A DNA stretch of 63,369 nucleotides from Gluconobacter kanchanaburiensis NBRC 103587 (lineage in GTDB: Bacteria > Pseudomonadota > Alphaproteobacteria > Acetobacterales > Acetobacteraceae). The stretch lies in the NCBI RefSeq assembly GCF_007988905.1, contig NZ_BJVA01000015.1, positions 1 through 63,369 of the forward strand. Direction: 5' to 3'. This document shows positions 1 through 63,369 of this stretch, in pieces. Below the pieces are notes generated by a model. It saw only the letters and a list, made by a program, of their open reading frames with translations, did no database searches and was not told the origin of the DNA. Every line of letters starts with the position of its first letter. The stretch's first letter is position 1. The position numbers and the translations under genes are program-made.

Positions 1-104
1 TCATCCAGAACCTTCAATACCAGCCTGGCGCCCCCAAAATCAGGAAGAAAGGTCTTCAATTCACGGTTCTTCGAACCCTCCAGCTGCCTCGATGCAACCG
101 TCAT
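1..104 (-). CDS. Possible 5' end of an unidentified gene, cut by the window edge
   Basis: Reading leftward from an ATG at 104 gives 34 open codons (MTVASRQLEGSKNRELKTF and on) that run off the window edge. The residues are mixed and protein-like, but there is no good ribosome binding site and too little sequence to name a family. It could equally be a chance open frame downstream of the phospholipase gene. Confidence 0.25.
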   Translation of the reverse strand, partial: MTVASRQLEGSKNRELKTFLPDFGGARLVLKVLD

Positions 105-230
105 CTTCTAGCGATGAACCCTGAGCCTAGGATTCTTGTTCGAGTTTGCTCGGCTAATCGATATCTCTGCTGCGTCGCTACGGGAAGATTGAGACTGTTC
201 TTTGTCATCATCTTCCTGAGACAGGTAGAT

Positions 231-2720
231 TTATACGGCGTTCATTGCAGGATCGGTCTGTCCGGGAGCGCCCGTTTCCAGTCGGCCGGCGAAATGCCAC
301 CGGAAGTCTGTATCGTCCGGGCTGCTCAGCATGACATCGTACCACATGGCCTGCTTGGCGAGACTGAAGGCGAGTTCTGCGGAGCGGCCGGCAGCGATTG
401 TCACGGCCTTCTGTTTCTGCTGAGCGCCCGTTGTACTGACGATATGCACGGTTTGATGCCCGTGATTAGTCAGTCGCAGGACGAAATCCTTTCCATTTCC
501 TTGCAGATAATGGCAGTTGGCCTGAAGCTGAAGGGTTTTAGGTTGCCCCTGATAATGTCTGTAGAAGCCATTCGGAGCGTGCACAGAAACATCATAAATT
601 TTCTGCCGGAATTCTGATGTCTCAAAACTTGTTGTCAGCGTGTCTCCTGCTGCGATCGCATAGGTTGCTGAGCGCATGCCGGATTCCGTATCGATGCCAT
701 GACAGTAGATATTGAAGGGAAGTCCCGCAGAACGGTTGCCATACAGTTCTGTTCCAGCATGAAGACGTAGTTCCAGCGTTCCGCTTTTCCCGTCAAAACT
801 GCTGTCACAATATGGTTCGTAGGGGAGGGCGCAGGCAGGTCGTGACCCCGGTTCTTGCCGGGCGGTTTTGTGAACGGAGGCCGGCGCTGCCTGCAGGGCG
901 GCGATCTCGTCGGCTGAGAGCGCATGGAAACCGCCCGGCATAGGCCGATCGCGCGCCTGTTCAATCATGTGGAGATGTGCGTCGCGTTCAAGATAGGGCA
1001 GTGTCGGGACCGAGCCGTCATAAGGGCGAAAACACGACGTGAGATCACCGCTGATGGCGCGCCGCCAGGGCGAGATGTTGCTTTCCTTGAGGGTCTTTCC
1101 GGTCTTTGCTCTCACAAAGGCTTCAAGAAAGCGCAAGGTCGATGTGTGTTCGAAAAGCTGCGAATTCACCCAGCCCCCGCGGCTCCACGGGGAGGCTATG
1201 ATCATGGGAACACGAAAGCCCAGTCCAATGGGTCCGCTGCGCGCCAGATGCTCCGGCACACCAAGAGCCATTTCATCTTGCGCTGTTGTATATTCGAGGC
1301 CGTCTTGCCCGATGCTTGACGATGACTGCCCCGTTTCCGGACGCTTTGGGTCGGGTGCGACATACGAACAGCAGTGATCAAAGTATCCGTCGTTTTCATC
1401 GTAGGTGATGATGAAAATCGTCTTTTTCCAGACGTCCGGGTTTTCAGTTAGGATGTCCATGACTTCCGACACATACCAAGCCCCGTACCAGGGGGACGTC
1501 GGATGATCGGAGAAATGCCCTGGTGCCGACAGCCACGAGACGGTCGGCAGGTGCCCGCCTTTTACGTCCTCGCGGAACTGATAGAGAATATCGCCTTTTG
1601 GCGCCTCCATGTGCAGGGATTTTTCCCCGTCATGGAAAGTCAGCTTTTCCAGATTTCGGTAATTCCGGTCGCCCGTATTCGTGACGAACGCTTTTTCGAA
1701 AAGTGCCCGTTCCGCAGGTGACAGCTTTTCCTGCGTGTGACCAACGAGCGGACGACGGCGGAGCAGGGCTTCCAGAAGAGCCTGTGCTTCGACAAGCTGC
1801 TCCTTATGGCTGTCTGATATGAGCATCTCCCGACTGTCCAGGCGCTCAATGTGATTCTGGCACTCGCTGATCCGTGCCTCCAGCCAGTCGCCGAAGCCAG
1901 GATTGGCAGAGACACAGTATTGGTCGAAACATTCCAGGACATTGGTACCGAAATTGCCGAGCCAGCCACGCTCTGCTTCGGTCATTCCACCGGCCTGAGT
2001 AAGCTCGTTCTGATAATATTTCCACGAGACGCCGACCTGTTCAAGTCGCTCAGGGAAAGTCGTCCAGGTCAGTCCTCCTTCAAGGATCTCACCATTGCGC
2101 ATATAGACATGTGACGACGGGTCCTGACGATCTCGCACAGTCCCGCTCATGAACAGAAGGCGATTGGGAGTCGTGCTGGTCATCGCGCCGCAGTAATTTT
2201 GGTCGCAGACGGTGAATGCGTCGGCCAGTGCGTAATAGAATGGGAGATCTTCCCGTGTATAATATCCCATTGTCAGGGGGTAATGATCATAACCCTTGTG
2301 GTGTGACTTCTTCGCATCGATCCACTGATTGTGAGCCCCACCGTTCCATGCATCGACCTGGCTGTCCCGGGAGTGCGGGATCGATCCCATCCATGTGACC
2401 CGCGTATCGCGGATATTCAGTCGCCAGGGAAGGTAGGTTTCACCTGACGAACTGGCCTGCGCAAAGACAGGAAGGCCGTTCGGTTGACGTATCGCGCGTG
2501 GATCGTTGAAACCCCGCACTCCTTGTAGCGTGCCGAAAACGTGGTCGAAGGAGCGGTTTTCCTGCATGAGGATTACGACATGCTCCGCATCTTGCCAGGT
2601 CGAGCCGACGTCGGGCGCGATCGCAAATGCCCGTCGGATGGACGAAGGCAGCGCGGCGGTTGTACCGGCAGCCGCGCCAGACATGAGAGCGTATTTCAGA
2701 AAATCTCTGCGTGTCGTCAC
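231..2720 (-). CDS. Tat-exported phosphocholine-specific phospholipase C
   Basis: This 829-residue protein belongs to the bacterial phospholipase C / acid phosphatase superfamily, which hydrolyses the headgroup from phosphatidylcholine and related lipids in the periplasm or outside the cell. The N-terminus is a twin-arginine signal (MTTRRDFLKYALMSGAAAG). The catalytic phosphoesterase domain starts with VVILMQENRSFDH at about residues 48-60 and contains YDENDGYFDH near residue 440. The last 200 residues match the C-terminal repeat region usual in this family, so the length is complete. It lies 132 bp downstream of a TonB-dependent receptor on the same strand and may share its regulation. The class is clear; substrate preference (phosphatidylcholine or sphingomyelin) is not readable. 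Confidence 0.93.
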   Translation of the reverse strand: MTTRRDFLKYALMSGAAAGTTAALPSSIRRAFAIAPDVGSTWQDAEHVVILMQENRSFDHVFGTLQGVRGFNDPRAIRQPNGLPVFAQASSSGETYLPWRLNIRDTRVTWMGSIPHSRDSQVDAWNGGAHNQWIDAKKSHHKGYDHYPLTMGYYTREDLPFYYALADAFTVCDQNYCGAMTSTTPNRLLFMSGTVRDRQDPSSHVYMRNGEILEGGLTWTTFPERLEQVGVSWKYYQNELTQAGGMTEAERGWLGNFGTNVLECFDQYCVSANPGFGDWLEARISECQNHIERLDSREMLISDSHKEQLVEAQALLEALLRRRPLVGHTQEKLSPAERALFEKAFVTNTGDRNYRNLEKLTFHDGEKSLHMEAPKGDILYQFREDVKGGHLPTVSWLSAPGHFSDHPTSPWYGAWYVSEVMDILTENPDVWKKTIFIITYDENDGYFDHCCSYVAPDPKRPETGQSSSSIGQDGLEYTTAQDEMALGVPEHLARSGPIGLGFRVPMIIASPWSRGGWVNSQLFEHTSTLRFLEAFVRAKTGKTLKESNISPWRRAISGDLTSCFRPYDGSVPTLPYLERDAHLHMIEQARDRPMPGGFHALSADEIAALQAAPASVHKTARQEPGSRPACALPYEPYCDSSFDGKSGTLELRLHAGTELYGNRSAGLPFNIYCHGIDTESGMRSATYAIAAGDTLTTSFETSEFRQKIYDVSVHAPNGFYRHYQGQPKTLQLQANCHYLQGNGKDFVLRLTNHGHQTVHIVSTTGAQQKQKAVTIAAGRSAELAFSLAKQAMWYDVMLSSPDDTDFRWHFAGRLETGAPGQTDPAMNAV

Positions 2721-2852
2721 TGTAAGGACCTTCCGGCAGTATCAGGAAAAATTGTGGCGTGATCGGGGGGCAAGACAAGCTGTTCATGCCGAAAGACGGA
2801 AACAGGAAAGACATGATGCTTCCTGTTCCGCTTCCGCAGGCTGTCCGGCACT

Positions 2853-5225
2853 TCAGAAATCGGCGGAAATCGTGCCCATGGCGACGAACGGGGAGCCGAT
2901 GACATAAGTGGGGCTGGAGCCTTTGATCGTTGTTCCGAACACACCCTTCTGCGTGGTGGCCGCAGCGGTATATCCGTACATCGAGGACAGGTAGCTGGCG
3001 TCCCCCAGATTGACGAGATTGAGTTTGATCTTCGGGAGGACATGCCCGATTTTCGGAAGCGTCCGGCCCACGCCCAGATTGGCGGTGATATAGCCCGGGA
3101 TGCGCTGGTCGTTCATGAGCGTGGCATACTGCGATCCGATATAGGACAGCGTGAAGTTTCCAAACCACGTTCCGTCATTATAAGTCAGGCCCAGCGAGCC
3201 TGAGAACCGCGGCGCACCAACTTCCTGCTTTCCTTTCGTCCGTAGATAGTCACCGCTATAGGCGATGTTGTTGCCGTTGCGGGTATGCATGTACTGGCCG
3301 GATGCGTAGGCGCTGACATGATGCCATGGACGTGTTGCGATTTCAGCCTGCACACCATAGGCTTCCATGCCACCCGCGTTGATGAGCTGGGAAATCGTGG
3401 ACGTCGAGCCTTCGACGTAGCTCTGGGCGGAGATCTGATGGTTGGTAACGTTGTAGTGGAAACCTGCAAGATTGGCCATCAGGAACCCGTTGTAACGATA
3501 GCCAATTTCTTCGGTAATCATGTATTCGGGTTTGTAATCCGCCAGCGGAAGGGACTGGGCCTTGCCTGTTGAACGGCTGTAGGAAGCAAGTTGCGAACTG
3601 AGCGAACCAGGCAGATGATATCCTGTCGTCCCGTTGATATAGATCTGGTGGTGCTGATTAAAACTGTAATTGATCAGAACCTGAGGAGAGGGAACAAAAA
3701 CATTGCGGATTGATTTGTAGTTCGCGCCCGTCACGCCGGGCAGATCCTGTGTATACTGACGGTTTGCCATAGCCATCCGGATCCCGCCGTCGATCGTTAG
3801 ATGATCGTGCAGGAACGACATCTTGTCATCTACGGCGAAGCTGTTGAGCTGCTGCAGGCCGTTTTCATTGTCTTCACTCAGGGGGATGCCACCATTCGCC
3901 GTCAGCGGGGTTCCGTTACCGTTCCACTGTCCTTTGCCGTTCACAGGATAAAAGCGCATCTGCGCGGCTTCCTGAGCGTAGGAATACCAGTAGGTGAGAC
4001 TGAGCGTATTGAAGCTACGCTTCCAGTGGCCTGTCAGGATTAGTCCTGAAGACAGGGTATACCAGTTCGAAACTTCAGTGGACATCAGGTTCTTGTTGGT
4101 GGGGTCATAGCCGGGAAGATTCTGATAGTTATCCAGCGTCTTGTAACTGTCGGTGCCTACAAAACCTTTTTTAACAGGGATGGTCGCCCCATAATAATAA
4201 GGCCCGTGAAATCTTACGGAATAAGCCTGAGCGTCCAGACTTAAGCCATGATCAAAACTGAAATGATTCTTGAGCGTCCCATAGACGGAGCCGGTATTTT
4301 TGCCATTAAGGCCGACGTAATGCGTATTGCTTGCGCTATACTGGTCATCCAGCCCGTATTTCATGCCGTATTTTTTCCAGTTTGCCAGTGAGGGATACAG
4401 CCATTCCCCCTGGGCCGCCTTGGTCCAGCCAAAAATGGCTTTTGACTCACTGTGTGGCGCCCATTTCTTTGTCAGAGCGGCATCGACATGCCATCTTTCG
4501 ATATCCCCCGCGCCGCGCCACATGTCGCCACGGGAGTAGGAGCCCGAGACGAAGGAGCGGATACCGGTATGGCCGATCTCTCCGGTATCGTACCGGATGA
4601 AGTCCTTGTTGGTTCCATAGGAGCCGCCGGAGCCTGCGATATGGACGTTCCGCTTGTCCGCCGGTCCGCGGATGCTAGCCGAGATTTCAGCGCCTGTTGC
4701 GTTGTACGTGGGCGAATTGATGTTTACGGCGCCCTGCATGACATTGACCTGGCCCATGTTCTGGCTGTCAACGAGAGACGGTGTGTAGGTGCTGTAGGTG
4801 AAGGGATTGGCAGCCGGCATGCCCTCGAATGTCACGCCGATTTCCGCTTGTGCCATACCTCGGATGTGCAGGGTGGAGAATGATGTCGTCAGGGGACCTT
4901 CACTGGCCGACACAACACCGGGCAATGTCGAAATCAGGGATTCGATGGTGGAGGTCGGCGACTGCATTTCAATGTAGTCATGAGAGAGCGAGCTGATTGT
5001 TCTGGCGATCGTATGCTTGACCATCATGCCGCCACCGGCAGCCTTGCGGTAACCATTGACGCTGATGGTCTCGTCTTTGCCGGTAAGCTGTGAGGCATGT
5101 TTCCTGTGATTGCCCGCAGCCTTTTTATGAGGCCGAGTATGATCGCTGTTTTCCTGTGCTCGGGCGGATGTAGTCACAGTCTGAAAACACAAATAGCACG
5201 TCGTGAAAAATAAGAACTTTTTCAT
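2853..5225 (-). CDS. TonB-dependent outer-membrane receptor
   Basis: The protein has 790 residues from the chosen ATG at 5225, which opens a normal Sec signal peptide (MKKFLFFTTCYLCFQ, ending ARAQ); an ATG 36 bp upstream would only add a charged non-signal extension. A plug domain follows, with LPGVVSASEGPL and TLHIRGMAQAEIGVTFEGMP, then a beta-barrel rich in alternating aromatic residues, ending in a terminal Phe (TISADF) as expected for outer-membrane insertion. No FecA-type signalling extension precedes the plug. Such receptors import siderophores, cobalamin or other scarce ligands using TonB energy. The adjacent phospholipase C suggests nutrient scavenging, but the ligand cannot be deduced. 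Confidence 0.93.
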   Translation of the reverse strand: MKKFLFFTTCYLCFQTVTTSARAQENSDHTRPHKKAAGNHRKHASQLTGKDETISVNGYRKAAGGGMMVKHTIARTISSLSHDYIEMQSPTSTIESLISTLPGVVSASEGPLTTSFSTLHIRGMAQAEIGVTFEGMPAANPFTYSTYTPSLVDSQNMGQVNVMQGAVNINSPTYNATGAEISASIRGPADKRNVHIAGSGGSYGTNKDFIRYDTGEIGHTGIRSFVSGSYSRGDMWRGAGDIERWHVDAALTKKWAPHSESKAIFGWTKAAQGEWLYPSLANWKKYGMKYGLDDQYSASNTHYVGLNGKNTGSVYGTLKNHFSFDHGLSLDAQAYSVRFHGPYYYGATIPVKKGFVGTDSYKTLDNYQNLPGYDPTNKNLMSTEVSNWYTLSSGLILTGHWKRSFNTLSLTYWYSYAQEAAQMRFYPVNGKGQWNGNGTPLTANGGIPLSEDNENGLQQLNSFAVDDKMSFLHDHLTIDGGIRMAMANRQYTQDLPGVTGANYKSIRNVFVPSPQVLINYSFNQHHQIYINGTTGYHLPGSLSSQLASYSRSTGKAQSLPLADYKPEYMITEEIGYRYNGFLMANLAGFHYNVTNHQISAQSYVEGSTSTISQLINAGGMEAYGVQAEIATRPWHHVSAYASGQYMHTRNGNNIAYSGDYLRTKGKQEVGAPRFSGSLGLTYNDGTWFGNFTLSYIGSQYATLMNDQRIPGYITANLGVGRTLPKIGHVLPKIKLNLVNLGDASYLSSMYGYTAAATTQKGVFGTTIKGSSPTYVIGSPFVAMGTISADF

Positions 5226-5530
5226 GGTCGCCCGCCCAATGAACAAAATGTCGGGATCCAAGTCCTGTAAAAGTTGTTTTTGTTCAACCCTTTCTAGAAA
5301 AGTTCATTTGATTCGCACAAAACTGTCATATTAATTTAATATAATGATATTTATCCTGATTTTAGATCGATATATATTATAAAATTCTTGATTAAGTTAA
5401 ATCTGTTATTTTAAGAAGGAATTATTTTCGTGCTAGCTCTCTATCCACATATTCTGCTGTCAGGGTTTCAGGCCTCCTCGGGGAGGTGCGGATATTTTGC
5501 GGCAGGCGCCAGTGATATTGGCGGTAGTGG
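5226..5530. other. AT-rich intergenic region upstream of the receptor gene
   Basis: These 305 bp lie between the 5' end of the receptor gene and the 3' end of the large glycosyltransferase gene, both on the minus strand. The part from 5280 to 5420 is strikingly AT-rich and is the likely receptor promoter region. A short GC-rich inverted repeat around 5473-5490 could end glycosyltransferase transcription, but it lacks a T-run. I see no small gene or riboswitch. Confidence 0.5.
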
Positions 5531-8500
5531 CTAGTTTTCGTAAACCGCTGAGAGTCGTTCCTCCCCCGGCGGCGGGAGGAGGCCGAACTGCTGCTGGAGT
5601 GTTCGGCAGTACCGCTGCTGTCTTGAGATGTGGCTCTGGGGAAGTGCTAAGCGGCTGGCCAGAAGACGATGCATGTAAGCAACTTCTTCGATGTGGCTGC
5701 GGCGGTTGAGAGTATGTGTCGCCGATTCCGCGTGACGGCGGTGAACGTTCAGCGGTTTGGCGATATAGACAACCTCTGCGCCCCGCTGCATGAGCAACTC
5801 GGCATAAACACGCCAGTCTCCGGCCACACGTAAATTCTGCAACTCCGTTTCGCAGCTATCAACGGCTGCCAGAAGTTGCTCTCGCCTGAAAAGAGCGCTG
5901 CTGACATTGAGAACGAGGTTACGCTCCGACAGGCACCCCCTTAGAAAGCTCTCGCCCGTGAAATGGCTGTCCGTGTCCAGCAGCGTCCCGGCACTTTCGG
6001 AATAATAGGGACGATAGGATGACGAGATCGGAGCACCACTCCCGTCCACGGCCCGGCTGTCGGTGAATGCCATGACAACAGCGGGGTTTCCCCTGATGCC
6101 TTCGAGCAGATTTTCCAGAAAATCCGGTTCGCAGAAATCGTCTGCTTCCGCGATCCAGACCAGGTCTCCGCGGGAGACCTGGAGCGCCTTGTGCCACTGG
6201 CGGAAGACCGACCCCGAAGCCGCGTCATTCGCAATGCACACAATGTCCCGGTCCCAGTCCTGGGCTGTTCTGTGTGCTACGTCCAGGCTGCCGTCATCAG
6301 ACGCGTCGTCAAGGACGATGATTTCAAAAACAGGCACTGTCTGGGCGAAAATCGAGGACAACCGACTGCTCATGTAGCGGGCATAGTTGTGCGACGGAAC
6401 CACGACGGAGATTTTCGGAACGGCGGGTAATGCCAGTTTCAGGATTTCATGGACATAAGCCCTGAAGCTGAAACTGTCTTCTGCCGCACGGGCAATGCGC
6501 TGACGTTCCCTGATCGTCCGCCTGAGAGACCACCCAGCCAGTTCACCCGCCGCTTTCGCCATGGCCGGGATGTCCGCGAACGGGACGACGCGACAATGGC
6601 CTTCCATGGTGTATCGGCGCTGTTTCAGCAGATCGGGAATGCCGCCTGCATCGTCAAAGGCCACGCAGGGCAGTCCGGAGGCCAGCGCCTCGAGAACGAC
6701 GGAGGGATAGGGATCCTCTCGGGATGGAAGAACAAAGGCGTCTGCTCCCGCCAGCCAGTCGGTTACATTTCCGACGCGACCTGGCATATGAAATGTCCCG
6801 CTGGCGAGAGCATGCTCCAGTTCAACATGCAGACTGTCCCGCAGGGCTCCTTCAATGTCTCCGAGCCAGACGAAGTGGACCTCTCCTCGCAGTCTGCGCC
6901 AGAGCTGGAGGAAAAGATCGAACCCTTTCCGCAAATCCGCATAGCCGGCTCCGAGGATCAGCCGGTCTGACGAGGTAAGCGCTAGGTACCTGCGGATTTC
7001 GCGTCTTGTCCGGGCGGAAAACTGCGGGCGCGTGTAAAGACCCTGGGGCAGGATTGTCAGGTTTTCAGAGTTTTTCAGATCGAGTTTTCTGGCGACGTGC
7101 GCAGCAGGTACAATCACATTCCGGGCAAGAGCACACGCCCTGTGCATCGGAAGGACCAGATTGCGGCTGCGCAGAAGGGTCGGAAGCTCGTGGATCAGGA
7201 GCACGAAACCAATGCTCGCCTCGTTCAGATCCGGAGCAATGTCCGACGAGGCCGCACTGTTGATAATTGCGGACCTGAAGCCCTGTTCCCTGAGATGGCT
7301 GAGCCTGGCGGCAGTCGTTCTTGCGCCGGCCGCAAGGATCTCGGTGGGGGCCACGCTGCGATAGTCGTGGAGAAGAGCTCCATCGCCCAGCAGGACGAAC
7401 TGGATGTCGGCGCCGAAACATTTTTTCAGTGTACGACCGGTTTCAAGCAGAAGCCGCTGTGCGCCGGCAGGAAACGCATCGTGCCCGATGAGAAGAAGTC
7501 TGGAGCGTGAATGACGTCTGCCAATTCCGGTGCAGGCCCGGGCTGTGGCATTCAGGTATGCACTGCCAAAATGCTGATCAGGCTCCAGATAGGCGCCTTC
7601 CGCCCACTCGTTCCATGCATTGATGCAAACGACCGGATCGCCAAAGAAAGGATGCGCCTGCGCCTGATCAATCAGCCCCCCAAGCCAGCGTTCGTAAAGT
7701 TCCGGCGTCGATCCGTGCAGGACAAGCCCTTTTCCCGGTCGCCGGGCATCGTTGTCCCAGGACGGTGCTGCGGTGCGGATCAGCGGGAAGGGAGGGGGCG
7801 CCTGTGCGAGTGCGGACTCCACCACCTCGCCATAATCATAAACCTGCCCGCTGAACTCGTTATCGAACAGCCGGATGTCATCGTTGATCAGGGAGCAGTT
7901 GGAAACCACCTTGTGAGGAGGAAATTCGATCGCCCCATCCAGACCGAAAAGATCCGGGTTTTCGTCTCCGAAAGCCTGTCCCATGACGAAAAGCGGGTCC
8001 AGCCCATGGCGGCTTCGGAAGAGCGCACGCCACCTGACAAAAGCCGACGGCGCATCCGGGATGGTCCCCGGACGATAGACCATCAGGATGGGCCGCCCGT
8101 CAAAATGGATATATCGCGGATCGCGGAGGTAACGGGCGAAGCAGTCCACCAGAGCCTCGTCGTCCTCGGTGCGGTAATCCTGGGCGATGAGAAGGTCTTC
8201 GTCAGAACCGTCCCAGCGGCGGCTCCAGTTCTCATTGGCCCACATGAGGCAGAAAGGAAGATTGATCTGGGGATTGGCGATAAGCATCTCCAGCGGCTGA
8301 TCCAGCAGGCGTTTGCGGTTGAACCAGTAAAAATAGAAAATGAAGCCTTCAACCCCTGCAGCGCGGGCCATCGCGGCCTGACGTTCCAGGATTTCGGGTG
8401 AGTTCAGTGTGTAATGCCCGAGATCCCTCGGGATGCGCGGCTGGTAATGATCCGAAAATCTTGGAATCCCGCGGGGAAGATTTGTCCATTCGGTAAAACC

Positions 8501-9319
8501 GTCGCCCCACCAGGCATCGTTTTCCGGAATAGTATGAAACTGCGGCAGATAATAAGCCAGTACCCGGGCACGGCGTATGGCGCTCTCGGGAAGGGGGCGT
8601 GCCTTTTCGAAAAGTGGTCCCGGCCTGCTCCGGCGTCTGATCTCGGCAAAGACGGATATTTCCGTGTCGGGACTGCTGGGGTGCACGTCCGGGCGCGTGC
8701 GGTTTTCCAGATAATGCAGCAACGGATTGCTGTCGGGCGAATGGCGGAGATATTTGCGCCGGTAATACAGAGGATCAAATCCGTCGAAGGGGCGTCGCGC
8801 CTCGCGAAATCCCTGAACCATGTAATGCTCAAGCGCATCCAGTCCGGCCTTGGCGACATCGGGATAGGAGCGGAGATAGAACTCCGGATCAAATTCCGGG
8901 ATCGGCCGCAGCGACCTGCTGTGACGGTTGAGAAGATAATGGGCGAGGGCCAGCATCCCGTCCGGTACCTGATAGGTGCGGGCATACCAGGCAGGATCGA
9001 ACCACGCGATCGGGCGACGTCCCTCGCGTTCTCCGCGCTGTACATAATGAAGAAGCGGATCGCCAATCACGTCCCGGTTCTGACTGAGGTACCAGTGAGG
9101 ATCGAAGAAGGGGTTGGGTTTGCGTCCCTCGCGCCAGCCATGCTGGTGATAATGGCTCAGAACCGCCGTTCCCAGTCCGCTCAGATCAGGATTGGCCTCA
9201 AGATAATAGAAGGCGTCGAAAGTTCCTGAATATCCCAGAATCTGCAGCGGCGACGCATCCGCGGGAAACGTCGAGGACCGTTGGGTGTCAGAAGGGGCAT
9301 GAGAGAACGCATTCGACAT
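5531..9319 (-). CDS. Multidomain glycan protein: WbsX (GH99-like) domain fused to GT4 and GT2 glycosyltransferases
   Basis: This 1262-residue protein is modular. Residues 35-210 hold about five degenerate repeats of the type FDPxWYL...HYxxxGxREGRxP, common in front of glycan-modifying domains. From residue 253 (VLAYYLPQFHTIPENDAWWG) to about 610 it matches the WbsX/GH99-like domain of O-antigen and rhamnan loci. Residues 612-960 resemble a GT-B family 4 glycosyltransferase (SREDPYPSVVLEALASGLP). From about 970 (KISVVVPSHNYARYM) a GT-A family 2 domain follows, with DDASDDGS and WIAEADD as nucleotide-sugar and metal motifs. There is no signal peptide or membrane segment, so it is probably cytoplasmic. 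It stands alone, without neighbouring polysaccharide genes. Domain calls are firm; the polymer built is unknown. Confidence 0.88.
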   Translation of the reverse strand: MSNAFSHAPSDTQRSSTFPADASPLQILGYSGTFDAFYYLEANPDLSGLGTAVLSHYHQHGWREGRKPNPFFDPHWYLSQNRDVIGDPLLHYVQRGEREGRRPIAWFDPAWYARTYQVPDGMLALAHYLLNRHSRSLRPIPEFDPEFYLRSYPDVAKAGLDALEHYMVQGFREARRPFDGFDPLYYRRKYLRHSPDSNPLLHYLENRTRPDVHPSSPDTEISVFAEIRRRSRPGPLFEKARPLPESAIRRARVLAYYLPQFHTIPENDAWWGDGFTEWTNLPRGIPRFSDHYQPRIPRDLGHYTLNSPEILERQAAMARAAGVEGFIFYFYWFNRKRLLDQPLEMLIANPQINLPFCLMWANENWSRRWDGSDEDLLIAQDYRTEDDEALVDCFARYLRDPRYIHFDGRPILMVYRPGTIPDAPSAFVRWRALFRSRHGLDPLFVMGQAFGDENPDLFGLDGAIEFPPHKVVSNCSLINDDIRLFDNEFSGQVYDYGEVVESALAQAPPPFPLIRTAAPSWDNDARRPGKGLVLHGSTPELYERWLGGLIDQAQAHPFFGDPVVCINAWNEWAEGAYLEPDQHFGSAYLNATARACTGIGRRHSRSRLLLIGHDAFPAGAQRLLLETGRTLKKCFGADIQFVLLGDGALLHDYRSVAPTEILAAGARTTAARLSHLREQGFRSAIINSAASSDIAPDLNEASIGFVLLIHELPTLLRSRNLVLPMHRACALARNVIVPAAHVARKLDLKNSENLTILPQGLYTRPQFSARTRREIRRYLALTSSDRLILGAGYADLRKGFDLFLQLWRRLRGEVHFVWLGDIEGALRDSLHVELEHALASGTFHMPGRVGNVTDWLAGADAFVLPSREDPYPSVVLEALASGLPCVAFDDAGGIPDLLKQRRYTMEGHCRVVPFADIPAMAKAAGELAGWSLRRTIRERQRIARAAEDSFSFRAYVHEILKLALPAVPKISVVVPSHNYARYMSSRLSSIFAQTVPVFEIIVLDDASDDGSLDVAHRTAQDWDRDIVCIANDAASGSVFRQWHKALQVSRGDLVWIAEADDFCEPDFLENLLEGIRGNPAVVMAFTDSRAVDGSGAPISSSYRPYYSESAGTLLDTDSHFTGESFLRGCLSERNLVLNVSSALFRREQLLAAVDSCETELQNLRVAGDWRVYAELLMQRGAEVVYIAKPLNVHRRHAESATHTLNRRSHIEEVAYMHRLLASRLALPQSHISRQQRYCRTLQQQFGLLPPPGEERLSAVYEN

Positions 9320-9482
9320 GTATTAGTTTTTTACGTTTTTTTAACTTTCTTCAAGTCGTTAATTCATCGTCAATGGAAAACGGTTTTGCCAAAAGGGATT
9401 TGATTGCATCGTCCGTCAATGCCATACCGTGGCGCCCCGAGGGCATGCTGCTTTCGGTCATGGCATCAGGGGTGGATTGGCG

Positions 9483-10673
9483 ATGGATATCAGCGCGTCA
9501 CCGAGCATTGCGGATGGGCCGGTCTACACGCACCGTACCGTGCGTCTGGACAGTGGTCTTAATCTGGAATGCGGCATTCACCTGGCGCCTTTAGAGGTCG
9601 CCTACTGTACTTATGGCACGCTGTCCCCGGAGCGGAACAACGCGATCCTGATCTGTCATGCCCTGACGGGGGACCAGTACCTTGCAGAACAAAATCCCCT
9701 GACCGGCAAGCCTGGCTGGTGGAGCCGGATGGTTGGCCCGGGCCTGCCCATTGATACGAACCGCTATTTCGTCATCTGCTCCAATGTTCTGGGTGGCTGC
9801 ATGGGGACGACGGGCCCCCGTTCGGTGCGCGCGGAAACGGGGCGGGCGTGGGACAGTGAATTCCCTCCCATAACCATGCACGATATCGTGGCTACTCAGG
9901 CTCGGCTGATCGACCATTTGGGAATTGACCGTCTTTTCGCGGTTATCGGCGGTTCGATGGGCGGGATGCAGGCTCTGACCTGGGCGGCGGATTTCCCCGA
10001 TCGCGTTTTCGCCGTCATGCCGATCGCGACATCCCCCTTTCACTCTGCGCAGAACATTGCCTTCAATGAAGTCAGTCGACAGGCGATCTTTGCCGATCCG
10101 GACTGGCACGATGGCCATTACCGGGACTTCGACGCCATTCCAGCGCGGGGGCTTGGTGTGGCGCGGATGATGGCGCACATCACCTATCTTTCCGAAGAGG
10201 CGCTCAGTCGCAAGTTCGGGCGCCGGATCCGCCATGAAGCCGCGACTGCGGTTCCTGCGTCCAGCAGTCCGTCGCTGTTTGGCGAGATGTTCGAGGTCGA
10301 AAGCTATCTCCGCCATCAGGGATCGACCTTTGTCCGCAGGTTTGATGCCAATTCGTATCTGACCATCACGCGCGCCATGGATTATTTCGATCTTGCCGCC
10401 GAGTATGATGGCGATCTTGCTGCCCCATTCCGGAAATCGCAGACGCGTTTCTGTGTGGTGTCTTTTAGCTCGGACTGGCTTTTCCCGACGTCCCAGTCCC
10501 GCCTGCTGGTTCGCGCCCTGAACCGCGCGGGGGCGAACGTGTCGTTCGTCGAAATCGAGAGTGATCGTGGGCACGACGCCTTTCTGTTGGACGAGCCGGA
10601 TTTTGACCGAACGGTTCAGGGCTTCATCAATGGTGCGGCGGAGCATGCCGCTCTTGGGGAGGGTCGTCACTGA
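9483..10673 (+). CDS. metX: Homoserine O-acetyltransferase
   Basis: MetX transfers acetyl from acetyl-CoA to homoserine, the first committed step of methionine synthesis by direct sulfhydrylation. The alpha/beta-hydrolase fold shows the nucleophile elbow [10 protein letters not shown], the acid in SFSSDWLFP and the histidine in [10 protein letters not shown] chose the ATG at 9483 ([13 protein letters not shown], 396 residues), which follows an AGGGG-rich stretch; an ATG at 9429 in the same frame would add 18 atypical residues. The stop overlaps the metW start (TGATG), as is usual for metXW in alphaproteobacteria. I saw no recognisable SAM riboswitch in the 160 bp upstream. Confidence 0.95.
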
Positions 10674-11278
10674 TGCGAGTGGACCAGCGTCTCATTGCTG
10701 AAATGATCGAACCGAAAACCCGGGTTCTCGATGTCGGAAGTGGGGACGGCACCCTGATCGACTATCTCTATCGAACGCGCTCCTGCGATGCGCGTGGCAT
10801 CGAGATTGACATGGAGAATGTCACACAGTCAGTCGCTCATGGTCTTCCGGTCATGCACGGAGACGCCGACCACGATCTGGCAGATTATCCGGACGGCACA
10901 TTCGACTACGTTGTTCTTCAGAGAACGCTTCAGGCTGTCGAGCGGCCGCGCGAAGTTCTGCGTCAGATGCTGCGCATCGGACGTCACGCCATCGTCTCCT
11001 TTCCCAATTTCGGTCACTGGCGGCTCAGACTCCAGCTCGTGGTTACCGGCAGAATGCCAATGACCCCGGTCTGGAGTACGCCTTGGTATACCACGCCGAA
11101 TATCCATCCCTGCACGATCCGGGATTTCCTGATGCTGTGTGAAGAAGAGGGATATATCGTCCAGCAATGGCTGGCGATCGACGAGGACGGTGCGCGTGCG
11201 CCCTGGCGGCGCTCGATCCGTCTGGCCAATCTTTTTGGCGAACAGGCCCTGTTTCTGCTCAGACGGGCTGATACCTAA
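10673..11278 (+). CDS. metW: Methionine biosynthesis protein MetW
   Basis: MetW is a small methyltransferase-fold protein (201 residues) that accompanies MetX; in proteobacteria the pair is needed for homoserine acetylation. The SAM-binding-like motif VLDVGSGDGTLIDYL sits at residues 16-30, followed by the family motifs DYVVLQRTLQ and SFPNFGHWRLR. Translation is coupled to metX by a one-base overlap. A GC-rich hairpin without a T-run (around 11293-11314) follows the stop and may be a weak terminator. Confidence 0.95.
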   Translation: MRVDQRLIAEMIEPKTRVLDVGSGDGTLIDYLYRTRSCDARGIEIDMENVTQSVAHGLPVMHGDADHDLADYPDGTFDYVVLQRTLQAVERPREVLRQMLRIGRHAIVSFPNFGHWRLRLQLVVTGRMPMTPVWSTPWYTTPNIHPCTIRDFLMLCEEEGYIVQQWLAIDEDGARAPWRRSIRLANLFGEQALFLLRRADT

Positions 11279-11398
11279 GTAGACATATTTTGCGCCCCCT
11301 CCGCTCTTGGGGCGGTTGAAAAGTCCAGCGAACCCTGTCCTGACAGGTGACCACTCTGTGCTAAGCTACTTTTCCCATAAAATGACCGGAGCCTCGCT

Positions 11399-12007
11399 GT
11401 GAGCGATATCCTTCATGCAATTACGTCCCGGCGTGCCACCAAGCACTTCGATCCGTCCTACAGGATCGAAGACATCACCCTCATGTCCATTCTGGACGCT
11501 GCCCGCCATGCCCCGACGGCTTTCAATATCCAGCATTGCCGGTTTCTTGTAGTGCAGGATCGGGAGCAGCGTCGCCGGATCCGGGCTGCCGCCTGGGATC
11601 AGCCTCAGGTTGAGGACTGTGCCGCACTGATCGTCATGTGTGCGGACATCAAGGCATGGGAAAAGGATCCGGCGCGATACTGGAAAGATGCGCCGGCACC
11701 CGTGCGAGATGGTTATGTAAAAATGATCCACTCTTATTACGACGGGCGTGAGCAGGTACAGCACGATGAAGGCGTTCGCTCGTGTGGTCTCGCCGCTTAC
11801 GCCATCATGATGGCTGCCGCCGCTCACGGACTTCACACATGCCCCATGGATGGGTTTGATTTTGATGAAGTTGGCAGATTAATCAACTTGCCGGGAGATC
11901 ATGAAATCGTGATGTTCGTCGCCCTCGGGCGTGAGGCATCCTCGCCATCCCCTCGGGGAGGGTTTTTGCCTCTTGATGCAGTGGTTCATCGCGAAAGCTT
12001 CTCCTGA
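11399..12007 (+). CDS. Nitroreductase-family FMN oxidoreductase
   Basis: This 202-residue protein starts at a GTG and has the nitroreductase FMN-binding opening SRRATKHFDPSYRIED, then ARHAPTAFNIQHCRFLVV and the family-typical GLHTCPMDGFD. Members are homodimeric NAD(P)H-dependent reductases of nitroaromatics, quinones or related compounds. It stands alone, 120 bp after metW. The physiological substrate cannot be read from sequence. Confidence 0.88.
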   Translation: MSDILHAITSRRATKHFDPSYRIEDITLMSILDAARHAPTAFNIQHCRFLVVQDREQRRRIRAAAWDQPQVEDCAALIVMCADIKAWEKDPARYWKDAPAPVRDGYVKMIHSYYDGREQVQHDEGVRSCGLAAYAIMMAAAAHGLHTCPMDGFDFDEVGRLINLPGDHEIVMFVALGREASSPSPRGGFLPLDAVVHRESFS

Positions 12008-12301
12008 CTGCAAAACCCTCAGAAATAACGGGAAGTTTTTGAAACTGTTTCTGCCGTCTCCTTGCAATGGGACAAATCTCGTCCTACATCGCACGAACAC
12101 TTCAGGGGCGGTCCGCTGCGGTGTAACGGCGACATCCTGACCTTGGTGGTCCAGCCCAATCCTGTGTTTTCACGCAGGGTATGGAGCCGGATCAATTGAG
12201 GACGCCGTCGTCGGCCATAAGAGCCTGCAGACAGCGATGTGGCAGGAGATGTAGCGGTGCGGTTGCCTGAGCATGACCTTGCCGTCTCAAAGGAGAGGTC
12301 C

Positions 12302-13597
12302 ATGACCAGTTTTGCAGAACTCCAGCTTGCCGAGCCAATCCAGAAGGCTCTTGCGGAAGAGGGATATGTTACCCCAACGCCGATTCAGGCTGGTGCGATC
12401 CCTTATCTTCTGGAAGGACGCGATCTTCTTGGTCTGGCTCAAACCGGTACAGGTAAGACGGCTGCATTCGCCCTTCCCATTCTGAACCATATTTTCTCGA
12501 ACCGTCGTCCAGCTCCGCCGAAAGGTGTGCGAGCATTGGTTCTTGCCCCGACACGCGAGTTGGCCTCGCAGATCGGCGAGAGTTTCGCGGCTTATGCGCG
12601 CCACATGAAGTTCTCTTACGCTGTTGTTTTCGGCGGCGTGGGGCAGGGACGGCAGATTGAAGCAACCCGTCGCGGCGTAGATGTTCTTGTTGCCGCGCCA
12701 GGTCGTCTTCTGGATCTCATCGGGCAAAAACATATCGATCTCTCCACTCTGGAAATCCTTGTCTTGGACGAGGCTGACCGGATGCTCGACATGGGCTTCG
12801 TTCGCGATATCCAGCGCATTATGGCCCTGCTGCCGAAGCAGCGTCAGACCCTGCTGTTTTCCGCCACGATGCCGCCGTCTATCAGCGATCTGGCTCATTC
12901 TCTGCTGAAGGACCCCGCTACCGTTCAGGTGACGCCTGAATCCAGTACGGTCGATCGCATCAATCAGGCTGTCATGTTTGTTGACTCTGGCAGTAAGAAA
13001 GATGCGGCTCTGATGTTGCTGGAAAGCCCGAGTGTCGCACGCGCCGTGGTTTTTACGCTGATGAAGCATGAAGCCAACAAGGTTGCGGAGTTCCTTAACA
13101 AGAATGGAATTCGTGCGGAGGCCATTCATGGCAACAAGTCCCAGGGGGCTCGTGAACGTGCCATGGCAGGTTTTCGCAGCGGAGCTATCAAGGCTCTCGT
13201 TGCAACTGATATCGCCGCCAGAGGTATCGACGTGGATGAAGTCAGCCACGTCTTCAATTACGATCTTCCGAATGTGCCTGAATCCTATGTTCACCGTATC
13301 GGTCGTACAGCACGTGCCGGACGTGAAGGATGCGCGGTGTCGCTTTGCGATGCCGAGCAGCGCGCCTGGCTCAAGGATATCGAAAAGAAAATCGGCAAAC
13401 CCATTCCTGTCGTGACAGACCATCCTTTCCACTCCGAAGAGGCGCGGCTTTCTACGCAGCGTCCTCCGGTTCTGGGTGGTGGGCGTGGCGGCGGCGGAGG
13501 CGGTCGTCGTCGTTCGGGTCCGCCTTCGGGGGGGCGTGCGGGGGGCGGACGTGGAGGCCCTCCGAGCCGTGGCGGCTCTCGTTCGGGCTCACGTTAA
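12302..13597 (+). CDS. rhlE: DEAD-box RNA helicase, RhlE type
   Basis: The protein (431 residues) carries the DEAD-box set: the Q motif TPTPIQAGAIPYL, AQTGTGKTAAF, PTRELASQI, VLDEADRMLDMGF (DEAD), SATMP and HRIGRTARAG. The C-terminal 45 residues are a Gly/Arg-rich low-complexity tail typical of RhlE-type RNA binding. It acts in RNA remodelling, for example ribosome assembly or cold adaptation. I chose the ATG at 12302 because AGGAGAGG precedes it; an upstream in-frame start would add 21 unlikely residues. A 294-bp stretch without a gene precedes it and may act as a 5' leader, as is often seen for cold-regulated helicases (inference). Confidence 0.93.
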   Translation: MTSFAELQLAEPIQKALAEEGYVTPTPIQAGAIPYLLEGRDLLGLAQTGTGKTAAFALPILNHIFSNRRPAPPKGVRALVLAPTRELASQIGESFAAYARHMKFSYAVVFGGVGQGRQIEATRRGVDVLVAAPGRLLDLIGQKHIDLSTLEILVLDEADRMLDMGFVRDIQRIMALLPKQRQTLLFSATMPPSISDLAHSLLKDPATVQVTPESSTVDRINQAVMFVDSGSKKDAALMLLESPSVARAVVFTLMKHEANKVAEFLNKNGIRAEAIHGNKSQGARERAMAGFRSGAIKALVATDIAARGIDVDEVSHVFNYDLPNVPESYVHRIGRTARAGREGCAVSLCDAEQRAWLKDIEKKIGKPIPVVTDHPFHSEEARLSTQRPPVLGGGRGGGGGGRRRSGPPSGGRAGGGRGGPPSRGGSRSGSR

Positions 13598-13621
13598 GTT
13601 CGTTTGTTTTAGGGAGTGATA

Positions 13622-13660
13622 AAAAGGCCCGCCTTTGCAACAGCAGAGGCGGGCCTTTTG
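13622..13660 (+). terminator. Rho-independent terminator after the helicase gene
   Basis: A stem AAGGCCCGCCT / AGGCGGGCCTT with a loop of about ten bases is followed by TTTTGTTG, 25 bp after the stop codon. It also marks the end of conserved sequence before the genomic island. Confidence 0.92.
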
Positions 13661-13821
13661 TTGTGCGTGCAGAAAAAAAACATCTCTCTGAAGTTGAGGC
13701 GATAGATGGTTTTCCTCGGCGTCCAGTCAGTCTGCGTGCGTCAAAGCCTCATCTGTCTAAATCGCACCAAGGATCAGGTCGAATCTTGAGGGATAAAAAT
13801 TCTTAAAACGACAAGATTTTC

Positions 13822-13843
13822 GATTTGTCTGGCGGAGAGGGTG
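13822..13843 (+). repeat. Left attachment site (partial copy of the tRNA-Ser 3' end)
   Basis: The sequence matches 36088-36109 at 21 of 22 positions and includes the encoded CCA end, discriminator base and acceptor strand of the tRNA-Ser gene (in reverse complement). With a few more bases upstream, 27 of 30 positions agree. Beyond the repeat the tRNA sequence is lost, so this is the remnant copy left by integration. Confidence 0.85.
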
Positions 13844-13900
13844 TCCGCCGATATGGGGCGTCACGGAAAAGCGGATCAGCGCAATAACCCTTGTTTTTCA

Positions 13901-13918
13901 TGATTTTGCGGAAAATCA
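13901..13918. promoter_or_regulatory. Inverted repeat upstream of the integrase gene
   Basis: TGATTTT and AAAATCA form a 7-bp inverted repeat around a 4-base centre, about 75 bp before the integrase start. The position fits an operator or integrase/Xis binding site; there is no direct evidence for either. Confidence 0.4.
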
Positions 13919-13962
13919 CGCCATCCTGAAGAAGCAGATAGACGCATTGGAACCCATCCCGT

Positions 13963-13984
13963 AAGGTGGGACGGAAGATGGGAC
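13963..13984 (+). repeat. Paired arm-type-like motif, left end of the island
   Basis: AAGGTGGGAC (13963) and AAGATGGGAC (13975) are direct copies spaced 12 bp apart, immediately before the integrase gene. The same decamer type, AAG(A/G)TGGG(A/T)(C/T), occurs as a pair with the same 12-bp pitch at 36018-36039 near the other end. This is what arm-type integrase binding sites look like. Confidence 0.55.
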
Positions 13985-13993
13985 TGAAAAGCC

Positions 13994-15286
13994 ATGAGCA
14001 AGCTGCCGCCGAACCAGATGAATGCCCGCAAGGTCGCCTCCCTTAAAGACGGGGTTCACGGCGATGGCGGAAATTTATGGATTACCGTCCGGGGCGACAC
14101 CCGGGCTTGGACCTTCCGCTATAAAAGTCCAAAGACCGGCAAAAGACGGGAGATGGGACTCGGTCCCGCCCGGGATATTTCTCTGGCCGATGCCCGGCTC
14201 CGGGCAGCCGAGAACCGGTGCCTGCTTCTGGAAGGGCTCGACCCTCTCGAAGAGAAAGCCCGGCAGAAGGGACCTGACGTTCAGGAGCGCACCTTCGCAC
14301 AGGTTGCCGAGCAGTACATCACCGAACAGGCGCCGGGCTGGAAAGATCCGCGCTCGGCGCCCATGTGGCGCAGCTCTCTGGAGCGTCATGTTTCTCCCAT
14401 CCTCGGTCAGAAACCGATTGGCAGCGTGCAGACAGAGGACGTGCTCGCCGTCCTGCGACCGATCTGGGAGAGCACGACCGAAACCGCAACACGGCTGCGT
14501 GGACGGATGGAGCGTATTCTGGACTATGCGCAGAGCCATCACTGGCGCGAGGGTGAGAACCCGGCCCGCTGGCGGGGGCATCTGGCGAACATCCTTCCCA
14601 AACCCACGGCCGTCACGAAGGTGGTGCACCATGCCGCCTTGCCCTATCGCGACCTCCCGCCGGTCTACAGCCGGCTCAGCGCCGAGCACGGTGTAGGAGC
14701 TTTGGCCGCACGGTTCGTCTGCCTGACCGCAACCCGGTCTGGCGAGGTCCGCAAGGCCCTGTGGTCGGAGATCGATCTGAAGAAAAAGATCTGGACCATC
14801 CCGGCCGAGCGGATGAAGGCCGGGCGGGAGCATCGTGTGCCCCTGACGAACGGAGCGATGGCATTGCTGTATAAAGTCCAGACCCTGAGATCCACTTCCG
14901 GTGAGGACAGTTTCGTGTTTCCCGGTGGCCGGGTTGGATCACCGCTGAGCGATGTCGCGGTCTCCAAAGCCCTCCATCAGGCCGCAGGCACGAAGGATGT
15001 GACGATCCATGGTTTGCGCTCCAGCTTCCGGGACTGGGCGGCTGAGGAAACCGACTTTCCACGCGAGGTCGCCGAAATGGCGTTGGCCCATGCCATCGGT
15101 GACAAGGTCGAGGCGGCCTATCGCCGCGGGGATCTCTTCAACAGGCGTTCAGAGATGATGTTTGCCTGGGAACGCTTCTGTGCCGGGCAATCCAGTGAGG
15201 CGGTCGCAAAGCCTTCGCGTCCCAATCCTGACAGCGCCCCGCTCTTCACCTGGAAAGACTCTGAAACCGGGGATCCAGATGCCTGA
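13994..15286 (+). CDS. P4-type tyrosine site-specific integrase
   Basis: This 430-residue recombinase has the N-terminal arm-binding domain of P4-like integrases (KVASLKDGVHGDGGNLWITV), a core-binding domain around residues 95-190 and a catalytic domain with the first Arg in TATRSGEVRKALW, the HxxR box in IHGLRSSFRDWAAE, a His in MALAHAIG and the nucleophile Tyr in VEAAYRRGD. All catalytic residues are present, so it is probably active. It would insert the island into the 3' end of tRNA-Ser, although here it lies at the end away from the intact tRNA gene. The length is normal for the family. Confidence 0.95.
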   Translation: MSKLPPNQMNARKVASLKDGVHGDGGNLWITVRGDTRAWTFRYKSPKTGKRREMGLGPARDISLADARLRAAENRCLLLEGLDPLEEKARQKGPDVQERTFAQVAEQYITEQAPGWKDPRSAPMWRSSLERHVSPILGQKPIGSVQTEDVLAVLRPIWESTTETATRLRGRMERILDYAQSHHWREGENPARWRGHLANILPKPTAVTKVVHHAALPYRDLPPVYSRLSAEHGVGALAARFVCLTATRSGEVRKALWSEIDLKKKIWTIPAERMKAGREHRVPLTNGAMALLYKVQTLRSTSGEDSFVFPGGRVGSPLSDVAVSKALHQAAGTKDVTIHGLRSSFRDWAAEETDFPREVAEMALAHAIGDKVEAAYRRGDLFNRRSEMMFAWERFCAGQSSEAVAKPSRPNPDSAPLFTWKDSETGDPDA

Positions 15287-15305
15287 AGGCCCGTCAGAAG
15301 CCCAA

Positions 15306-15557
15306 TGACGCGTCACGGATTGCGTCGTACCGGTCCGCACAATCTCAGTGACGCGTCATCAATGCGCTATGTCGCCATTCCATGAGCAGCTCAAAAGCAT
15401 GGCACTGCGCCATAAAATCGGGCTGCCAGATCGCTTAAGATGGCACGATAACAGGTTTTTGGAGCACAGCTCCGAAAAACCTTAGAAAACAAACACTTAC
15501 GTTTATGTTTTCCTACGTGCCCTGCCGTGGGCGTCCGCATCACGCTGTGACGCGTCA
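15306..15557. repeat. Three copies of the palindrome TGACGCGTCA
   Basis: Perfect 10-bp palindromes lie at 15306-15315, 15349-15358 and 15548-15557. The first two start 43 bp apart, about four helical turns, and the third 199 bp further on. Such spacing fits sites for a dimeric DNA-binding protein. The protein is unknown. Confidence 0.6.
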
Positions 15558-15715
15558 TCCGGACCTGCACGCGCCCCCGTTCCGGGGTCGCGCCGCCCTG
15601 AGGGCGGCGGTGCAGAATTCGGCCTCTCTCCCTCTCTCATGACGGGAAATAATCAGAGGGGTTCTGTCGTTTTTTGGCTTCGCGAGGGAGGGCCGGGCTG
15701 GTCCTCCCCCCAAAG

Positions 15716-15758
15716 GGCCTCACGCAGAGCGTGAGGCCAAATGGTCGCCGTGCGACCA
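15716..15758. promoter_or_regulatory. Two adjacent perfect hairpins upstream of the 15824-17952 operon
   Basis: GGCCTCACGC / GCGTGAGGCC closes a 3-base loop at 15716-15738, and TGGTCGC / GCGACCA closes another 3-base loop at 15742-15758. Neither is followed by a T-run, so they are not typical terminators. They could be a 5' leader structure, an oriT-like element or attenuation signals for the operon starting 65 bp downstream. Confidence 0.5.
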
Positions 15759-15823
15759 GAGCGAGGGTTTTCTCTCTTGCTTGTTTTCTTTGGGGCTCTC
15801 TTCTCTTTTTGGAGCCTTTCGCA

Positions 15824-16030
15824 ATGACCAGGTCATTCACCGAACTCGACACGCTTTTTGACGCCCACGCCGTGCTTGCGGGCGTCGTTCTTCCCACACT
15901 GCGCGATGTGATCGCACGGCCCGGAGCGTTTACCAGCGATACGCGGCTTGAGGGCACGCTGATCGTTCTGGCGCAGACAGTCCGCTCACTGAACCGGGCG
16001 CTGACGGAGAACGCAGGAGACTGGACATGA
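15824..16030 (+). CDS. Small protein of unknown function, first gene of a four-gene operon
   Basis: The ATG at 15824, preceded by GGAG, gives 68 residues (MTRSFTELDTLFDAHAVLAG). The sequence is mostly helical, with no signal or membrane segment. Its stop overlaps the next start (ATGA), so it is translationally coupled to the 188-residue gene. I do not recognise a family. Confidence 0.65.
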   Translation: MTRSFTELDTLFDAHAVLAGVVLPTLRDVIARPGAFTSDTRLEGTLIVLAQTVRSLNRALTENAGDWT

Positions 16031-16593
16031 CGTACTTCCTGTGCATGGACCTGGCTGTCCGCCTGATGGGCCTTGTCTCCTCCCGCGATCGCCCGGACGC
16101 TCCGCTCCGGCCGACCGGGACTGCCGTCTGTCTGTACGATCTTGTCCTGTCCCGGGCCGAACCCTTCGCTGTGGCCGAGCAGTTGGGGCTGTGGTTCCCC
16201 TGTCGAGAGGCCGATCAGGAGACGGCCAACAGACAGGCTCTGCGGGACCAGATCCTGCAGCAGCCCATGCTGTCGTCAGTCGACGCTTTCTCTTCTCCTG
16301 TCCTGCTTCCGGATCTCGTTCTGCTCATGGGTGCGCAGGAGACAGCCTGGCTCGGGCCCTGGTCGTCAGAGAAGCCGCAGGTCATGACTCTGGACGATCT
16401 GATGCACCGGCTTGCGCCAGAACTGGCGGGAGCTGGGAACACGACCGAAGCCCTTCTGGCCCGGTTTGCAGCGGAAGACCGCTCGGGCGTTCATCCAGCT
16501 TCAGACCTCGTCCGCATTCATGCCGCAGCCCGGCTGATCGAAGCGCTCTATACCGCCCAGGGCCCCAAGGCCGGCCTCCCGTATCGCCTGTAA
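16027..16593 (+). CDS. Protein of unknown function, second gene of the operon
   Basis: This 188-residue protein begins MTYFLCMDLAVRLMGLVSS and shows no motif I can assign. It is moderately hydrophobic but without a clear membrane helix. It overlaps the preceding gene by 4 bp, and the next gene begins 67 bp later. Codon use looks like that of the neighbouring Acetobacteraceae-like genes, so it is likely real. Confidence 0.65.
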   Translation: MTYFLCMDLAVRLMGLVSSRDRPDAPLRPTGTAVCLYDLVLSRAEPFAVAEQLGLWFPCREADQETANRQALRDQILQQPMLSSVDAFSSPVLLPDLVLLMGAQETAWLGPWSSEKPQVMTLDDLMHRLAPELAGAGNTTEALLARFAAEDRSGVHPASDLVRIHAAARLIEALYTAQGPKAGLPYRL

Positions 16594-16660
16594 CACCTGA
16601 CACCGACAGGTCGGACAACTCCGGCCTTTCATTTCCTCCCTACAAAAATCTGGAGGCTTC

Positions 16661-17308
16661 ATGCTTCTCACAAAAATCCCGGTCGCTGCGGCGACCGCGC
16701 CTCGTCACGTGCGCTCTTTCTTCGAGCCCACGGATGATGATCTCGATCTGTATCGCGACATCAGTTTCAAACTGAAGGCGCAACCGCCCTCAAGCCTGTT
16801 CCGCTACCTTCAACCGGCGGGACGGCATCTGATGCAACTCGGTGATGAAGGACCCGGCGTCTGGGCCGGTCTCCTGCGCAGGGTCGAGCAGCGCTGGCCC
16901 GGTCTGCCCAGCCGTGGCCGCGTTGCTTCTGACGGAACACACCTGAATTCAGCGCTCGAACGGATTGCCTATGAGGCCGTCAAACCCGTCGTTCCGCGGG
17001 ATGTTGCGCTGGATCTGGAAATTGCCCTCGACCCGTTGCAGCAGCCGCGGTTCTATTCCGATTTCGCCATCCGTCACGGCTCGCGTGTGATGCATATCGA
17101 AATTGTAGGCGCCTGCGGTGCAGACCGGGTGACACGCAATGACTGGGAAGCCTATTTGCTGGCCCAGTTTGACCGAAGGCTGGAGGTCTACCGGCAGAAG
17201 TGCCTTACGCCCGAGATCTGGTATCTCAACGACCTGCTTGAGCCAGCGCAGTTACAGAAGCGATTCCTCGCCCTGGTAGCGCAGCTGCGCTCGGGAGGCA
17301 GGTCATGA
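16661..17308 (+). CDS. Protein of unknown function with a possible nuclease-like core
   Basis: The product has 215 residues. The central stretch, NSALERIAYEA ... FYSDFAIRHGSRVMHIEIVGACG ... NDWEAYLLAQFDRRLEVYRQ, has the order Glu-helix, Asp-strand, Glu-strand seen in the PD-(D/E)xK fold, but the ExK lysine is replaced (E-I-V). It may be an inactive or divergent relative; this is an inference from pattern only. The stop overlaps the start of the next gene, so the two are coupled. Confidence 0.65.
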   Translation: MLLTKIPVAAATAPRHVRSFFEPTDDDLDLYRDISFKLKAQPPSSLFRYLQPAGRHLMQLGDEGPGVWAGLLRRVEQRWPGLPSRGRVASDGTHLNSALERIAYEAVKPVVPRDVALDLEIALDPLQQPRFYSDFAIRHGSRVMHIEIVGACGADRVTRNDWEAYLLAQFDRRLEVYRQKCLTPEIWYLNDLLEPAQLQKRFLALVAQLRSGGRS

Positions 17309-17952
17309 CCCAGGGTCCGATCCGGCTGCCGCGCTGGCCCATCACGCGCCTGAAACTGCTCGACATGACACCGGATCAGAAAGGAGCGCCCTATGCGGGC
17401 GCTCCCGTCACGCTGCTGCAGAGGGACGGCTTTGTCGAAGAGCGAAGCCTGCTCTGGCTCAGCGCCCCCCGGCGTTCCTCGGGTCGTCTGGAGGAAAGTC
17501 TCGATGAGCATGGGCAGCCTGCCCTGACCATCAGCGATCCCCTGTTCCGGGCCGTGATGCCGGTGGATGCCCCGCGACCCTTTGTTCTGGCAGGGTTTCA
17601 CATGTCGTTCCTGCGCCGCGTGCTGGGTGGGCCGCAGGACCGGCCGCCTCATGATCTCTGTCTGTACCGGCTCGCACGACAGCGGGCGTCCTGGTTGCGG
17701 CCGTGCGGGTTGCAGGAATCCGTCCTCGAACTGCGGACAGACCTGATGACAGAACTGACGCGGGACAGCCCTTTCCTGCGTTTGAACTGCGCAGCCGCGC
17801 TGCTTGAAACACTTCTTGAGTGGGAGCCGCTGAACCGGCTGCTGGTGCTGTCAGGTAACGTCGTCTCTCCACCGCCTGGCGAGGAGGAGCCTTTCGGCCA
17901 GGCCGCAGAGTGGGCCTGTCTGCCTCAAGGCCCTGCCATGCTGGAAGAGTAA
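17305..17952 (+). CDS. Protein of unknown function, last gene of the operon
   Basis: The 215-residue protein starts at an ATG that overlaps the stop of the previous gene by 4 bp (MTQGPIRLPRWPITRLKLLD). It contains paired Asp/Arg-rich segments and no recognised motif, signal peptide or membrane segment. The tight coupling of all four genes (15824-17952) suggests that the products act together. Confidence 0.65.
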   Translation: MTQGPIRLPRWPITRLKLLDMTPDQKGAPYAGAPVTLLQRDGFVEERSLLWLSAPRRSSGRLEESLDEHGQPALTISDPLFRAVMPVDAPRPFVLAGFHMSFLRRVLGGPQDRPPHDLCLYRLARQRASWLRPCGLQESVLELRTDLMTELTRDSPFLRLNCAAALLETLLEWEPLNRLLVLSGNVVSPPPGEEEPFGQAAEWACLPQGPAMLEE

Positions 17953-18094
17953 GGTGCCAGCGGATGCGTCGATCTTGGTGCAGGACTGTTCCAAGCTGCC
18001 CTCGGACCCAGATGATGCATCTAGCTCCAGCTCTTCAGCGGCCTGGGTTAACCCCCTCTGCCTTCAACACCAGAGGGGATTTTCTTCTGTAACC

Positions 18095-18493
18095 TCAGAA
18101 CAGCCCGCTGCCGGTTTTGACAGCGGAGGCATTCATGGTGTGGTGCCAGACGACATTGCCGTTGAAGATTACGGTCAGTGTCTTTTCCGTGCCATGGGTG
18201 CCCTGATGCAGGTCGCCATAGAGCGGAATGAAGTTTGCGGCGTCAGACGAGGCATTGGTGAACGCATACCGCCACTGCTCATGGCCGCTATCGGTGAACG
18301 TGCTCTCGCGCGGGTCTCCGAACAGCGCCCGGATCTGGTCTTTGGTTGTCACGCCATCATGGATCTTCTGATCGATGGAGGCGCCGGTCTCGTTTTTGAG
18401 GGTTTCGTTGCCTTCCGAGGCACAGCCTGTCAGGGCGATCAGCCCGGTGAGAGACAACGTGACGGCAAGGGTTCTGAGATGACGTGCAGACAT
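18095..18493 (-). CDS. Outer-membrane lipoprotein of the SmpA/BamE-like fold
   Basis: This 132-residue protein has a lipoprotein signal with lipobox LTGC (Cys at about residue 24), then a domain beginning VTTKDQIRALFGDPRESTF, the helix-turn typical of SmpA/OmlA-like domains, and GHEQWRYAF. In the known family such domains help outer-membrane assembly (BamE) or form small periplasmic lipoproteins of unknown role. The second type is more likely here because the gene sits inside a mobile island. It is transcribed away from the preceding operon. Confidence 0.8.
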   Translation of the reverse strand: MSARHLRTLAVTLSLTGLIALTGCASEGNETLKNETGASIDQKIHDGVTTKDQIRALFGDPRESTFTDSGHEQWRYAFTNASSDAANFIPLYGDLHQGTHGTEKTLTVIFNGNVVWHHTMNASAVKTGSGLF

Positions 18494-18581
18494 GCGGGAT
18501 CCTTTGCTGTTTTTGCAAAACAGTTGCTAAGAGAAAAATTGGAAAAAAGCGGACGACCTGCCGAAAAACGAACGGACCGTC

Positions 18582-18878
18582 TCAGTCCAGCCCGCGAAGC
18601 CTGCGGCGGTCTTCAGCGGCTTTCAGTTTCCGCAGAAACGGTTCTCGCGGAGCCGTCCAACAGCTCATGCCCAGAATGAATGCAAAGAGCGGATGCCAGG
18701 ACAAAGCCAAGGCGATGCCGCACAAAAGACAGGCGCCCGTTCCGAACCACGAGACATATCTCAGCAGAACCCGCGTCTCTTCCTCCTCAACACCATATTC
18801 TTCGAGATAGGCAGCCAGACGGGCCGCGCGTTTTGCTTCGGTCGCCTCGCTGTACAGACCGTCTGTTGAAGACGTCAT
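18582..18878 (-). CDS. Small membrane protein of unknown function
   Basis: The 98-residue product has a charged N-terminus (KRAARLAAYLEEYGVEEEE) and two hydrophobic stretches (residues about 42-60 and 64-78) that could form a hairpin in the inner membrane, followed by a basic tail. It is separated by 6 bp from another small membrane protein gene upstream, suggesting a two-gene unit. No family was recognised. Confidence 0.6.
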   Translation of the reverse strand: MTSSTDGLYSEATEAKRAARLAAYLEEYGVEEEETRVLLRYVSWFGTGACLLCGIALALSWHPLFAFILGMSCWTAPREPFLRKLKAAEDRRRLRGLD

Positions 18879-18884
18879 GAGCGC

Positions 18885-19061
18885 TTATCTCCCCCAGTGG
18901 GCATGGAAGACGACCCGGATCACCAGCGCCGTGCCCAGCATCAGCGCCGCAGGCGGTAGGATGTCGCGCGCCTTCAGCCACGCGAACAGCCTGACCGAAG
19001 ACCCCAGGGCCAGCACCAGCAGGAGAAGAACGATCAGGACAAGAAGGAGAGACACGACCAT
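18885..19061 (-). CDS. Very small membrane protein
   Basis: From the ATG at 19061 the product has 58 residues: MVVSLLLVLIVLLLLVLALG forms one membrane helix and ILPPAALMLGTALVIRVVF a second. An upstream in-frame start at 19109 would add 16 non-hydrophobic residues and is less likely. It is followed 6 bp later by the 98-residue membrane protein gene. Function is unknown. Confidence 0.5.
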   Translation of the reverse strand: MVVSLLLVLIVLLLLVLALGSSVRLFAWLKARDILPPAALMLGTALVIRVVFHAHWGR

Positions 19062-19222
19062 GTCAGACGCCCCCTGACAGGCAAGAACAGGGGCCAGACC
19101 GGAAGACACAACGGGACAGAGACATCATCGCCAGCTCCTTGCAGTTCCTGTGTGGCAGGACAGCCCTGCACACACGATGAACTCAACAAACCTGATGATC
19201 TACGATTTTCCGTGTACCGTCA

Positions 19223-19262
19223 ATACGGGTATACGCCCGTTTGTAGAAACAGGTTCCCGTAT
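19223..19262. promoter_or_regulatory. Possible operator between the membrane-protein genes and the repressor gene
   Basis: ATACGGG at 19223-19229 and CCCGTAT at 19256-19262 are exact inverted copies, and CGGG/CCCG at 19226-19239 forms a further small palindrome. The site lies upstream of the two membrane-protein genes and next to the 3' end of the repressor gene. It shares the ATACG/CGTAT half-site with the inverted repeat in front of the repressor, so it may be one of its targets (inference). Confidence 0.4.
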
Positions 19263-19274
19263 ATCGCAAGCGCC

Positions 19275-19913
19275 TCAGGGATGGGGTACGCCGCCGATCC
19301 AGACCACTTCGCCGAGCAGCTTAAAACAGTCCAGGCGATCAGCCTCGACGTCCTGAGGCGGGTAGCGGTGATTGTCAGCAATCACCCGGACCCCGCCACC
19401 GAGTTTAGGATCAAGGCGACGGATCAGAACAGCGCCAGCACTCTCCAGGGCATAGAGCGCGCTGCCCGTCACAGCTGTGACGCTCCGGTCCACGATGACC
19501 AGATCACCCGAGGACAGGGTCGGCTCCATCGCATCCCCTGCATTACTGATGAGGCAGAGGGCCGTGAGGTCCCGGGGGATGATGCTTTGCAGCCAGTCGC
19601 GGCCAATCCGCAGGCCGTCTTCATGATGATCATACCAGGGCACGACGATCTGACGGGTCGACGTGGTCTGGACCGCTGTCGCCCCGGAAGGTGAGCCGCC
19701 AGCCGTGCCAAAGGCGATCCAGTCCAGGGACACGCCGCAGACCCGGGCCAGCGACGCAAGGGCGGAGAACTTCATCTCCCCGCCATTCATATAGTCCCTC
19801 AGGGTCGTATATGGCACACCCGCCGCCTTGGCGGCATGGGTGATGCCAATACTCTGCGCCGCTTCGCGGAGGCGCTCGCCACGTTCGCGCATCAGGCGGA
19901 TCTGGTCGTCCAT
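19275..19913 (-). CDS. XRE/S24-type repressor with a substituted catalytic dyad
   Basis: From the ATG at 19913 the protein has 212 residues: an HTH domain (AAKAAGVPYTTLRDYMNGG, residues 27-45) and a LexA/CI-like C-terminal peptidase-fold domain (residues 90-212). In active S24 peptidases the nucleophile is the Ser of GDSMEPT and the base is a Lys near (V/I)KRL. Here the codons read GDAMEPT (Ala128) and LIRRL (Arg165), so self-cleavage is not expected. The likely role is a stable regulator of island genes that does not respond to SOS. It is divergent from the 80-residue gene at 20105. Confidence 0.88.
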   Translation of the reverse strand: MDDQIRLMRERGERLREAAQSIGITHAAKAAGVPYTTLRDYMNGGEMKFSALASLARVCGVSLDWIAFGTAGGSPSGATAVQTTSTRQIVVPWYDHHEDGLRIGRDWLQSIIPRDLTALCLISNAGDAMEPTLSSGDLVIVDRSVTAVTGSALYALESAGAVLIRRLDPKLGGGVRVIADNHRYPPQDVEADRLDCFKLLGEVVWIGGVPHP

Positions 19914-19978
19914 GAGTTTACGCTTTCGCCTGGAATGTCGGGGCACGCGGAGGGTCCTCATTCGGAAATGAGGCATGA

Positions 19979-20018
19979 ATACGATATTCCGCTTGATATG
20001 GAAGTCGGAAAACCGTAT
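19979..20018. promoter_or_regulatory. Candidate operator/promoter region between divergent genes
   Basis: ATACGATATTCCG (19979-19991) and CGGAAAACCGTAT (20006-20018) are inverted repeats matching at 11 of 13 positions with a 14-bp centre. The site lies 66 bp upstream of the repressor start and 87 bp upstream of the divergent gene at 20105, the usual place for autoregulation by a CI-like repressor. Confidence 0.5.
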
Positions 20019-20104
20019 CACTTGGCGTCGAAATGTTGCGTGGCCCGTGACTCGTCATCGTCAGATCCTCGCATGAAACCGACATTTTTGTCCAAGGGAT
20101 TGTC

Positions 20105-20347
20105 ATGCCTGAAGATCCACTGTTGCCACCACCCCGTCCAGCCGGTCTCGAAGAGCTGCATGCCGGTCTGCACGACGTGCTGCGTCTGATCGAGATCGAG
20201 CATGCGCTGCTCAAAGGGCGCCTGGAAAGCCTGCGGGCGGATACGGAAGGCGCGCGCCTGCTGGAGGGCGTGATGGTGCTCGGGGCCGTGCTGCAGCAGC
20301 GGATGGGCGGTCTGCTCCAGCTCTGCCGCGAGGTCGGGAAACTGTGA
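20105..20347 (+). CDS. Small helical protein of unknown function
   Basis: This 80-residue product (MPEDPLLPPPRPAGLEELHA) is proline-rich at the start and then continuously helical with heptad-like leucines (LEELHAGLHDVLRLIEIEHALL). It is the first gene divergent from the repressor and may be controlled by it. No family was recognised; a small regulator or antirepressor is possible but unproven. Confidence 0.5.
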   Translation: MPEDPLLPPPRPAGLEELHAGLHDVLRLIEIEHALLKGRLESLRADTEGARLLEGVMVLGAVLQQRMGGLLQLCREVGKL

Positions 20348-20437
20348 CGGATCGGTCCGTCGGACACAGCACGTCCTGACCCTGCCGTCTGGCTTCGTCG
20401 AAGCCGCGTCGTTCCTTCCATACGGTCATCATCTCTT

Positions 20438-21286
20438 ATGTCAGAATACTCAGAGCCGTCTTCTGAGCACATCGTGCTGGACGGACACCCTCTTGCACGT
20501 GCGCTTCCTTTTGGTGCCTATCCATTGACGGACGTGCAGAAGAAAATCCGGAAAGTCTTCTTCAACACGCCCTTGGGATATAGCCGTCTGCGACGGCCTT
20601 TCATTGAGCGGTTCAAACGAGACTGCTCCTCAGGTCCTGTCGATGCGACCCTGTTCGGGCTGAAGGTGCGGTTTTATCCGCAGGACAATCAGACGGATGC
20701 AAAATCGGCGGTGTGTGGCGCGTGCTACAATCATCGTGAGCTGAAATGGCTGCGGCGCCATCTGCCGAAAGGCGGGACGTTTGTGGATGTGGGCGCGAAT
20801 ATGGGGTTCTTCTCCCTCTATGCCGCCCAGAGAGAAGCCCGTGTCATCGCCGTTGAGCCGAACCCGGTGCTGTTCGAGCGCCTGACAACCAATCTGAGGC
20901 TGAACGGGATGCAGGCCGATCTCTTGCGTGTTGCGGTGGGCGACCAGGACGGCTCTGGTCAGCTTGTACAGGTGAACGGGGATTTTGGTGGCGGTCGGAT
21001 CGGCGCGGGGCACGGTGCTCCAGTGCGGATCCGTCCGCTTCTGGATATTCTGCAGGCCTGTGATGTGACGGCCGTGCATGTTCTGAAGATCGACATCGAA
21101 GGCTACGAAGACCGGGCGCTCCTGCCGTTTTTCCGCGAGGCGCCTGCGACGTTGTGGCCGGATCATCTCATCATGGAAGACACCGAGCACGGGCGATGGG
21201 CCCAAGATGTTTTTTCGGTGCTTAGGCGCTGTGGGTATGAACGCCGTGGGCGTAGTCGGGGGAATATTCTGCTCTCAAGGTTCTGA
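20438..21286 (+). CDS. FkbM-family SAM-dependent methyltransferase
   Basis: The 282-residue protein shows the class I methyltransferase glycine motif FVDVGANMGFFSLYAAQ at about residue 111, the acidic ribose-binding loop VIAVEPNPVLFERL and the FkbM-typical KIDIEGYEDRALL. Members methylate hydroxyl groups of sugars or polyketides. There is no neighbouring glycan gene, so the substrate is unknown. The start follows the previous gene by 90 bp. Confidence 0.88.
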   Translation: MSEYSEPSSEHIVLDGHPLARALPFGAYPLTDVQKKIRKVFFNTPLGYSRLRRPFIERFKRDCSSGPVDATLFGLKVRFYPQDNQTDAKSAVCGACYNHRELKWLRRHLPKGGTFVDVGANMGFFSLYAAQREARVIAVEPNPVLFERLTTNLRLNGMQADLLRVAVGDQDGSGQLVQVNGDFGGGRIGAGHGAPVRIRPLLDILQACDVTAVHVLKIDIEGYEDRALLPFFREAPATLWPDHLIMEDTEHGRWAQDVFSVLRRCGYERRGRSRGNILLSRF

Positions 21287-21737
21287 GGGACGCTGGAGAG
21301 CAGAAATTTGTTCGCTATGTGGGGGACGGCGGATTCTCTGTTATCGGAAAGGGATGGCCGAAAGCAGACATAGCCTGCGCCCATGTTCATGACGCCTACC
21401 GACCAAAGCCGGTCGTTCGCATATTAGGCTTTGAACGGCAGCTTGCGCCAAAGCCAGCCATTCGAAGGCAAAGCCGCTTGGCAGCAGCGCGCCCAACACA
21501 AGCCATTCGGAAGGCATTGCATCGCGGCCAGAAGCTGCCTTGCTATCACGTTGCCGGCTGAGTGCTGCGCAGGGGCTTCGCCAAGCTCGGCCGAGTTGAA
21601 TTTGGCCTGCCACAAACGGTTTGAGCCCGCGCTATGTTTGAGCCACCCTGTTCATATCGGCGGAAATTTAACGTGAAGTAATCCGCGTCTGCGGTACAGT
21701 TGGTCCGGCAATCGTAACATCCAGGTAGCCGGGGCAG
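21287..21737. other. Intergenic region before the OLD/UvrD system
   Basis: These 451 bp have short reading frames on both strands but none that looks like a protein. The stretch 21350-21540 contains several loose repeats of GCCATTCG- and AAAGCC-type words. It probably marks a junction between the FkbM gene and a segment of different origin. No promoter could be assigned with confidence. Confidence 0.4.
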
Positions 21738-23900
21738 ATGAAACTAAACAAAGTCGCGATCCGCAATTTTCGGCGTCTCGAGAACGTGACGATCGACATC
21801 GAGACGAAGGAGACGGTGTTCGTCGGTCCCAACAATAGCGGGAAAACGTCGGCGACAGCAGTCTTCCGTGCCTTTCTCGACGGGCGGGAATTCAAGATTC
21901 ACGATTTCTCAGTGGCTCGCCTTGCCGATTTCGAAGCCTTTGCCACAACTGGCGACGCCGCAGACCTGCCCAAAATTGAGCTCGATCTGTGGTTTGAAAT
22001 TGACCCTAACACGGTCGCCTTCGGCCGTGTCTTCACGCTTCTTCCCAAGCTGTCCGACTTCACCAAGGTCGGCCTTCGGCTGCAGTTCGGCATTGAGGAA
22101 CCGAAAAAGCTCCGCGAAGAATATTTCGCCGCCTACCCGATCGGCGATGATGGCAAGCGCGCACGGAGCCTCTATCAATACCTCGCAACCGACACCAATC
22201 TCGCGCGACACGGGATCACGCGATACGCATCACTCGAGGAAATAAAGGGTGAGGATGGCGAGGTCGCCGCCGATGCGACGCCCCTAGAACCAGACGAGGG
22301 CAAGCGGCTTGTTCGTCAACTCATCCGCGTCCGGTTCGTTGATGCGCAGCGCAACATCAATGACGACGATGACAGTCGCAGCAATCGGCTTTCCGCCGCC
22401 TTTGCTACGTTTTACCGCAAGAATCTCGACCAGGCCCAGTCGGCCGCCGAAGCGCATCGCGTGATCGATGAAAATAATGCCGATCTCACAAAACACTACG
22501 AAAAGCAGTTCGCGCCGCTTATCAACCTTATCAAAGATTTGGGCGTGCCGTCGGTCAACGATCGTGACCTAAAGATCGTCTCGTCGCTCAGTCCAGAAAG
22601 CGCTTTGCGGGGCAATACCGAACTCATTTATGTCGATCCCGGCCGACAGCATGAACTGCCTGAACTCTACAATGGTTTGGGCTTCAAGAATCTCATCTAT
22701 ATGGCGATCCAAGCGCGCCATTTCCATTCGCAGTGGGTCGCCACGCCGGAAAGCCGGCCGCTCTGCTTGCTCATCTTTATCGAAGAGCCTGAAGTACATC
22801 TCCACGCCCAGGTCCAGCAAACCTTCATCGCCAATATCTGGAGCGTGATCGACGCATCGGCCAAAGCGGCCGAACACCCGACGTTAGTGCCTCAACTCGT
22901 CGTTACCACACATTCGTCTCACATCCTCGACGCGGTCGATTTCGAGAAGGTCCGCTATTTCCAACGATGTTATCTTGCGGGCGAAGATACCCCGAATGCC
23001 ATCCGCAATGCATCCTCCGTCCGCAGCTTGCGAGCGTTCCAACCGGAAGCCGATGTCGTTGATGGCACAGTGATCTCGCCCGCCGACACGTTGATATTCC
23101 TGAAGCGCTATCTGCGACTTACGCATTGCGACCTATTTTTTGCTGACGCCGCTGTTCTGGTCGAGGGTGCCGCCGAAAAGCTTCTCCTGCCGTCGATGAT
23201 CGAAACGGCGGCGGCGCGCCTCCGTGCATGCTATCTGACTATCCTTGAGGTCGGGGGCGCCTATGCTCACCGTTTTGAGGGGCTGCTCGACTTCCTGCGC
23301 ATTCCCTATCTGGTCGTAACCGACCTCGATTCTGTCGCGCCGACCGGATATCCAACCACGTGCCGCGCCGATGTTTCGGGCGCCCGAACGTCGAATGCCT
23401 CGCTGAAGAAGCTATGTGGCAAAAGCACGGTGGCTGACCTGCTGGCCATGACTGCGAGCGACAAAATCGACAGCATAAAGGATCGCTGCATCGCCTTTGA
23501 AATGACAGTGACAGTCAGCGAGGGCGGCATGCAGATACCCATGACGCCGCGAACGCTTGAAGAAGCCATTTCCTACGAGAACTTTGCATTGCTTCGCGCA
23601 AATACTTTATCAATCGGCAAGACTATCCCGCCACTGCTGCCCGACGCCTACACTGTTATCTACGAGCGCATCGGATCCAAAGATTTTAAGAAAACCGACT
23701 TCGCAATGGATCTGCTGGCGATGAAATCGACCTGGATCGTTCCCGCGTATATAGCCGAAGGGTTGCGCTGGCTGGAGAAGAGATTGTGCGGTGCCCCCCC
23801 GCCGTCCCAATCGTCATCGCTCGTACCAACACCGACGTCGGCTTCGCCGTCGCCAGTTTCCTCCTCATCACCGCAAGCGGGAGTGGGAGCGAGCGCATGA
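21738..23900 (+). CDS. OLD-family ATPase-TOPRIM nuclease (GajA-like)
   Basis: The 720-residue protein has an SMC/ABC-like ATPase with Walker A GPNNSGKTSA (residues 30-39), Walker B FIEEPEVHLHAQ (about 345-357) and the switch segment THSSHILD (about 390). A TOPRIM domain follows, with the metal-binding Glu in VLVEGAAEKLL (about 472) and the DxD in VVTDLDS (about 524). This is the class-2 OLD layout, defined by an adjacent UvrD-like helicase as in Gabija (GajA). It is longer than the roughly 580 residues of studied GajA proteins, with a C-terminal extension ending in a Ser/Pro-rich tail. The stop overlaps the helicase start. A role in DNA-cleaving antiphage defence is inferred from the family. 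Confidence 0.92.
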   Translation: MKLNKVAIRNFRRLENVTIDIETKETVFVGPNNSGKTSATAVFRAFLDGREFKIHDFSVARLADFEAFATTGDAADLPKIELDLWFEIDPNTVAFGRVFTLLPKLSDFTKVGLRLQFGIEEPKKLREEYFAAYPIGDDGKRARSLYQYLATDTNLARHGITRYASLEEIKGEDGEVAADATPLEPDEGKRLVRQLIRVRFVDAQRNINDDDDSRSNRLSAAFATFYRKNLDQAQSAAEAHRVIDENNADLTKHYEKQFAPLINLIKDLGVPSVNDRDLKIVSSLSPESALRGNTELIYVDPGRQHELPELYNGLGFKNLIYMAIQARHFHSQWVATPESRPLCLLIFIEEPEVHLHAQVQQTFIANIWSVIDASAKAAEHPTLVPQLVVTTHSSHILDAVDFEKVRYFQRCYLAGEDTPNAIRNASSVRSLRAFQPEADVVDGTVISPADTLIFLKRYLRLTHCDLFFADAAVLVEGAAEKLLLPSMIETAAARLRACYLTILEVGGAYAHRFEGLLDFLRIPYLVVTDLDSVAPTGYPTTCRADVSGARTSNASLKKLCGKSTVADLLAMTASDKIDSIKDRCIAFEMTVTVSEGGMQIPMTPRTLEEAISYENFALLRANTLSIGKTIPPLLPDAYTVIYERIGSKDFKKTDFAMDLLAMKSTWIVPAYIAEGLRWLEKRLCGAPPPSQSSSLVPTPTSASPSPVSSSSPQAGVGASA

Positions 23901-25738
23901 CCGGTCGGGTCGAAACCCAAGCGGATGCCGACGTTCGGGCTTGTATCGATCGCCATCGCAGCTTCGCTCTTGTGGCAGGCGCAGGGTCGGGCAAGACGAC
24001 CTCTCTGATCGACGCGCTCGCCCGCGTGCGTGAGCGTGAAGGCCCGCAAATGAGGCAGAATGGGCAACGGGTCGCTTGCATCACCTTTACCAAACGAGCG
24101 GTGTCGGTGATTAAGACGCGGTTGGGGTTTGACGATCTCTATCTCGTGTCGACCCTCCACAGCTTCTTATGGGAACAGATCAGTCGCTTTCACGATGACA
24201 TCCGCCAGGCGCTGCGTGAAGGCCGGATCCCGGCACTCATCCAGAAAGAGCGCGACAAGGATAATGGAGGCAATAGCCGCGCAGCTACCGAGGCGCGCGC
24301 GAAAGCTGCAAGCTACGAGCAGGACATCGCCGCGCTCGATGCGGTCGCAAGCTTCAGATACGACGATGCCAAATGGGGCGACTATCCAGGCGGGCGGCTA
24401 GGCCATGACGACATCATCGAGATCGCCACCTATCTCTTTGCGCACAACGCCACATTCCGACGGATCACCGGGCTTCGCTTCCCTTATATTTTCGTCGACG
24501 AAGCGCAGGACACCTTTCCCGGCATTGTGAGCGGCCTCAACTTGGTCGGTGAGGGCGAAGGACTGCCGATAGTCGGCTACTTTGGCGACCCTTGGCAGCA
24601 GATTTACGATGGCAGTGCGGGGGACTTCACGGCTCCCGGGGAGGGTATGCCGATAACAAAAACCGAGAACTTCCGCTGCTCCGAGAGCGTCATCCGATTG
24701 CTCAACGCCTTCCGGACCGATGTCAAACAATATGCCGCGGGCGACAATGCCGGTCGTGAGGGAAGCGTTTTGTTTCGGCTGGTAAAGGCGGAAAAACCTG
24801 AGCTGCCGCGTAACCGCTATTCCGACGACCAGATCAAGCGGGCGCTCGCGCGTATGGACAAGGCGATGGCCGACTGGGGCTGGGCGGACCGCGACGACGT
24901 CATCAAGTTGTTCCTCGCCAATCAGATGATTGCCCGGCGGATGGGATTCGCCGAGCTCAATCGACTGTTCAATGGTCCCTACGCATCCACGCGGGCGGAG
25001 GAAGCCTTCGAGGCGGGTGAGCATTTCTTGGTTCAGCCGCTGACCACGATCCTCCATCCGCTCGTCGAGGCGCATGCGAACGATCGCAGTCGTGAGATAC
25101 TCGATGTTTTGCGCCGCAACAGCCCCGCATTCGCGGCCAACGGGCCCAATGCCGATAACACGCTCAAGGAGATGGTGGACACGTCACTCAGTCTCGTTGG
25201 GCAGCTTGCTGACCTCTGGGCTTCGGGAACCATTGGCGACATTCTGCGGTTCGGTGTGGCAAAACAGCTTATCCCGGCCGGGGACAGGTTGATCGAACAG
25301 CTTGATCGCCAGCCACGCGAGGAAGCGTATGTTGAAGAGGAGCACGCGCTCGATAAAGGCGACTGGCTTGCCGACCTGTTGTTCGCGATGAGACCTGACG
25401 AGATTGGGTCATACGCATCCTTTATCGGCGAGAACACGGCCTACAGCACGCAGCACGGCGTCAAAGGCGAGGAATATGCCAAGGTGATGATTGTCTATGA
25501 CGACGTCGAAGCGGCATGGAATCTTTATAATTTCAGCAAGACACTGACGCCATCGACGGCCGGCGAGCCGACCGACGGTCAGCGAGCGAGGGGGCAACGT
25601 CTTGCCTATGTATCGTTCTCGCGCGCGCTCGAGGATTTGCGCGTGCTGTTTTTTACCGCAAGCCCAGAAGCTGCTCGGCAAGAACTCATCGATCGTAAAT
25701 TAGTGAAACCCGAGCAAATCGAGATCGTGGGAATATAG
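23897..25738 (+). CDS. UvrD/Rep-family helicase paired with the OLD nuclease (GajB-like)
   Basis: From the ATG at 23897 (overlapping the upstream stop as ATGA) the protein has 613 residues. Superfamily 1 motifs are complete: I AGAGSGKTTSL (about 27-37), Ia CITFTKRAV, II FVDEAQD (about 199), III GYFGDPWQQIYDG (about 230), IV ENFRCSESVIRLLN and VI YVSFSRALEDLRVLFF (about 570). In Gabija systems the UvrD-like partner binds the OLD nuclease and is required for defence. A longer reading with a start at 23786 overlaps the upstream gene and is unlikely. Confidence 0.92.
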   Translation: MTGRVETQADADVRACIDRHRSFALVAGAGSGKTTSLIDALARVREREGPQMRQNGQRVACITFTKRAVSVIKTRLGFDDLYLVSTLHSFLWEQISRFHDDIRQALREGRIPALIQKERDKDNGGNSRAATEARAKAASYEQDIAALDAVASFRYDDAKWGDYPGGRLGHDDIIEIATYLFAHNATFRRITGLRFPYIFVDEAQDTFPGIVSGLNLVGEGEGLPIVGYFGDPWQQIYDGSAGDFTAPGEGMPITKTENFRCSESVIRLLNAFRTDVKQYAAGDNAGREGSVLFRLVKAEKPELPRNRYSDDQIKRALARMDKAMADWGWADRDDVIKLFLANQMIARRMGFAELNRLFNGPYASTRAEEAFEAGEHFLVQPLTTILHPLVEAHANDRSREILDVLRRNSPAFAANGPNADNTLKEMVDTSLSLVGQLADLWASGTIGDILRFGVAKQLIPAGDRLIEQLDRQPREEAYVEEEHALDKGDWLADLLFAMRPDEIGSYASFIGENTAYSTQHGVKGEEYAKVMIVYDDVEAAWNLYNFSKTLTPSTAGEPTDGQRARGQRLAYVSFSRALEDLRVLFFTASPEAARQELIDRKLVKPEQIEIVGI

Positions 25739-26399
25739 CCGCCGCGACACGTTGATGCGACAGGCTGCGCTGCCGATTGCCATGGTCCCAATTATAAGTT
25801 CAGAATTCTGCCTCTACCGGCCGCACCTTGCGAGGCGCGGCTATGCTGGTCGTCATGGTATTAGTCCGGTTTTCCGGTCGGCCGACGAAATAGCTCTCAG
25901 GCCGCAGTCGGCCCATTCTTTGACCCTCGGCTATCCCGGTCAGGCAAACGCTGATTGTCGGCTTCTGTCAAAAGTAGCCGTTTTACTTACCGTTCTGGAG
26001 CCGTAGAAAAGTCCCAAACGCGGTCTATCGCGGGTCGCATGACAATGTCGGCTTTTGGGCAACCGCCATCACTACTTCGACGTCCGACATGTAAGCGACT
26101 GCCGCCTGTCTGCTCCTATATGACTGAGCGGACAGGCAGATCAGGGGGGGAGAGCAGACTGTCCGCTTTGGATGCCCCGGACAATGTTTCGCGGCGTTTA
26201 TTCAACTAAGTGTGACGGACACTGTGCGCACGAGACGGTCATTAGAGCTTATTGTCGGCGTAACGGAAAGCAGCCGTGAAGTGTTAGAAAGAATGCTTTT
26301 TCAATACCCCACGAATAGAGAAATAGGTGGTATTGTACTGAATAAGAAACTCTCCCCTTGGTCTACTTGACAAAAACCAGATCGGAATCACAATAAATT
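25739..26399. other. Intergenic stretch carrying a repeat and a hairpin
   Basis: No convincing gene is present in these 661 bp. The middle holds copy A of a dispersed repeat (25941-26097) followed by a strong inverted repeat, GCCTGTCTGCTC / GAGCGGACAGGC, at 26104-26137 (11 of 12 pairs). From about 26215 the sequence turns AT-rich and leads into the next gene. Confidence 0.5.
25941..26097 (+). repeat. Dispersed intergenic repeat, copy A
   Basis: The stretch aligns with 30556-30717 in the same orientation. The best block starts at 26011 (GTCCCAAACGCGGTCTATCG) and continues through GTCGGCTTT, GGGCAACCGCCA and ACTTCGA to GTAAGCG; a second block at 25941 shares GCAAACGCTGA. The two copies flank the 26.1-30.6 kb gene group. 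Confidence 0.7.
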
Positions 26400-27035
26400 A
26401 TGGCCCTTAAGACGTTCCCCATAGAAAGACAAAGAAAACTGGAAGAAAAGCTAGTGCGACGCTTAGTTGAGGGGACTGCTGCTTGGCTAACCTTTAAACA
26501 AGCAACTTCGGCGAGAACTCTATACAGCGAGCATTTTTTATATCCTCCGTTGTTCGAAATCGGTTTTGGCCGAGGTTGGAAGGCAGTTGCTCAGGTGCCC
26601 GTAACGAAAGCGACACCTACGGCGGGGGCACCCAAGACACTCGATTTTGTATTTTTTAAGAATTCAAAGAGCAGCACAGCGGCGGTAATGATAGAGGTTA
26701 AATTTCTAAGAGGTACCAATACCTCCCAAGAACTTGCTGCATTATACTATGATTTCAAAAAACTTAGGGACGTATCTATCAAGAAAATTGATAACGCCAC
26801 ATTAAATACACTCGAATGCGCGCCAGGAAAGTGGCAAATTATTGTTGCTCAACGCGATGTATATGAAAAGATTTTGAAATCAAACTCGGTGAGGCGCGAA
26901 GATGTAGCTTCCATGTTGAGGCGTGCACGTGAGGGAACGCTAACGTCGGCATATAAATCAGTTATAGAAACGAAGCTAAAGAAAGAATTTCATTGGCATG
27001 TATTTGCGATCGGCGAAGATGATTGGCCGAAATAG
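26400..27035 (+). CDS. Candidate PD-(D/E)xK nuclease, AT-rich gene
   Basis: The 211-residue product shows Glu53 in PPLFEIG, Asp82 in KTLDFVFF and the ExK pair Glu99/Lys101 in VMIEVKFLRG. That is the order and spacing of a PD-(D/E)xK nuclease core with an intact catalytic set. The gene is clearly more AT-rich than the genes around it, with different codon use (AAA, TTA, ATA), pointing to a separate transfer event. It stands alone between intergenic stretches. Restriction or Cap4-like effector nucleases are possible relatives; the exact family was not recognised. Confidence 0.7.
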   Translation: MALKTFPIERQRKLEEKLVRRLVEGTAAWLTFKQATSARTLYSEHFLYPPLFEIGFGRGWKAVAQVPVTKATPTAGAPKTLDFVFFKNSKSSTAAVMIEVKFLRGTNTSQELAALYYDFKKLRDVSIKKIDNATLNTLECAPGKWQIIVAQRDVYEKILKSNSVRREDVASMLRRAREGTLTSAYKSVIETKLKKEFHWHVFAIGEDDWPK

Positions 27036-27404
27036 ATATTGCGACCATAAAGAAATCGTGGTTCAGTAACGCCACGGTTGGTTCTAAAATACGTCTCTGA
27101 ATAATTAAACGCAACGATCTATTCGGATTAAAGGGCGATGGAATGCCTGGGCGTTGCACATTCTACTCCAATTCCGTGTCTACTTTTGTATTTATACACT
27201 GAAAGCAAACCCTCCTCTTCCACTCCAACTCGATCGCGAGAGATCGCGCTGCTCATGTCTGCTATGCAGCAAGCCGTTCATAGGCACATACGCCCGACAG
27301 GAAGCCGACAGCCTCCTGTCCGCTCAAGAAGATGGGGTAGGCCGGCTTGGAAGGGTATGACAAATTGGTCAGCCAGATGTGCCTTCCGCCACCGTGACGA
27401 GCGA
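27036..27404. other. Intergenic region without recognised features
   Basis: These 369 bp separate the candidate nuclease from the 3' end of the next minus-strand gene. The first 100 bp are AT-rich. No hairpin with a T-run and no protein-like reading frame were seen. Confidence 0.4.
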
Positions 27405-28529
27405 TCAGCTCTGCCTTTGGGTCCAAGCGCGATAGGCTTCGCGCAGTTCGGCCTCGATCCGCGCGAGTTCGGCATCATAGACGCGGATTCCAGTGGGTTG
27501 CTCCGAAATCTCCTGAGCGAGCACCACCATCTGCCAGGCAGCATAGTCGTGGAAGGGATTCAGTCCGACGACGTTGCCAAGGAGCGGATCGCTCGGAGCA
27601 GGCGCTGCCATAATTTGCGCGAATTTGCCGATCGCCGCGTTCAATTGCCAGTCCGAGACGAACAGGATGAGGGCACACAAGGCCATCAGCGCTGGCGGCG
27701 CACCCTTCCACCGATATTCGCTGGGTTTAGACCGGCTGAAGTCGAGTCCGGAGTTACGTCCGACGAAGGACGCGAGCTGGAGAGTCAGCTCATAACTCGG
27801 CTTGAGCGCCGCTGGGTCAAACACCTCTTGGCCCGCATAGCATGCGACCAAGTGCTTCGTTCGCGATTCGGCATTGCGAAGACGCCTGCCAGACATGTGA
27901 TCGAAAAGTGGCCAAAACTGCTCGGTGAATGCATGATTTGTCGCCTGCTTCCAGTCGAAGCCAGGAAGTTGCGCCTGCACAGGGTGGAAGACCCATCGTG
28001 GGTAGATAGGGTGACGCAGGAGCGCAGAGAGCCAATCTACTGCCGTCGAATTAATAGTGATGGTAAAGCGGTTTGCCGCCTTCAGATCGAAAAACCATTG
28101 CCGCATTCCCCGGATCGCGGTCTGGTCGAAGATACCCTGTTCGATCCCCTTGCAGACGAGCCGGCCGATAAGACGGGTCTCGATAGTTTTGGCACTTCCG
28201 AAGTTGACGAGACTTTCGGACTGCCGCTCTTGGCCATCGGCTCCGTGGAACTCGCAAAAGCGGTGGTGAGCGTCCATGGCATCGTCGCCGATGAAGCGAA
28301 AATGCGCTTGTCGGGTGCCACCCCGTGTGCCAGTGGACTTGGTTGCCCGCACAATCTGGGCGCCGCCCACTCCGCAGGACGAGCAGCGTACGTCAGTCCG
28401 GATCCAAGCGCGCTGAGCCTCCGAGAGGTGATCCTCACTCGCTTCCGGCGTGTCCCACAGCATCAGGCGGGCGAGCTGGCCGACATCAAGTTCGCGTCTG
28501 AAATGGTTCGAAAAGGCGGTGGTGGGCAT
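27405..28529 (-). CDS. Unknown protein with an N-terminal zinc-finger-like cluster
   Basis: This 374-residue product has Cys49-x2-Cys52 (RCSSCG) and, after a 35-residue insert, His89-x2-Cys92-x2-His95 (HRFCEFHG), which could bind zinc. The rest is helical with a hydrophobic patch at about residues 289-305 (ALMALCALILFVSDW). I do not recognise a family. It lies downstream of the 479-residue gene on the same strand, with a MITE-like element in the gap, so the two may once have been a compact operon. The long frame on the opposite strand is its antisense shadow. Confidence 0.65.
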   Translation of the reverse strand: MPTTAFSNHFRRELDVGQLARLMLWDTPEASEDHLSEAQRAWIRTDVRCSSCGVGGAQIVRATKSTGTRGGTRQAHFRFIGDDAMDAHHRFCEFHGADGQERQSESLVNFGSAKTIETRLIGRLVCKGIEQGIFDQTAIRGMRQWFFDLKAANRFTITINSTAVDWLSALLRHPIYPRWVFHPVQAQLPGFDWKQATNHAFTEQFWPLFDHMSGRRLRNAESRTKHLVACYAGQEVFDPAALKPSYELTLQLASFVGRNSGLDFSRSKPSEYRWKGAPPALMALCALILFVSDWQLNAAIGKFAQIMAAPAPSDPLLGNVVGLNPFHDYAAWQMVVLAQEISEQPTGIRVYDAELARIEAELREAYRAWTQRQS

Positions 28530-29028
28530 CAGGAATAACTATCAGCTTTGGCGCGTTATTTGAACTCAAGAATGAGTCGTACTTCGTCGTTTCAGCTGAT
28601 TACAGGCATGCATCGTATTTATGAGGCCACCGATCAGTCTTGCCCATTCATCGGGGCAGCGTCGCCACTGAGTGAATGTCCGTTGGCACCGAAACTGGCT
28701 ATGGCCGAGCATGTTTGTGAACGACCATTTTGTCCCGATTGTGTTGAAAAAGTCCCTCTGGAGCTTCTACTCAACATTTAGGTTCGATATGATAATGGAT
28801 AGAGCTTTGTAATCATGGTGAATTTTCATTCCCAATTGCATACAAAATCCTGAGCAGACACCTCAATCTGACTTTTTCAACACAATCTCCCAGAACCAGT
28901 CGTTCGCCGGTCGAGTTCTGAACGGTAACTTCTAACGTAACTTGCCATTCGCTCCGCGCGAAGCCCTCTGGCAGCGCGCGCCTTATTATCAGCCGTGTAT
29001 GGCTGTCTTCACAGACGCCGGAAGCGCC
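28530..29028. other. Intergenic region containing a MITE-like element
   Basis: These 499 bp separate two unknown minus-strand genes. A 151-bp element with perfect terminal inverted repeats occupies 28737-28887. The flanks (28530-28736 and 28888-29028) show no protein-like frame; a short frame at 28548-28781 runs into the element and is not convincing. Confidence 0.5.
28737..28887. mobile_element. MITE-like element with 18-bp perfect terminal inverted repeats
   Basis: GATTGTGTTGAAAAAGTC at 28737-28754 and its exact reverse complement at 28870-28887 bound a 151-bp AT-rich segment with no coding capacity. The four bases TCCC lie directly outside both ends (28733-28736 and 28888-28891), consistent with a target-site duplication. 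Non-autonomous elements of this kind are moved by a transposase encoded elsewhere that recognises the same ends; none is in this window. Confidence 0.8.
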
Positions 29029-30468
29029 TTATATCGACCAGACCTTCCGGGGGATGTTCCGCCCTGGATATTTGTCCTTGCGCTTGCGCGGCGCCTTCGG
29101 AGTGGGGATGTCGAAGCCTTCCTCATCCTTTTCGGGCTCGATGCCCGACTGAATGGCAAACACCACACCCTTCTGCCCCTGCAGCGCGCCACGCAGATAG
29201 GAAAGAAGCTCGCGTCCCTGATGGGCGGACGTACCAACCCAGCCGCGGCGGACCAAATCCGTGAACGCCGAAGGTGTGAGCCGCCGTTGGCCGAAGGTAT
29301 GGTCGAAGACGATCGTCCCGCCACGTTTGCCCTTCGCCCGCGGGTCACTCGCCAAGCGCTTCCAGTAGCTGAGCGGGACATAGATCCCAGGAACATGGCC
29401 GGTCACCTTCGCTGGAATGAGCTTACTGCAGAACTTGAGAAAGAATGGGTCGGAGCCGATCCGGTAACCATCGCAACTCGTGTCCGCGGCGACTTTCGCC
29501 AGCTCGCGGGCAGCAGAATCCATCCGTGCAATCTCAATGCCGAGTTGGGGATCGACCCGATAACCGAGTTCTCCGTCCTCCCCCCTGAACATCTTGTATT
29601 GGACGAACACAACGGAGTGGTACGTCTCATTGTAGTAGATGAGGTCAACGCCAAGCTGCTTTTCCAGATCAAGCTTATTGGCCAGAATTACGGTCAGTTG
29701 CGTGTTGCCGTCACGATACATCTTCGCCGCGTAACGCTGACGCTTAACGAATTCCCAGTCATCGCCGGGAGTGTCCGCGTCCTGCAGGATGACGAGATCC
29801 TCGATCGAAACCATGTCTTCATCGCTGTCGAAGATCGAGGCCGTATCGTCGGCGAGGTTGTCTGGCGCGTGTGCGGGCAGTTCGAGCCAAGCCGAAGGAA
29901 TCCCAGCAATCTCCATCGCCGTGATAACGGCGTCGCGCTGGAAAGCCCAATTGATGCGTGCGTTAACCGGCTCCGCATCATCATCACGGTCGTCGCGCGC
30001 ATCGATCAGCCCCGCAGCGATGCCATAGGCGTCAGCATCGAGGGCCTCCAGCGCCTTCATTAATACTACAAAGGCAGCACCTGACACGTGACCGCCCTTT
30101 AACGCCAGCTTGGCCCGCCATGCCTGCGGCCCGCTCATACGACGTGATAAGGTGGTTAGAGTGACCGGTTTGGCGAGCTCGGACAAACTCCAGATATCCA
30201 GCTTATCGCGCCCGGATTCTGCCGGATAATATGCCGTCGCCCGCGCGATATGCGTGAACTTTCCGCGCGCGGCGCTAACAAAGCAGAGAAGGGGTTTGCC
30301 GCGCAGAGCGCTCGGAACTTTCGGAACCGCCTTGCTGCAGAGTCCGCTTACCCGCAGATCGTCCTCCAGGATTTCCAATTCTCCTGGCGTCAATAGCAGG
30401 ACGTAACCCTCACCGGGAATCCAAGCTTCACGCGACAACAAATACTGAGCTGAAGGTGGCACGATCAT
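29029..30468 (-). CDS. Unknown protein with a candidate nuclease core (D...QxK)
   Basis: The product has 479 residues. The central segment NKLDLEKQLGVDLIYYN followed by SVVFVQYKMFRG has Glu269, Asp275, Gln290 and Lys292 in the arrangement of a PD-(D/E)xK-like nuclease of the QxK variety. The N-terminal 240 residues are unassigned and rich in acidic stretches (DARDDRDDDAEP). The C-terminus is basic and proline-rich (PTPKAPRKRKDKYPGRN), fitting nucleic acid contact. No signal or membrane segment is present. Its position next to a Gabija-like pair suggests defence, but this is inference. Confidence 0.65.
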   Translation of the reverse strand: MIVPPSAQYLLSREAWIPGEGYVLLLTPGELEILEDDLRVSGLCSKAVPKVPSALRGKPLLCFVSAARGKFTHIARATAYYPAESGRDKLDIWSLSELAKPVTLTTLSRRMSGPQAWRAKLALKGGHVSGAAFVVLMKALEALDADAYGIAAGLIDARDDRDDDAEPVNARINWAFQRDAVITAMEIAGIPSAWLELPAHAPDNLADDTASIFDSDEDMVSIEDLVILQDADTPGDDWEFVKRQRYAAKMYRDGNTQLTVILANKLDLEKQLGVDLIYYNETYHSVVFVQYKMFRGEDGELGYRVDPQLGIEIARMDSAARELAKVAADTSCDGYRIGSDPFFLKFCSKLIPAKVTGHVPGIYVPLSYWKRLASDPRAKGKRGGTIVFDHTFGQRRLTPSAFTDLVRRGWVGTSAHQGRELLSYLRGALQGQKGVVFAIQSGIEPEKDEEGFDIPTPKAPRKRKDKYPGRNIPRKVWSI

Positions 30469-30789
30469 CTCACGGTGGCTGACAAACTTAGGCTACCGGA
30501 CCTAAAGGCCGCTTGGTCGGTGAGCAACAGATTTTTGTCGACCTACGATGCCGTTCACGCAAACGCTGAATGTCCGTTTCTCGCGAGAGATGCCGTTCGG
30601 ACTATCGATCAGAAACAGCAGGAGCGTCCCAAACGCGGTCTATCGCGGTTCACCTAAAAACGTCGGCTTTCGGGCAACCGCCACCCCCACTTCGATGTCT
30701 GACATGGCGCGTAAGCGGACAGGCGGCAGACGCCCTCATTTCGGTCGTAGAAAGCGATGAAGCGTGCCCCCGAAAGTGGAAATGGCTTT
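30469..30789. other. Intergenic region with copy B of the dispersed repeat
   Basis: These 321 bp lie between two minus-strand genes and hold repeat copy B (30556-30717). The short plus-strand frames across it follow the repeat and have no protein character. Confidence 0.5.
30556..30717 (+). repeat. Dispersed intergenic repeat, copy B
   Basis: This is the direct counterpart of 25941-26097. The conserved block begins at 30626 (GTCCCAAACGCGGTCTATCG) and ends with GTAAGCG at about 30711-30717. Differences are scattered, so the copies are old or diverged before arrival. Confidence 0.7.
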
Positions 30790-31305
30790 TTATTGTATTC
30801 CACTCCCCATAAAATGAGGAACCAGTCGTCGAATGACCGAACGCTCTTCCTCAGAGACAATTTGTCGGTATGGTCCGATTCCATTGGGCGGCGTCACGGC
30901 TTGGTTATTCCTGTCTCTTATAGTAATATATCCGCTATTATCTATTAGAAGAGAAAGGTAAGCTTTTGCATTAACATAGTCATATCTATGACGGTCAGAA
31001 ATTGAAAACAATATGAAATCGCTTTCTGCTTGATTGGGAGTAAAATCGATCATAACGCCATCAATCTTACAAACAGCGTGGTGTTGGGCAACAATTCCCG
31101 TATCAATCATCCAAAATGCCCAACCGTTTATCACTTCTCCATTTTGAATGGAATTTGCTTTTGCATACGCGTTAAACCAACAATACCCTACTTTTAGATT
31201 ATTGTCCGGCTGCACATTTACTATTTCTGGACGTTCACAACCAATCTTCTGAACTAGAGCCTCAAGTAGAGGGTCGTTTTGTTTGGCGGGAAGAATTACT
31301 GTCAT
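30790..31305 (-). CDS. Unknown protein with a possible Cys-His-Asp catalytic triad, AT-rich gene
   Basis: From the ATG at 31305 the protein has 171 residues; the upstream ATGs would add nine residues. Conserved-looking positions are Cys42 in VGYCWFNAYAK, His75/His76 in AQHHAVCKIDG and Asp87 in MIDFTP, the order seen in papain-fold, transglutaminase-like and NlpC-like enzymes. The gene is AT-rich compared with its neighbours, hinting at separate acquisition. Its function is not known; a peptidase or amidase is only a suggestion. Confidence 0.6.
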   Translation of the reverse strand: MTVILPAKQNDPLLEALVQKIGCERPEIVNVQPDNNLKVGYCWFNAYAKANSIQNGEVINGWAFWMIDTGIVAQHHAVCKIDGVMIDFTPNQAESDFILFSISDRHRYDYVNAKAYLSLLIDNSGYITIRDRNNQAVTPPNGIGPYRQIVSEEERSVIRRLVPHFMGSGIQ

Positions 31306-31459
31306 AAGAACAGACTCGCAAAATATCATCAATCCAATAAGCTTTTAGAACTAAATGTCAAAACGAACCAGAGTCAGCTAAGATCGTAGTTTCCAAGGTT
31401 TCCGCGTCCCAAACCAGACATTCCTTTATCCCCCACTTAGCCGAATGACTACTGAGCAA

Positions 31460-31861
31460 TTATTCAGTCCCTTTAGCGGCAGGCGAGAGTATGCCATTTT
31501 GATCTGCACGGGCCTCAGGACCATGCCTGAACTCTGTGTGCTCATCGCCCCAGGCCTTGAGAGCCAGAATGACAGGTTCGAGGGTCCGCCCGCGTGCAGT
31601 GAGGCTGTATTCCACCTTTGGCGGAACTTCCGGATAAACCGTCCGTAACACGAACCCGTCACGCTCCAGTTCGCGAAGCTGGGTTGTCAGCATTCTCTGC
31701 GTGATATTGGGCAGGCGCTTGCGGATGGCGTTGAAGCGTAAGGTCCCCTGAAGCAGGTGATAGAGGATCACGCCCTTCCATTTCCCGTCGATAAGCTGAA
31801 GCGTTGCCTCAACAGCGCAGCCGGGGCTGCAATCGAGCGACTGATGGCGGATGCGGGTCAT
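31460..31861 (-). CDS. HxlR-family winged-helix transcriptional regulator
   Basis: From the ATG at 31861 the product has 133 residues with the HxlR signature: CAVEATLQLIDGKWKGVILYHL, then LRFNAIRKRLPNITQRMLTTQLRELERDGFVLR and YSLTARGRTLEPV. Cys11 or Cys15 could act as a redox sensor, as in related quinone or aldehyde regulators. It is divergent from an alcohol-dehydrogenase-family gene and probably controls it. A longer frame up to 31972 would overlap that gene and is rejected. Confidence 0.9.
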   Translation of the reverse strand: MTRIRHQSLDCSPGCAVEATLQLIDGKWKGVILYHLLQGTLRFNAIRKRLPNITQRMLTTQLRELERDGFVLRTVYPEVPPKVEYSLTARGRTLEPVILALKAWGDEHTEFRHGPEARADQNGILSPAAKGTE

Positions 31862-31961
31862 AACGGTATTATTTCCGACACTATGGGCGTTAAAAGTGCG
31901 TTCTTGTCTGAAAACAGCATAGTGCTCACTCTTCTCCTCATTCAACAGAGGAGCAGACATC

Positions 31962-32981
31962 ATGCGGGCCATTGGTTATCAGACGCCACTTCCCATCGAA
32001 AATCCGGCGTCCCTTCAGGACATTGAACTGCCGAAACCTGCCCCTTCGGGCCGGGATCTTCTGGTGGAAATCAGGGCTGTGTCGGTCAATCCGGTTGATA
32101 CAAAGGTCCGTCGCAGTGCGACACCAGAGGCAGGTCAGTGGCGTGTTCTGGGCTGGGATGCGGCGGGGGTTGTCGTGGGCACTGGACCGGACGTCGCAGA
32201 TTTTTCTGTCGGCGATGAGGTCTTTTATGCGGGGGCGATCAATCGCTCAGGGACCAACGCGGAGTTTCATCTGGTCGATGAGCGGATTGTCGGTCGCAAA
32301 CCCCGCTCCCTGAACTGGGCCGAAGCCGCGGCCTTACCGCTGACAGCAATCACCGCCTGGGAGATGCTTTTCGATCGCCTGGACGTTCGTCGGCCTGTCC
32401 CGGGAACGACGCCGTCCATACTGATCATTGGAGGCGCAGGCGGGGTCAGTTCCATGGCGATCCAGTTGACCAAGGTTCTGACCGACATCACGGTCATTGC
32501 TACGGCTTCGCGCCCCGAAACGCAGGACTGGGTCACATCTCTCGGGGCAGATTACGTGATCGATCACAGTAAGCCTCTGGCGGAACAGGTTGCTGGCCTT
32601 CCTACGGGCGCTCCCGGTTTTGTCTTTTCGACGACGCAGACGGATCGCCACCTGGCAGAGATCGTCGAACTTCTTGCCCCTCTGGGACATTTCGGCCTGA
32701 TTGATGATCCTGCTGAACTCAATGCTGTACCCCTCAAGCGCAAAAGCCTGTCCCTGCATTGGGAGCTGATGTTCACCCGCTCACTGTTTGGAACGGCAGA
32801 CATCAGCACACAAGGGAAACTCCTGAACGAGGTGTCGCGCCTTCTAGACGAAGGGCGTCTCCGTACGACGCTCGGCAAAAATCTTGGCGCGATCACCGCC
32901 GCCAATCTGCGAGAGGCTCACGCTCTGATCGAGAGTGGTCAGGCCAAAGGCAAGATCGTGCTCGAAAGTTTTCCTGCCTGA
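31962..32981 (+). CDS. Zinc-type alcohol dehydrogenase family / quinone oxidoreductase-like protein
   Basis: The 339-residue protein is a medium-chain dehydrogenase/reductase of the quinone-oxidoreductase side: the N-terminal GroES-like domain (VSVNPVDTKVRR) lacks the catalytic zinc ligands, and the Rossmann motif reads IIGGAGGVSSMAIQL at about residue 149. Such NADPH-dependent enzymes reduce quinones or enones. Its neighbour, the divergent HxlR regulator, is the usual partner, suggesting induction by electrophiles. A cupin gene follows 52 bp downstream. Confidence 0.9.
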   Translation: MRAIGYQTPLPIENPASLQDIELPKPAPSGRDLLVEIRAVSVNPVDTKVRRSATPEAGQWRVLGWDAAGVVVGTGPDVADFSVGDEVFYAGAINRSGTNAEFHLVDERIVGRKPRSLNWAEAAALPLTAITAWEMLFDRLDVRRPVPGTTPSILIIGGAGGVSSMAIQLTKVLTDITVIATASRPETQDWVTSLGADYVIDHSKPLAEQVAGLPTGAPGFVFSTTQTDRHLAEIVELLAPLGHFGLIDDPAELNAVPLKRKSLSLHWELMFTRSLFGTADISTQGKLLNEVSRLLDEGRLRTTLGKNLGAITAANLREAHALIESGQAKGKIVLESFPA

Positions 32982-33033
32982 ACGGAGAGAACCGTGACGA
33001 AAACAGTCAAAGCGCTTGAGAGGAGCAGACCTC

Positions 33034-33468
33034 ATGAATGACGAAGAACATCTGATGACCCTGAACCGGACGGGAGGTCGCTTCGATCTCAATAAAATTG
33101 CGGCGGCGTTTCCCGAAACGGCGGACACGATGCTGCTGGACACCTATCTGACCGACAAGCCGGAAGCCAGTATTCGGGTCTTCCGAATCTATCGAGATGT
33201 GCCGCCGCATTATCATACCCAGTGCGATGAAGTGCTTCATGTCCTGTCCGGGACAGGCACGTTCTGGATTGATGATCCCAAGGAGGAGGCTCCGTTTGCA
33301 CCCGGCCATCTTCTGGTGTTTCCCCGTCGGGCGGTACATGCCGTACCCCGCATTCTAAGCCACCCAGTTATTTTTCTGGCTATCGACACGCCGCGACGGG
33401 CGCCAGATGACGTGGTGTTCGTGGATCCTGCTGACGGTACGCCGTCCGGCTTTATTGCAGGGATCTAA
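33034..33468 (+). CDS. Cupin-domain protein
   Basis: The chosen ATG at 33034, preceded by GAGGAG, gives 144 residues; an in-frame codon at 33016 lies before that ribosome binding site. The single cupin barrel shows PPHYHTQCDEVLHVLSGTGTFWID and the second motif FAPGHLLVFPRRAVHAV, so metal ligands His, His, Glu and His are present. It probably forms an operon with the upstream dehydrogenase and the downstream lactonase-like gene. The ligand is unknown. Confidence 0.85.
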   Translation: MNDEEHLMTLNRTGGRFDLNKIAAAFPETADTMLLDTYLTDKPEASIRVFRIYRDVPPHYHTQCDEVLHVLSGTGTFWIDDPKEEAPFAPGHLLVFPRRAVHAVPRILSHPVIFLAIDTPRRAPDDVVFVDPADGTPSGFIAGI

Positions 33469-33472
33469 CGTC

Positions 33473-34600
33473 ATGGGGTTCATGAGACCGCGCTCACGGC
33501 AGGCTTTCACAAAAAGAGGCCTGTGCAGGATCGCCATTGCCGTTTTCACAGGATTCGTTGGGGTATACGCGCATCCTGTTTCTTCCCATGCACAGACCAT
33601 CAGGATTGAGGCGACCACTACGGCCATGGACTGGAACGCCGTAGCGCTTGCTGGCGGTCATGTGTTTGTCGCAGGCCCTCGCTGGACCGGGTTTTCCGGA
33701 CCGGCCGTAGCTCTTCTGACGAAGAATGGAAAGATAGAGCCGTTTCCAGATGCTGACTGGAGTGGCTGGAAACCCCGACGGGATGCGACACATCGCTTTG
33801 TCAGCGTCAATGCCCTCCATGTTGCTCCTGACGGTACGCTCTGGGTTGTTGATACGGGAACTCCGTCTTTTGGAGGTGTCCCCGTATCTGGAGGAGCCAA
33901 ACTGGTCCGCATTGATCCGGCAACAGGTCATGTGCTGCGAATCTATCCTCTGGGCCCAGAGATCGCGCAGGCGGGGAGCTATATCGACGATATCCGTTTC
34001 AACGGGATGCATGCCTATCTGACTGATGCGGGCAAGGCGGCGCTGATTGTTCTTGACATCAAAACAGGCCAGGCACGTCGTGTTCTGGACAATGACGCGT
34101 CCACACGCGCACGGACAGATCGACCGATTGTCATGGACGGGCACGTCGTGGAGAACGGTCTGCATCGGCCGCTTCTGGTGAATGTCGATCCGCTTGAAGT
34201 GAGTCCGGACGGGAAATGGCTGTATTTCGGGCCGCTTGAAGGGCCGTGGTCTCAAGTTCCAACAGCATTTCTTGACGATCCCAATGTGTCATCAACCGAT
34301 CTGTCTGCGGCTGTTCAGCCCTGGGCGGATTTACCCCCGCTCGGGGGGAGCGTCATGGACGCCGCAGGAAACCTTTACTTCACCAATCTGAAGGATAACG
34401 GCGTCTATCGGAGAGACGTTTCGGGAAAGATCACGAAACTGATCTCGGATTCACGTCTGCACTGGGCGGATGCACCTTGTCTTGCTCTGAACGGTCGTCT
34501 CTGGCTGCCCGTCGCGCAACTGGACCGTCTTCCGATGTTCCATCAGGGACATTCCCGCAGTCACCAGCCATTTTTGCTGGTATCTATCGATCTTCGATGA
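33473..34600 (+). CDS. Exported royal-jelly/Yellow-like or SMP-30-like beta-propeller protein
   Basis: From the ATG at 33473 the product has 375 residues and a signal peptide (CRIAIAVFTGFVGVYAHPVSSHAQ). The body fits the six-bladed propeller of major royal jelly protein / gluconolactonase-like proteins: LHVAPDGTLWVVDTGTPSF, YIDDIRFNGMHAYLTDAGKAALIVLD and GGSVMDAAGNLYFTNLKDNGVYR. It follows the cupin gene by 4 bp. A periplasmic lactonase or isomerase role is plausible; the substrate is not known. Confidence 0.85.
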   Translation: MGFMRPRSRQAFTKRGLCRIAIAVFTGFVGVYAHPVSSHAQTIRIEATTTAMDWNAVALAGGHVFVAGPRWTGFSGPAVALLTKNGKIEPFPDADWSGWKPRRDATHRFVSVNALHVAPDGTLWVVDTGTPSFGGVPVSGGAKLVRIDPATGHVLRIYPLGPEIAQAGSYIDDIRFNGMHAYLTDAGKAALIVLDIKTGQARRVLDNDASTRARTDRPIVMDGHVVENGLHRPLLVNVDPLEVSPDGKWLYFGPLEGPWSQVPTAFLDDPNVSSTDLSAAVQPWADLPPLGGSVMDAAGNLYFTNLKDNGVYRRDVSGKITKLISDSRLHWADAPCLALNGRLWLPVAQLDRLPMFHQGHSRSHQPFLLVSIDLR

Positions 34601-34685
34601 CCATCAAACGCCATGATAATCGCCTGCGGGATGTTTTCTCTCGTGCAAAGGTACTCGCGAAGTCGCTGTGCTTTGGCGGACATCG

Positions 34686-35378
34686 TCACCTGTAATGCCA
34701 TCGAAGTTTGCCGGGATCTTTTGTCGGAAAGTCAGGGGGAGCAATCCATCGGCGTGTCTGGGCGGTACGATGCCGTCGCCATCCAAGATATGTCAAAGCA
34801 CGGGCAAGAATAAGCTGCTCGTCAGATCGTATCGGCCTTTTATAAAACAGGACTTGCTCCGCGATAACGTTCAGCGGCAGCCCTCCAGACGGGGACTGAT
34901 CATGGACCTGGATCATCCTGCCAGAAGTCAGCTGAGGCAGGAGATCTTTAATCGTCAGTTTATCTGACCAATGCGAAGCACGGGCAAACAAAAGCTCCAT
35001 GATTTCATCTATCGTTGGCTGTGCAACCGTAGATTTGTCTTTCAGGAAAAGAAATGTATTGAGGATTTCAAAAAGCTTAGTGTCTGAAAAATTACCGTTT
35101 ATCATTTTGAATAGAGACCACCCTTCAGAAATCTCCGAAGGAGATGCCCAGAACAAGTTATGTAAGTCGTTTACGGTAGTTGGTGCCGAAAATAAATTAT
35201 CGGGATTATCTACTTTGTAGCAATTAGTCTTGTAATAGGGATCAATCTCTCGAGTAACATCACAAAGGATCCAGAAAACAATATCCTGATAGACGCATTT
35301 CATCTCCAGGGAGTCCCAAGGGCTGTCCCAAGCAAAGTCAATCTCAGCGACGTCAAACATAGCGCTAGCTTTCATCAT
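34686..35378 (-). CDS. Unknown protein near the right end of the island
   Basis: The 230-residue product is acidic and aromatic in its N-terminal half (DFAWDSPWDSLEMKCVYQDIVFWIL) and basic at the C-terminus (LGWRRHRTAQTRRW). No domain, signal or membrane segment was recognised. The coding region is AT-rich compared with the metabolic genes to its left. It lies between those genes and the excisionase-like gene, in a typical accessory position. Confidence 0.6.
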   Translation of the reverse strand: MMKASAMFDVAEIDFAWDSPWDSLEMKCVYQDIVFWILCDVTREIDPYYKTNCYKVDNPDNLFSAPTTVNDLHNLFWASPSEISEGWSLFKMINGNFSDTKLFEILNTFLFLKDKSTVAQPTIDEIMELLFARASHWSDKLTIKDLLPQLTSGRMIQVHDQSPSGGLPLNVIAEQVLFYKRPIRSDEQLILARALTYLGWRRHRTAQTRRWIAPPDFPTKDPGKLRWHYR

Positions 35379-35423
35379 GGAAAGGATAGATCCGCAGGTA
35401 TCCTGCGCTGATAAAATCAGCAG

Positions 35424-35666
35424 CTACGACCAGACGTTGCTCAGTGTGGTCTGCATGGCGGAAGAAGCGCTGCCGTCACGACGGACGAGCCTTTCGACAT
35501 CGCGCAGTCGAAACAGAGTTCGCCTTGGACCGATTTTCAAGCGTTCGAGCTCGCCCGCAGCGACATATCTGTCGATCGTTGAGAGGGACACGCGTAGTCG
35601 CTCAGAAGCTTCCCGACGCGTTATAAAGATGTCGTCAGAGCGACGAAGGGGGAAAACAGAACTCAT
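35424..35666 (-). CDS. AlpA/excisionase-type HTH DNA-binding protein
   Basis: From the ATG at 35666 the product has 80 residues with the helix-turn-helix of the excisionase family: FITRREASERLRVSLSTIDRYVAAGELERLKIGPRRTLFRLRDVERLV. Such proteins bend attachment DNA and promote excision, or act as AlpA-type activators of the integrase. Its position 430 bp inside the right attachment site fits a role in excision of this island. Confidence 0.8.
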   Translation of the reverse strand: MSSVFPLRRSDDIFITRREASERLRVSLSTIDRYVAAGELERLKIGPRRTLFRLRDVERLVRRDGSASSAMQTTLSNVWS

Positions 35667-36185
<519 letters not shown>

Positions 36186-36404
36186 ATCCGTGCAGACTTC
36201 GTTTTTGAAGGATTCTGTACAGATCGGGATGCTACATGCGACGGGAAGCGTCCGTCGTCAAGTCGTCGTGTTACATATACTCTGCACTCTTACTCTTTGA
36301 AACGAAGGAGGGGGAATTCAGCAACATTGAAGCATGCCATCAAGAACGTCATGGAGACGTCTTGTGCGTTTCCGGCTGCCATAACCTCTAAGGATATGAC
36401 GTCC

Positions 36405-36932
36405 ATGACGATCCTTCGTCCTGCTGTTTTTCTTTCCGCCATTGCGGCTTTGGGTCTGGTGGGGACTCCTCTTCTGGCTTCGGCGCAGGCGCATCATGCG
36501 GCTGACTGGGTACAGCCTCCTCCGGGAGGTCCGCATGGCGCTCCCGGCCATATGATGCCTCCGGTCCCTCCGGGCGTTACACTGACGGCGGCCCAGAAGA
36601 CAAAGCTCAAGGCCATTTTTGACAAGGCGCATCAGGACGAGCATGCGCTGCGTCTCGAAGGGAGGGCCATCGAGGACAAGATCCGTGATGCCTTGAGTGC
36701 CGTGGGTGATCTGGATCGCGCAACGCTTACAGATCTGAACGGGCAGGAGAATGCGCTCAAGGCGAAAGTCTCCGCGCTACATCTTGAAACCGTGGAGCAG
36801 CTTCATGATCTGCTGACGCCGGCGCAGCGCCAGCAGGGCAAGGAGACCATGGACAAGCTCAAGGTGCTTCATGAGCAGATGAAGGCTCTGATGGGGCATC
36901 CGCCAGAGGGTGAACCGGACGACATGCCCTGA
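36405..36932 (+). CDS. Periplasmic Spy/CpxP-like protein
   Basis: The ATG at 36405, about 10 bp after AAGGA, gives 175 residues with a Sec signal (AVFLSAIAALGLVGTPLLASAQA). The mature protein is Pro/His/Gly-rich at first, then helical with the LTxxQ-like segments LTAAQKTKLKAIFDKA and LTPAQRQQGKETMDKL typical of the Spy/CpxP/heavy-metal-sensor group. Such proteins are periplasmic chaperones or metal-stress factors. An ATG 9 bp upstream is possible. The gene is alone after the tRNA. Confidence 0.8.
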   Translation: MTILRPAVFLSAIAALGLVGTPLLASAQAHHAADWVQPPPGGPHGAPGHMMPPVPPGVTLTAAQKTKLKAIFDKAHQDEHALRLEGRAIEDKIRDALSAVGDLDRATLTDLNGQENALKAKVSALHLETVEQLHDLLTPAQRQQGKETMDKLKVLHEQMKALMGHPPEGEPDDMP

Positions 36933-36999
36933 AACCGTGGTTTCTGCGTCTATCGCTTGACGCCTCTACAGCAAGGCGATAGATGAACTCTGTTTCCGG

Positions 37000-37038
37000 A
37001 CACGCCACCTCGCGAAGACTCGCGCAGTGGCGTGTTTC
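37000..37038 (+). terminator. Rho-independent terminator before ffh
   Basis: ACACGCCAC / GTGGCGTGT forms a stem around a GC-rich loop and is followed by TTCTGTTTG. It lies 68 bp after the Spy-like gene and 23 bp before ffh, so ffh would need a promoter within or beyond it. Confidence 0.75.
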
Positions 37039-37060
37039 TGTTTGCTTTTAAGGTGACCCG

Positions 37061-38488
37061 TTGTTCGATCAACTCTCAGGCAAGATGTCCGGTGTCCTTG
37101 AAGGGCTTTCCAAGAACGGGAAGCTCTCAGAGGCTGATGTCACCGAGGCTATGCGTGAAGTGCGTCTCGCCATGCTGGAGGCAGACGTTGCTCTGCCTGT
37201 GGTGCGGAACTTCGTCAACAAGGTCCGTGAACGGTCTGTTGGTCAGGAGGTGCTGGAAAGCGTTTCTCCCGGTCAGGCTGTCGCCAAGATCGTCAATGAC
37301 GCGCTGATCGACGCGCTTGGCGGGGCGGGGGCGGTGCCGCTGAACCTGTCTGCCAATCCGCCGGTTCCGGTGCTGATGGTGGGCCTTCAGGGTTCGGGTA
37401 AGACGACGACCTCCGGCAAGATCGCCCTGCGCCTTTCCGGTCGCGAGAACAAGAAAGTCCTTCTGGCCAGTCTCGATGTCCAGCGTCCAGCCGCGCAGCT
37501 CCAGCTTCAGCAGTTGGCCGAGCGCGTCAACGCCAAGACAGGCCGTGTTCAGGCTCTGCCGATCATTGCTGGGCAGTCACCTGTCCAGATCGCAAAGCGT
37601 GCGCTCGAGACAGGTCGTCTCGAAGGTTATGACGTCGTTATTCTCGATACGGCAGGCCGTCTGTCTATTGACGAGGCGCTGATGGATGAAGTGCGGGACA
37701 TCCGCACACTCACCAAACCGGCAGAGACGCTGCTTGTTGTTGACGCGATGACTGGTCAGGACGCCGTCAACACGGCGAAGACCTTCAACGAAGCTGTTGG
37801 CATCACTGGCGTCGTCATGAGCAGGATGGACGGTGATGCCCGCGGTGGTGCGGCGCTGTCCATGAAGGCCATTACGGGCGCGCCGATCAAGCTGACCGGT
37901 TCGGGTGAGAACCTCGAAGCGCTTGAAGAATTCCATCCCGAGCGTGTCGCCGGCCGTATTCTCGGCTTGGGTGACGTTGCCGGGCTGGTGGAGCGTGCCG
38001 CCGAAACCCTCGATCACGAGGAAGGCGAGCGCGTCGCCAAGAAGATGCTCGCGGGCAAGTTCGATCTGGATGACTATGTTTCCCAGATCGACCAGATCAA
38101 CCGCATGGGCTCGATTTCCGGCATTCTCGGCATGATGCCGGGGATGGGAAAGATCAAGGATATGCTGGGTGACAAGGAGCTCGATACGTCGATCTTCAAG
38201 CGTCACAAGGCCATCATTTCCTCGATGACGAAGCAGGAGCGCAAGACGCCGGACATCATCAAGGCGTCCCGCAAGAAGCGCATCGCGGCAGGCTCGGGAA
38301 CTACGGTTCCGGAGATCAACCGGCTGCTCAAACAGTTCAACGACATGTCCACCATGATGAAACGCATCAGCAAGATGGGCCTTGGTGGCCTGATGCGCGG
38401 CATGGGTGGTGCAGGAGGTCTGGCGGATCTGATGAAGGGCATGGGCGGCCCCGGGGGGAAACCCGGTGGACGCCCGCCTTTCGTCTGA
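37061..38488 (+). CDS. ffh: Signal recognition particle GTPase Ffh
   Basis: Ffh binds signal sequences and SRP RNA and delivers nascent membrane proteins to FtsY. The 475-residue protein has the N domain, the G domain with [13 protein letters not shown] (G1), DTAGR (G3) and LTGSGE, and the methionine-rich M domain ([25 protein letters not shown]). The best start is a TTG at 37061 (MFDQLSGK) after AAGGTG; no ATG precedes the conserved N-terminus nearby. It opens the rpsP-rimM-trmD-rplS cluster. Confidence 0.96.
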
Positions 38489-38528
38489 TCCGTCCCGTTT
38501 TTACAAGTCTGTCTCTCAGGAGTATTTC

Positions 38529-38873
38529 ATGAGCCTCAAGATCCGCCTTGCACGTGCAGGTGCCAAGAAGCGTCCCTACTACCACATCGTTGTTGCCGAC
38601 AGCCGCAGCCCGCGCGATGGCCGTTTCATCGAGAAGGTTGGTTCCTACAACCCGATGCTGCCGGCTGATCACGCCGACCGTATCCGTCTGGTTGACGAGC
38701 GCATCAAGCACTGGCTGTCCAATGGCGCCCTCGCCACGGACCGTGTTGCCCGTTTCCTGGGCAATGCAGGTCTGGCTCCGAAGCCGACCTACAACGAGCA
38801 GCCCAAGCAGTCCGCTCCGAAGGCGAAGGCTCAGGAACGCGCCAAGGCTGCCGCTGCCGCTGCTGCGGCCTGA
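38529..38873 (+). CDS. rpsP: 30S ribosomal protein S16
   Basis: This 114-residue protein starts at the ATG at 38529 ([20 protein letters not shown]) after CAGGAG. The conserved [18 protein letters not shown] and the [10 protein letters not shown] segment identify S16. The C-terminal tail is rich in Lys and Ala, as in other alphaproteobacteria. It lies 40 bp after ffh. Confidence 0.96.
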
Positions 38874-38901
38874 TTGAGCCGCTTTTCAGGAAGCCCGAGA
38901 C

Positions 38902-39444
38902 GTGCCCCGCTTCAACCCTGACAGCGATGTCCTGATTGCCACCGTCGGTCGTCCGCACGGTGTCCGCGGTCTGGTGCATCTTCATGCTGCCACAGATGAT
39001 CCGGCTTCGGTCGAGACGCTGGGCGTGCTGCATGACGGGCAGGGGCGGGCATGGACGGCACGTTGGGTCTCGGCAGGCGTGGCTGCACTGACGGATGCTG
39101 AAGGTCAGGATATTTCTGACCGTACGGCTGCCGAGCGTCTGGTCAATGCCAAGCTGTATGTTCCGCGCACCGTCCTTCCGGAAACCGGAGACGACGAATT
39201 CTATCATGCCGATCTGATCGGTATGACGGCTGTCTCGGAAGACGGAGATGTTCTCGGGACGGTATCGGTCGTTCACGATTACGGCGCAGGCGTCAGCCTC
39301 GAAATTGATCGTGGTCTGATCGTGCCATTCACGCTGGCTTGTGTTCCTCATGTGGATCTTGCGAAACGGGAAGTGGTCCTTGTCCCTCCTGTTGAAGTCG
39401 AGGTCGAGGGGGATCTCTCCGGCGAGGTCCAGGTGCGGGCATGA
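38902..39444 (+). CDS. rimM: 16S rRNA processing / ribosome maturation factor RimM
   Basis: RimM assists assembly of the 30S head domain around S19. The 180-residue protein starts with GTG ([20 protein letters not shown]) and has the typical [13 protein letters not shown] opening and the PRC-barrel segment [20 protein letters not shown]. It follows rpsP by 28 bp and overlaps trmD by 4 bp. Confidence 0.95.
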
Positions 39445-40145
39445 GCTGGCGCGCGGACATCCTGACCCTTTTTCCGGACATGTTCCCGGGGCCGCTGGGG
39501 TTCTCCCTTGCGGGCCGGGCGCTGGAGCGGGGGATCTGGTCCTGCGAGGCGCACGATCTGCGGCAGCATGGACTGGGACGTCACCGGGCCGTCGATGACA
39601 CGCCTTTCGGTGGCGGAGCCGGTATGGTGATGCGGGCAGACGTTCTGGATGCGGCCCTCTCGGCGCTTCCTGCGCTGGATGGCCGTCCGGTCGTCTACCC
39701 GACGCCACGTGGCAAGCGCATGTCGCATGAAGATGCGGAGCGTCTCTCGTCCGGAGCGGGGGTCGTCGTTCTCTGTGGGCGCTTTGAAGGCGTGGACGAG
39801 CGCGTTCTGGAAAAGCACGATATCGAACAGCTTTGCATGGGCGATGTCGTGCTGTCAGGCGGAGAAATTCCTGCCCTGACTCTTCTGGATGCGTGCGTAC
39901 GGCTCCTTCCCGGCGTCATGGGATCGGATGTCAGCGGTCAGGACGAAAGCTTCGCCGACGGGCTTCTTGAATATCCACAGTATACCAAGCCGGCAGTGTG
40001 GGAGGGGCAGGACGTGCCCGACATTCTTCTCTCCGGCAATCATGGTGCCATCGCCCGCTGGCGCCATGAACAGTCAATCGCCGTCACGAAGGCGCGCCGC
40101 CCGGACCTCTGGGATGCGTATCTGGCACGACAGCAGGTCCATTGA
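39441..40145 (+). CDS. trmD: tRNA (guanine37-N1)-methyltransferase
   Basis: TrmD methylates G37 of tRNAs with G36, preventing frameshifting. The 234-residue protein has the SPOUT-knot motifs [26 protein letters not shown] and [13 protein letters not shown]. The start overlaps the rimM stop. The order rimM-trmD-rplS is conserved in bacteria. Confidence 0.96.
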
Positions 40146-40169
40146 AGTTTTGTTTTCAGGAGTTTGGTC

Positions 40170-40562
40170 ATGAACATTATCCAGCAGTATGAGGCGCGCG
40201 AGATCGAGCGTCTTTCCGGCGTCCGCGCTGTTCCCGAGTTCATTGCAGGTGACACGGTCCGCGTTGGCGTCCGCGTTGTCGAAGGCACGCGTGAGCGTGT
40301 TCAGAGCTTCGAAGGTGTTGTTATCGCCCGTTCCAACAAGGGCCTGAACAGCAACTTCACGGTTCGCAAGATTTCTAATGGTGAAGGCGTCGAGCGCGTG
40401 TTCCCGCTGTACGCACCGTCGATCGCCAGTATCGAAGTCGTGCGTCGCGGTAAGGTCCGTCGCGCGAAGCTGTATTATCTGCGTGGCCGTTCGGGCAAGT
40501 CCGCCCGTATTGCCGAGCGTCCCCGCGATCTGCCGAAGGCGGACAGCAAGGCCGCTTCCTAA
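40170..40562 (+). CDS. rplS: 50S ribosomal protein L19
   Basis: The 130-residue protein starts at the ATG at 40170 ([17 protein letters not shown]); a TTG two codons earlier is unlikely. [34 protein letters not shown] and [15 protein letters not shown] are L19 hallmarks. It is the last gene of the translation cluster, with leuC 22 bp further on. Confidence 0.96.
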
Positions 40563-40584
40563 ACCGTTCGGAGTTAGAGACAGG

Positions 40585-42012
40585 ATGCCCGTTACCAATT
40601 CGCCCAGAACCCTTTTTGACAAGATCTGGGACGATCATGTCGTCGAACGTCTCAAGGACGGGACCTGCATCCTCTACATCGACCGGCATCTCGTTCACGA
40701 GGTGACAAGTCCGCAGGCTTTTGAAGGCCTGCGGATGTCCGGGCGTCGCGTGCGTCGTCCGGATGCCACGGTGGCCGTGGTGGACCACAATGTCCCCACG
40801 TCCGACCGTTCCAAGCCGATCGAGGAGCCGGAAAGCCGCCTCCAGATCGAGACGCTTGAGAAAAACGTCGCCGAATTCGGCGTTCCCTATTTCCCGCTGC
40901 GCTCCGCCTCTCAGGGTATTGTGCATGTTGTCGGGCCGGAGCAGGGTATCTCTCTGCCGGGCATGACGATCGTCTGCGGTGACAGCCATACTTCCACGCA
41001 TGGCGCCCTTGGGTCGCTGGCGTTCGGGATCGGCACGTCCGAGGTCGAGCATGTGCTCGCGACCCAGACGATCCTGCAGAAACCCGCGAAGAACATGCGC
41101 GTCTCGGTTGAAGGCAAGGTCGGCCCCGGTGTGACGGCCAAGGACATCATGCTGGCCATTATTGGGCGCATTGGCACTGCCGGCGGCACCGGGCATGTCA
41201 TTGAATTTGCAGGATCCGCGATCCGCGATCTGGACATGGCGGGGCGTATGACGCTGTGCAACATGTCCATCGAAGCCGGTGCGCGTGCAGGTCTGGTCGC
41301 GCCTGACGAGACGACCTTCGCTTATGTGAAGGGCCGCCCGTTCGCGCCGAAGGGCGAAGCGTTCGAGCAGGCCTGTGAGTACTGGCGCAGTCTGGCGTCT
41401 GACGAAGGTGCCTACTTCGATACCGAAGTCACGCTCGCCGCAGAGGAAATCATTCCCTCCGTGACTTGGGGTACCAGCCCGCAGGACGTGCTTCCGATCG
41501 ACGGTTTCGTGCCGTCTCCGTCGGATGTTGCTGATCCGGCCCGTGCCGCCCAGATCCAGCGTGCTCTGGATTATATGGGTCTTGAAGCCGGGCAGAAAAT
41601 TGCCGGGACGCCGGTGGATGTCGTGTTTATCGGCTCCTGCACGAACAGCCGTCTGGAAGATCTGCGCGCGGCGGCGGATGTGGTGCGTGGTCGTCATGTT
41701 GCCGACGGCGTTCGAGCCATGATCGTTCCCGGCTCCGGTCTGGTGAAGCATGCGGCTGAAGCGGAAGGACTGGACAAGGTGTTCCTTGCTGCCGGTTTTG
41801 AGTGGCGTGAGGCAGGGTGCTCGATGTGTTTGGGGATGAACCCGGATCGTCTGACGCCGGGTCAGCGTTGCGCGTCAACCTCCAATCGTAATTTCGAGGG
41901 GCGTCAGGGACCTGATGGCCGGACTCATCTCTGCTCGCCTGCCATGGCGGCAGCGGCAGCTGTGACGGGCCGTTTGTGCGATGTGCGTGAATTGGTGAAG
42001 GAGACCGTCTGA
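40585..42012 (+). CDS. leuC: 3-isopropylmalate dehydratase, large subunit
   Basis: LeuC with LeuD isomerises 2- to 3-isopropylmalate in leucine synthesis. From the ATG at 40585 the protein has 475 residues. The aconitase-type motifs [24 protein letters not shown] and GCSMCLGMN supply the three 4Fe-4S cysteines. It follows rplS by only 22 bp, so leucine genes may be read through from the ribosomal cluster. The leuD start overlaps its stop. Confidence 0.96.
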
Positions 42013-42638
42013 TGGACAAGTTCACGGAGCTCACTGCCATTGCGGCACCTATGCCGACCGAGAATATCGACACGGACCAGATCATTCCAGCCCGCTTCCT
42101 CAAGACCATTCAGCGAACCGGTCTGGGGAAGAATGCTTTCGCCGCCCAGCGTTATGACGCAGATGGCAATGAAAAGCCGGATTTCGTGCTCAATCAGGAG
42201 CCGTACCGGCATGCCGAAATCCTGATTACTTACGACAATCTGGGCTGCGGATCTTCGCGCGAGCATGCCCCGTGGGCGTTGCTGGATTTCGGGATCCGTT
42301 GTGTGATCGCGCCCAGCTTTGCCGATATCTTTTTCAATAACTGCTTCAAGAACGGTATCCTGCCGATTCCGCTGCCGCGTGAGATTTGCGACGAACTGAT
42401 GGACGATGCCCGTCAGGGTTCGAATTCGCGCCTGACGGTGGATCTGGAACGTCAGGTGATCGTGCGTCCGAATGGCGAGACCATCGCGTTCGAGGTTGAT
42501 CCGTTCCGTCGGCACATGCTGCTCGAAGGGCTGGACGACATCGGACAGACCATGGCCCATGATGCCGAGATCAGCAGCTTTGAACATCGCCCCAGCCGTG
42601 CATGGGTGCCGTCAATTACCATAGGGACTGTGAAATGA
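42012..42638 (+). CDS. leuD: 3-isopropylmalate dehydratase, small subunit
   Basis: The 208-residue swivelling domain contains [14 protein letters not shown] and the hallmark [13 protein letters not shown]. It overlaps leuC (TGATG) and leuB (ATGA), so LeuC, LeuD and LeuB are translationally coupled. Confidence 0.96.
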
Positions 42639-43744
42639 GCGACGCACACAAGCTTCTGGTTCTAGCCGGAGACGGGATCGGGCCGGAAGTCATGCGCGAA
42701 GTAGCGCGGATCGTGCACTGGATGAGTGCGCATCGCGGGCTGAAGCTTGAAATCACGGAAGAACTCGTTGGTGCAGCCTCGCTTGCCGTACACGGCGTGC
42801 CGATCCGCGACGAGGTTGTTGAACTGGCCCGTCAGTCCGACGCGGTGTTGTTCGGTTCGGTGGGGGATCCGGCCTGGAGCCATGTCGGGTTCGACAAGCG
42901 CCCGGAAGTTGCGATCCTCAAGCTCCGCAAGGAACTTGAACTGTTCGCCAATCTGCGCCCGGCCAAGCTGTTTGATGCCCTGATTGACGCCTCTGCGCTG
43001 AAGCCTGAAGTGGTGCGTGGGCTTGACCTGATGATCGTTCGCGAGACGGTTGGTGGCATCTATTTCGGTGAGCCGCGTGGCGTCGAGACACTGCCCGATG
43101 GCTCCCGTCGCGGTATCAACACGGAAGTTTACACGACGTCCGAAATCGAGCGTGTGGCTCGCGTGGCGTTCGATCTGGCCCGCAAGCGCGATAATCGCGT
43201 CTGCTCGGTTGAGAAGTGCAATGTCATGGAAAGTGGTCTTCTGTGGAAGGAGGTCGTAACCGACATTCACAAGCGCGAATATCCTGACGTCCAGCTCTCG
43301 CACATGCTGGCTGACAACTGCGCGATGCAGCTCGTGCGTGACCCGAACCAGTTCGATGTTATTGTGACGGGAAACCTGTTCGGAGACATCCTGTCCGATC
43401 TGGCGTCGATGCTGACGGGTTCGCTCGGAATGCTGCCTTCCGCGACGCTTGGCCCGGTTCGCGCCGATGGTAAGCGCAATGCCCTATACGAGCCGATTCA
43501 TGGCAGCGCACCGGATATTGCTGGCAAGGGGATCGCCAATCCGCTGGCTCAGATCCTGTCCTTCGCCATGCTGCTGCGGTATTCGCTCAATCGTGGTGAG
43601 GATGCCGACCTGATCGAGACGGCTGTTTCCAATGTTTTGGCTTCGGGGCTGCGGACAGGCGATATCATGTCTCCGGGTATGGCTCGAGTCGGCACCGAAA
43701 TGATGGGGCAGGCCGTACTGCGTGAGATGGAAAAGCTGGCCTAA
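42635..43744 (+). CDS. leuB: 3-isopropylmalate dehydrogenase
   Basis: LeuB oxidatively decarboxylates 3-isopropylmalate to 2-oxoisocaproate using NAD. From the ATG at 42635 it has 369 residues with [10 protein letters not shown], the Arg-rich [14 protein letters not shown], the Lys/Asp metal site around DNCAMQLV and [10 protein letters not shown], and [15 protein letters not shown] for NAD. An in-frame start 33 bp upstream lies inside leuD and is rejected. Confidence 0.96.
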
Positions 43745-43774
43745 CCTTTTTACTGAGCGGGTCTGCTACACATC

Positions 43775-43808
43775 GGGCGTCTTCCTTATGGGAGGCGCCC
43801 TTTTTTTG
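43775..43808 (+). terminator. Rho-independent terminator after leuB
   Basis: GGGCGTCTTCC / GGGAGGCGCCC with a TTAT loop is followed by seven T residues. It closes the operon that began with ffh. Confidence 0.95.
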
Positions 43809-43857
43809 TTGATCAGAGCGTGGTTGCCTGTGGTCAAAACCTTTGGAACATGCGTAG

Positions 43858-46301
<2,444 letters not shown>

Positions 46302-46342
46302 CGGGCATGGACGCAGAGGGAGAGGAATGTCAGAATTGCCCC

Positions 46343-48031
46343 ATGACGCAGACAATCCCTCCCTTTTCCCAACTGTCTTTTCCCCGGCCTGACGAACAGT
46401 CTCTGAAGGCCCGCTATGATGTGATCGGCTCCCTGCTCGATGCGGGAGAAAAACGCGAAGCCCTTATGGCTTTTGATGCCGTGCGGCGTGAGTATGAGGC
46501 CTGGGCTTCCTACGTCCATCTCCAGTTTTCACGTGATACGCAGGATGAAGCGGCTAAAGCAGACCGTGATTATGCGGACCGCCTGTCACCACTGGCGACC
46601 GACCACGAGGTCGCGGTTAAAAAGCGTCTGCTGGCAGATTCAGATCGTGCTGGACTTGAAACTATTGTCACGCCTCATGTCGTGCGGCTGTGGGAAGCGG
46701 ATACAACCACGTTTGACCCGCGCATCACAACCGATCTGGAAGAAGAAGCCCGACTGACCGGGGAATACACAGCGCTTCTGGCTGCGGCAAAAATTGATTT
46801 TGACGGGAAGATACTCAACCTGTCCGGCCTCGTGCCTTATCTTCAGGGACCGGATCGGGATATCCGTCATGCAGCAGAAAAAGCGCGCTGGGATTTTTTT
46901 GAAGCGCATGGCGCCGAGCTGGATGAGCTATACGGCAAACTCGTTGCCCTGCGTGATCGTATGGCGAAGACGCTGGGATTTGCGAATTACATTGAGCTTG
47001 GTTATCGCCGGATGCGGCGTACGGACTACGGTCCGGAGCAGGTCTCGGCCTTTCGTGAAAAAGTTCTGGCGCATGTCACACCACTCGTCAGCTCCCTTCT
47101 GGAGCGTCGACGGCTGAAAATGGGGTGGGACCGGGTCATGGCCTGGGACGAGGCGCTGATTGACCTCCAGGGCAATCCGGAACCCGCGGGAGACCATGAT
47201 CTTCTCGTAGCCAGGGCGGAGCACATGTTCCGCGAATTGGACTCCTCTGGTGAGATGGCTGATTTCTATCTTCAGATGCGTGAGCTTGGATATCTTGATC
47301 TCAAGAACCGTGAAGGGAAAGCAGGAGGAGGGTTCTGCACATCCTTTCCGACAATTGGGACTCCATATATTTTCGCCAACTTCAACGGCACTCATAACGA
47401 TATTGGCGTTTTCACCCATGAAATGGGCCATGCGTTCCAGAACTGGAAGAGCCGGGATCTTCCATGGATCGATCAGCTCTGGCCCACCATGGAAGCGGCC
47501 GAGATCCATTCCATGGGGCTTGAATTCCTGACCTGGCCCCAGATTGGCGATCTGGTTGAGGATGGCGCTGCCGAACGATACCGGCGGATGCATCTGATTG
47601 ATGCGTTGTCGTTCTTTCCTTATGGCGTCTGCGTGGATCATTTTCAGCACGAGATCTATGCCCGTCCCGAAATGACGGCGGAAGAACGTCACGAGACGTG
47701 GCAGCGGCTTGAAAAACTTTACATGCCGTGGAGGGACTGGGGAAATCTCGCTTATCCGGCCAAGGGTGGACGGTGGCAGGCCCAGCTTCATATCTATCGG
47801 CTGCCATTTTATTATATCGACTATGCGCTGGCGCAGTGCTGTGCGTTGCAATTATGGCTCGGCTCGCGCCTGGATCGGGACGGAACGCTGGAGACCTATC
47901 GGACACTTTGTTCGGAAGGCGGGTCCAAACCTTTTGCCCAGCTTGTTTCTGAGGCAGGGCTGACCTCTCCGTTCGAAGCAGATGTGCTGGCTGAAGTGGT
48001 CCACGAAGCCGAGCAGGTGCTCGCACTTTGA
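46343..48031 (+). CDS. M3-family oligoendopeptidase (zinc metallopeptidase)
   Basis: The protein has about 562 residues from the ATG at 46343; an ATG at 46307 in the same frame would add 12 residues with no better ribosome binding site. The zinc site is FTHEMGHAFQNW (HExxH) at about residue 356, with the third ligand Glu in the family motif EAAEIHSMGLEFL. M3 peptidases degrade short peptides in the cytoplasm. A hairpin terminator follows, shared with the convergent gene. Confidence 0.92.
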   Translation: MTQTIPPFSQLSFPRPDEQSLKARYDVIGSLLDAGEKREALMAFDAVRREYEAWASYVHLQFSRDTQDEAAKADRDYADRLSPLATDHEVAVKKRLLADSDRAGLETIVTPHVVRLWEADTTTFDPRITTDLEEEARLTGEYTALLAAAKIDFDGKILNLSGLVPYLQGPDRDIRHAAEKARWDFFEAHGAELDELYGKLVALRDRMAKTLGFANYIELGYRRMRRTDYGPEQVSAFREKVLAHVTPLVSSLLERRRLKMGWDRVMAWDEALIDLQGNPEPAGDHDLLVARAEHMFRELDSSGEMADFYLQMRELGYLDLKNREGKAGGGFCTSFPTIGTPYIFANFNGTHNDIGVFTHEMGHAFQNWKSRDLPWIDQLWPTMEAAEIHSMGLEFLTWPQIGDLVEDGAAERYRRMHLIDALSFFPYGVCVDHFQHEIYARPEMTAEERHETWQRLEKLYMPWRDWGNLAYPAKGGRWQAQLHIYRLPFYYIDYALAQCCALQLWLGSRLDRDGTLETYRTLCSEGGSKPFAQLVSEAGLTSPFEADVLAEVVHEAEQVLAL

Positions 48032-48039
48032 AGAAAACT

Positions 48040-48065
48040 GAAGCTCCGGAAAAATCCGGAGCTTC
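48040..48065. terminator. Bidirectional hairpin between convergent genes
   Basis: GAAGCTCCGG / CCGGAGCTTC is a perfect 10-bp stem with a 6-base A-rich loop, placed exactly between the M3 peptidase stop and the stop of the minus-strand thioredoxin-like gene. Confidence 0.85.
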
Positions 48066-48071
48066 AAGTCG

Positions 48072-48596
48072 TTAGCCGCGTTTGTTCCAATCGGAAATCA
48101 GGTCCAGAACGGCCTGGGGCGACATGCTGCGGGCGTTGCCGAGTGCCGTGGAGCCGTCGCCATTGAGGGCGTGCCCGTCGGGAGTAACGATAATGACGGT
48201 CGGAACGGCCTTGATCGTCACACCATAGCGGCTCGCCAAATCAAGGTTGGTATTGATGCGACCCACGTTGACCGGCACCATAACAAACTGGCTCTCCAGC
48301 CAATGTGCGGCATCGGGGAGGGCGAAGATCCCACTGAGCATCTTGCAGTCGGGGCACCAGTTACCGCCAAAATCGAGCAGAACCTTGCGATGTGTTTTCT
48401 GTGCAAGGGCAAAAGCTGCTGTGACCTGATCATGTGCAACCTCTGTGTCCGGATAGGGGGTAGCAACGGGCGGCGCTGCTGTTTCGCTCAGTCGGGGGGC
48501 AGGAATCGCGGGTTGTTCCGCTGGCGCGGCCTGGGCTGTGAGGGGGGCGACGAACGCCAGACCAAGGCCGGCAGCGGCAAGAAGGAAGTGGCGCAT
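48072..48596 (-). CDS. Exported thioredoxin-like protein (CPDC)
   Basis: From the ATG at 48596 the product has 174 residues and a compact signal peptide (MRHFLLAAAGLGLAFVAPL, cleaved near AQAA); ATGs 15 and 33 bp upstream are alternatives. The thioredoxin-fold active site reads NWCPDCKML, and AVPTVIIVTPDG supplies the cis-proline loop. The CPDC dithiol resembles thiol:disulfide enzymes of the thioredoxin_7 group, probably acting in the periplasm. Confidence 0.85.
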   Translation of the reverse strand: MRHFLLAAAGLGLAFVAPLTAQAAPAEQPAIPAPRLSETAAPPVATPYPDTEVAHDQVTAAFALAQKTHRKVLLDFGGNWCPDCKMLSGIFALPDAAHWLESQFVMVPVNVGRINTNLDLASRYGVTIKAVPTVIIVTPDGHALNGDGSTALGNARSMSPQAVLDLISDWNKRG

Positions 48597-48685
48597 GAAA
48601 AAGGCTTTCATTGATGTTGTCGTCCGCATGTCATAACGCGGAATAACAGGAGCTGATGATTAAAGCGTAAATTCCACGAAAGGTC

Positions 48686-49018
48686 ATGTATTTGAAAAAG
48701 TCAGAACCCCGTTCTAAAAACGTAATTCACCGTGAAGTCACTGTCACGGAGACGCTCGTCCGAACCGTGAGCTTGGTGGCGCTGACGCTCGTTTTCGCGT
48801 CTGCCTTCCGTTTCTGGCAGCCTGCCATCCGGCTGGCGCAACATATGGCGGGAACATCTTTCTGGCAGTCGCTCTATGGGCTTTTCCATATTGAGTCCGG
48901 CCTTGGGCGTGAGCAACTGATCCTCAGCGGAATCGTTGTCGTCTGTTTCCTGTTGGCTCTGCTGGTCCAGGCTGTCGGTCTGCTCGTTTTCCGGAAAATC
49001 AGGGAGAGGCGAAACTGA
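48686..49018 (+). CDS. Small inner-membrane protein of unknown function
   Basis: The 110-residue product has two strong membrane helices (residues about 25-45 and 80-102) around a short loop and a basic C-terminus (RKIRERRN). It is divergent from the thioredoxin-like gene and convergent with the DUF423 gene. No family was assigned. Confidence 0.65.
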   Translation: MYLKKSEPRSKNVIHREVTVTETLVRTVSLVALTLVFASAFRFWQPAIRLAQHMAGTSFWQSLYGLFHIESGLGREQLILSGIVVVCFLLALLVQAVGLLVFRKIRERRN

Positions 49019-49025
49019 AGAATAC

Positions 49026-49457
49026 TCAGTCTCCTGTAGGTCGTCGCAGGGCCGAAGCGGCGGCGAGGCACCAGGCGATCATGAGCAATGTGCCCCCATA
49101 AGGTGCGATCCGTCCTACTGAAACGGGGCCCAGTTTGAGATTGAAAAGGGCAAGCAGGATCACTGGGACGCAGAACAGCACCATACCGACCGCCATGCAC
49201 AGGCAGGCCAGCCGAATCAGCCGTGGTGACAGACGCCGGGCATTCAGCGAAAGAGCACAGAGGGCCACGGCGTGCCACATCTGGATTTCAACGGCTGAAT
49301 GCAGAATGGCACGCCCGTTGGAGACAGCGAACGCTCTGTCGGGCAGATGCGCTGACAGTGCGCCCAGCATGACGCCGGATGCTGCAGACAGGGCTGCGAA
49401 AACAAAGCTCCCGGGGACAGGATCGGGCAGGCTGGCACGGACAGGATTTGCGGACAT
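49026..49457 (-). CDS. DUF423-family membrane protein
   Basis: The 143-residue protein has the four-helix pattern and the motifs GALSAHLPD, IQMWHAVALCAL and GRIAPYGGTLLMIAWC that typify the DUF423 (YgdD-like) family. Its function is not established in any bacterium I know of. It converges with the small membrane protein gene, leaving 7 bp. Confidence 0.88.
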   Translation of the reverse strand: MSANPVRASLPDPVPGSFVFAALSAASGVMLGALSAHLPDRAFAVSNGRAILHSAVEIQMWHAVALCALSLNARRLSPRLIRLACLCMAVGMVLFCVPVILLALFNLKLGPVSVGRIAPYGGTLLMIAWCLAAASALRRPTGD

Positions 49458-49572
49458 GCGACGAATGTATCATGTGTTGTCTCAACAGCGAACGAGAGAC
49501 TGTCATGACTGGAATGTCAGTCTGTCGCGGCCTGTCCCCGCGGGACGGGTACGTTTGAAAAAGGAAGCTTCG

Positions 49573-50163
49573 ATGTCTGTCTCATATCTCCGTCTGTGTC
49601 TGTCTGCCGGTCTTCTTGCGGGGCTGGCTGCATGCAATGCGCCCGATGCTCCTCCGGCTCCGGCTCTTCCGAGTGTGGCATCAACCTATAAACTGACGAC
49701 GGCGGATGCGGCGTTTATCCAGCAGGTCGACGAGATGGACCAGACGCAGATTGCCATTGCGAAGCTTGCGGCAACGCACAGCAACAGCGACGTGATCAAG
49801 GCTTTTGCAACGACGGTCGAGGGCGATCATACGACGAACCAGAAGGCTGTCGCGAAGATTGCTTCAGACGCCAATCTGACCGTAGCCGCCAAGATAGACG
49901 CTGCGGATCAGGATCGCGTCGATTCGTTTTCCCATCTTTACGGTGCGCCTTTCGATCGCATGTTCCTGCGCGATGTCGTGAGCATCCGTACGGCTGATCT
50001 GGACAAGGCCATCACGACGGCCAAGGCGTCCGGCGGTACCCCGGATATCAAGACGCTTGCGACCGATACCGACAGGCTGCTGACGGATCATACCGCCCGT
50101 GCCCATGATCTGATCGGGGATCGGACATTCCGCCATCATGCCAAGCATAAGCGAAACCACTGA
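49573..50163 (+). CDS. DUF4142-family lipoprotein
   Basis: The ATG at 49573, after AAGGAAG, gives 196 residues with a lipobox (LLAGLAACN, Cys at about residue 19). The mature domain is the helical bundle of DUF4142: DAAFIQQVDEMDQTQIAIAKLA, then the metal- or ligand-like motif VEGDHTTNQKAVAKIA and DHTARAHDLI. The protein is periplasm-facing, possibly ferritin-like in fold. It ends 22 bp before the adenosyltransferase start. Confidence 0.85.
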   Translation: MSVSYLRLCLSAGLLAGLAACNAPDAPPAPALPSVASTYKLTTADAAFIQQVDEMDQTQIAIAKLAATHSNSDVIKAFATTVEGDHTTNQKAVAKIASDANLTVAAKIDAADQDRVDSFSHLYGAPFDRMFLRDVVSIRTADLDKAITTAKASGGTPDIKTLATDTDRLLTDHTARAHDLIGDRTFRHHAKHKRNH

Positions 50164-50185
50164 GGACTCCGGAAGGGGAACAGGC

Positions 50186-50758
50186 ATGACCATTCGCATC
50201 GACAGGATCGTAACTCGGGGAGGGGACGGTGGTCAGACTTCCCTGGGGGACGGGACCCGTATCTCCAAGTCCTCCCTCCGGATCGAGGCCATGGGAACTG
50301 TCGATGAGCTCAATGCCCAGCTGGGTGTTCTGTGCTGTCACATGGAACAGGATGCCCGGATGTCGGGTCTCATTGACGAGATGCGGCAAATACAGTCCTG
50401 CCTGTTTGATCTGGGGGCAGATCTGTGCCTCCCCGATCCCGGTCGTTCGCCCAGTCTTACGTCGGAAGCCAGCCTCTGGCTTGAAAACCGGCTGGAAGAC
50501 ATGCGTCTTCATCAACAGCCCTTGCAGAGCTTTGTGTTGCCGGGGGGATGCCTTGTTGCCGCCCAGGCTCATCTTGTTCGCACCGTAGCGCGCCGGGCAG
50601 AACGCAGGGTGGTTGTATTGGAACAGTTGCCCGTAGAAGCTTTGCGTTTTCTGAACCGCTTGTCCGATTATTTCTTTGTTCTTGCCCGGCATGCTAATAA
50701 TTCGGGCGAGACGGATATTCTCTGGTCGCCCGGACGCTGGAACCGGAGAAAAAATTAA
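50186..50758 (+). CDS. ATP:cob(I)alamin adenosyltransferase (PduO type)
   Basis: The enzyme converts cob(I)alamin to adenosylcobalamin. From the ATG at 50186 it has 190 residues: the ATP-binding opening TRGGDGGQTSLGDGTRISK, then AMGTVDELNAQLG, and RRAERRVV near the end with FLNRLSDYFFVLAR. These are the conserved PduO/MMAB motifs. There is no cobalamin gene cluster around it; it may serve a salvage role. Confidence 0.93.
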   Translation: MTIRIDRIVTRGGDGGQTSLGDGTRISKSSLRIEAMGTVDELNAQLGVLCCHMEQDARMSGLIDEMRQIQSCLFDLGADLCLPDPGRSPSLTSEASLWLENRLEDMRLHQQPLQSFVLPGGCLVAAQAHLVRTVARRAERRVVVLEQLPVEALRFLNRLSDYFFVLARHANNSGETDILWSPGRWNRRKN

Positions 50759-50971
50759 GTCTTCGTTTATTGCACTGATGACAGAATGTCCGGGAAGTGC
50801 TAGGGACATCGCGTCAGAACGCTGGGAAAACCCGGACGAGTCGACTTTTCACATCCCTGTTAGGATATGCTGCCGCTGAGTGGGTCAGAGCCCGGTCAGC
50901 TTTCTGTCTTTCGACAGAGCCTGTCAGACAGGGACGAAATCTACATATATATATTGGTTGAAGAATAGAGA

Positions 50972-51526
50972 ATGCACGACGAGCATCAGGTTAACGAAGA
51001 AGACAAGCTGCGACAGGCACTTGCCCGTCTGGGTGCAGGATCTACATCCCGCGCTCCCAAATCACGACCGGCCGCGCCGACGGCCGAGCGTCGCCGTCGT
51101 TTCGTCCGGGACGGACAGGTCGTGGTCGAGCATCAGGGCGGCCGTGGCATTGCCGCGCGTAATCCGAGTCAGGAAGACCAGGAAGAGATCGAACGTCTTC
51201 GCCAGTCCGTTAAACGGGAACAACGGCGCTGGGAAGAAGCCGAGCGGAGCCTCATGGAGGTTCGTTCGCAGCTCAAGGCATTCGAAACACGAGAGGCTCA
51301 CGCGAAGATCCAGATCACCGAGCTCAATCGCGAGCTGCGTGAAAATCAGGATGCCATCCAGACGTTGAAAGCCTGCCTGCACCAGGCGCGCGAACAGGCT
51401 GCGGAAGCCGCGCGGCGTGCTCCACGTCCGGTTGGACGTCCTCGTAAGGAGCCTGTTGGAGACGTTGAGATTGCAGAGAAGGAACCTGCGGAGCAGGAAC
51501 CCGTGCAGTGGTGGGTCAAGGCCTGA
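50972..51526 (+). CDS. Coiled-coil protein with a basic AT-hook-like segment
   Basis: The 184-residue product is charged throughout. Residues 66-145 form a long coiled coil (EEIERLRQSVKREQRRWEEA, LNRELRENQDAIQTLKACL), and RPVGRPRKEP at about 152-161 carries the GRPR core of an AT hook. This suggests a DNA-associated structural protein, by analogy only. It is preceded by 213 bp without a gene. No family was recognised. Confidence 0.7.
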   Translation: MHDEHQVNEEDKLRQALARLGAGSTSRAPKSRPAAPTAERRRRFVRDGQVVVEHQGGRGIAARNPSQEDQEEIERLRQSVKREQRRWEEAERSLMEVRSQLKAFETREAHAKIQITELNRELRENQDAIQTLKACLHQAREQAAEAARRAPRPVGRPRKEPVGDVEIAEKEPAEQEPVQWWVKA

Positions 51527-51542
51527 ATTCAGGCCTGACGGG

Positions 51543-53426
51543 TTATTGTGACTGTCTGACCTGACGTCCGAACCAGAGCAGGACGCCACAGAAGACAGCC
51601 CAGCCGAGAGCACTGTCTATGAGGTGGGGAACGGGGATTGCGAGAGTATCCGCGCTTCCTGTTCCTCCTGTCATTGCGGCAAGGGCCACACCGATCAGGC
51701 TCTCTCCGACGATGAAGCCTGATGCGATCATTGTTCCCTGATCCTTGGGGAAACGGCGAAGCAGCCATCCAAGCCCGGCACCGATTCCGATCGTGACCGA
51801 TACATCCGCGGGAAGGTAGATTCCCATCCCGACGGCCAGTGGCGGAAGTGCCAGACTGCGTCTGTGAAGGGCAATGTCGAGCACGACCAGCAAAACGCCG
51901 ATGGCAGCCCCGATTTCAAGCATCAGCCAGTCTAGATGATGCGTCAGGATGCCAGTTGCAATCGCAGCCATCAGGGCTGGCTGAGGTGCTGCGAGCGCGC
52001 GGGACGGATCCATTCCCTCATGCGGCATGGCTCCCGCAAAGCCGTACGCGTGATACAACACCTGAAGAACCCAGGGGATGACGATCGCGCCTACGATACA
52101 GCCAATCAGCAGGGCGATTTCCTGTCGCCAGGGGGCGGCGCCCACAAGCTGGCCGGTCTTGAGATCCTGCAAATTGTCATTCGAAACCGCTGCCGAGGCC
52201 GTAATGGCTGACAGGACGAACAGTCCGAAAGCGATCGCGATCGGGCGTTGTTCGACCTTCAGCAGGCCACAGCTTTCAAGGCCCCATAAAGCAACGGAAA
52301 TGGCAATAATCGCAATGATTCCGACCCCGGAAATAGGCGATGAAGATGATCCGATGATGCCAGCCATGTATCCGCACGCGCTGGCGACCAGAAAACCAAG
52401 ACCAAAACAGGCAACCAGTCCCAGCAGCACCAGAGCGCCAAGGGATCCGTCATGGGGGATGACGGGCCAGAGAAAATAAGCAAACAGCCCTGCCAGAAGG
52501 ATGGCGAGACCGGCGCAGAGACCGATCAAGGTCGCGGGCGCCAGGTCGCGGTCGGTATCACCCTCGCGGGGCCGATGTCCTACGGAAAGAGCTTCCTTCA
52601 GACCTTGCGCCACGGGTCGTGCGAGCGTCATCAGGGTCCAGATTGCCGCGACTGCGATAGTGCCAGCGCCAATGAAGCGGACCTTGTGCAGCCAGAGGCC
52701 CGACGCTTCCGTAAGTGGGCTCGCTGCTGGATTGAGATGTCCCAGAACGGGGACCATTACCCCCCAGGCGAGAAAAACCCCCAGCAGCATTGCAATGCCA
52801 CCTCCGATACCGACCAGATAACCGGTTCCCAGCAACGCGAGGGAAAAGCTGCCGCTCAGGCGGAAAGCGGAAGAGCCCACGACGGTTGCCGCCGAAAAGC
52901 CGTCAGACAGCAGGCGGAGTCCTGACGTCGCAAAGGCAACGACCCCCGAGACGATGGTCCCGAGGGTCAGGGACCGGAGACTGCGTGCGTCGCCCTCTGG
53001 CGAGGAGGCGCGCAGGATTTCCGCGCAGGCAGTTCCTTCCGGGTATGGTAGATCAGAACTGCTTACGAGTGCGCGTCGCAGCGGAATGGTGAAAACCACA
53101 CCTGTCATGCCGCCTGCCATGGTCAGCAGCAGCGTGACGACATAGGGGAATTCGTGCCAGTAGCCGACCATTATCAGGGCGGGGAGGGCAGCGAACACAC
53201 AGGACAATGTTCCCGCCGCAGAGGCCTGCGTCTGGACCATGTTATTTTCCAGCATTGTTCCGCCGCCCATAAAGCGCAGAACGGCCATCGAGATGATGGT
53301 TGCCGGAATGGACGAACCGAATGTCAGACCGATTTTAAGGCCCAGATAGACATTGGCTGCCGTAAACACGACCGTAATGAGGGCTCCGAGAATGATTCCC
53401 CGGAGGGTCAGTTCGCGACTGTCCAT
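51543..53426 (-). CDS. OPT-family oligopeptide transporter
   Basis: This 627-residue protein is predicted to span the inner membrane about 14-16 times. The opening RELTLRGIILGALITVVFTAANVYLGLKIGL and GGGTMLENNMVQTQASAAGTLS are typical of bacterial OPT members. These secondary transporters take up peptides or metal chelates with protons. It is unlinked to its neighbours and convergent with the coiled-coil gene. Confidence 0.93.
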   Translation of the reverse strand: MDSRELTLRGIILGALITVVFTAANVYLGLKIGLTFGSSIPATIISMAVLRFMGGGTMLENNMVQTQASAAGTLSCVFAALPALIMVGYWHEFPYVVTLLLTMAGGMTGVVFTIPLRRALVSSSDLPYPEGTACAEILRASSPEGDARSLRSLTLGTIVSGVVAFATSGLRLLSDGFSAATVVGSSAFRLSGSFSLALLGTGYLVGIGGGIAMLLGVFLAWGVMVPVLGHLNPAASPLTEASGLWLHKVRFIGAGTIAVAAIWTLMTLARPVAQGLKEALSVGHRPREGDTDRDLAPATLIGLCAGLAILLAGLFAYFLWPVIPHDGSLGALVLLGLVACFGLGFLVASACGYMAGIIGSSSSPISGVGIIAIIAISVALWGLESCGLLKVEQRPIAIAFGLFVLSAITASAAVSNDNLQDLKTGQLVGAAPWRQEIALLIGCIVGAIVIPWVLQVLYHAYGFAGAMPHEGMDPSRALAAPQPALMAAIATGILTHHLDWLMLEIGAAIGVLLVVLDIALHRRSLALPPLAVGMGIYLPADVSVTIGIGAGLGWLLRRFPKDQGTMIASGFIVGESLIGVALAAMTGGTGSADTLAIPVPHLIDSALGWAVFCGVLLWFGRQVRQSQ

Positions 53427-53584
53427 GTGTTTCTTTTCCGCAATGAAAGTGCAGGCGCGCTGCTGATGTCCTTAAGCATAAAACCATTGCCTTCGTGCCG
53501 AAGGCCAGTGCTAGAGAATTCAGGAGCAAACGAGATCGCTGCCTCTGGGAATTCAGGAGCGGCGGTCTGCGCCGCCCTTTTCAG

Positions 53585-54178
53585 TCAGCGGGAATGTGAA
53601 TGAAAAGCAACGGGGGCGAGGTGTTCGCGATTATACCCGAGTTCGTCATGGGTAAGCTGATACCCGATTTCCAGCGTATAGGGATTTTCCTGCGTCATGT
53701 TTCCCGTGGCAGGAAGATCGATCAGACGCAGGTTCGTCCGGACGTTCTGTGTGCTGACATTGGTCGGAAACCGGAAGCTGTCCGTAAAGACTTTTTTGTC
53801 CACAATCTTTCCGTCGCGCATGATGACGATGAAGTACGGAACATCGATCGTGCTGGTGTCCGAGGCTGGGCCGCGTGTCAGGGTCATGTTCAGGCTGAGA
53901 CGCGTCCGAACAGTCTGGTGATTATGGGGACCGTCAGGCCCCCGTTCGCAGTCTCCAGCGAGAGACGTGATCTGGGCATGGCTGACGAGGCTACCGATAT
54001 CAGCGCTCTTGCCATCATAGACGAACAGGTCTGCAGCCGATCCCGGAATATCGAGAGCCGGACAGGCGGGAGCAAAAAAGCTGGGGTTGGATTCGTCACA
54101 ACCGGCCAGACTCGAAAGCGCCACAAGGGCGAAAGCCGGAGCAAACAGGGGCGAGGCAAAGCGCCGGAGGGCTGGCAT
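53585..54178 (-). CDS. Predicted lipoprotein of unknown function
   Basis: From the ATG at 54178 the product has 197 residues with a lipoprotein signal (LFAPAFALVALSSLAGC). The mature part contains FVYDGKSADIGSLVSHAQIT and FIVIMRDGKIVDKKVFTDSF, a beta-rich pattern; no named family was recognised. A longer frame reaching upstream into the ispH region is Arg-rich nonsense and is rejected. It is divergent from ispH. Confidence 0.75.
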   Translation of the reverse strand: MPALRRFASPLFAPAFALVALSSLAGCDESNPSFFAPACPALDIPGSAADLFVYDGKSADIGSLVSHAQITSLAGDCERGPDGPHNHQTVRTRLSLNMTLTRGPASDTSTIDVPYFIVIMRDGKIVDKKVFTDSFRFPTNVSTQNVRTNLRLIDLPATGNMTQENPYTLEIGYQLTHDELGYNREHLAPVAFHSHSR

Positions 54179-54279
54179 CAGCTTAAGAAACTCCCACAAA
54201 GCGGCCCGGACGTTGCGACGAGAGGCAATCCGGTCGATACTGGTCCTACATATCGAACTCCGCCCGCTTGGGGAACACC

Positions 54280-55290
54280 ATGTCAGAACAGATGACTTTC
54301 GCTCCTTCCCGCACCGACGGTGTGGAAGCCCATAAAACCCTTCGCGTCCTTCTTGCCGGTCCTCGTGGATTCTGTGCCGGTGTGGATCGTGCGATCCGCG
54401 TCGTTGAGGAAGCCCTGCGCCGCTACGGTGCGCCGGTCTATGTCCGTCACGAGATCGTTCATAACCGGACGGTCGTCGAAGGACTGGAGGCCAAGGGTGC
54501 CATCTTCGTCGAGGAACTGGACGAGGTCCCCGAAGATGGACATGTCGTTTTCTCCGCGCATGGCGTTCCGAAGTCCGTTCCCGCCGAGGCCCAGCGCCGC
54601 AACCTGCTCTATTTGGATGCAACCTGTCCGCTGGTGTCGAAGGTCCATCGTGAGGCCGAGCGTCACTTCGCCGGCGGTGGTCCGGACCAGCTCCATATTC
54701 TCATGATCGGTCATGCGGGCCATCCGGAAGTTGTCGGCACGATGGGCCAGCTCCCGCCGGGTGCTGTCACGCTCATCAACGATGCGGAAGAAGCCCGCAC
54801 GATCCAGCCGGAAGATCCTGCCAAGCTGGCCTTCATCACGCAGACCACGCTGTCCGTCGATGATACTGCCGAGATAGTGGACATCCTGCGGTCGCGCTTC
54901 CCCCTTATTGAAGGGCCGAAGCGCGAAGACATCTGCTACGCGACCACCAACCGTCAGGAAGCCGTAAAGGCCATTGCACCCGAGAGCGATCTGGTGATCG
55001 TGATCGGTTCGCCGAACTCGTCCAACTCGCAGCGCCTTCGCGAGGTGGCCGAGCGGTCGGGCGCGCGCCGCGCCCTTCTGGTGCCGAAGCTTGAAAATCT
55101 GGACTGGAAGGTCCTTGAAGGCGTGGAAACGCTTGGTATCAGCGCCGGTGCCTCCGCTCCTGAGAGTCTTGTCCAGGAAATGGTCTCGGCTCTGGCCGAG
55201 AAGTATACGCTCAAGATCGAAGAGCGGATCGTCAAGGAAGAGAACATCAACTTCCGCCTGCCTGGCCCGCTGGCCGGCGAGGACGACTGA
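54280..55290 (+). CDS. ispH: 4-hydroxy-3-methylbut-2-enyl diphosphate reductase
   Basis: IspH makes IPP and DMAPP, the last step of the MEP isoprenoid pathway, using a 4Fe-4S cluster. From the ATG at 54280 it has 336 residues. The three cluster cysteines are in [24 protein letters not shown] and [27 protein letters not shown] supplies an active-site His. It is followed 6 bp later by thrB. Confidence 0.96.
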
Positions 55291-55296
55291 TTTCTT

Positions 55297-56247
55297 ATGG
55301 CCGTCTATACGGAACTGGCGGCCGAGACGCTCGAAGCGTTTCTTGGCACTTACGGGATCGGGTTACTGGTCTCGTTTCATGGCATCGCCGAAGGTGTCGA
55401 AAATAGCAATTTCCTCCTCCGTACGACGGAGGGGGATTTTATTCTCACGCTATTCGAGCGTCGGGTAAATGCCAGTGAGCTTCCGTGGTTTCTGGGGCTC
55501 ATGCAGCATCTGGCGGGCAGGGGGCTAAACTGTCCGCTCCCCGTATCGGACAGGACTGGGACTGCGCTGCGGACACTGGCAGGCCGTCCCGCCGCGATCA
55601 CAACATTTCTTCCCGGTGTGTCCGCCACACAGCTTGACGAGGGCCTATGTCTGGAGCTCGGGAAGTCGCTGGCCCGGCTGCATCTTGCCGGTGATGGATA
55701 TGGTGCTGTTCGACCAAACGCGCTGTCTCCGGCGGCATGGGCGCCCCTGCTTGAAAGTTGTGGCGAAAGCGCAGACGCGCTGTCACCGGGGCTGACGGCT
55801 GAAGTCCGGTCGGCCCTTCGGAAGATTGAAGAGGCATGGCCATCTGTGGAGGCTTTGCCGCGTGGGCAGATCCATGCGGATCTGTTTCCGGACAATGTTT
55901 TCTTCCAGAACGGGCAGGTTTCGGGCCTGATCGACTTTTATTTCGCCTGTACAGATTTTCTGGCTTATGATCTGGCGATCTGTCTAAATGCCTGGTGCTT
56001 CCGGGACGAAAAGACGTTCGAACCATCTTTCGCCGCTGCCATTCTTCAGGGCTATGAGAGCGTTCGCCCACTGACCAAAGCAGAGAAATCAGCGCTTCCA
56101 CTTCTCTGTCAGGGGGCTGCGATCCGTTTTCTGCTGACGCGTCTTTATGACTGGATCAATACGCCAGCCAATGCGCTCGTAACCCGCAAGGACCCGTTGG
56201 CTTATCTGGTACGCCTGCGCCATTTTGCAGGGGCTGCCCATGTCTGA
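55297..56247 (+). CDS. thrB: Homoserine kinase
   Basis: The 316-residue enzyme belongs to the aminoglycoside-phosphotransferase-like ThrB type of alphaproteobacteria, with a glycine-rich start ([15 protein letters not shown]), the catalytic loop [13 protein letters not shown] and the metal-binding [11 protein letters not shown]. It phosphorylates homoserine for threonine synthesis. The rnhA start overlaps its 3' end, so ispH-thrB-rnhA form one operon. Confidence 0.95.
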
Positions 56248-56692
56248 GTCCTCTGCGGAGCGGCCTCAGGTTGAAATCTGGACTGACGGTGGCTGTAAAC
56301 CCAATCCTGGCCCTGGTGGGTGGGGCGCGCTTCTGGTTTGTCGGGGGCAGGAAAAAGAGCTTCTGGGCGGAGATCCGGAAACGACCAACAATCGCATGGA
56401 ACTGACTGCTGCTGCCGAGGCGCTGGAGGCGCTCAAACGCCCCTGCACCGTAACGCTGCATACGGACAGCGAATATCTGCGGAATGGAATCACGCGCTGG
56501 CATACAGGCTGGGTACGCCGGAAATGGCGTAACGCGGCTGGGGATCCTGTAGCCAATATGGATCTGTGGCAGCGTATTCTCGAAGCTGCGAAGCCCCATG
56601 AGATCGAATGGCTCTGGGTCAAAGGGCATTCGGGCGATGAAAACAATGAACGCGTCGATCAGCTCGCAACGCGGGGGCGGGAAGAACTCTGA
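56240..56692 (+). CDS. rnhA: Ribonuclease HI
   Basis: RNase HI cleaves RNA in RNA-DNA hybrids. The 150-residue protein from the ATG at 56240 shows the four acidic catalytic residues in [34 protein letters not shown] and [15 protein letters not shown]. It overlaps thrB by 8 bp. Confidence 0.96.
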
Positions 56693-56761
56693 AAAATGAC
56701 GGTTTTTCTCAGGTCTTTGAAGAAAAACGAAAAAATCTCTTCAAAAAGTTCATTTAGGGGC

Positions 56762-56790
56762 TTTACCGACCCCGGCCATTTGGCTACATA
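56762..56790 (+). promoter_or_regulatory. Likely promoter of tRNA-Asn
   Basis: TTTACC and TACATA are separated by 17 bp, and the -10 hexamer ends 12 bp before the tRNA gene. The layout parallels the promoter of the tRNA-Pro gene. Confidence 0.5.
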
Positions 56791-56802
56791 CCACCTCGCC
56801 GG

Positions 56803-56878
56803 TCCCGAATAGCTCAGTTGGTAGAGCAAGCGACTGTTAATCGCTGGGTCGTAGGTTCGAGTCCTACTTCGGGAGCCA
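56803..56878 (+). tRNA. tRNA-Asn (anticodon GUU)
   Basis: The 76-nt gene starts TCCCGAA and ends TTCGGGA-G-CCA. The anticodon stem GCGAC / ATCGC encloses GTT, and the T-arm is GGTTCGAGTCC. CCA is encoded. Confidence 0.97.
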
Positions 56879-56908
56879 GCTTTCCTTTTGAAAATCTGCT
56901 TCGGCCTC

Positions 56909-56936
56909 AAAAAAGCTCCCTTCAGGGAGCTTTTTG
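56909..56936. terminator. Bidirectional Rho-independent terminator
   Basis: AAAAAGCTCCC / GGGAGCTTTTT with a TTCA loop has an A-run and a T-run on opposite sides, so it can end both tRNA-Asn transcription and the convergent transporter gene. Confidence 0.9.
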
Positions 56937-56947
56937 CTTTTCAGGCT

Positions 56948-58174
56948 TTACTGTTCCTCCGGGAAAACATCTTCTAGACGGTCCAGTGCCCATAGTCGTG
57001 GGAAAAGCTTTGCCCAGGCGGCAGCGACCAGAATAGTGCCGACGCCGCCCGCAATCACGGCCGCTTCCGGTCCGATCGCCGTGCCAAGCATGCCGCTTTC
57101 GAATTCGCCAAGCTGGTTGCTGGATCCGATAAACAACGTGTTCACGGCTGAAACACGTCCCCGCATTGAGTCCGGCGTGGCAAGTTGGATCAGGGAGGAA
57201 CGGATGACGACGCTGATAACGTCGGAGGCGCCGAGAATCATCAGTGCGACAATTGAAAGCCACACCGTGTGAGAGGCACCGAAAATAATCGTTGCAACGC
57301 CGAAGACGACAACCGCTACAAACATGATGAGGCCCGCCCGGCCTTTGAGCGGATAGCGTGACAGCCCCCAGGACATCAGGAGTGCCCCAATCGCCGGCGA
57401 GGCGCGGAGCAGGCCGAGACCGATGGGACCGACATGCAGGATGCCGTCCGCATACACCGGAAGCATCGCCGTCGCACCGCCAAGAAGCACAGCAAACAGA
57501 TCGAGCGTGATCGCCCCTAACAGATCACGACGGCGGTTGAGAAAAGATAGTCCGGCAAAAACCGAAGCAAAAGTAACCGGCTCTTTGGGAGGAATGGTGT
57601 GCACGAGTTTCAGGGAGAGCGTGCCGCAAAAAGCTATGCCGAATCCGAGGGTCGAAAGGCCGTAACAGACAACCGGACCGATGCCGTAGAGCAGGCCGCC
57701 CAGACTAGGTCCCACAATGGAAGCGGTCATGAACAGGGATGACAGGAGGGCCTGTGCGCGGGGCAGAAGCGCTGCCGGGGCGATGGCGGGGAGAAATGCC
57801 TGCTGGCAGGGCATCTCGAAGCTTCGCAGAACGCCATAAAAGGCCGCAAAAGCGTAGATGCCGCCTGTCGTCAGAACATGAAATGCTGCGGCAATGGCAA
57901 GTGCCGCCGTGGAGAGAATTTCGCAGATCTGACAAATGAGAACGATCGAGCGTCGGTTGAAGCGATCCGCGACATGACCTGCGACAAATGTCAGGGGGAT
58001 CATGGGCAGGAACTGGGCCAGGCCCAGATAACCCAATGATGCGACGTCATGCGTGAGAGCATAAATCTGCCAGCCAATGGCGATTGTCATGGTGGTCGCG
58101 GAAAGCTGGGAGAAAATTCTTCCGACGATAAGCGACGGAAGGCCGGGGAGTGAGCGAAGGGCCGGATCAATCAT
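56948..58174 (-). CDS. MFS exporter of the EntS-like group
   Basis: The 408-residue protein has 12 predicted membrane helices and the MFS motif A-like loop GHVADRFNRRSIVLICQ after helix 2. The pattern GWQIYALTHDVASLGYLGLAQFLP is shared with EntS-like enterobactin or multidrug exporters. The substrate cannot be read. It is divergent from the phosphoribosyltransferase gene. Confidence 0.9.
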   Translation of the reverse strand: MIDPALRSLPGLPSLIVGRIFSQLSATTMTIAIGWQIYALTHDVASLGYLGLAQFLPMIPLTFVAGHVADRFNRRSIVLICQICEILSTAALAIAAAFHVLTTGGIYAFAAFYGVLRSFEMPCQQAFLPAIAPAALLPRAQALLSSLFMTASIVGPSLGGLLYGIGPVVCYGLSTLGFGIAFCGTLSLKLVHTIPPKEPVTFASVFAGLSFLNRRRDLLGAITLDLFAVLLGGATAMLPVYADGILHVGPIGLGLLRASPAIGALLMSWGLSRYPLKGRAGLIMFVAVVVFGVATIIFGASHTVWLSIVALMILGASDVISVVIRSSLIQLATPDSMRGRVSAVNTLFIGSSNQLGEFESGMLGTAIGPEAAVIAGGVGTILVAAAWAKLFPRLWALDRLEDVFPEEQ

Positions 58175-58244
58175 CGCGGCACTTTAGTCATTTCCGACAC
58201 TCAAGTTTATTGCAAAATTTCGAGACGGAAGGCAGAGGAAGATC

Positions 58245-58748
58245 ATGACAGCCAATCAGACCCCCCAAAGCGTCCATTATGCAACCGTCACCTGGGATCA
58301 GCTCCATCGTGATGCCCGCCTGCTGGCCGCAACTCTTATGCAGAATCATGGTCCTTTTCGTGGCATTGTTGCCATCACCCGTGGCGGGCTGATTCCTGCT
58401 GCCATTCTCGGTCGTGAAATGGGCTGCCGCCTGATCGAAAGCGTCTCGGTCATCAGCTACGCTGGCGAAGAAGGCACGCAGCACGAGCCGAAAGTCGTCA
58501 AACCGCCGGTTGCCGCCGGTGACGGTGAAGGCTTCCTGATCGTAGATGATCTGGTAGATTCGGGCGTGACGGCCCGTGTGGTCCGGGACCTTCTCCCTAA
58601 AGCCGTTTTCGCATGTCTGTACGCCAAACCCGAGGGCAAGCCTTACACGGATCACTTTGTAACTGAGGTCGCGCAGGACACATGGGTTCTCTTCCCCTGG
58701 GATACGGCGCCTCTGTTTGTGCCGCCACTCGTGCGAAGCGAAGGTTAA
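58245..58748 (+). CDS. gpt: Xanthine phosphoribosyltransferase
   Basis: The 167-residue enzyme salvages xanthine and guanine by transfer to PRPP. It has the PRPP-binding segment GFLIVDDLVDSGVTARVVRD and the opening FRGIVAITRGGLIPAAILGREMG seen in bacterial Gpt. Length and motifs are complete. Confidence 0.93.
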   Translation: MTANQTPQSVHYATVTWDQLHRDARLLAATLMQNHGPFRGIVAITRGGLIPAAILGREMGCRLIESVSVISYAGEEGTQHEPKVVKPPVAAGDGEGFLIVDDLVDSGVTARVVRDLLPKAVFACLYAKPEGKPYTDHFVTEVAQDTWVLFPWDTAPLFVPPLVRSEG

Positions 58749-58761
58749 TAAAAAAACCCTC

Positions 58762-58790
58762 TTGCCTCGACCGGCCAGACATCCTAGGTT
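58762..58790 (+). promoter_or_regulatory. Likely promoter of the tRNA-Pro/tRNA-Arg pair
   Basis: TTGCCT and TAGGTT are separated by 17 bp and lie 10 bp before tRNA-Pro. The spacing and the strong -35 fit stable-RNA promoters of alphaproteobacteria. The two tRNAs are 18 bp apart and probably share a transcript. Confidence 0.55.
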
Positions 58791-58800
58791 CCGGCCGGTT

Positions 58801-58877
58801 CGGGGCGTGGCGCAGCCTGGTAGCGCGCTTGTTTTGGGTACAAGAGGCCCCCGGTTCGAGTCCGGGCGCCCCGACCA
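58801..58877 (+). tRNA. tRNA-Pro (anticodon UGG)
   Basis: The 77-nt gene starts CGGGGCG and ends CGCCCCG-A-CCA. The anticodon loop reads TTTGGGT with anticodon TGG, and the T-arm is GGTTCGAGTCC. CCA is encoded. Confidence 0.97.
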
Positions 58878-58895
58878 GTTAATGGCTTAATTGAT

Positions 58896-58972
58896 GCGCC
58901 CTTAGCTCAGCTGGATAGAGCAACAGCCTTCTAAGCTGTGGGTCACTGGTTCGAATCCAGTAGGGCGCGCCA
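58896..58972 (+). tRNA. tRNA-Arg (anticodon UCU)
   Basis: The 77-nt gene starts GCGCCCT and ends AGGGCGC-G-CCA. The anticodon stem ACAGC / GCTGT encloses CTTCTAA, giving TCT. The T-arm is GGTTCGAATCC. It is followed 60 bp later by a decayed integrase gene and is the likely insertion target of that element. Confidence 0.97.
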
Positions 58973-59032
58973 AAAACCGCCATTCATGCGTCCCTCTGCT
59001 TTGCAATGGCTAAGGGTAGGTTCTCAAACTGT

Positions 59033-60226
59033 TCACATCAGCCTCCCGCGACTGGAGGCGATCGAGACAATTTTCGATGTCTCGCGTGTTTGATGACGTT
59101 CCCATATCTCCATGCCAGCAAGCGCAACCTCTGTCCGTCTGGGCAGGTAGGTGTCGATAATCCTCTGGTAGTAATCAATAGCGTGTCCGGAAATCGCCGC
59201 GATCTGGGGCATGGTCGCTCCGGCCTTCTGTCAGGCGAACAATCCCCGTCCGTCTGAGATCTGGTCGCTGTCGGTGATTGGCTTCCAGTTCAGTTATCAC
59301 CTGATCGCGGCCTGCTCCGCCGCGCAGTATCTGGCGGGCGTAGGCGCGGTCAAGGCGCCGCATGACCCCGTCCTATGCCCTGGCAAAATTGCGCTGAGCC
59401 CAGACCTTCCCAGTCGGGCTCAGAATAAGAAGAGCGGCCGGATGTTTGCCGATCCGTGTGGAAACGGCGGTAGTTTCTCTCTGGTTCCGCCTCGATTTCG
59501 TCCAATCTCTTCCGCAGATGCGGTTCAAATCGGGTATGAACGGGAACGTCGATCAGAGCTCTAGTCTTCTCTTGGCACAATGCGATAAACATGTAGCCAC
59601 TCCGGATCGAGATCCTGTCGGCCTCCATCGTCAGGACGTCGCTTGGGCGCTGCACGGTGTAAAGCCGGAGCAGGTAGGTAGGCCATTTGAAGCGATGGTC
59701 TGGCGTGTTCCAGGAACGCATTCTCCATTTGATAGCTCCAGATCTCGCTGCGATTGGTCGTGTGCTGCCTCTTGAAGCGTTCGGCCGGATTGCTGTCGAT
59801 CAGGCCAACATCTTTGGCGCGGCCGAGGATCTTCTGGAGGAGAGAAAGGATCTGATCTGCCTTTCGCGGTGTCGGGCTAAGACGTTCGCGGATCGCCAGA
59901 ATATCCTGCCGACTGATAGCGCGGGCAGGGTGCATTCCCCAGTCATCGCGCATCCTGTCCAGATACCCCCGATAGAGGTTCCTCGTTCTGGGAGAGATGT
60001 TGCGATATTCTTCGGACGCCAGATAGTCGATTATCAGGGCGCCGATGGTGCCTGGATTCAGTCCGGCTGTCTGCAAAGGAGAGAGATTTTCGAGGGTGGG
60101 AAGAGTTGCCTCCCGGTTATGACCCAGAAACTTCTGGATCTGTCGATCATAGAAATATTCAATGATGCTGCCGTCGACGCGCTTCTTGTGTACGACGTTC
60201 AGCCCTGTTCCGTGTAAGCGTGGCAC
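59033..60226 (-). pseudogene. Tyrosine integrase broken by three frameshifts
   Basis: The frame from 60226 reads a normal phage-type integrase start (MPRLHGTGLNVVHKKRVDGS) and core-binding domain. The homology then moves to a second frame (ending near 59350, with LRLYTVQRPSDVLTMEADRI and the catalytic Arg region), a third (59175-59363, LRRTGIVRLTEG) and a fourth that carries the conserved C-terminus (MPQIAAISGHAIDYYQRIID) to the stop at 59033. At least three small indels have therefore destroyed it. It was probably inserted at the adjacent tRNA-Arg gene. Confidence 0.85.
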
Positions 60227-60494
60227 TCATATTCTTCGCCAGATAATGGCTTAAGCCGGCTTGCGTAGGAAAGGCGGCGCTGGTTGCACCCGGCGTCGCC
60301 ACCCCGATCCCTGAATCCAAGTCGGCATAGAGGTCGAGTAACTTACGGTCCCACGTCAAGCGTCCGCCGTTTGGGGCACAAATGTGAGGTTGTGGCCAGA
60401 TGCCAAGCTTTACTTCTTGATTAAAAACGTGGACGCCGATGCCGATATAGGCGGCAGACTGCTTGCAGTTTAGGAAGCGCGGCTCAAGTGTCAT
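60159..60494 (-). CDS. AlpA/excisionase-type DNA-binding protein of the decayed element
   Basis: The 111-residue product has the HTH of the AlpA-like group: FLNCKQSAAYIGIGVHVFNQEVKLGIWPQP, then RLTWDRKLLDLYADL. It overlaps the start of the broken integrase, the usual pairing of these two genes in small integrative elements. The C-terminal Arg-rich tail lies in the overlap. It appears intact, although the IS insertion lies immediately upstream and may have removed its promoter. Confidence 0.75.
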   Translation of the reverse strand: MTLEPRFLNCKQSAAYIGIGVHVFNQEVKLGIWPQPHICAPNGGRLTWDRKLLDLYADLDSGIGVATPGATSAAFPTQAGLSHYLAKNMSATLTRNRAERRTQEARRRQHH

Positions 60495-60515
60495 TCCTTG
60501 TCCTTCAGCGTCCTA

Positions 60516-61237
60516 GGTGACGTTGACAAAAGATCTGATCCAGAGCCTTGCGGCGGCGAGATTGAGGAAGCTCATGAAGGAGAAGGCGCTCTTGTCGTAT
60601 CGGATCGCGATATGGTGCATCTACTTGAGTTTGTTGAACATCCGCTCGATGCGGTTGCGCTCTCTTTAACGCCACCAGTCTGTTTTTTGTTGAGCACTGC
60701 GGCCTTTGCGTGATGAGATAACCGGCGAGATCCTATGGACCAGCAGGTCTAGGCGGAAGCTGTCACTGTCATAGCCCCGATCAGCCAGTATGGCTTTGGG
60801 GATCGGGACAGGTAGCTTCATCAGGGCGTTTGTAGCTTTGTAATCCGAGACTTGGCTTCCGGTAAGGACAAAGCCGAGAGGGTGTTCCTGATTGTCACAT
60901 CGGGCATGGATTTTGCTCGTAAAGCCGCCGCGTGACCGACCAAAAGCCTCCGAATGAGCCACCCTCTTTTGCGCCCGTAGCCTGTGAATGGGCGCGGATT
61001 ACGGTGCTGTCGGCCATATGCTGCCAGTTATCGGTTAGGCTGAGGTCTACCAGGGCTTGCAACAGAGCATCCCACACGCTCTGTTCAGCCCAACGTCCGC
61101 GCTCAGGCGGTAGAAGCAGATCAATTATCGTCCATTCCGTCGCTTCGTGCCGTGCCCGCTCCACCGTATCGTCTGCGTTGAAGCAAGCAGTGAATCAGAA
61201 CTTAGGCTGATCGTATAGACTTTGTGTCAATGTGTCC
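60516..61237 (-). mobile_element. Degenerate IS5-family (IS427-group-like) insertion sequence
   Basis: Transposase remnants lie in several frames: WQHMADSTVIRAHSQATGAK and the DDE-type segment (60895-61164), then SRGGFTSKIHARCDNQEHPLG and ILADRGYDSDSF (60666-60962), and RNRIERMFNKLK with a stop inside at 60516-60665. The N-terminal part is internally deleted. Imperfect terminal inverted repeats (GGTGACGTTGACA and the complement of TGTCAATGTGTCC, 10 of 13 matches) bound about 722 bp, with TA directly outside each end. The element cannot encode a working transposase. Confidence 0.8.
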
Positions 61238-61339
61238 TAATCGTGCGCACTATAGAACATAAATTGAAAGTCTTGTCCTGCAATCTCAATTTCGTATGAA
61301 TACCGACAGGCAAAAAGACAAAGTCCTTTCTCAGGACGA

Positions 61340-61450
61340 GATTCATCGCCCCAACCAGCTTATCAAGCGCATTATGACGACCGATATCATCACGGATCAA
61401 AAGAATTCCCTCACTCCGACCAGCCTACGCTGCACCGTGCGTGCTATTGC
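61340..61450 (-). pseudogene. Fragment of fdhD (formate dehydrogenase accessory protein)
   Basis: On the minus strand one frame reads GILLIRDDIGRHNALDKL followed by VGAM, which matches the highly conserved FdhD motif (V/I)REDVGRHNALDK. Immediately before it the frame shifts, and GWSE continues the family pattern in another frame. No start, N-terminus or C-terminus of FdhD is present; the reading runs into unrelated sequence next to the IS copy. It is a relic, perhaps brought in or cut by element insertion. Confidence 0.75.
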
Positions 61451-61502
61451 AGTTAGAACGTGTCATTTTTCAATGATCATTTAGGATCGTAGTCGATACA
61501 AA

Positions 61503-63032
61503 TCATAGAACACCGTTCCAAATTCGGCGTTCTTCACTTCCGGGATCGTTTACTATTACAGACCGATCATTGAGAAGCATCGTGCGCCGTTGTGTCCCGT
61601 ATGGTGGCCAATAAGGAAGCTCACGGCACGACGGACGACCTGTGGCAACAAAGCTGACCCATGCTGTATTGATGGTCCGAGCCAGAATTTCGGCGCTCCG
61701 GCGGTCGCCGATTAAAGGCGAAATGGCCGAGTCTAACGTATTACCCCAAGCATACGGTAATTCCGCCCCATGACTTACAAAACCCTCATAGCGACCACTA
61801 GTGGCGGGACGGTCGAAGCGATAGGCAAAGCAAGTACCTCCCGCTTGTGTATGCCCATCAATCAGTCGTACCGTCGGAATCCAGTATTCTTCGGCAGTTA
61901 AGAGGCGGAGCTTTCTTTTGGCGATGCCTTCTTTCGGGAAGCTCCGTAGATAGGCCCCAAGAAGAGCCGGGACCGCCTCTGGCGCGAGATTCGCCAGATC
62001 ACGACCCATGATCGGTGTCTCGGCATGGTCGGGAGCAATGAAGAAAATGGACTCATCGTGGTTCGTACCAATGAGGAGAGGAAGATTGCGGACACTTCCG
62101 GCGGACAAGGCGTCTACCGGTCTCTGGAATAGAAACCGGCCATCAATAACGGGACGAAAGGCAAAAGCACGGTCATAGCGGTTGATGGTGCGAGCCTGAG
62201 CTGCCAGAATGTCCGGTACGCTGGCAGTTAGAACGAGCCTTTCGGCTTCGGGACCAACTCCGAACTCCGACAGAAAGAGCCGCGTGACGGCCTCGGCATC
62301 TTCCAGGCGATGAACAGTTTGTCCACCGCCACTTTCGATAATTGCTTGGTGACAAAGACCACGCGTTTCTGGAGATGCCAGCAAAGCCGCAACACTTTTT
62401 GCGCCCGATGATTCCCCGGCCAATGTAACGCGCGACGGATCGCCCCCGAACTCGGCGATGTTCTCCTCTACCCAGCGAAGGGCCAGCGTCTGATCACGTA
62501 AACCGTTATTACCGCTTCCTTCGTAAGCCTTCCCCAGGATCGCTCCGAGTTCGAGGAATCCTAGCGCGCCCACGCGATAACCGACCGTCACACATACCAC
62601 GCCTTGTCGTGCAAAATGTGTTCCGTCGAAGACGGCAGGCCTAGTGGATCCACGAATATTGCTTCCCCCATGAATCCAGACGAACACTGGGTGAGGACCT
62701 GGATCAGCAGGGGCCCAGATATTCAGGTAGAGGCAGTCCTCGCTTTGTGGCAACGTCCCCGCCTGCGGCGCCGCAGGAGCGAAGTTGCGGCTATCACGAA
62801 TACCCTGCCAAGATATCGGACGCTGAGGCGGCAAGAAACGCAGTGGCCCGACCGGCGCCTGTGCATAGGGAACTCCGAGGAAAGTTCGGACGTCTCCCGT
62901 CTGGGTACCAAGTAGATCCCCGTCTCTGGTATGGACCACGGGACCCGCATCGCTTTGAGCTCTGGCAGACCAATGCCAACAGAACGTTCCGGTTAGTGCT
63001 GCGCATAGGCCACGACGAGAAATCGCTTTCAT
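61503..63032 (-). CDS. Exported type-B carboxylesterase
   Basis: The 509-residue protein has a signal peptide (MKAISRRGLCAALTGTFCWHW, with a twin Arg) and the carboxylesterase/cholinesterase-type alpha/beta-hydrolase fold: TFLGVPYAQAPVGPLRF, SEDCLYLNIW, HGGSN, the nucleophile elbow TLAGESSGAKSV and SHGAELPYAWG with the catalytic His. It probably hydrolyses carboxyl esters in the periplasm or outside the cell. It is the first intact gene beyond the decayed element. Confidence 0.9.
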   Translation of the reverse strand: MKAISRRGLCAALTGTFCWHWSARAQSDAGPVVHTRDGDLLGTQTGDVRTFLGVPYAQAPVGPLRFLPPQRPISWQGIRDSRNFAPAAPQAGTLPQSEDCLYLNIWAPADPGPHPVFVWIHGGSNIRGSTRPAVFDGTHFARQGVVCVTVGYRVGALGFLELGAILGKAYEGSGNNGLRDQTLALRWVEENIAEFGGDPSRVTLAGESSGAKSVAALLASPETRGLCHQAIIESGGGQTVHRLEDAEAVTRLFLSEFGVGPEAERLVLTASVPDILAAQARTINRYDRAFAFRPVIDGRFLFQRPVDALSAGSVRNLPLLIGTNHDESIFFIAPDHAETPIMGRDLANLAPEAVPALLGAYLRSFPKEGIAKRKLRLLTAEEYWIPTVRLIDGHTQAGGTCFAYRFDRPATSGRYEGFVSHGAELPYAWGNTLDSAISPLIGDRRSAEILARTINTAWVSFVATGRPSCRELPYWPPYGTQRRTMLLNDRSVIVNDPGSEERRIWNGVL

Positions 63033-63369
63033 CGGAAGGAAACTTATCTCTATTCAAAAATTTCGAAATCGTATCTTCTCATGTCAAAGTGAGTTTGAAT
63101 AGAATACATTTGGCGCAGGCTTACCTGATTATTTCGATATTGAGCTCGTAAGAAACTGTGGATACGTGGTCAATGAGTTGCCCTGTCAGTAATGTCAGGA
63201 TCCGTTGAGGAAGTTTGAAATGGTTGCGGTTGTCATAAAATACTCCGCTTATTATGGGATATTGACCTATGAAATTATTTAATAATTTGTTTGGAGTTGG
63301 CGTAATTAATATCGATTATGTTGTTCAAGTATTTGGCCTTATGATATTTCACCTTGTCAGAAAACCTAA
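63033..63369. other. AT-rich region upstream of the carboxylesterase
   Basis: These 337 bp contain the likely promoter of the minus-strand esterase and otherwise very AT-rich sequence. I saw no protein-like frame reaching the window end and no RNA gene. Confidence 0.4.

Follow-up and report, generated by a model that had tools for sequence, protein, structure and literature searches.

A predicted sensor-nuclease of the PD-(D/E)XK superfamily in a probable defence island of Gluconobacter

The window analyzed here, a 63,369-nucleotide stretch of the Gluconobacter kanchanaburiensis NBRC 103587 genome (contig NZ_BJVA01000015.1), probably contains a 22-kb island (13828-36109) integrated at tRNA-Ser which, as its sequence suggests, carries a Gabija pair, genes for proteins of 479 and 374 aa, and other genes. 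An att-like direct repeat, which is exact over 16 bp and agrees at 26 of 28 positions when the flank is counted in, links a copy of the tRNA-Ser 3′ end at 13828-13843 (+) to that end itself at 36094-36109 (+), the right end of the probable island; the tRNA-Ser (TGA) gene occupies 36096-36185 (-). A tyrosine integrase gene (Arm-DNA-bind_3, Phage_int_M, and Phage_integrase domains; 13994-15286, +) marks the left end. The Gabija-type pair recognized by PADLOC at 21738-25738 (+), with GajA at 21738-23900 and GajB in an ORF listed as 23786-25738 whose start is provisional, bears out the defence-rich setting described in an initial annotation, and the two minus-strand genes which that annotation singled out are likewise where it placed them, 499 bp apart: the 479-aa gene at 29029-30468 (ORF list, alignments, AlphaFold2 model) and the 374-aa gene at 27405-28529 (ORF list, alignment, PHROG profile). 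Neither product matches the Gabija components, the OLD ATPase-TOPRIM GajA or the UvrD protein GajB. Between the two genes lies a 151-bp MITE-like element (28737-28887, no strand assigned) with terminal inverted repeats (GATTGTGTTGAAAAAGTC...), found in one copy in this genome and bordered on both sides by TCCC, a probable 4-bp target duplication.

Both genes are framed, again as described, by two copies of a dispersed repeat (25933-26091 and 30548-30706, both +), which are 75% identical; a search of this genome with E up to 0.001 finds no others. The repeat is intergenic, has a palindromic part (GACTGCCGCCTGTCTGCT...AGCGGACAGGCAG), and occurs in 30 of the 195 genomes taken as relatives, that of the window included; a further copy lies at L129:9077-9237, and the repeat may mark cassette borders. 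Next to Gabija, a gene of 43.7% G+C (window, 57.0%) at 26400-27035 (+) encodes 211 aa that show a PD-(D/E)XK-like pattern (TLDFVFF...VMIEVKF); PADLOC, NCBIfam, and PHROG gave nothing for this candidate second nuclease, and Pfam only a sub-threshold match. A 180-aa protein encoded at 30790-31332 (-) weakly matches phrog_37148 (E 2.9e-5) and has no other assignment, and long antisense ORFs over the two main genes (27138-28538, +, 466 aa; 28942-30063, +, 373 aa) are presumably shadow ORFs.

The 479-aa and 374-aa proteins had been proposed to constitute an undescribed two-gene defence system. In favor of this proposal, the genes are adjacent on one strand in a defence setting, and the nearest relatives of both products are represented by protein records alone, which show no gene neighborhoods. 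Its own terms demanded that the genes be neighbors elsewhere, and in the loci reached they are not: a 479-family gene is present in none of 29 374-family loci (28 distinct places) and a 374-family gene in none of 88 479-family loci (84 distinct at most), with the window left out, flanks of 0-10 kb, duplicates among the loci (L094=L129, L002=L013=L130, L023/L024, L031/L032), and the count drawn from loci with contigs, not from the nearest relatives represented by protein records alone (P0002, P0003, P0122-P0134). The two families are also distributed differently, at the E limits used: the 374 family is found in 264 of 72,556 plasmid records and 4 of 50,697 phage records (SSU5 accounts for two of the four), and the 479 family in 9 and 0, respectively. 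Moreover, the 374-aa gene lies on a segment (27294-28736, -) that is 94.5% identical over 1443 columns in G391, a relative from the same taxonomic family, where a dispersed-repeat copy directly abuts the segment and no 479-aa gene is found in the 9.4 kb upstream or the remaining 0.9 kb downstream. In the window, the homologous segment ends exactly at the 151-bp inverted-repeat element that separates the two genes. This segment is probably the unit that travels, and the simplest inference is that the genes arrived independently. With a MITE-like insertion in the intervening gap besides, a joint system is very improbable.

The annotation could name neither family. This holds for the 479-aa protein, which matches nothing in Pfam, PADLOC, NCBIfam, or PHROG, but not for the 374-aa protein, which aligns with phrog_12525 over residues 1-372 (E 1.2e-71). 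The zinc-finger-like cluster reported for the latter is real, its HxxCxxH motif less so: the conserved set is better written CxxC...H...HxxxC, since C49, C52, H76, H88, and C92 are invariant in all 53 aligned rows, H89 is kept in 46, and H95 in only 22. These five residues could bind zinc. The family is common on plasmids and SSU5-type phage-plasmids (34% by tblastn to Salmonella phage SSU5) and also occurs on prophage-like contigs, while the copy here sits in a chromosomal contig; it is rare in genomes, with 2 of 395, 1 of 385, and 3 of 398 positive; each of these counts includes the genome of the window, and one match in the last set is partial. Its neighbors vary among the 29 loci, with a SIR2 gene of the PDC-S25 type nearby in 6 (L098, L102-L106; both gene orders; two called with PADLOC and the others by similarity) and Gabija in 1. 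The structure model is confident (pLDDT 87, pTM 0.82), and a structure search found no credible PDB relative. The 374-aa protein belongs to a separate traveling family, and the two proteins therefore seem not to belong together; the 374-aa gene would be unrelated cargo, its product having a zinc-finger-like set of residues and no recognized fold.

The AlphaFold2 model of the 479-aa protein comprises two domains. The N-terminal one (about residues 19-156) is of the PUA superfamily and lies nearest to EVE and YTH domains, which read modified bases; the C-terminal one (about residues 168-415) is a PD-(D/E)XK domain nearest to RecU/Hjc. Sequence support for a PUA-superfamily sensor is weak, and we call the N-terminal domain EVE/YTH-like rather than EVE because the Pfam EVE profile PF01878 does not match it even with E allowed up to 1. 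In the nuclease half, conservation and predicted fold together uphold the earlier suggestion of a QxK nuclease. The putative catalytic residues E269, D275, and Q290-Y291-K292 (codons 269-292, which the ORF places at 29593-29664, -) were correctly located; E269, D275, Q290, and K292 are identical in all 61 aligned relatives, as are N264, Q271, G273, N280, E281, and Y291. Across 86 loci (window included), a sample that overlaps little with the 61-row alignment, and with only the rows that have a residue at the position counted, E269 is kept in 81 of 83 rows, D275 in 81 of 84, Q290 in 83 of 83, and K292 in 82 of 83, with Q271 kept in 61 rows only; the motif residues are also invariant in a 16-row set of distant members and the window. 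Conservation of the four is far above chance. The modeled core fold and ordered acidic/QxK motif thus assign the protein to the PD-(D/E)XK superfamily, with a predicted nuclease domain whose catalytic residues appear intact and, by predicted fold, a PUA-superfamily (EVE/YTH/SRA-type) sensor in the same chain. The previously noted basic tail (PRKRK...PGRNIPRK) is present, with residues 432-461 modeled at pLDDT <50.

A profile search at E up to 0.001 collects at least 332 members of this family, and the database names listed for them are hypothetical or uncharacterized protein. The two halves evolve at different rates. Mean identity is 41% in the reader half vs 59% in the nuclease half among the 61 rows (1830 pairs), and 20% vs 39% in the 16-row distant set (120 pairs); the nuclease half is the more alike in 1827 of the 1830 pairs and in all 120, so that the reader half evolves faster. 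Among the 195 presumed relatives, a family member is encoded only in the genome of the window and in one further genome, and the family therefore looks like horizontally spread cargo.

We consider it somewhat probable that the 479-aa protein works on its own, as a one-gene modification-dependent (type IV-like) restriction nuclease. Among the VIA matches of the modeled N-terminal domain, VcaM4I, an EVE-HNH modification-dependent restriction enzyme, ranks highest; in that enzyme, the N-terminal domain flips a modified base into a pocket, and the nuclease then cuts (PMC7897488). By analogy, the PUA-superfamily domain would bind and probably flip out a modified base in invading, probably viral, DNA, the QxK domain would then cut the marked DNA, and host DNA would be spared for want of the mark. 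The parallel has its bounds: the VcaM4I nuclease is HNH, not PD-(D/E)XK; VcaM4I is an EVE protein, whereas the 479-aa protein lacks a Pfam EVE match and is likened to it by predicted fold; and counterparts of the VcaM4I pocket residues P24/W82/Y130 were not identified. Since the PUA superfamily includes RNA binders, with YTH and ASCH among the Foldseek matches, the domain could instead sense a trigger other than a DNA mark, such as RNA, a nucleotide, or a phage protein, and the nuclease could kill the infected cell or cut RNA or any DNA. The high variability of the N-terminal domain would suit such a sensor, as would our failure to see an invariant aromatic set, and hence a conserved aromatic pocket, in the alignments (61 rows, 86 loci, and 16 distant rows); yet in the highest VIA match, VcaM4I, a nuclease is fused to a reader of DNA bases, and the nuclease half resembles the DNA enzymes RecU and Hjc, and we regard this alternative as rather unlikely.

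The neighborhoods of the family bear on whether the nuclease acts alone. Of the stretches found by scanning 84,980 species genomes, 82 were confirmed and 80 retrieved; the 86 anchored loci include the window and a few duplicates, and partners were counted within the fetched flanks, many of them short, using gene clusters labeled from one tested member each. A typed partner is present in 33 loci, a few resting on a single distant or opposite-strand gene: PglX in 10, DUF6119, BrxC, and BrxHI in 9 each, a GajA-like protein in 8, SIR2, HsdR, and a GajB-like protein in 7 each, HerA, PglZ, and HsdM in 6 each, and HsdS in 4. The family thus recurs inside BREX, type I restriction-modification (RM), and GajA/GajB-like loci. 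Six BREX loci, from records titled Burkholderiales, Achromobacter, Pseudomonas MAG, Gallionella, Comamonas, and Accumulibacter (two share sequence), have the order BrxC, SIR2, HerA, 479-family gene, PglX. DUF6119 adjoins the 479-family gene in nine loci, with zero gap in eight (L006, L044, L049-L052, L056, L058, L062 are the nine); three are within type I RM loci, and in six of the 33 loci DUF6119 is the sole typed partner. The two are likely a functional couple, and a literature search on DUF6119/TIGR04141 returned no relevant paper. Such arrangements, together with seven loci in which a GajA-like ATPase gene comes no more than 52 bp after the 479-family gene and a GajB-like UvrD helicase gene further on, and with the loci inside BREX, could mean that the protein is one subunit of a machine encoded by several genes, that it cannot do without an ATPase/helicase or DUF6119 partner, and that in the window it works with Gabija or is an orphan. 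We think this improbable: the partner varies by lineage, none of the typed partners is found in 53 of the 86 loci (some with short flanks), and the GajA/GajB pair in the window lies 3.3 kb away on the opposite strand. Six close relatives (L014, L016-L019, L021) have no constant partner among them. As for a methyltransferase, beyond the 53 loci lacking typed partners, other 479-family loci lie in methyltransferase-bearing operons. A stand-alone restriction nuclease placed in BREX, type I RM, or GajA/GajB-like operons would perhaps provide an extra layer against phages with modified bases.

RecU and Hjc Holliday-junction resolvases are small repair enzymes, from which the 479-aa protein differs in its sensor-like domain, QxK motif, and defence setting. 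It is closer in plan to Shedu (SduA, DUF4263), described in a recent article as a PD-(D/E)XK nuclease with a variable N-terminal sensor (PMC12839542), but it has no SduA_C/DUF4263 match in Pfam and no PADLOC match, so that the two are set apart by profiles, not by fold; hhalign against two Shedu nuclease domains gave P 0.56. According to the same 2026 source, no other nuclease effectors are as prevalent in BREX and related systems as PD-(D/E)XK nucleases. Bell, Wolf, and Koonin, in 2020, predicted EVE-PD(D/E)XK and YTH-like-PD(D/E)XK fusions to be type IV enzymes (PMC7641849), the same predicted architecture and role as those of the 479-aa protein; the 479 family recurs in BREX, a word that does not appear in the main text of that paper. 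The idea of an EVE-PD(D/E)XK type IV enzyme is thus already known; the 479 family has no model in the four libraries searched, and the family, its QxK site, and its repeated SIR2-HerA place in BREX are not named in the literature passages at hand, supplements aside.

We put forward, as a tentative possibility, a broader picture in which a near-frozen QxK core joined to a fast-evolving EVE/YTH-like reader makes this widespread sensor-nuclease family a portable second line of defence against phages whose genomes are modified, whether it stands by itself or within BREX (beside SIR2-HerA), type I RM, or GajA/GajB-like operons, with each lineage reading a different base mark. Some phages evade restriction by modifying their bases; if this reading is correct, a mark-reading nuclease module inside BREX and type I RM loci would cover the gap that such phages leave, and the family would offer new modification-specific enzymes with which to map DNA marks. 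A minor observation concerns one database protein, P0105, in which methyltransferase-type domains (PF18135/PF07669) are joined to a 479-family nuclease half; it is either a fusion or an assembly chimera.
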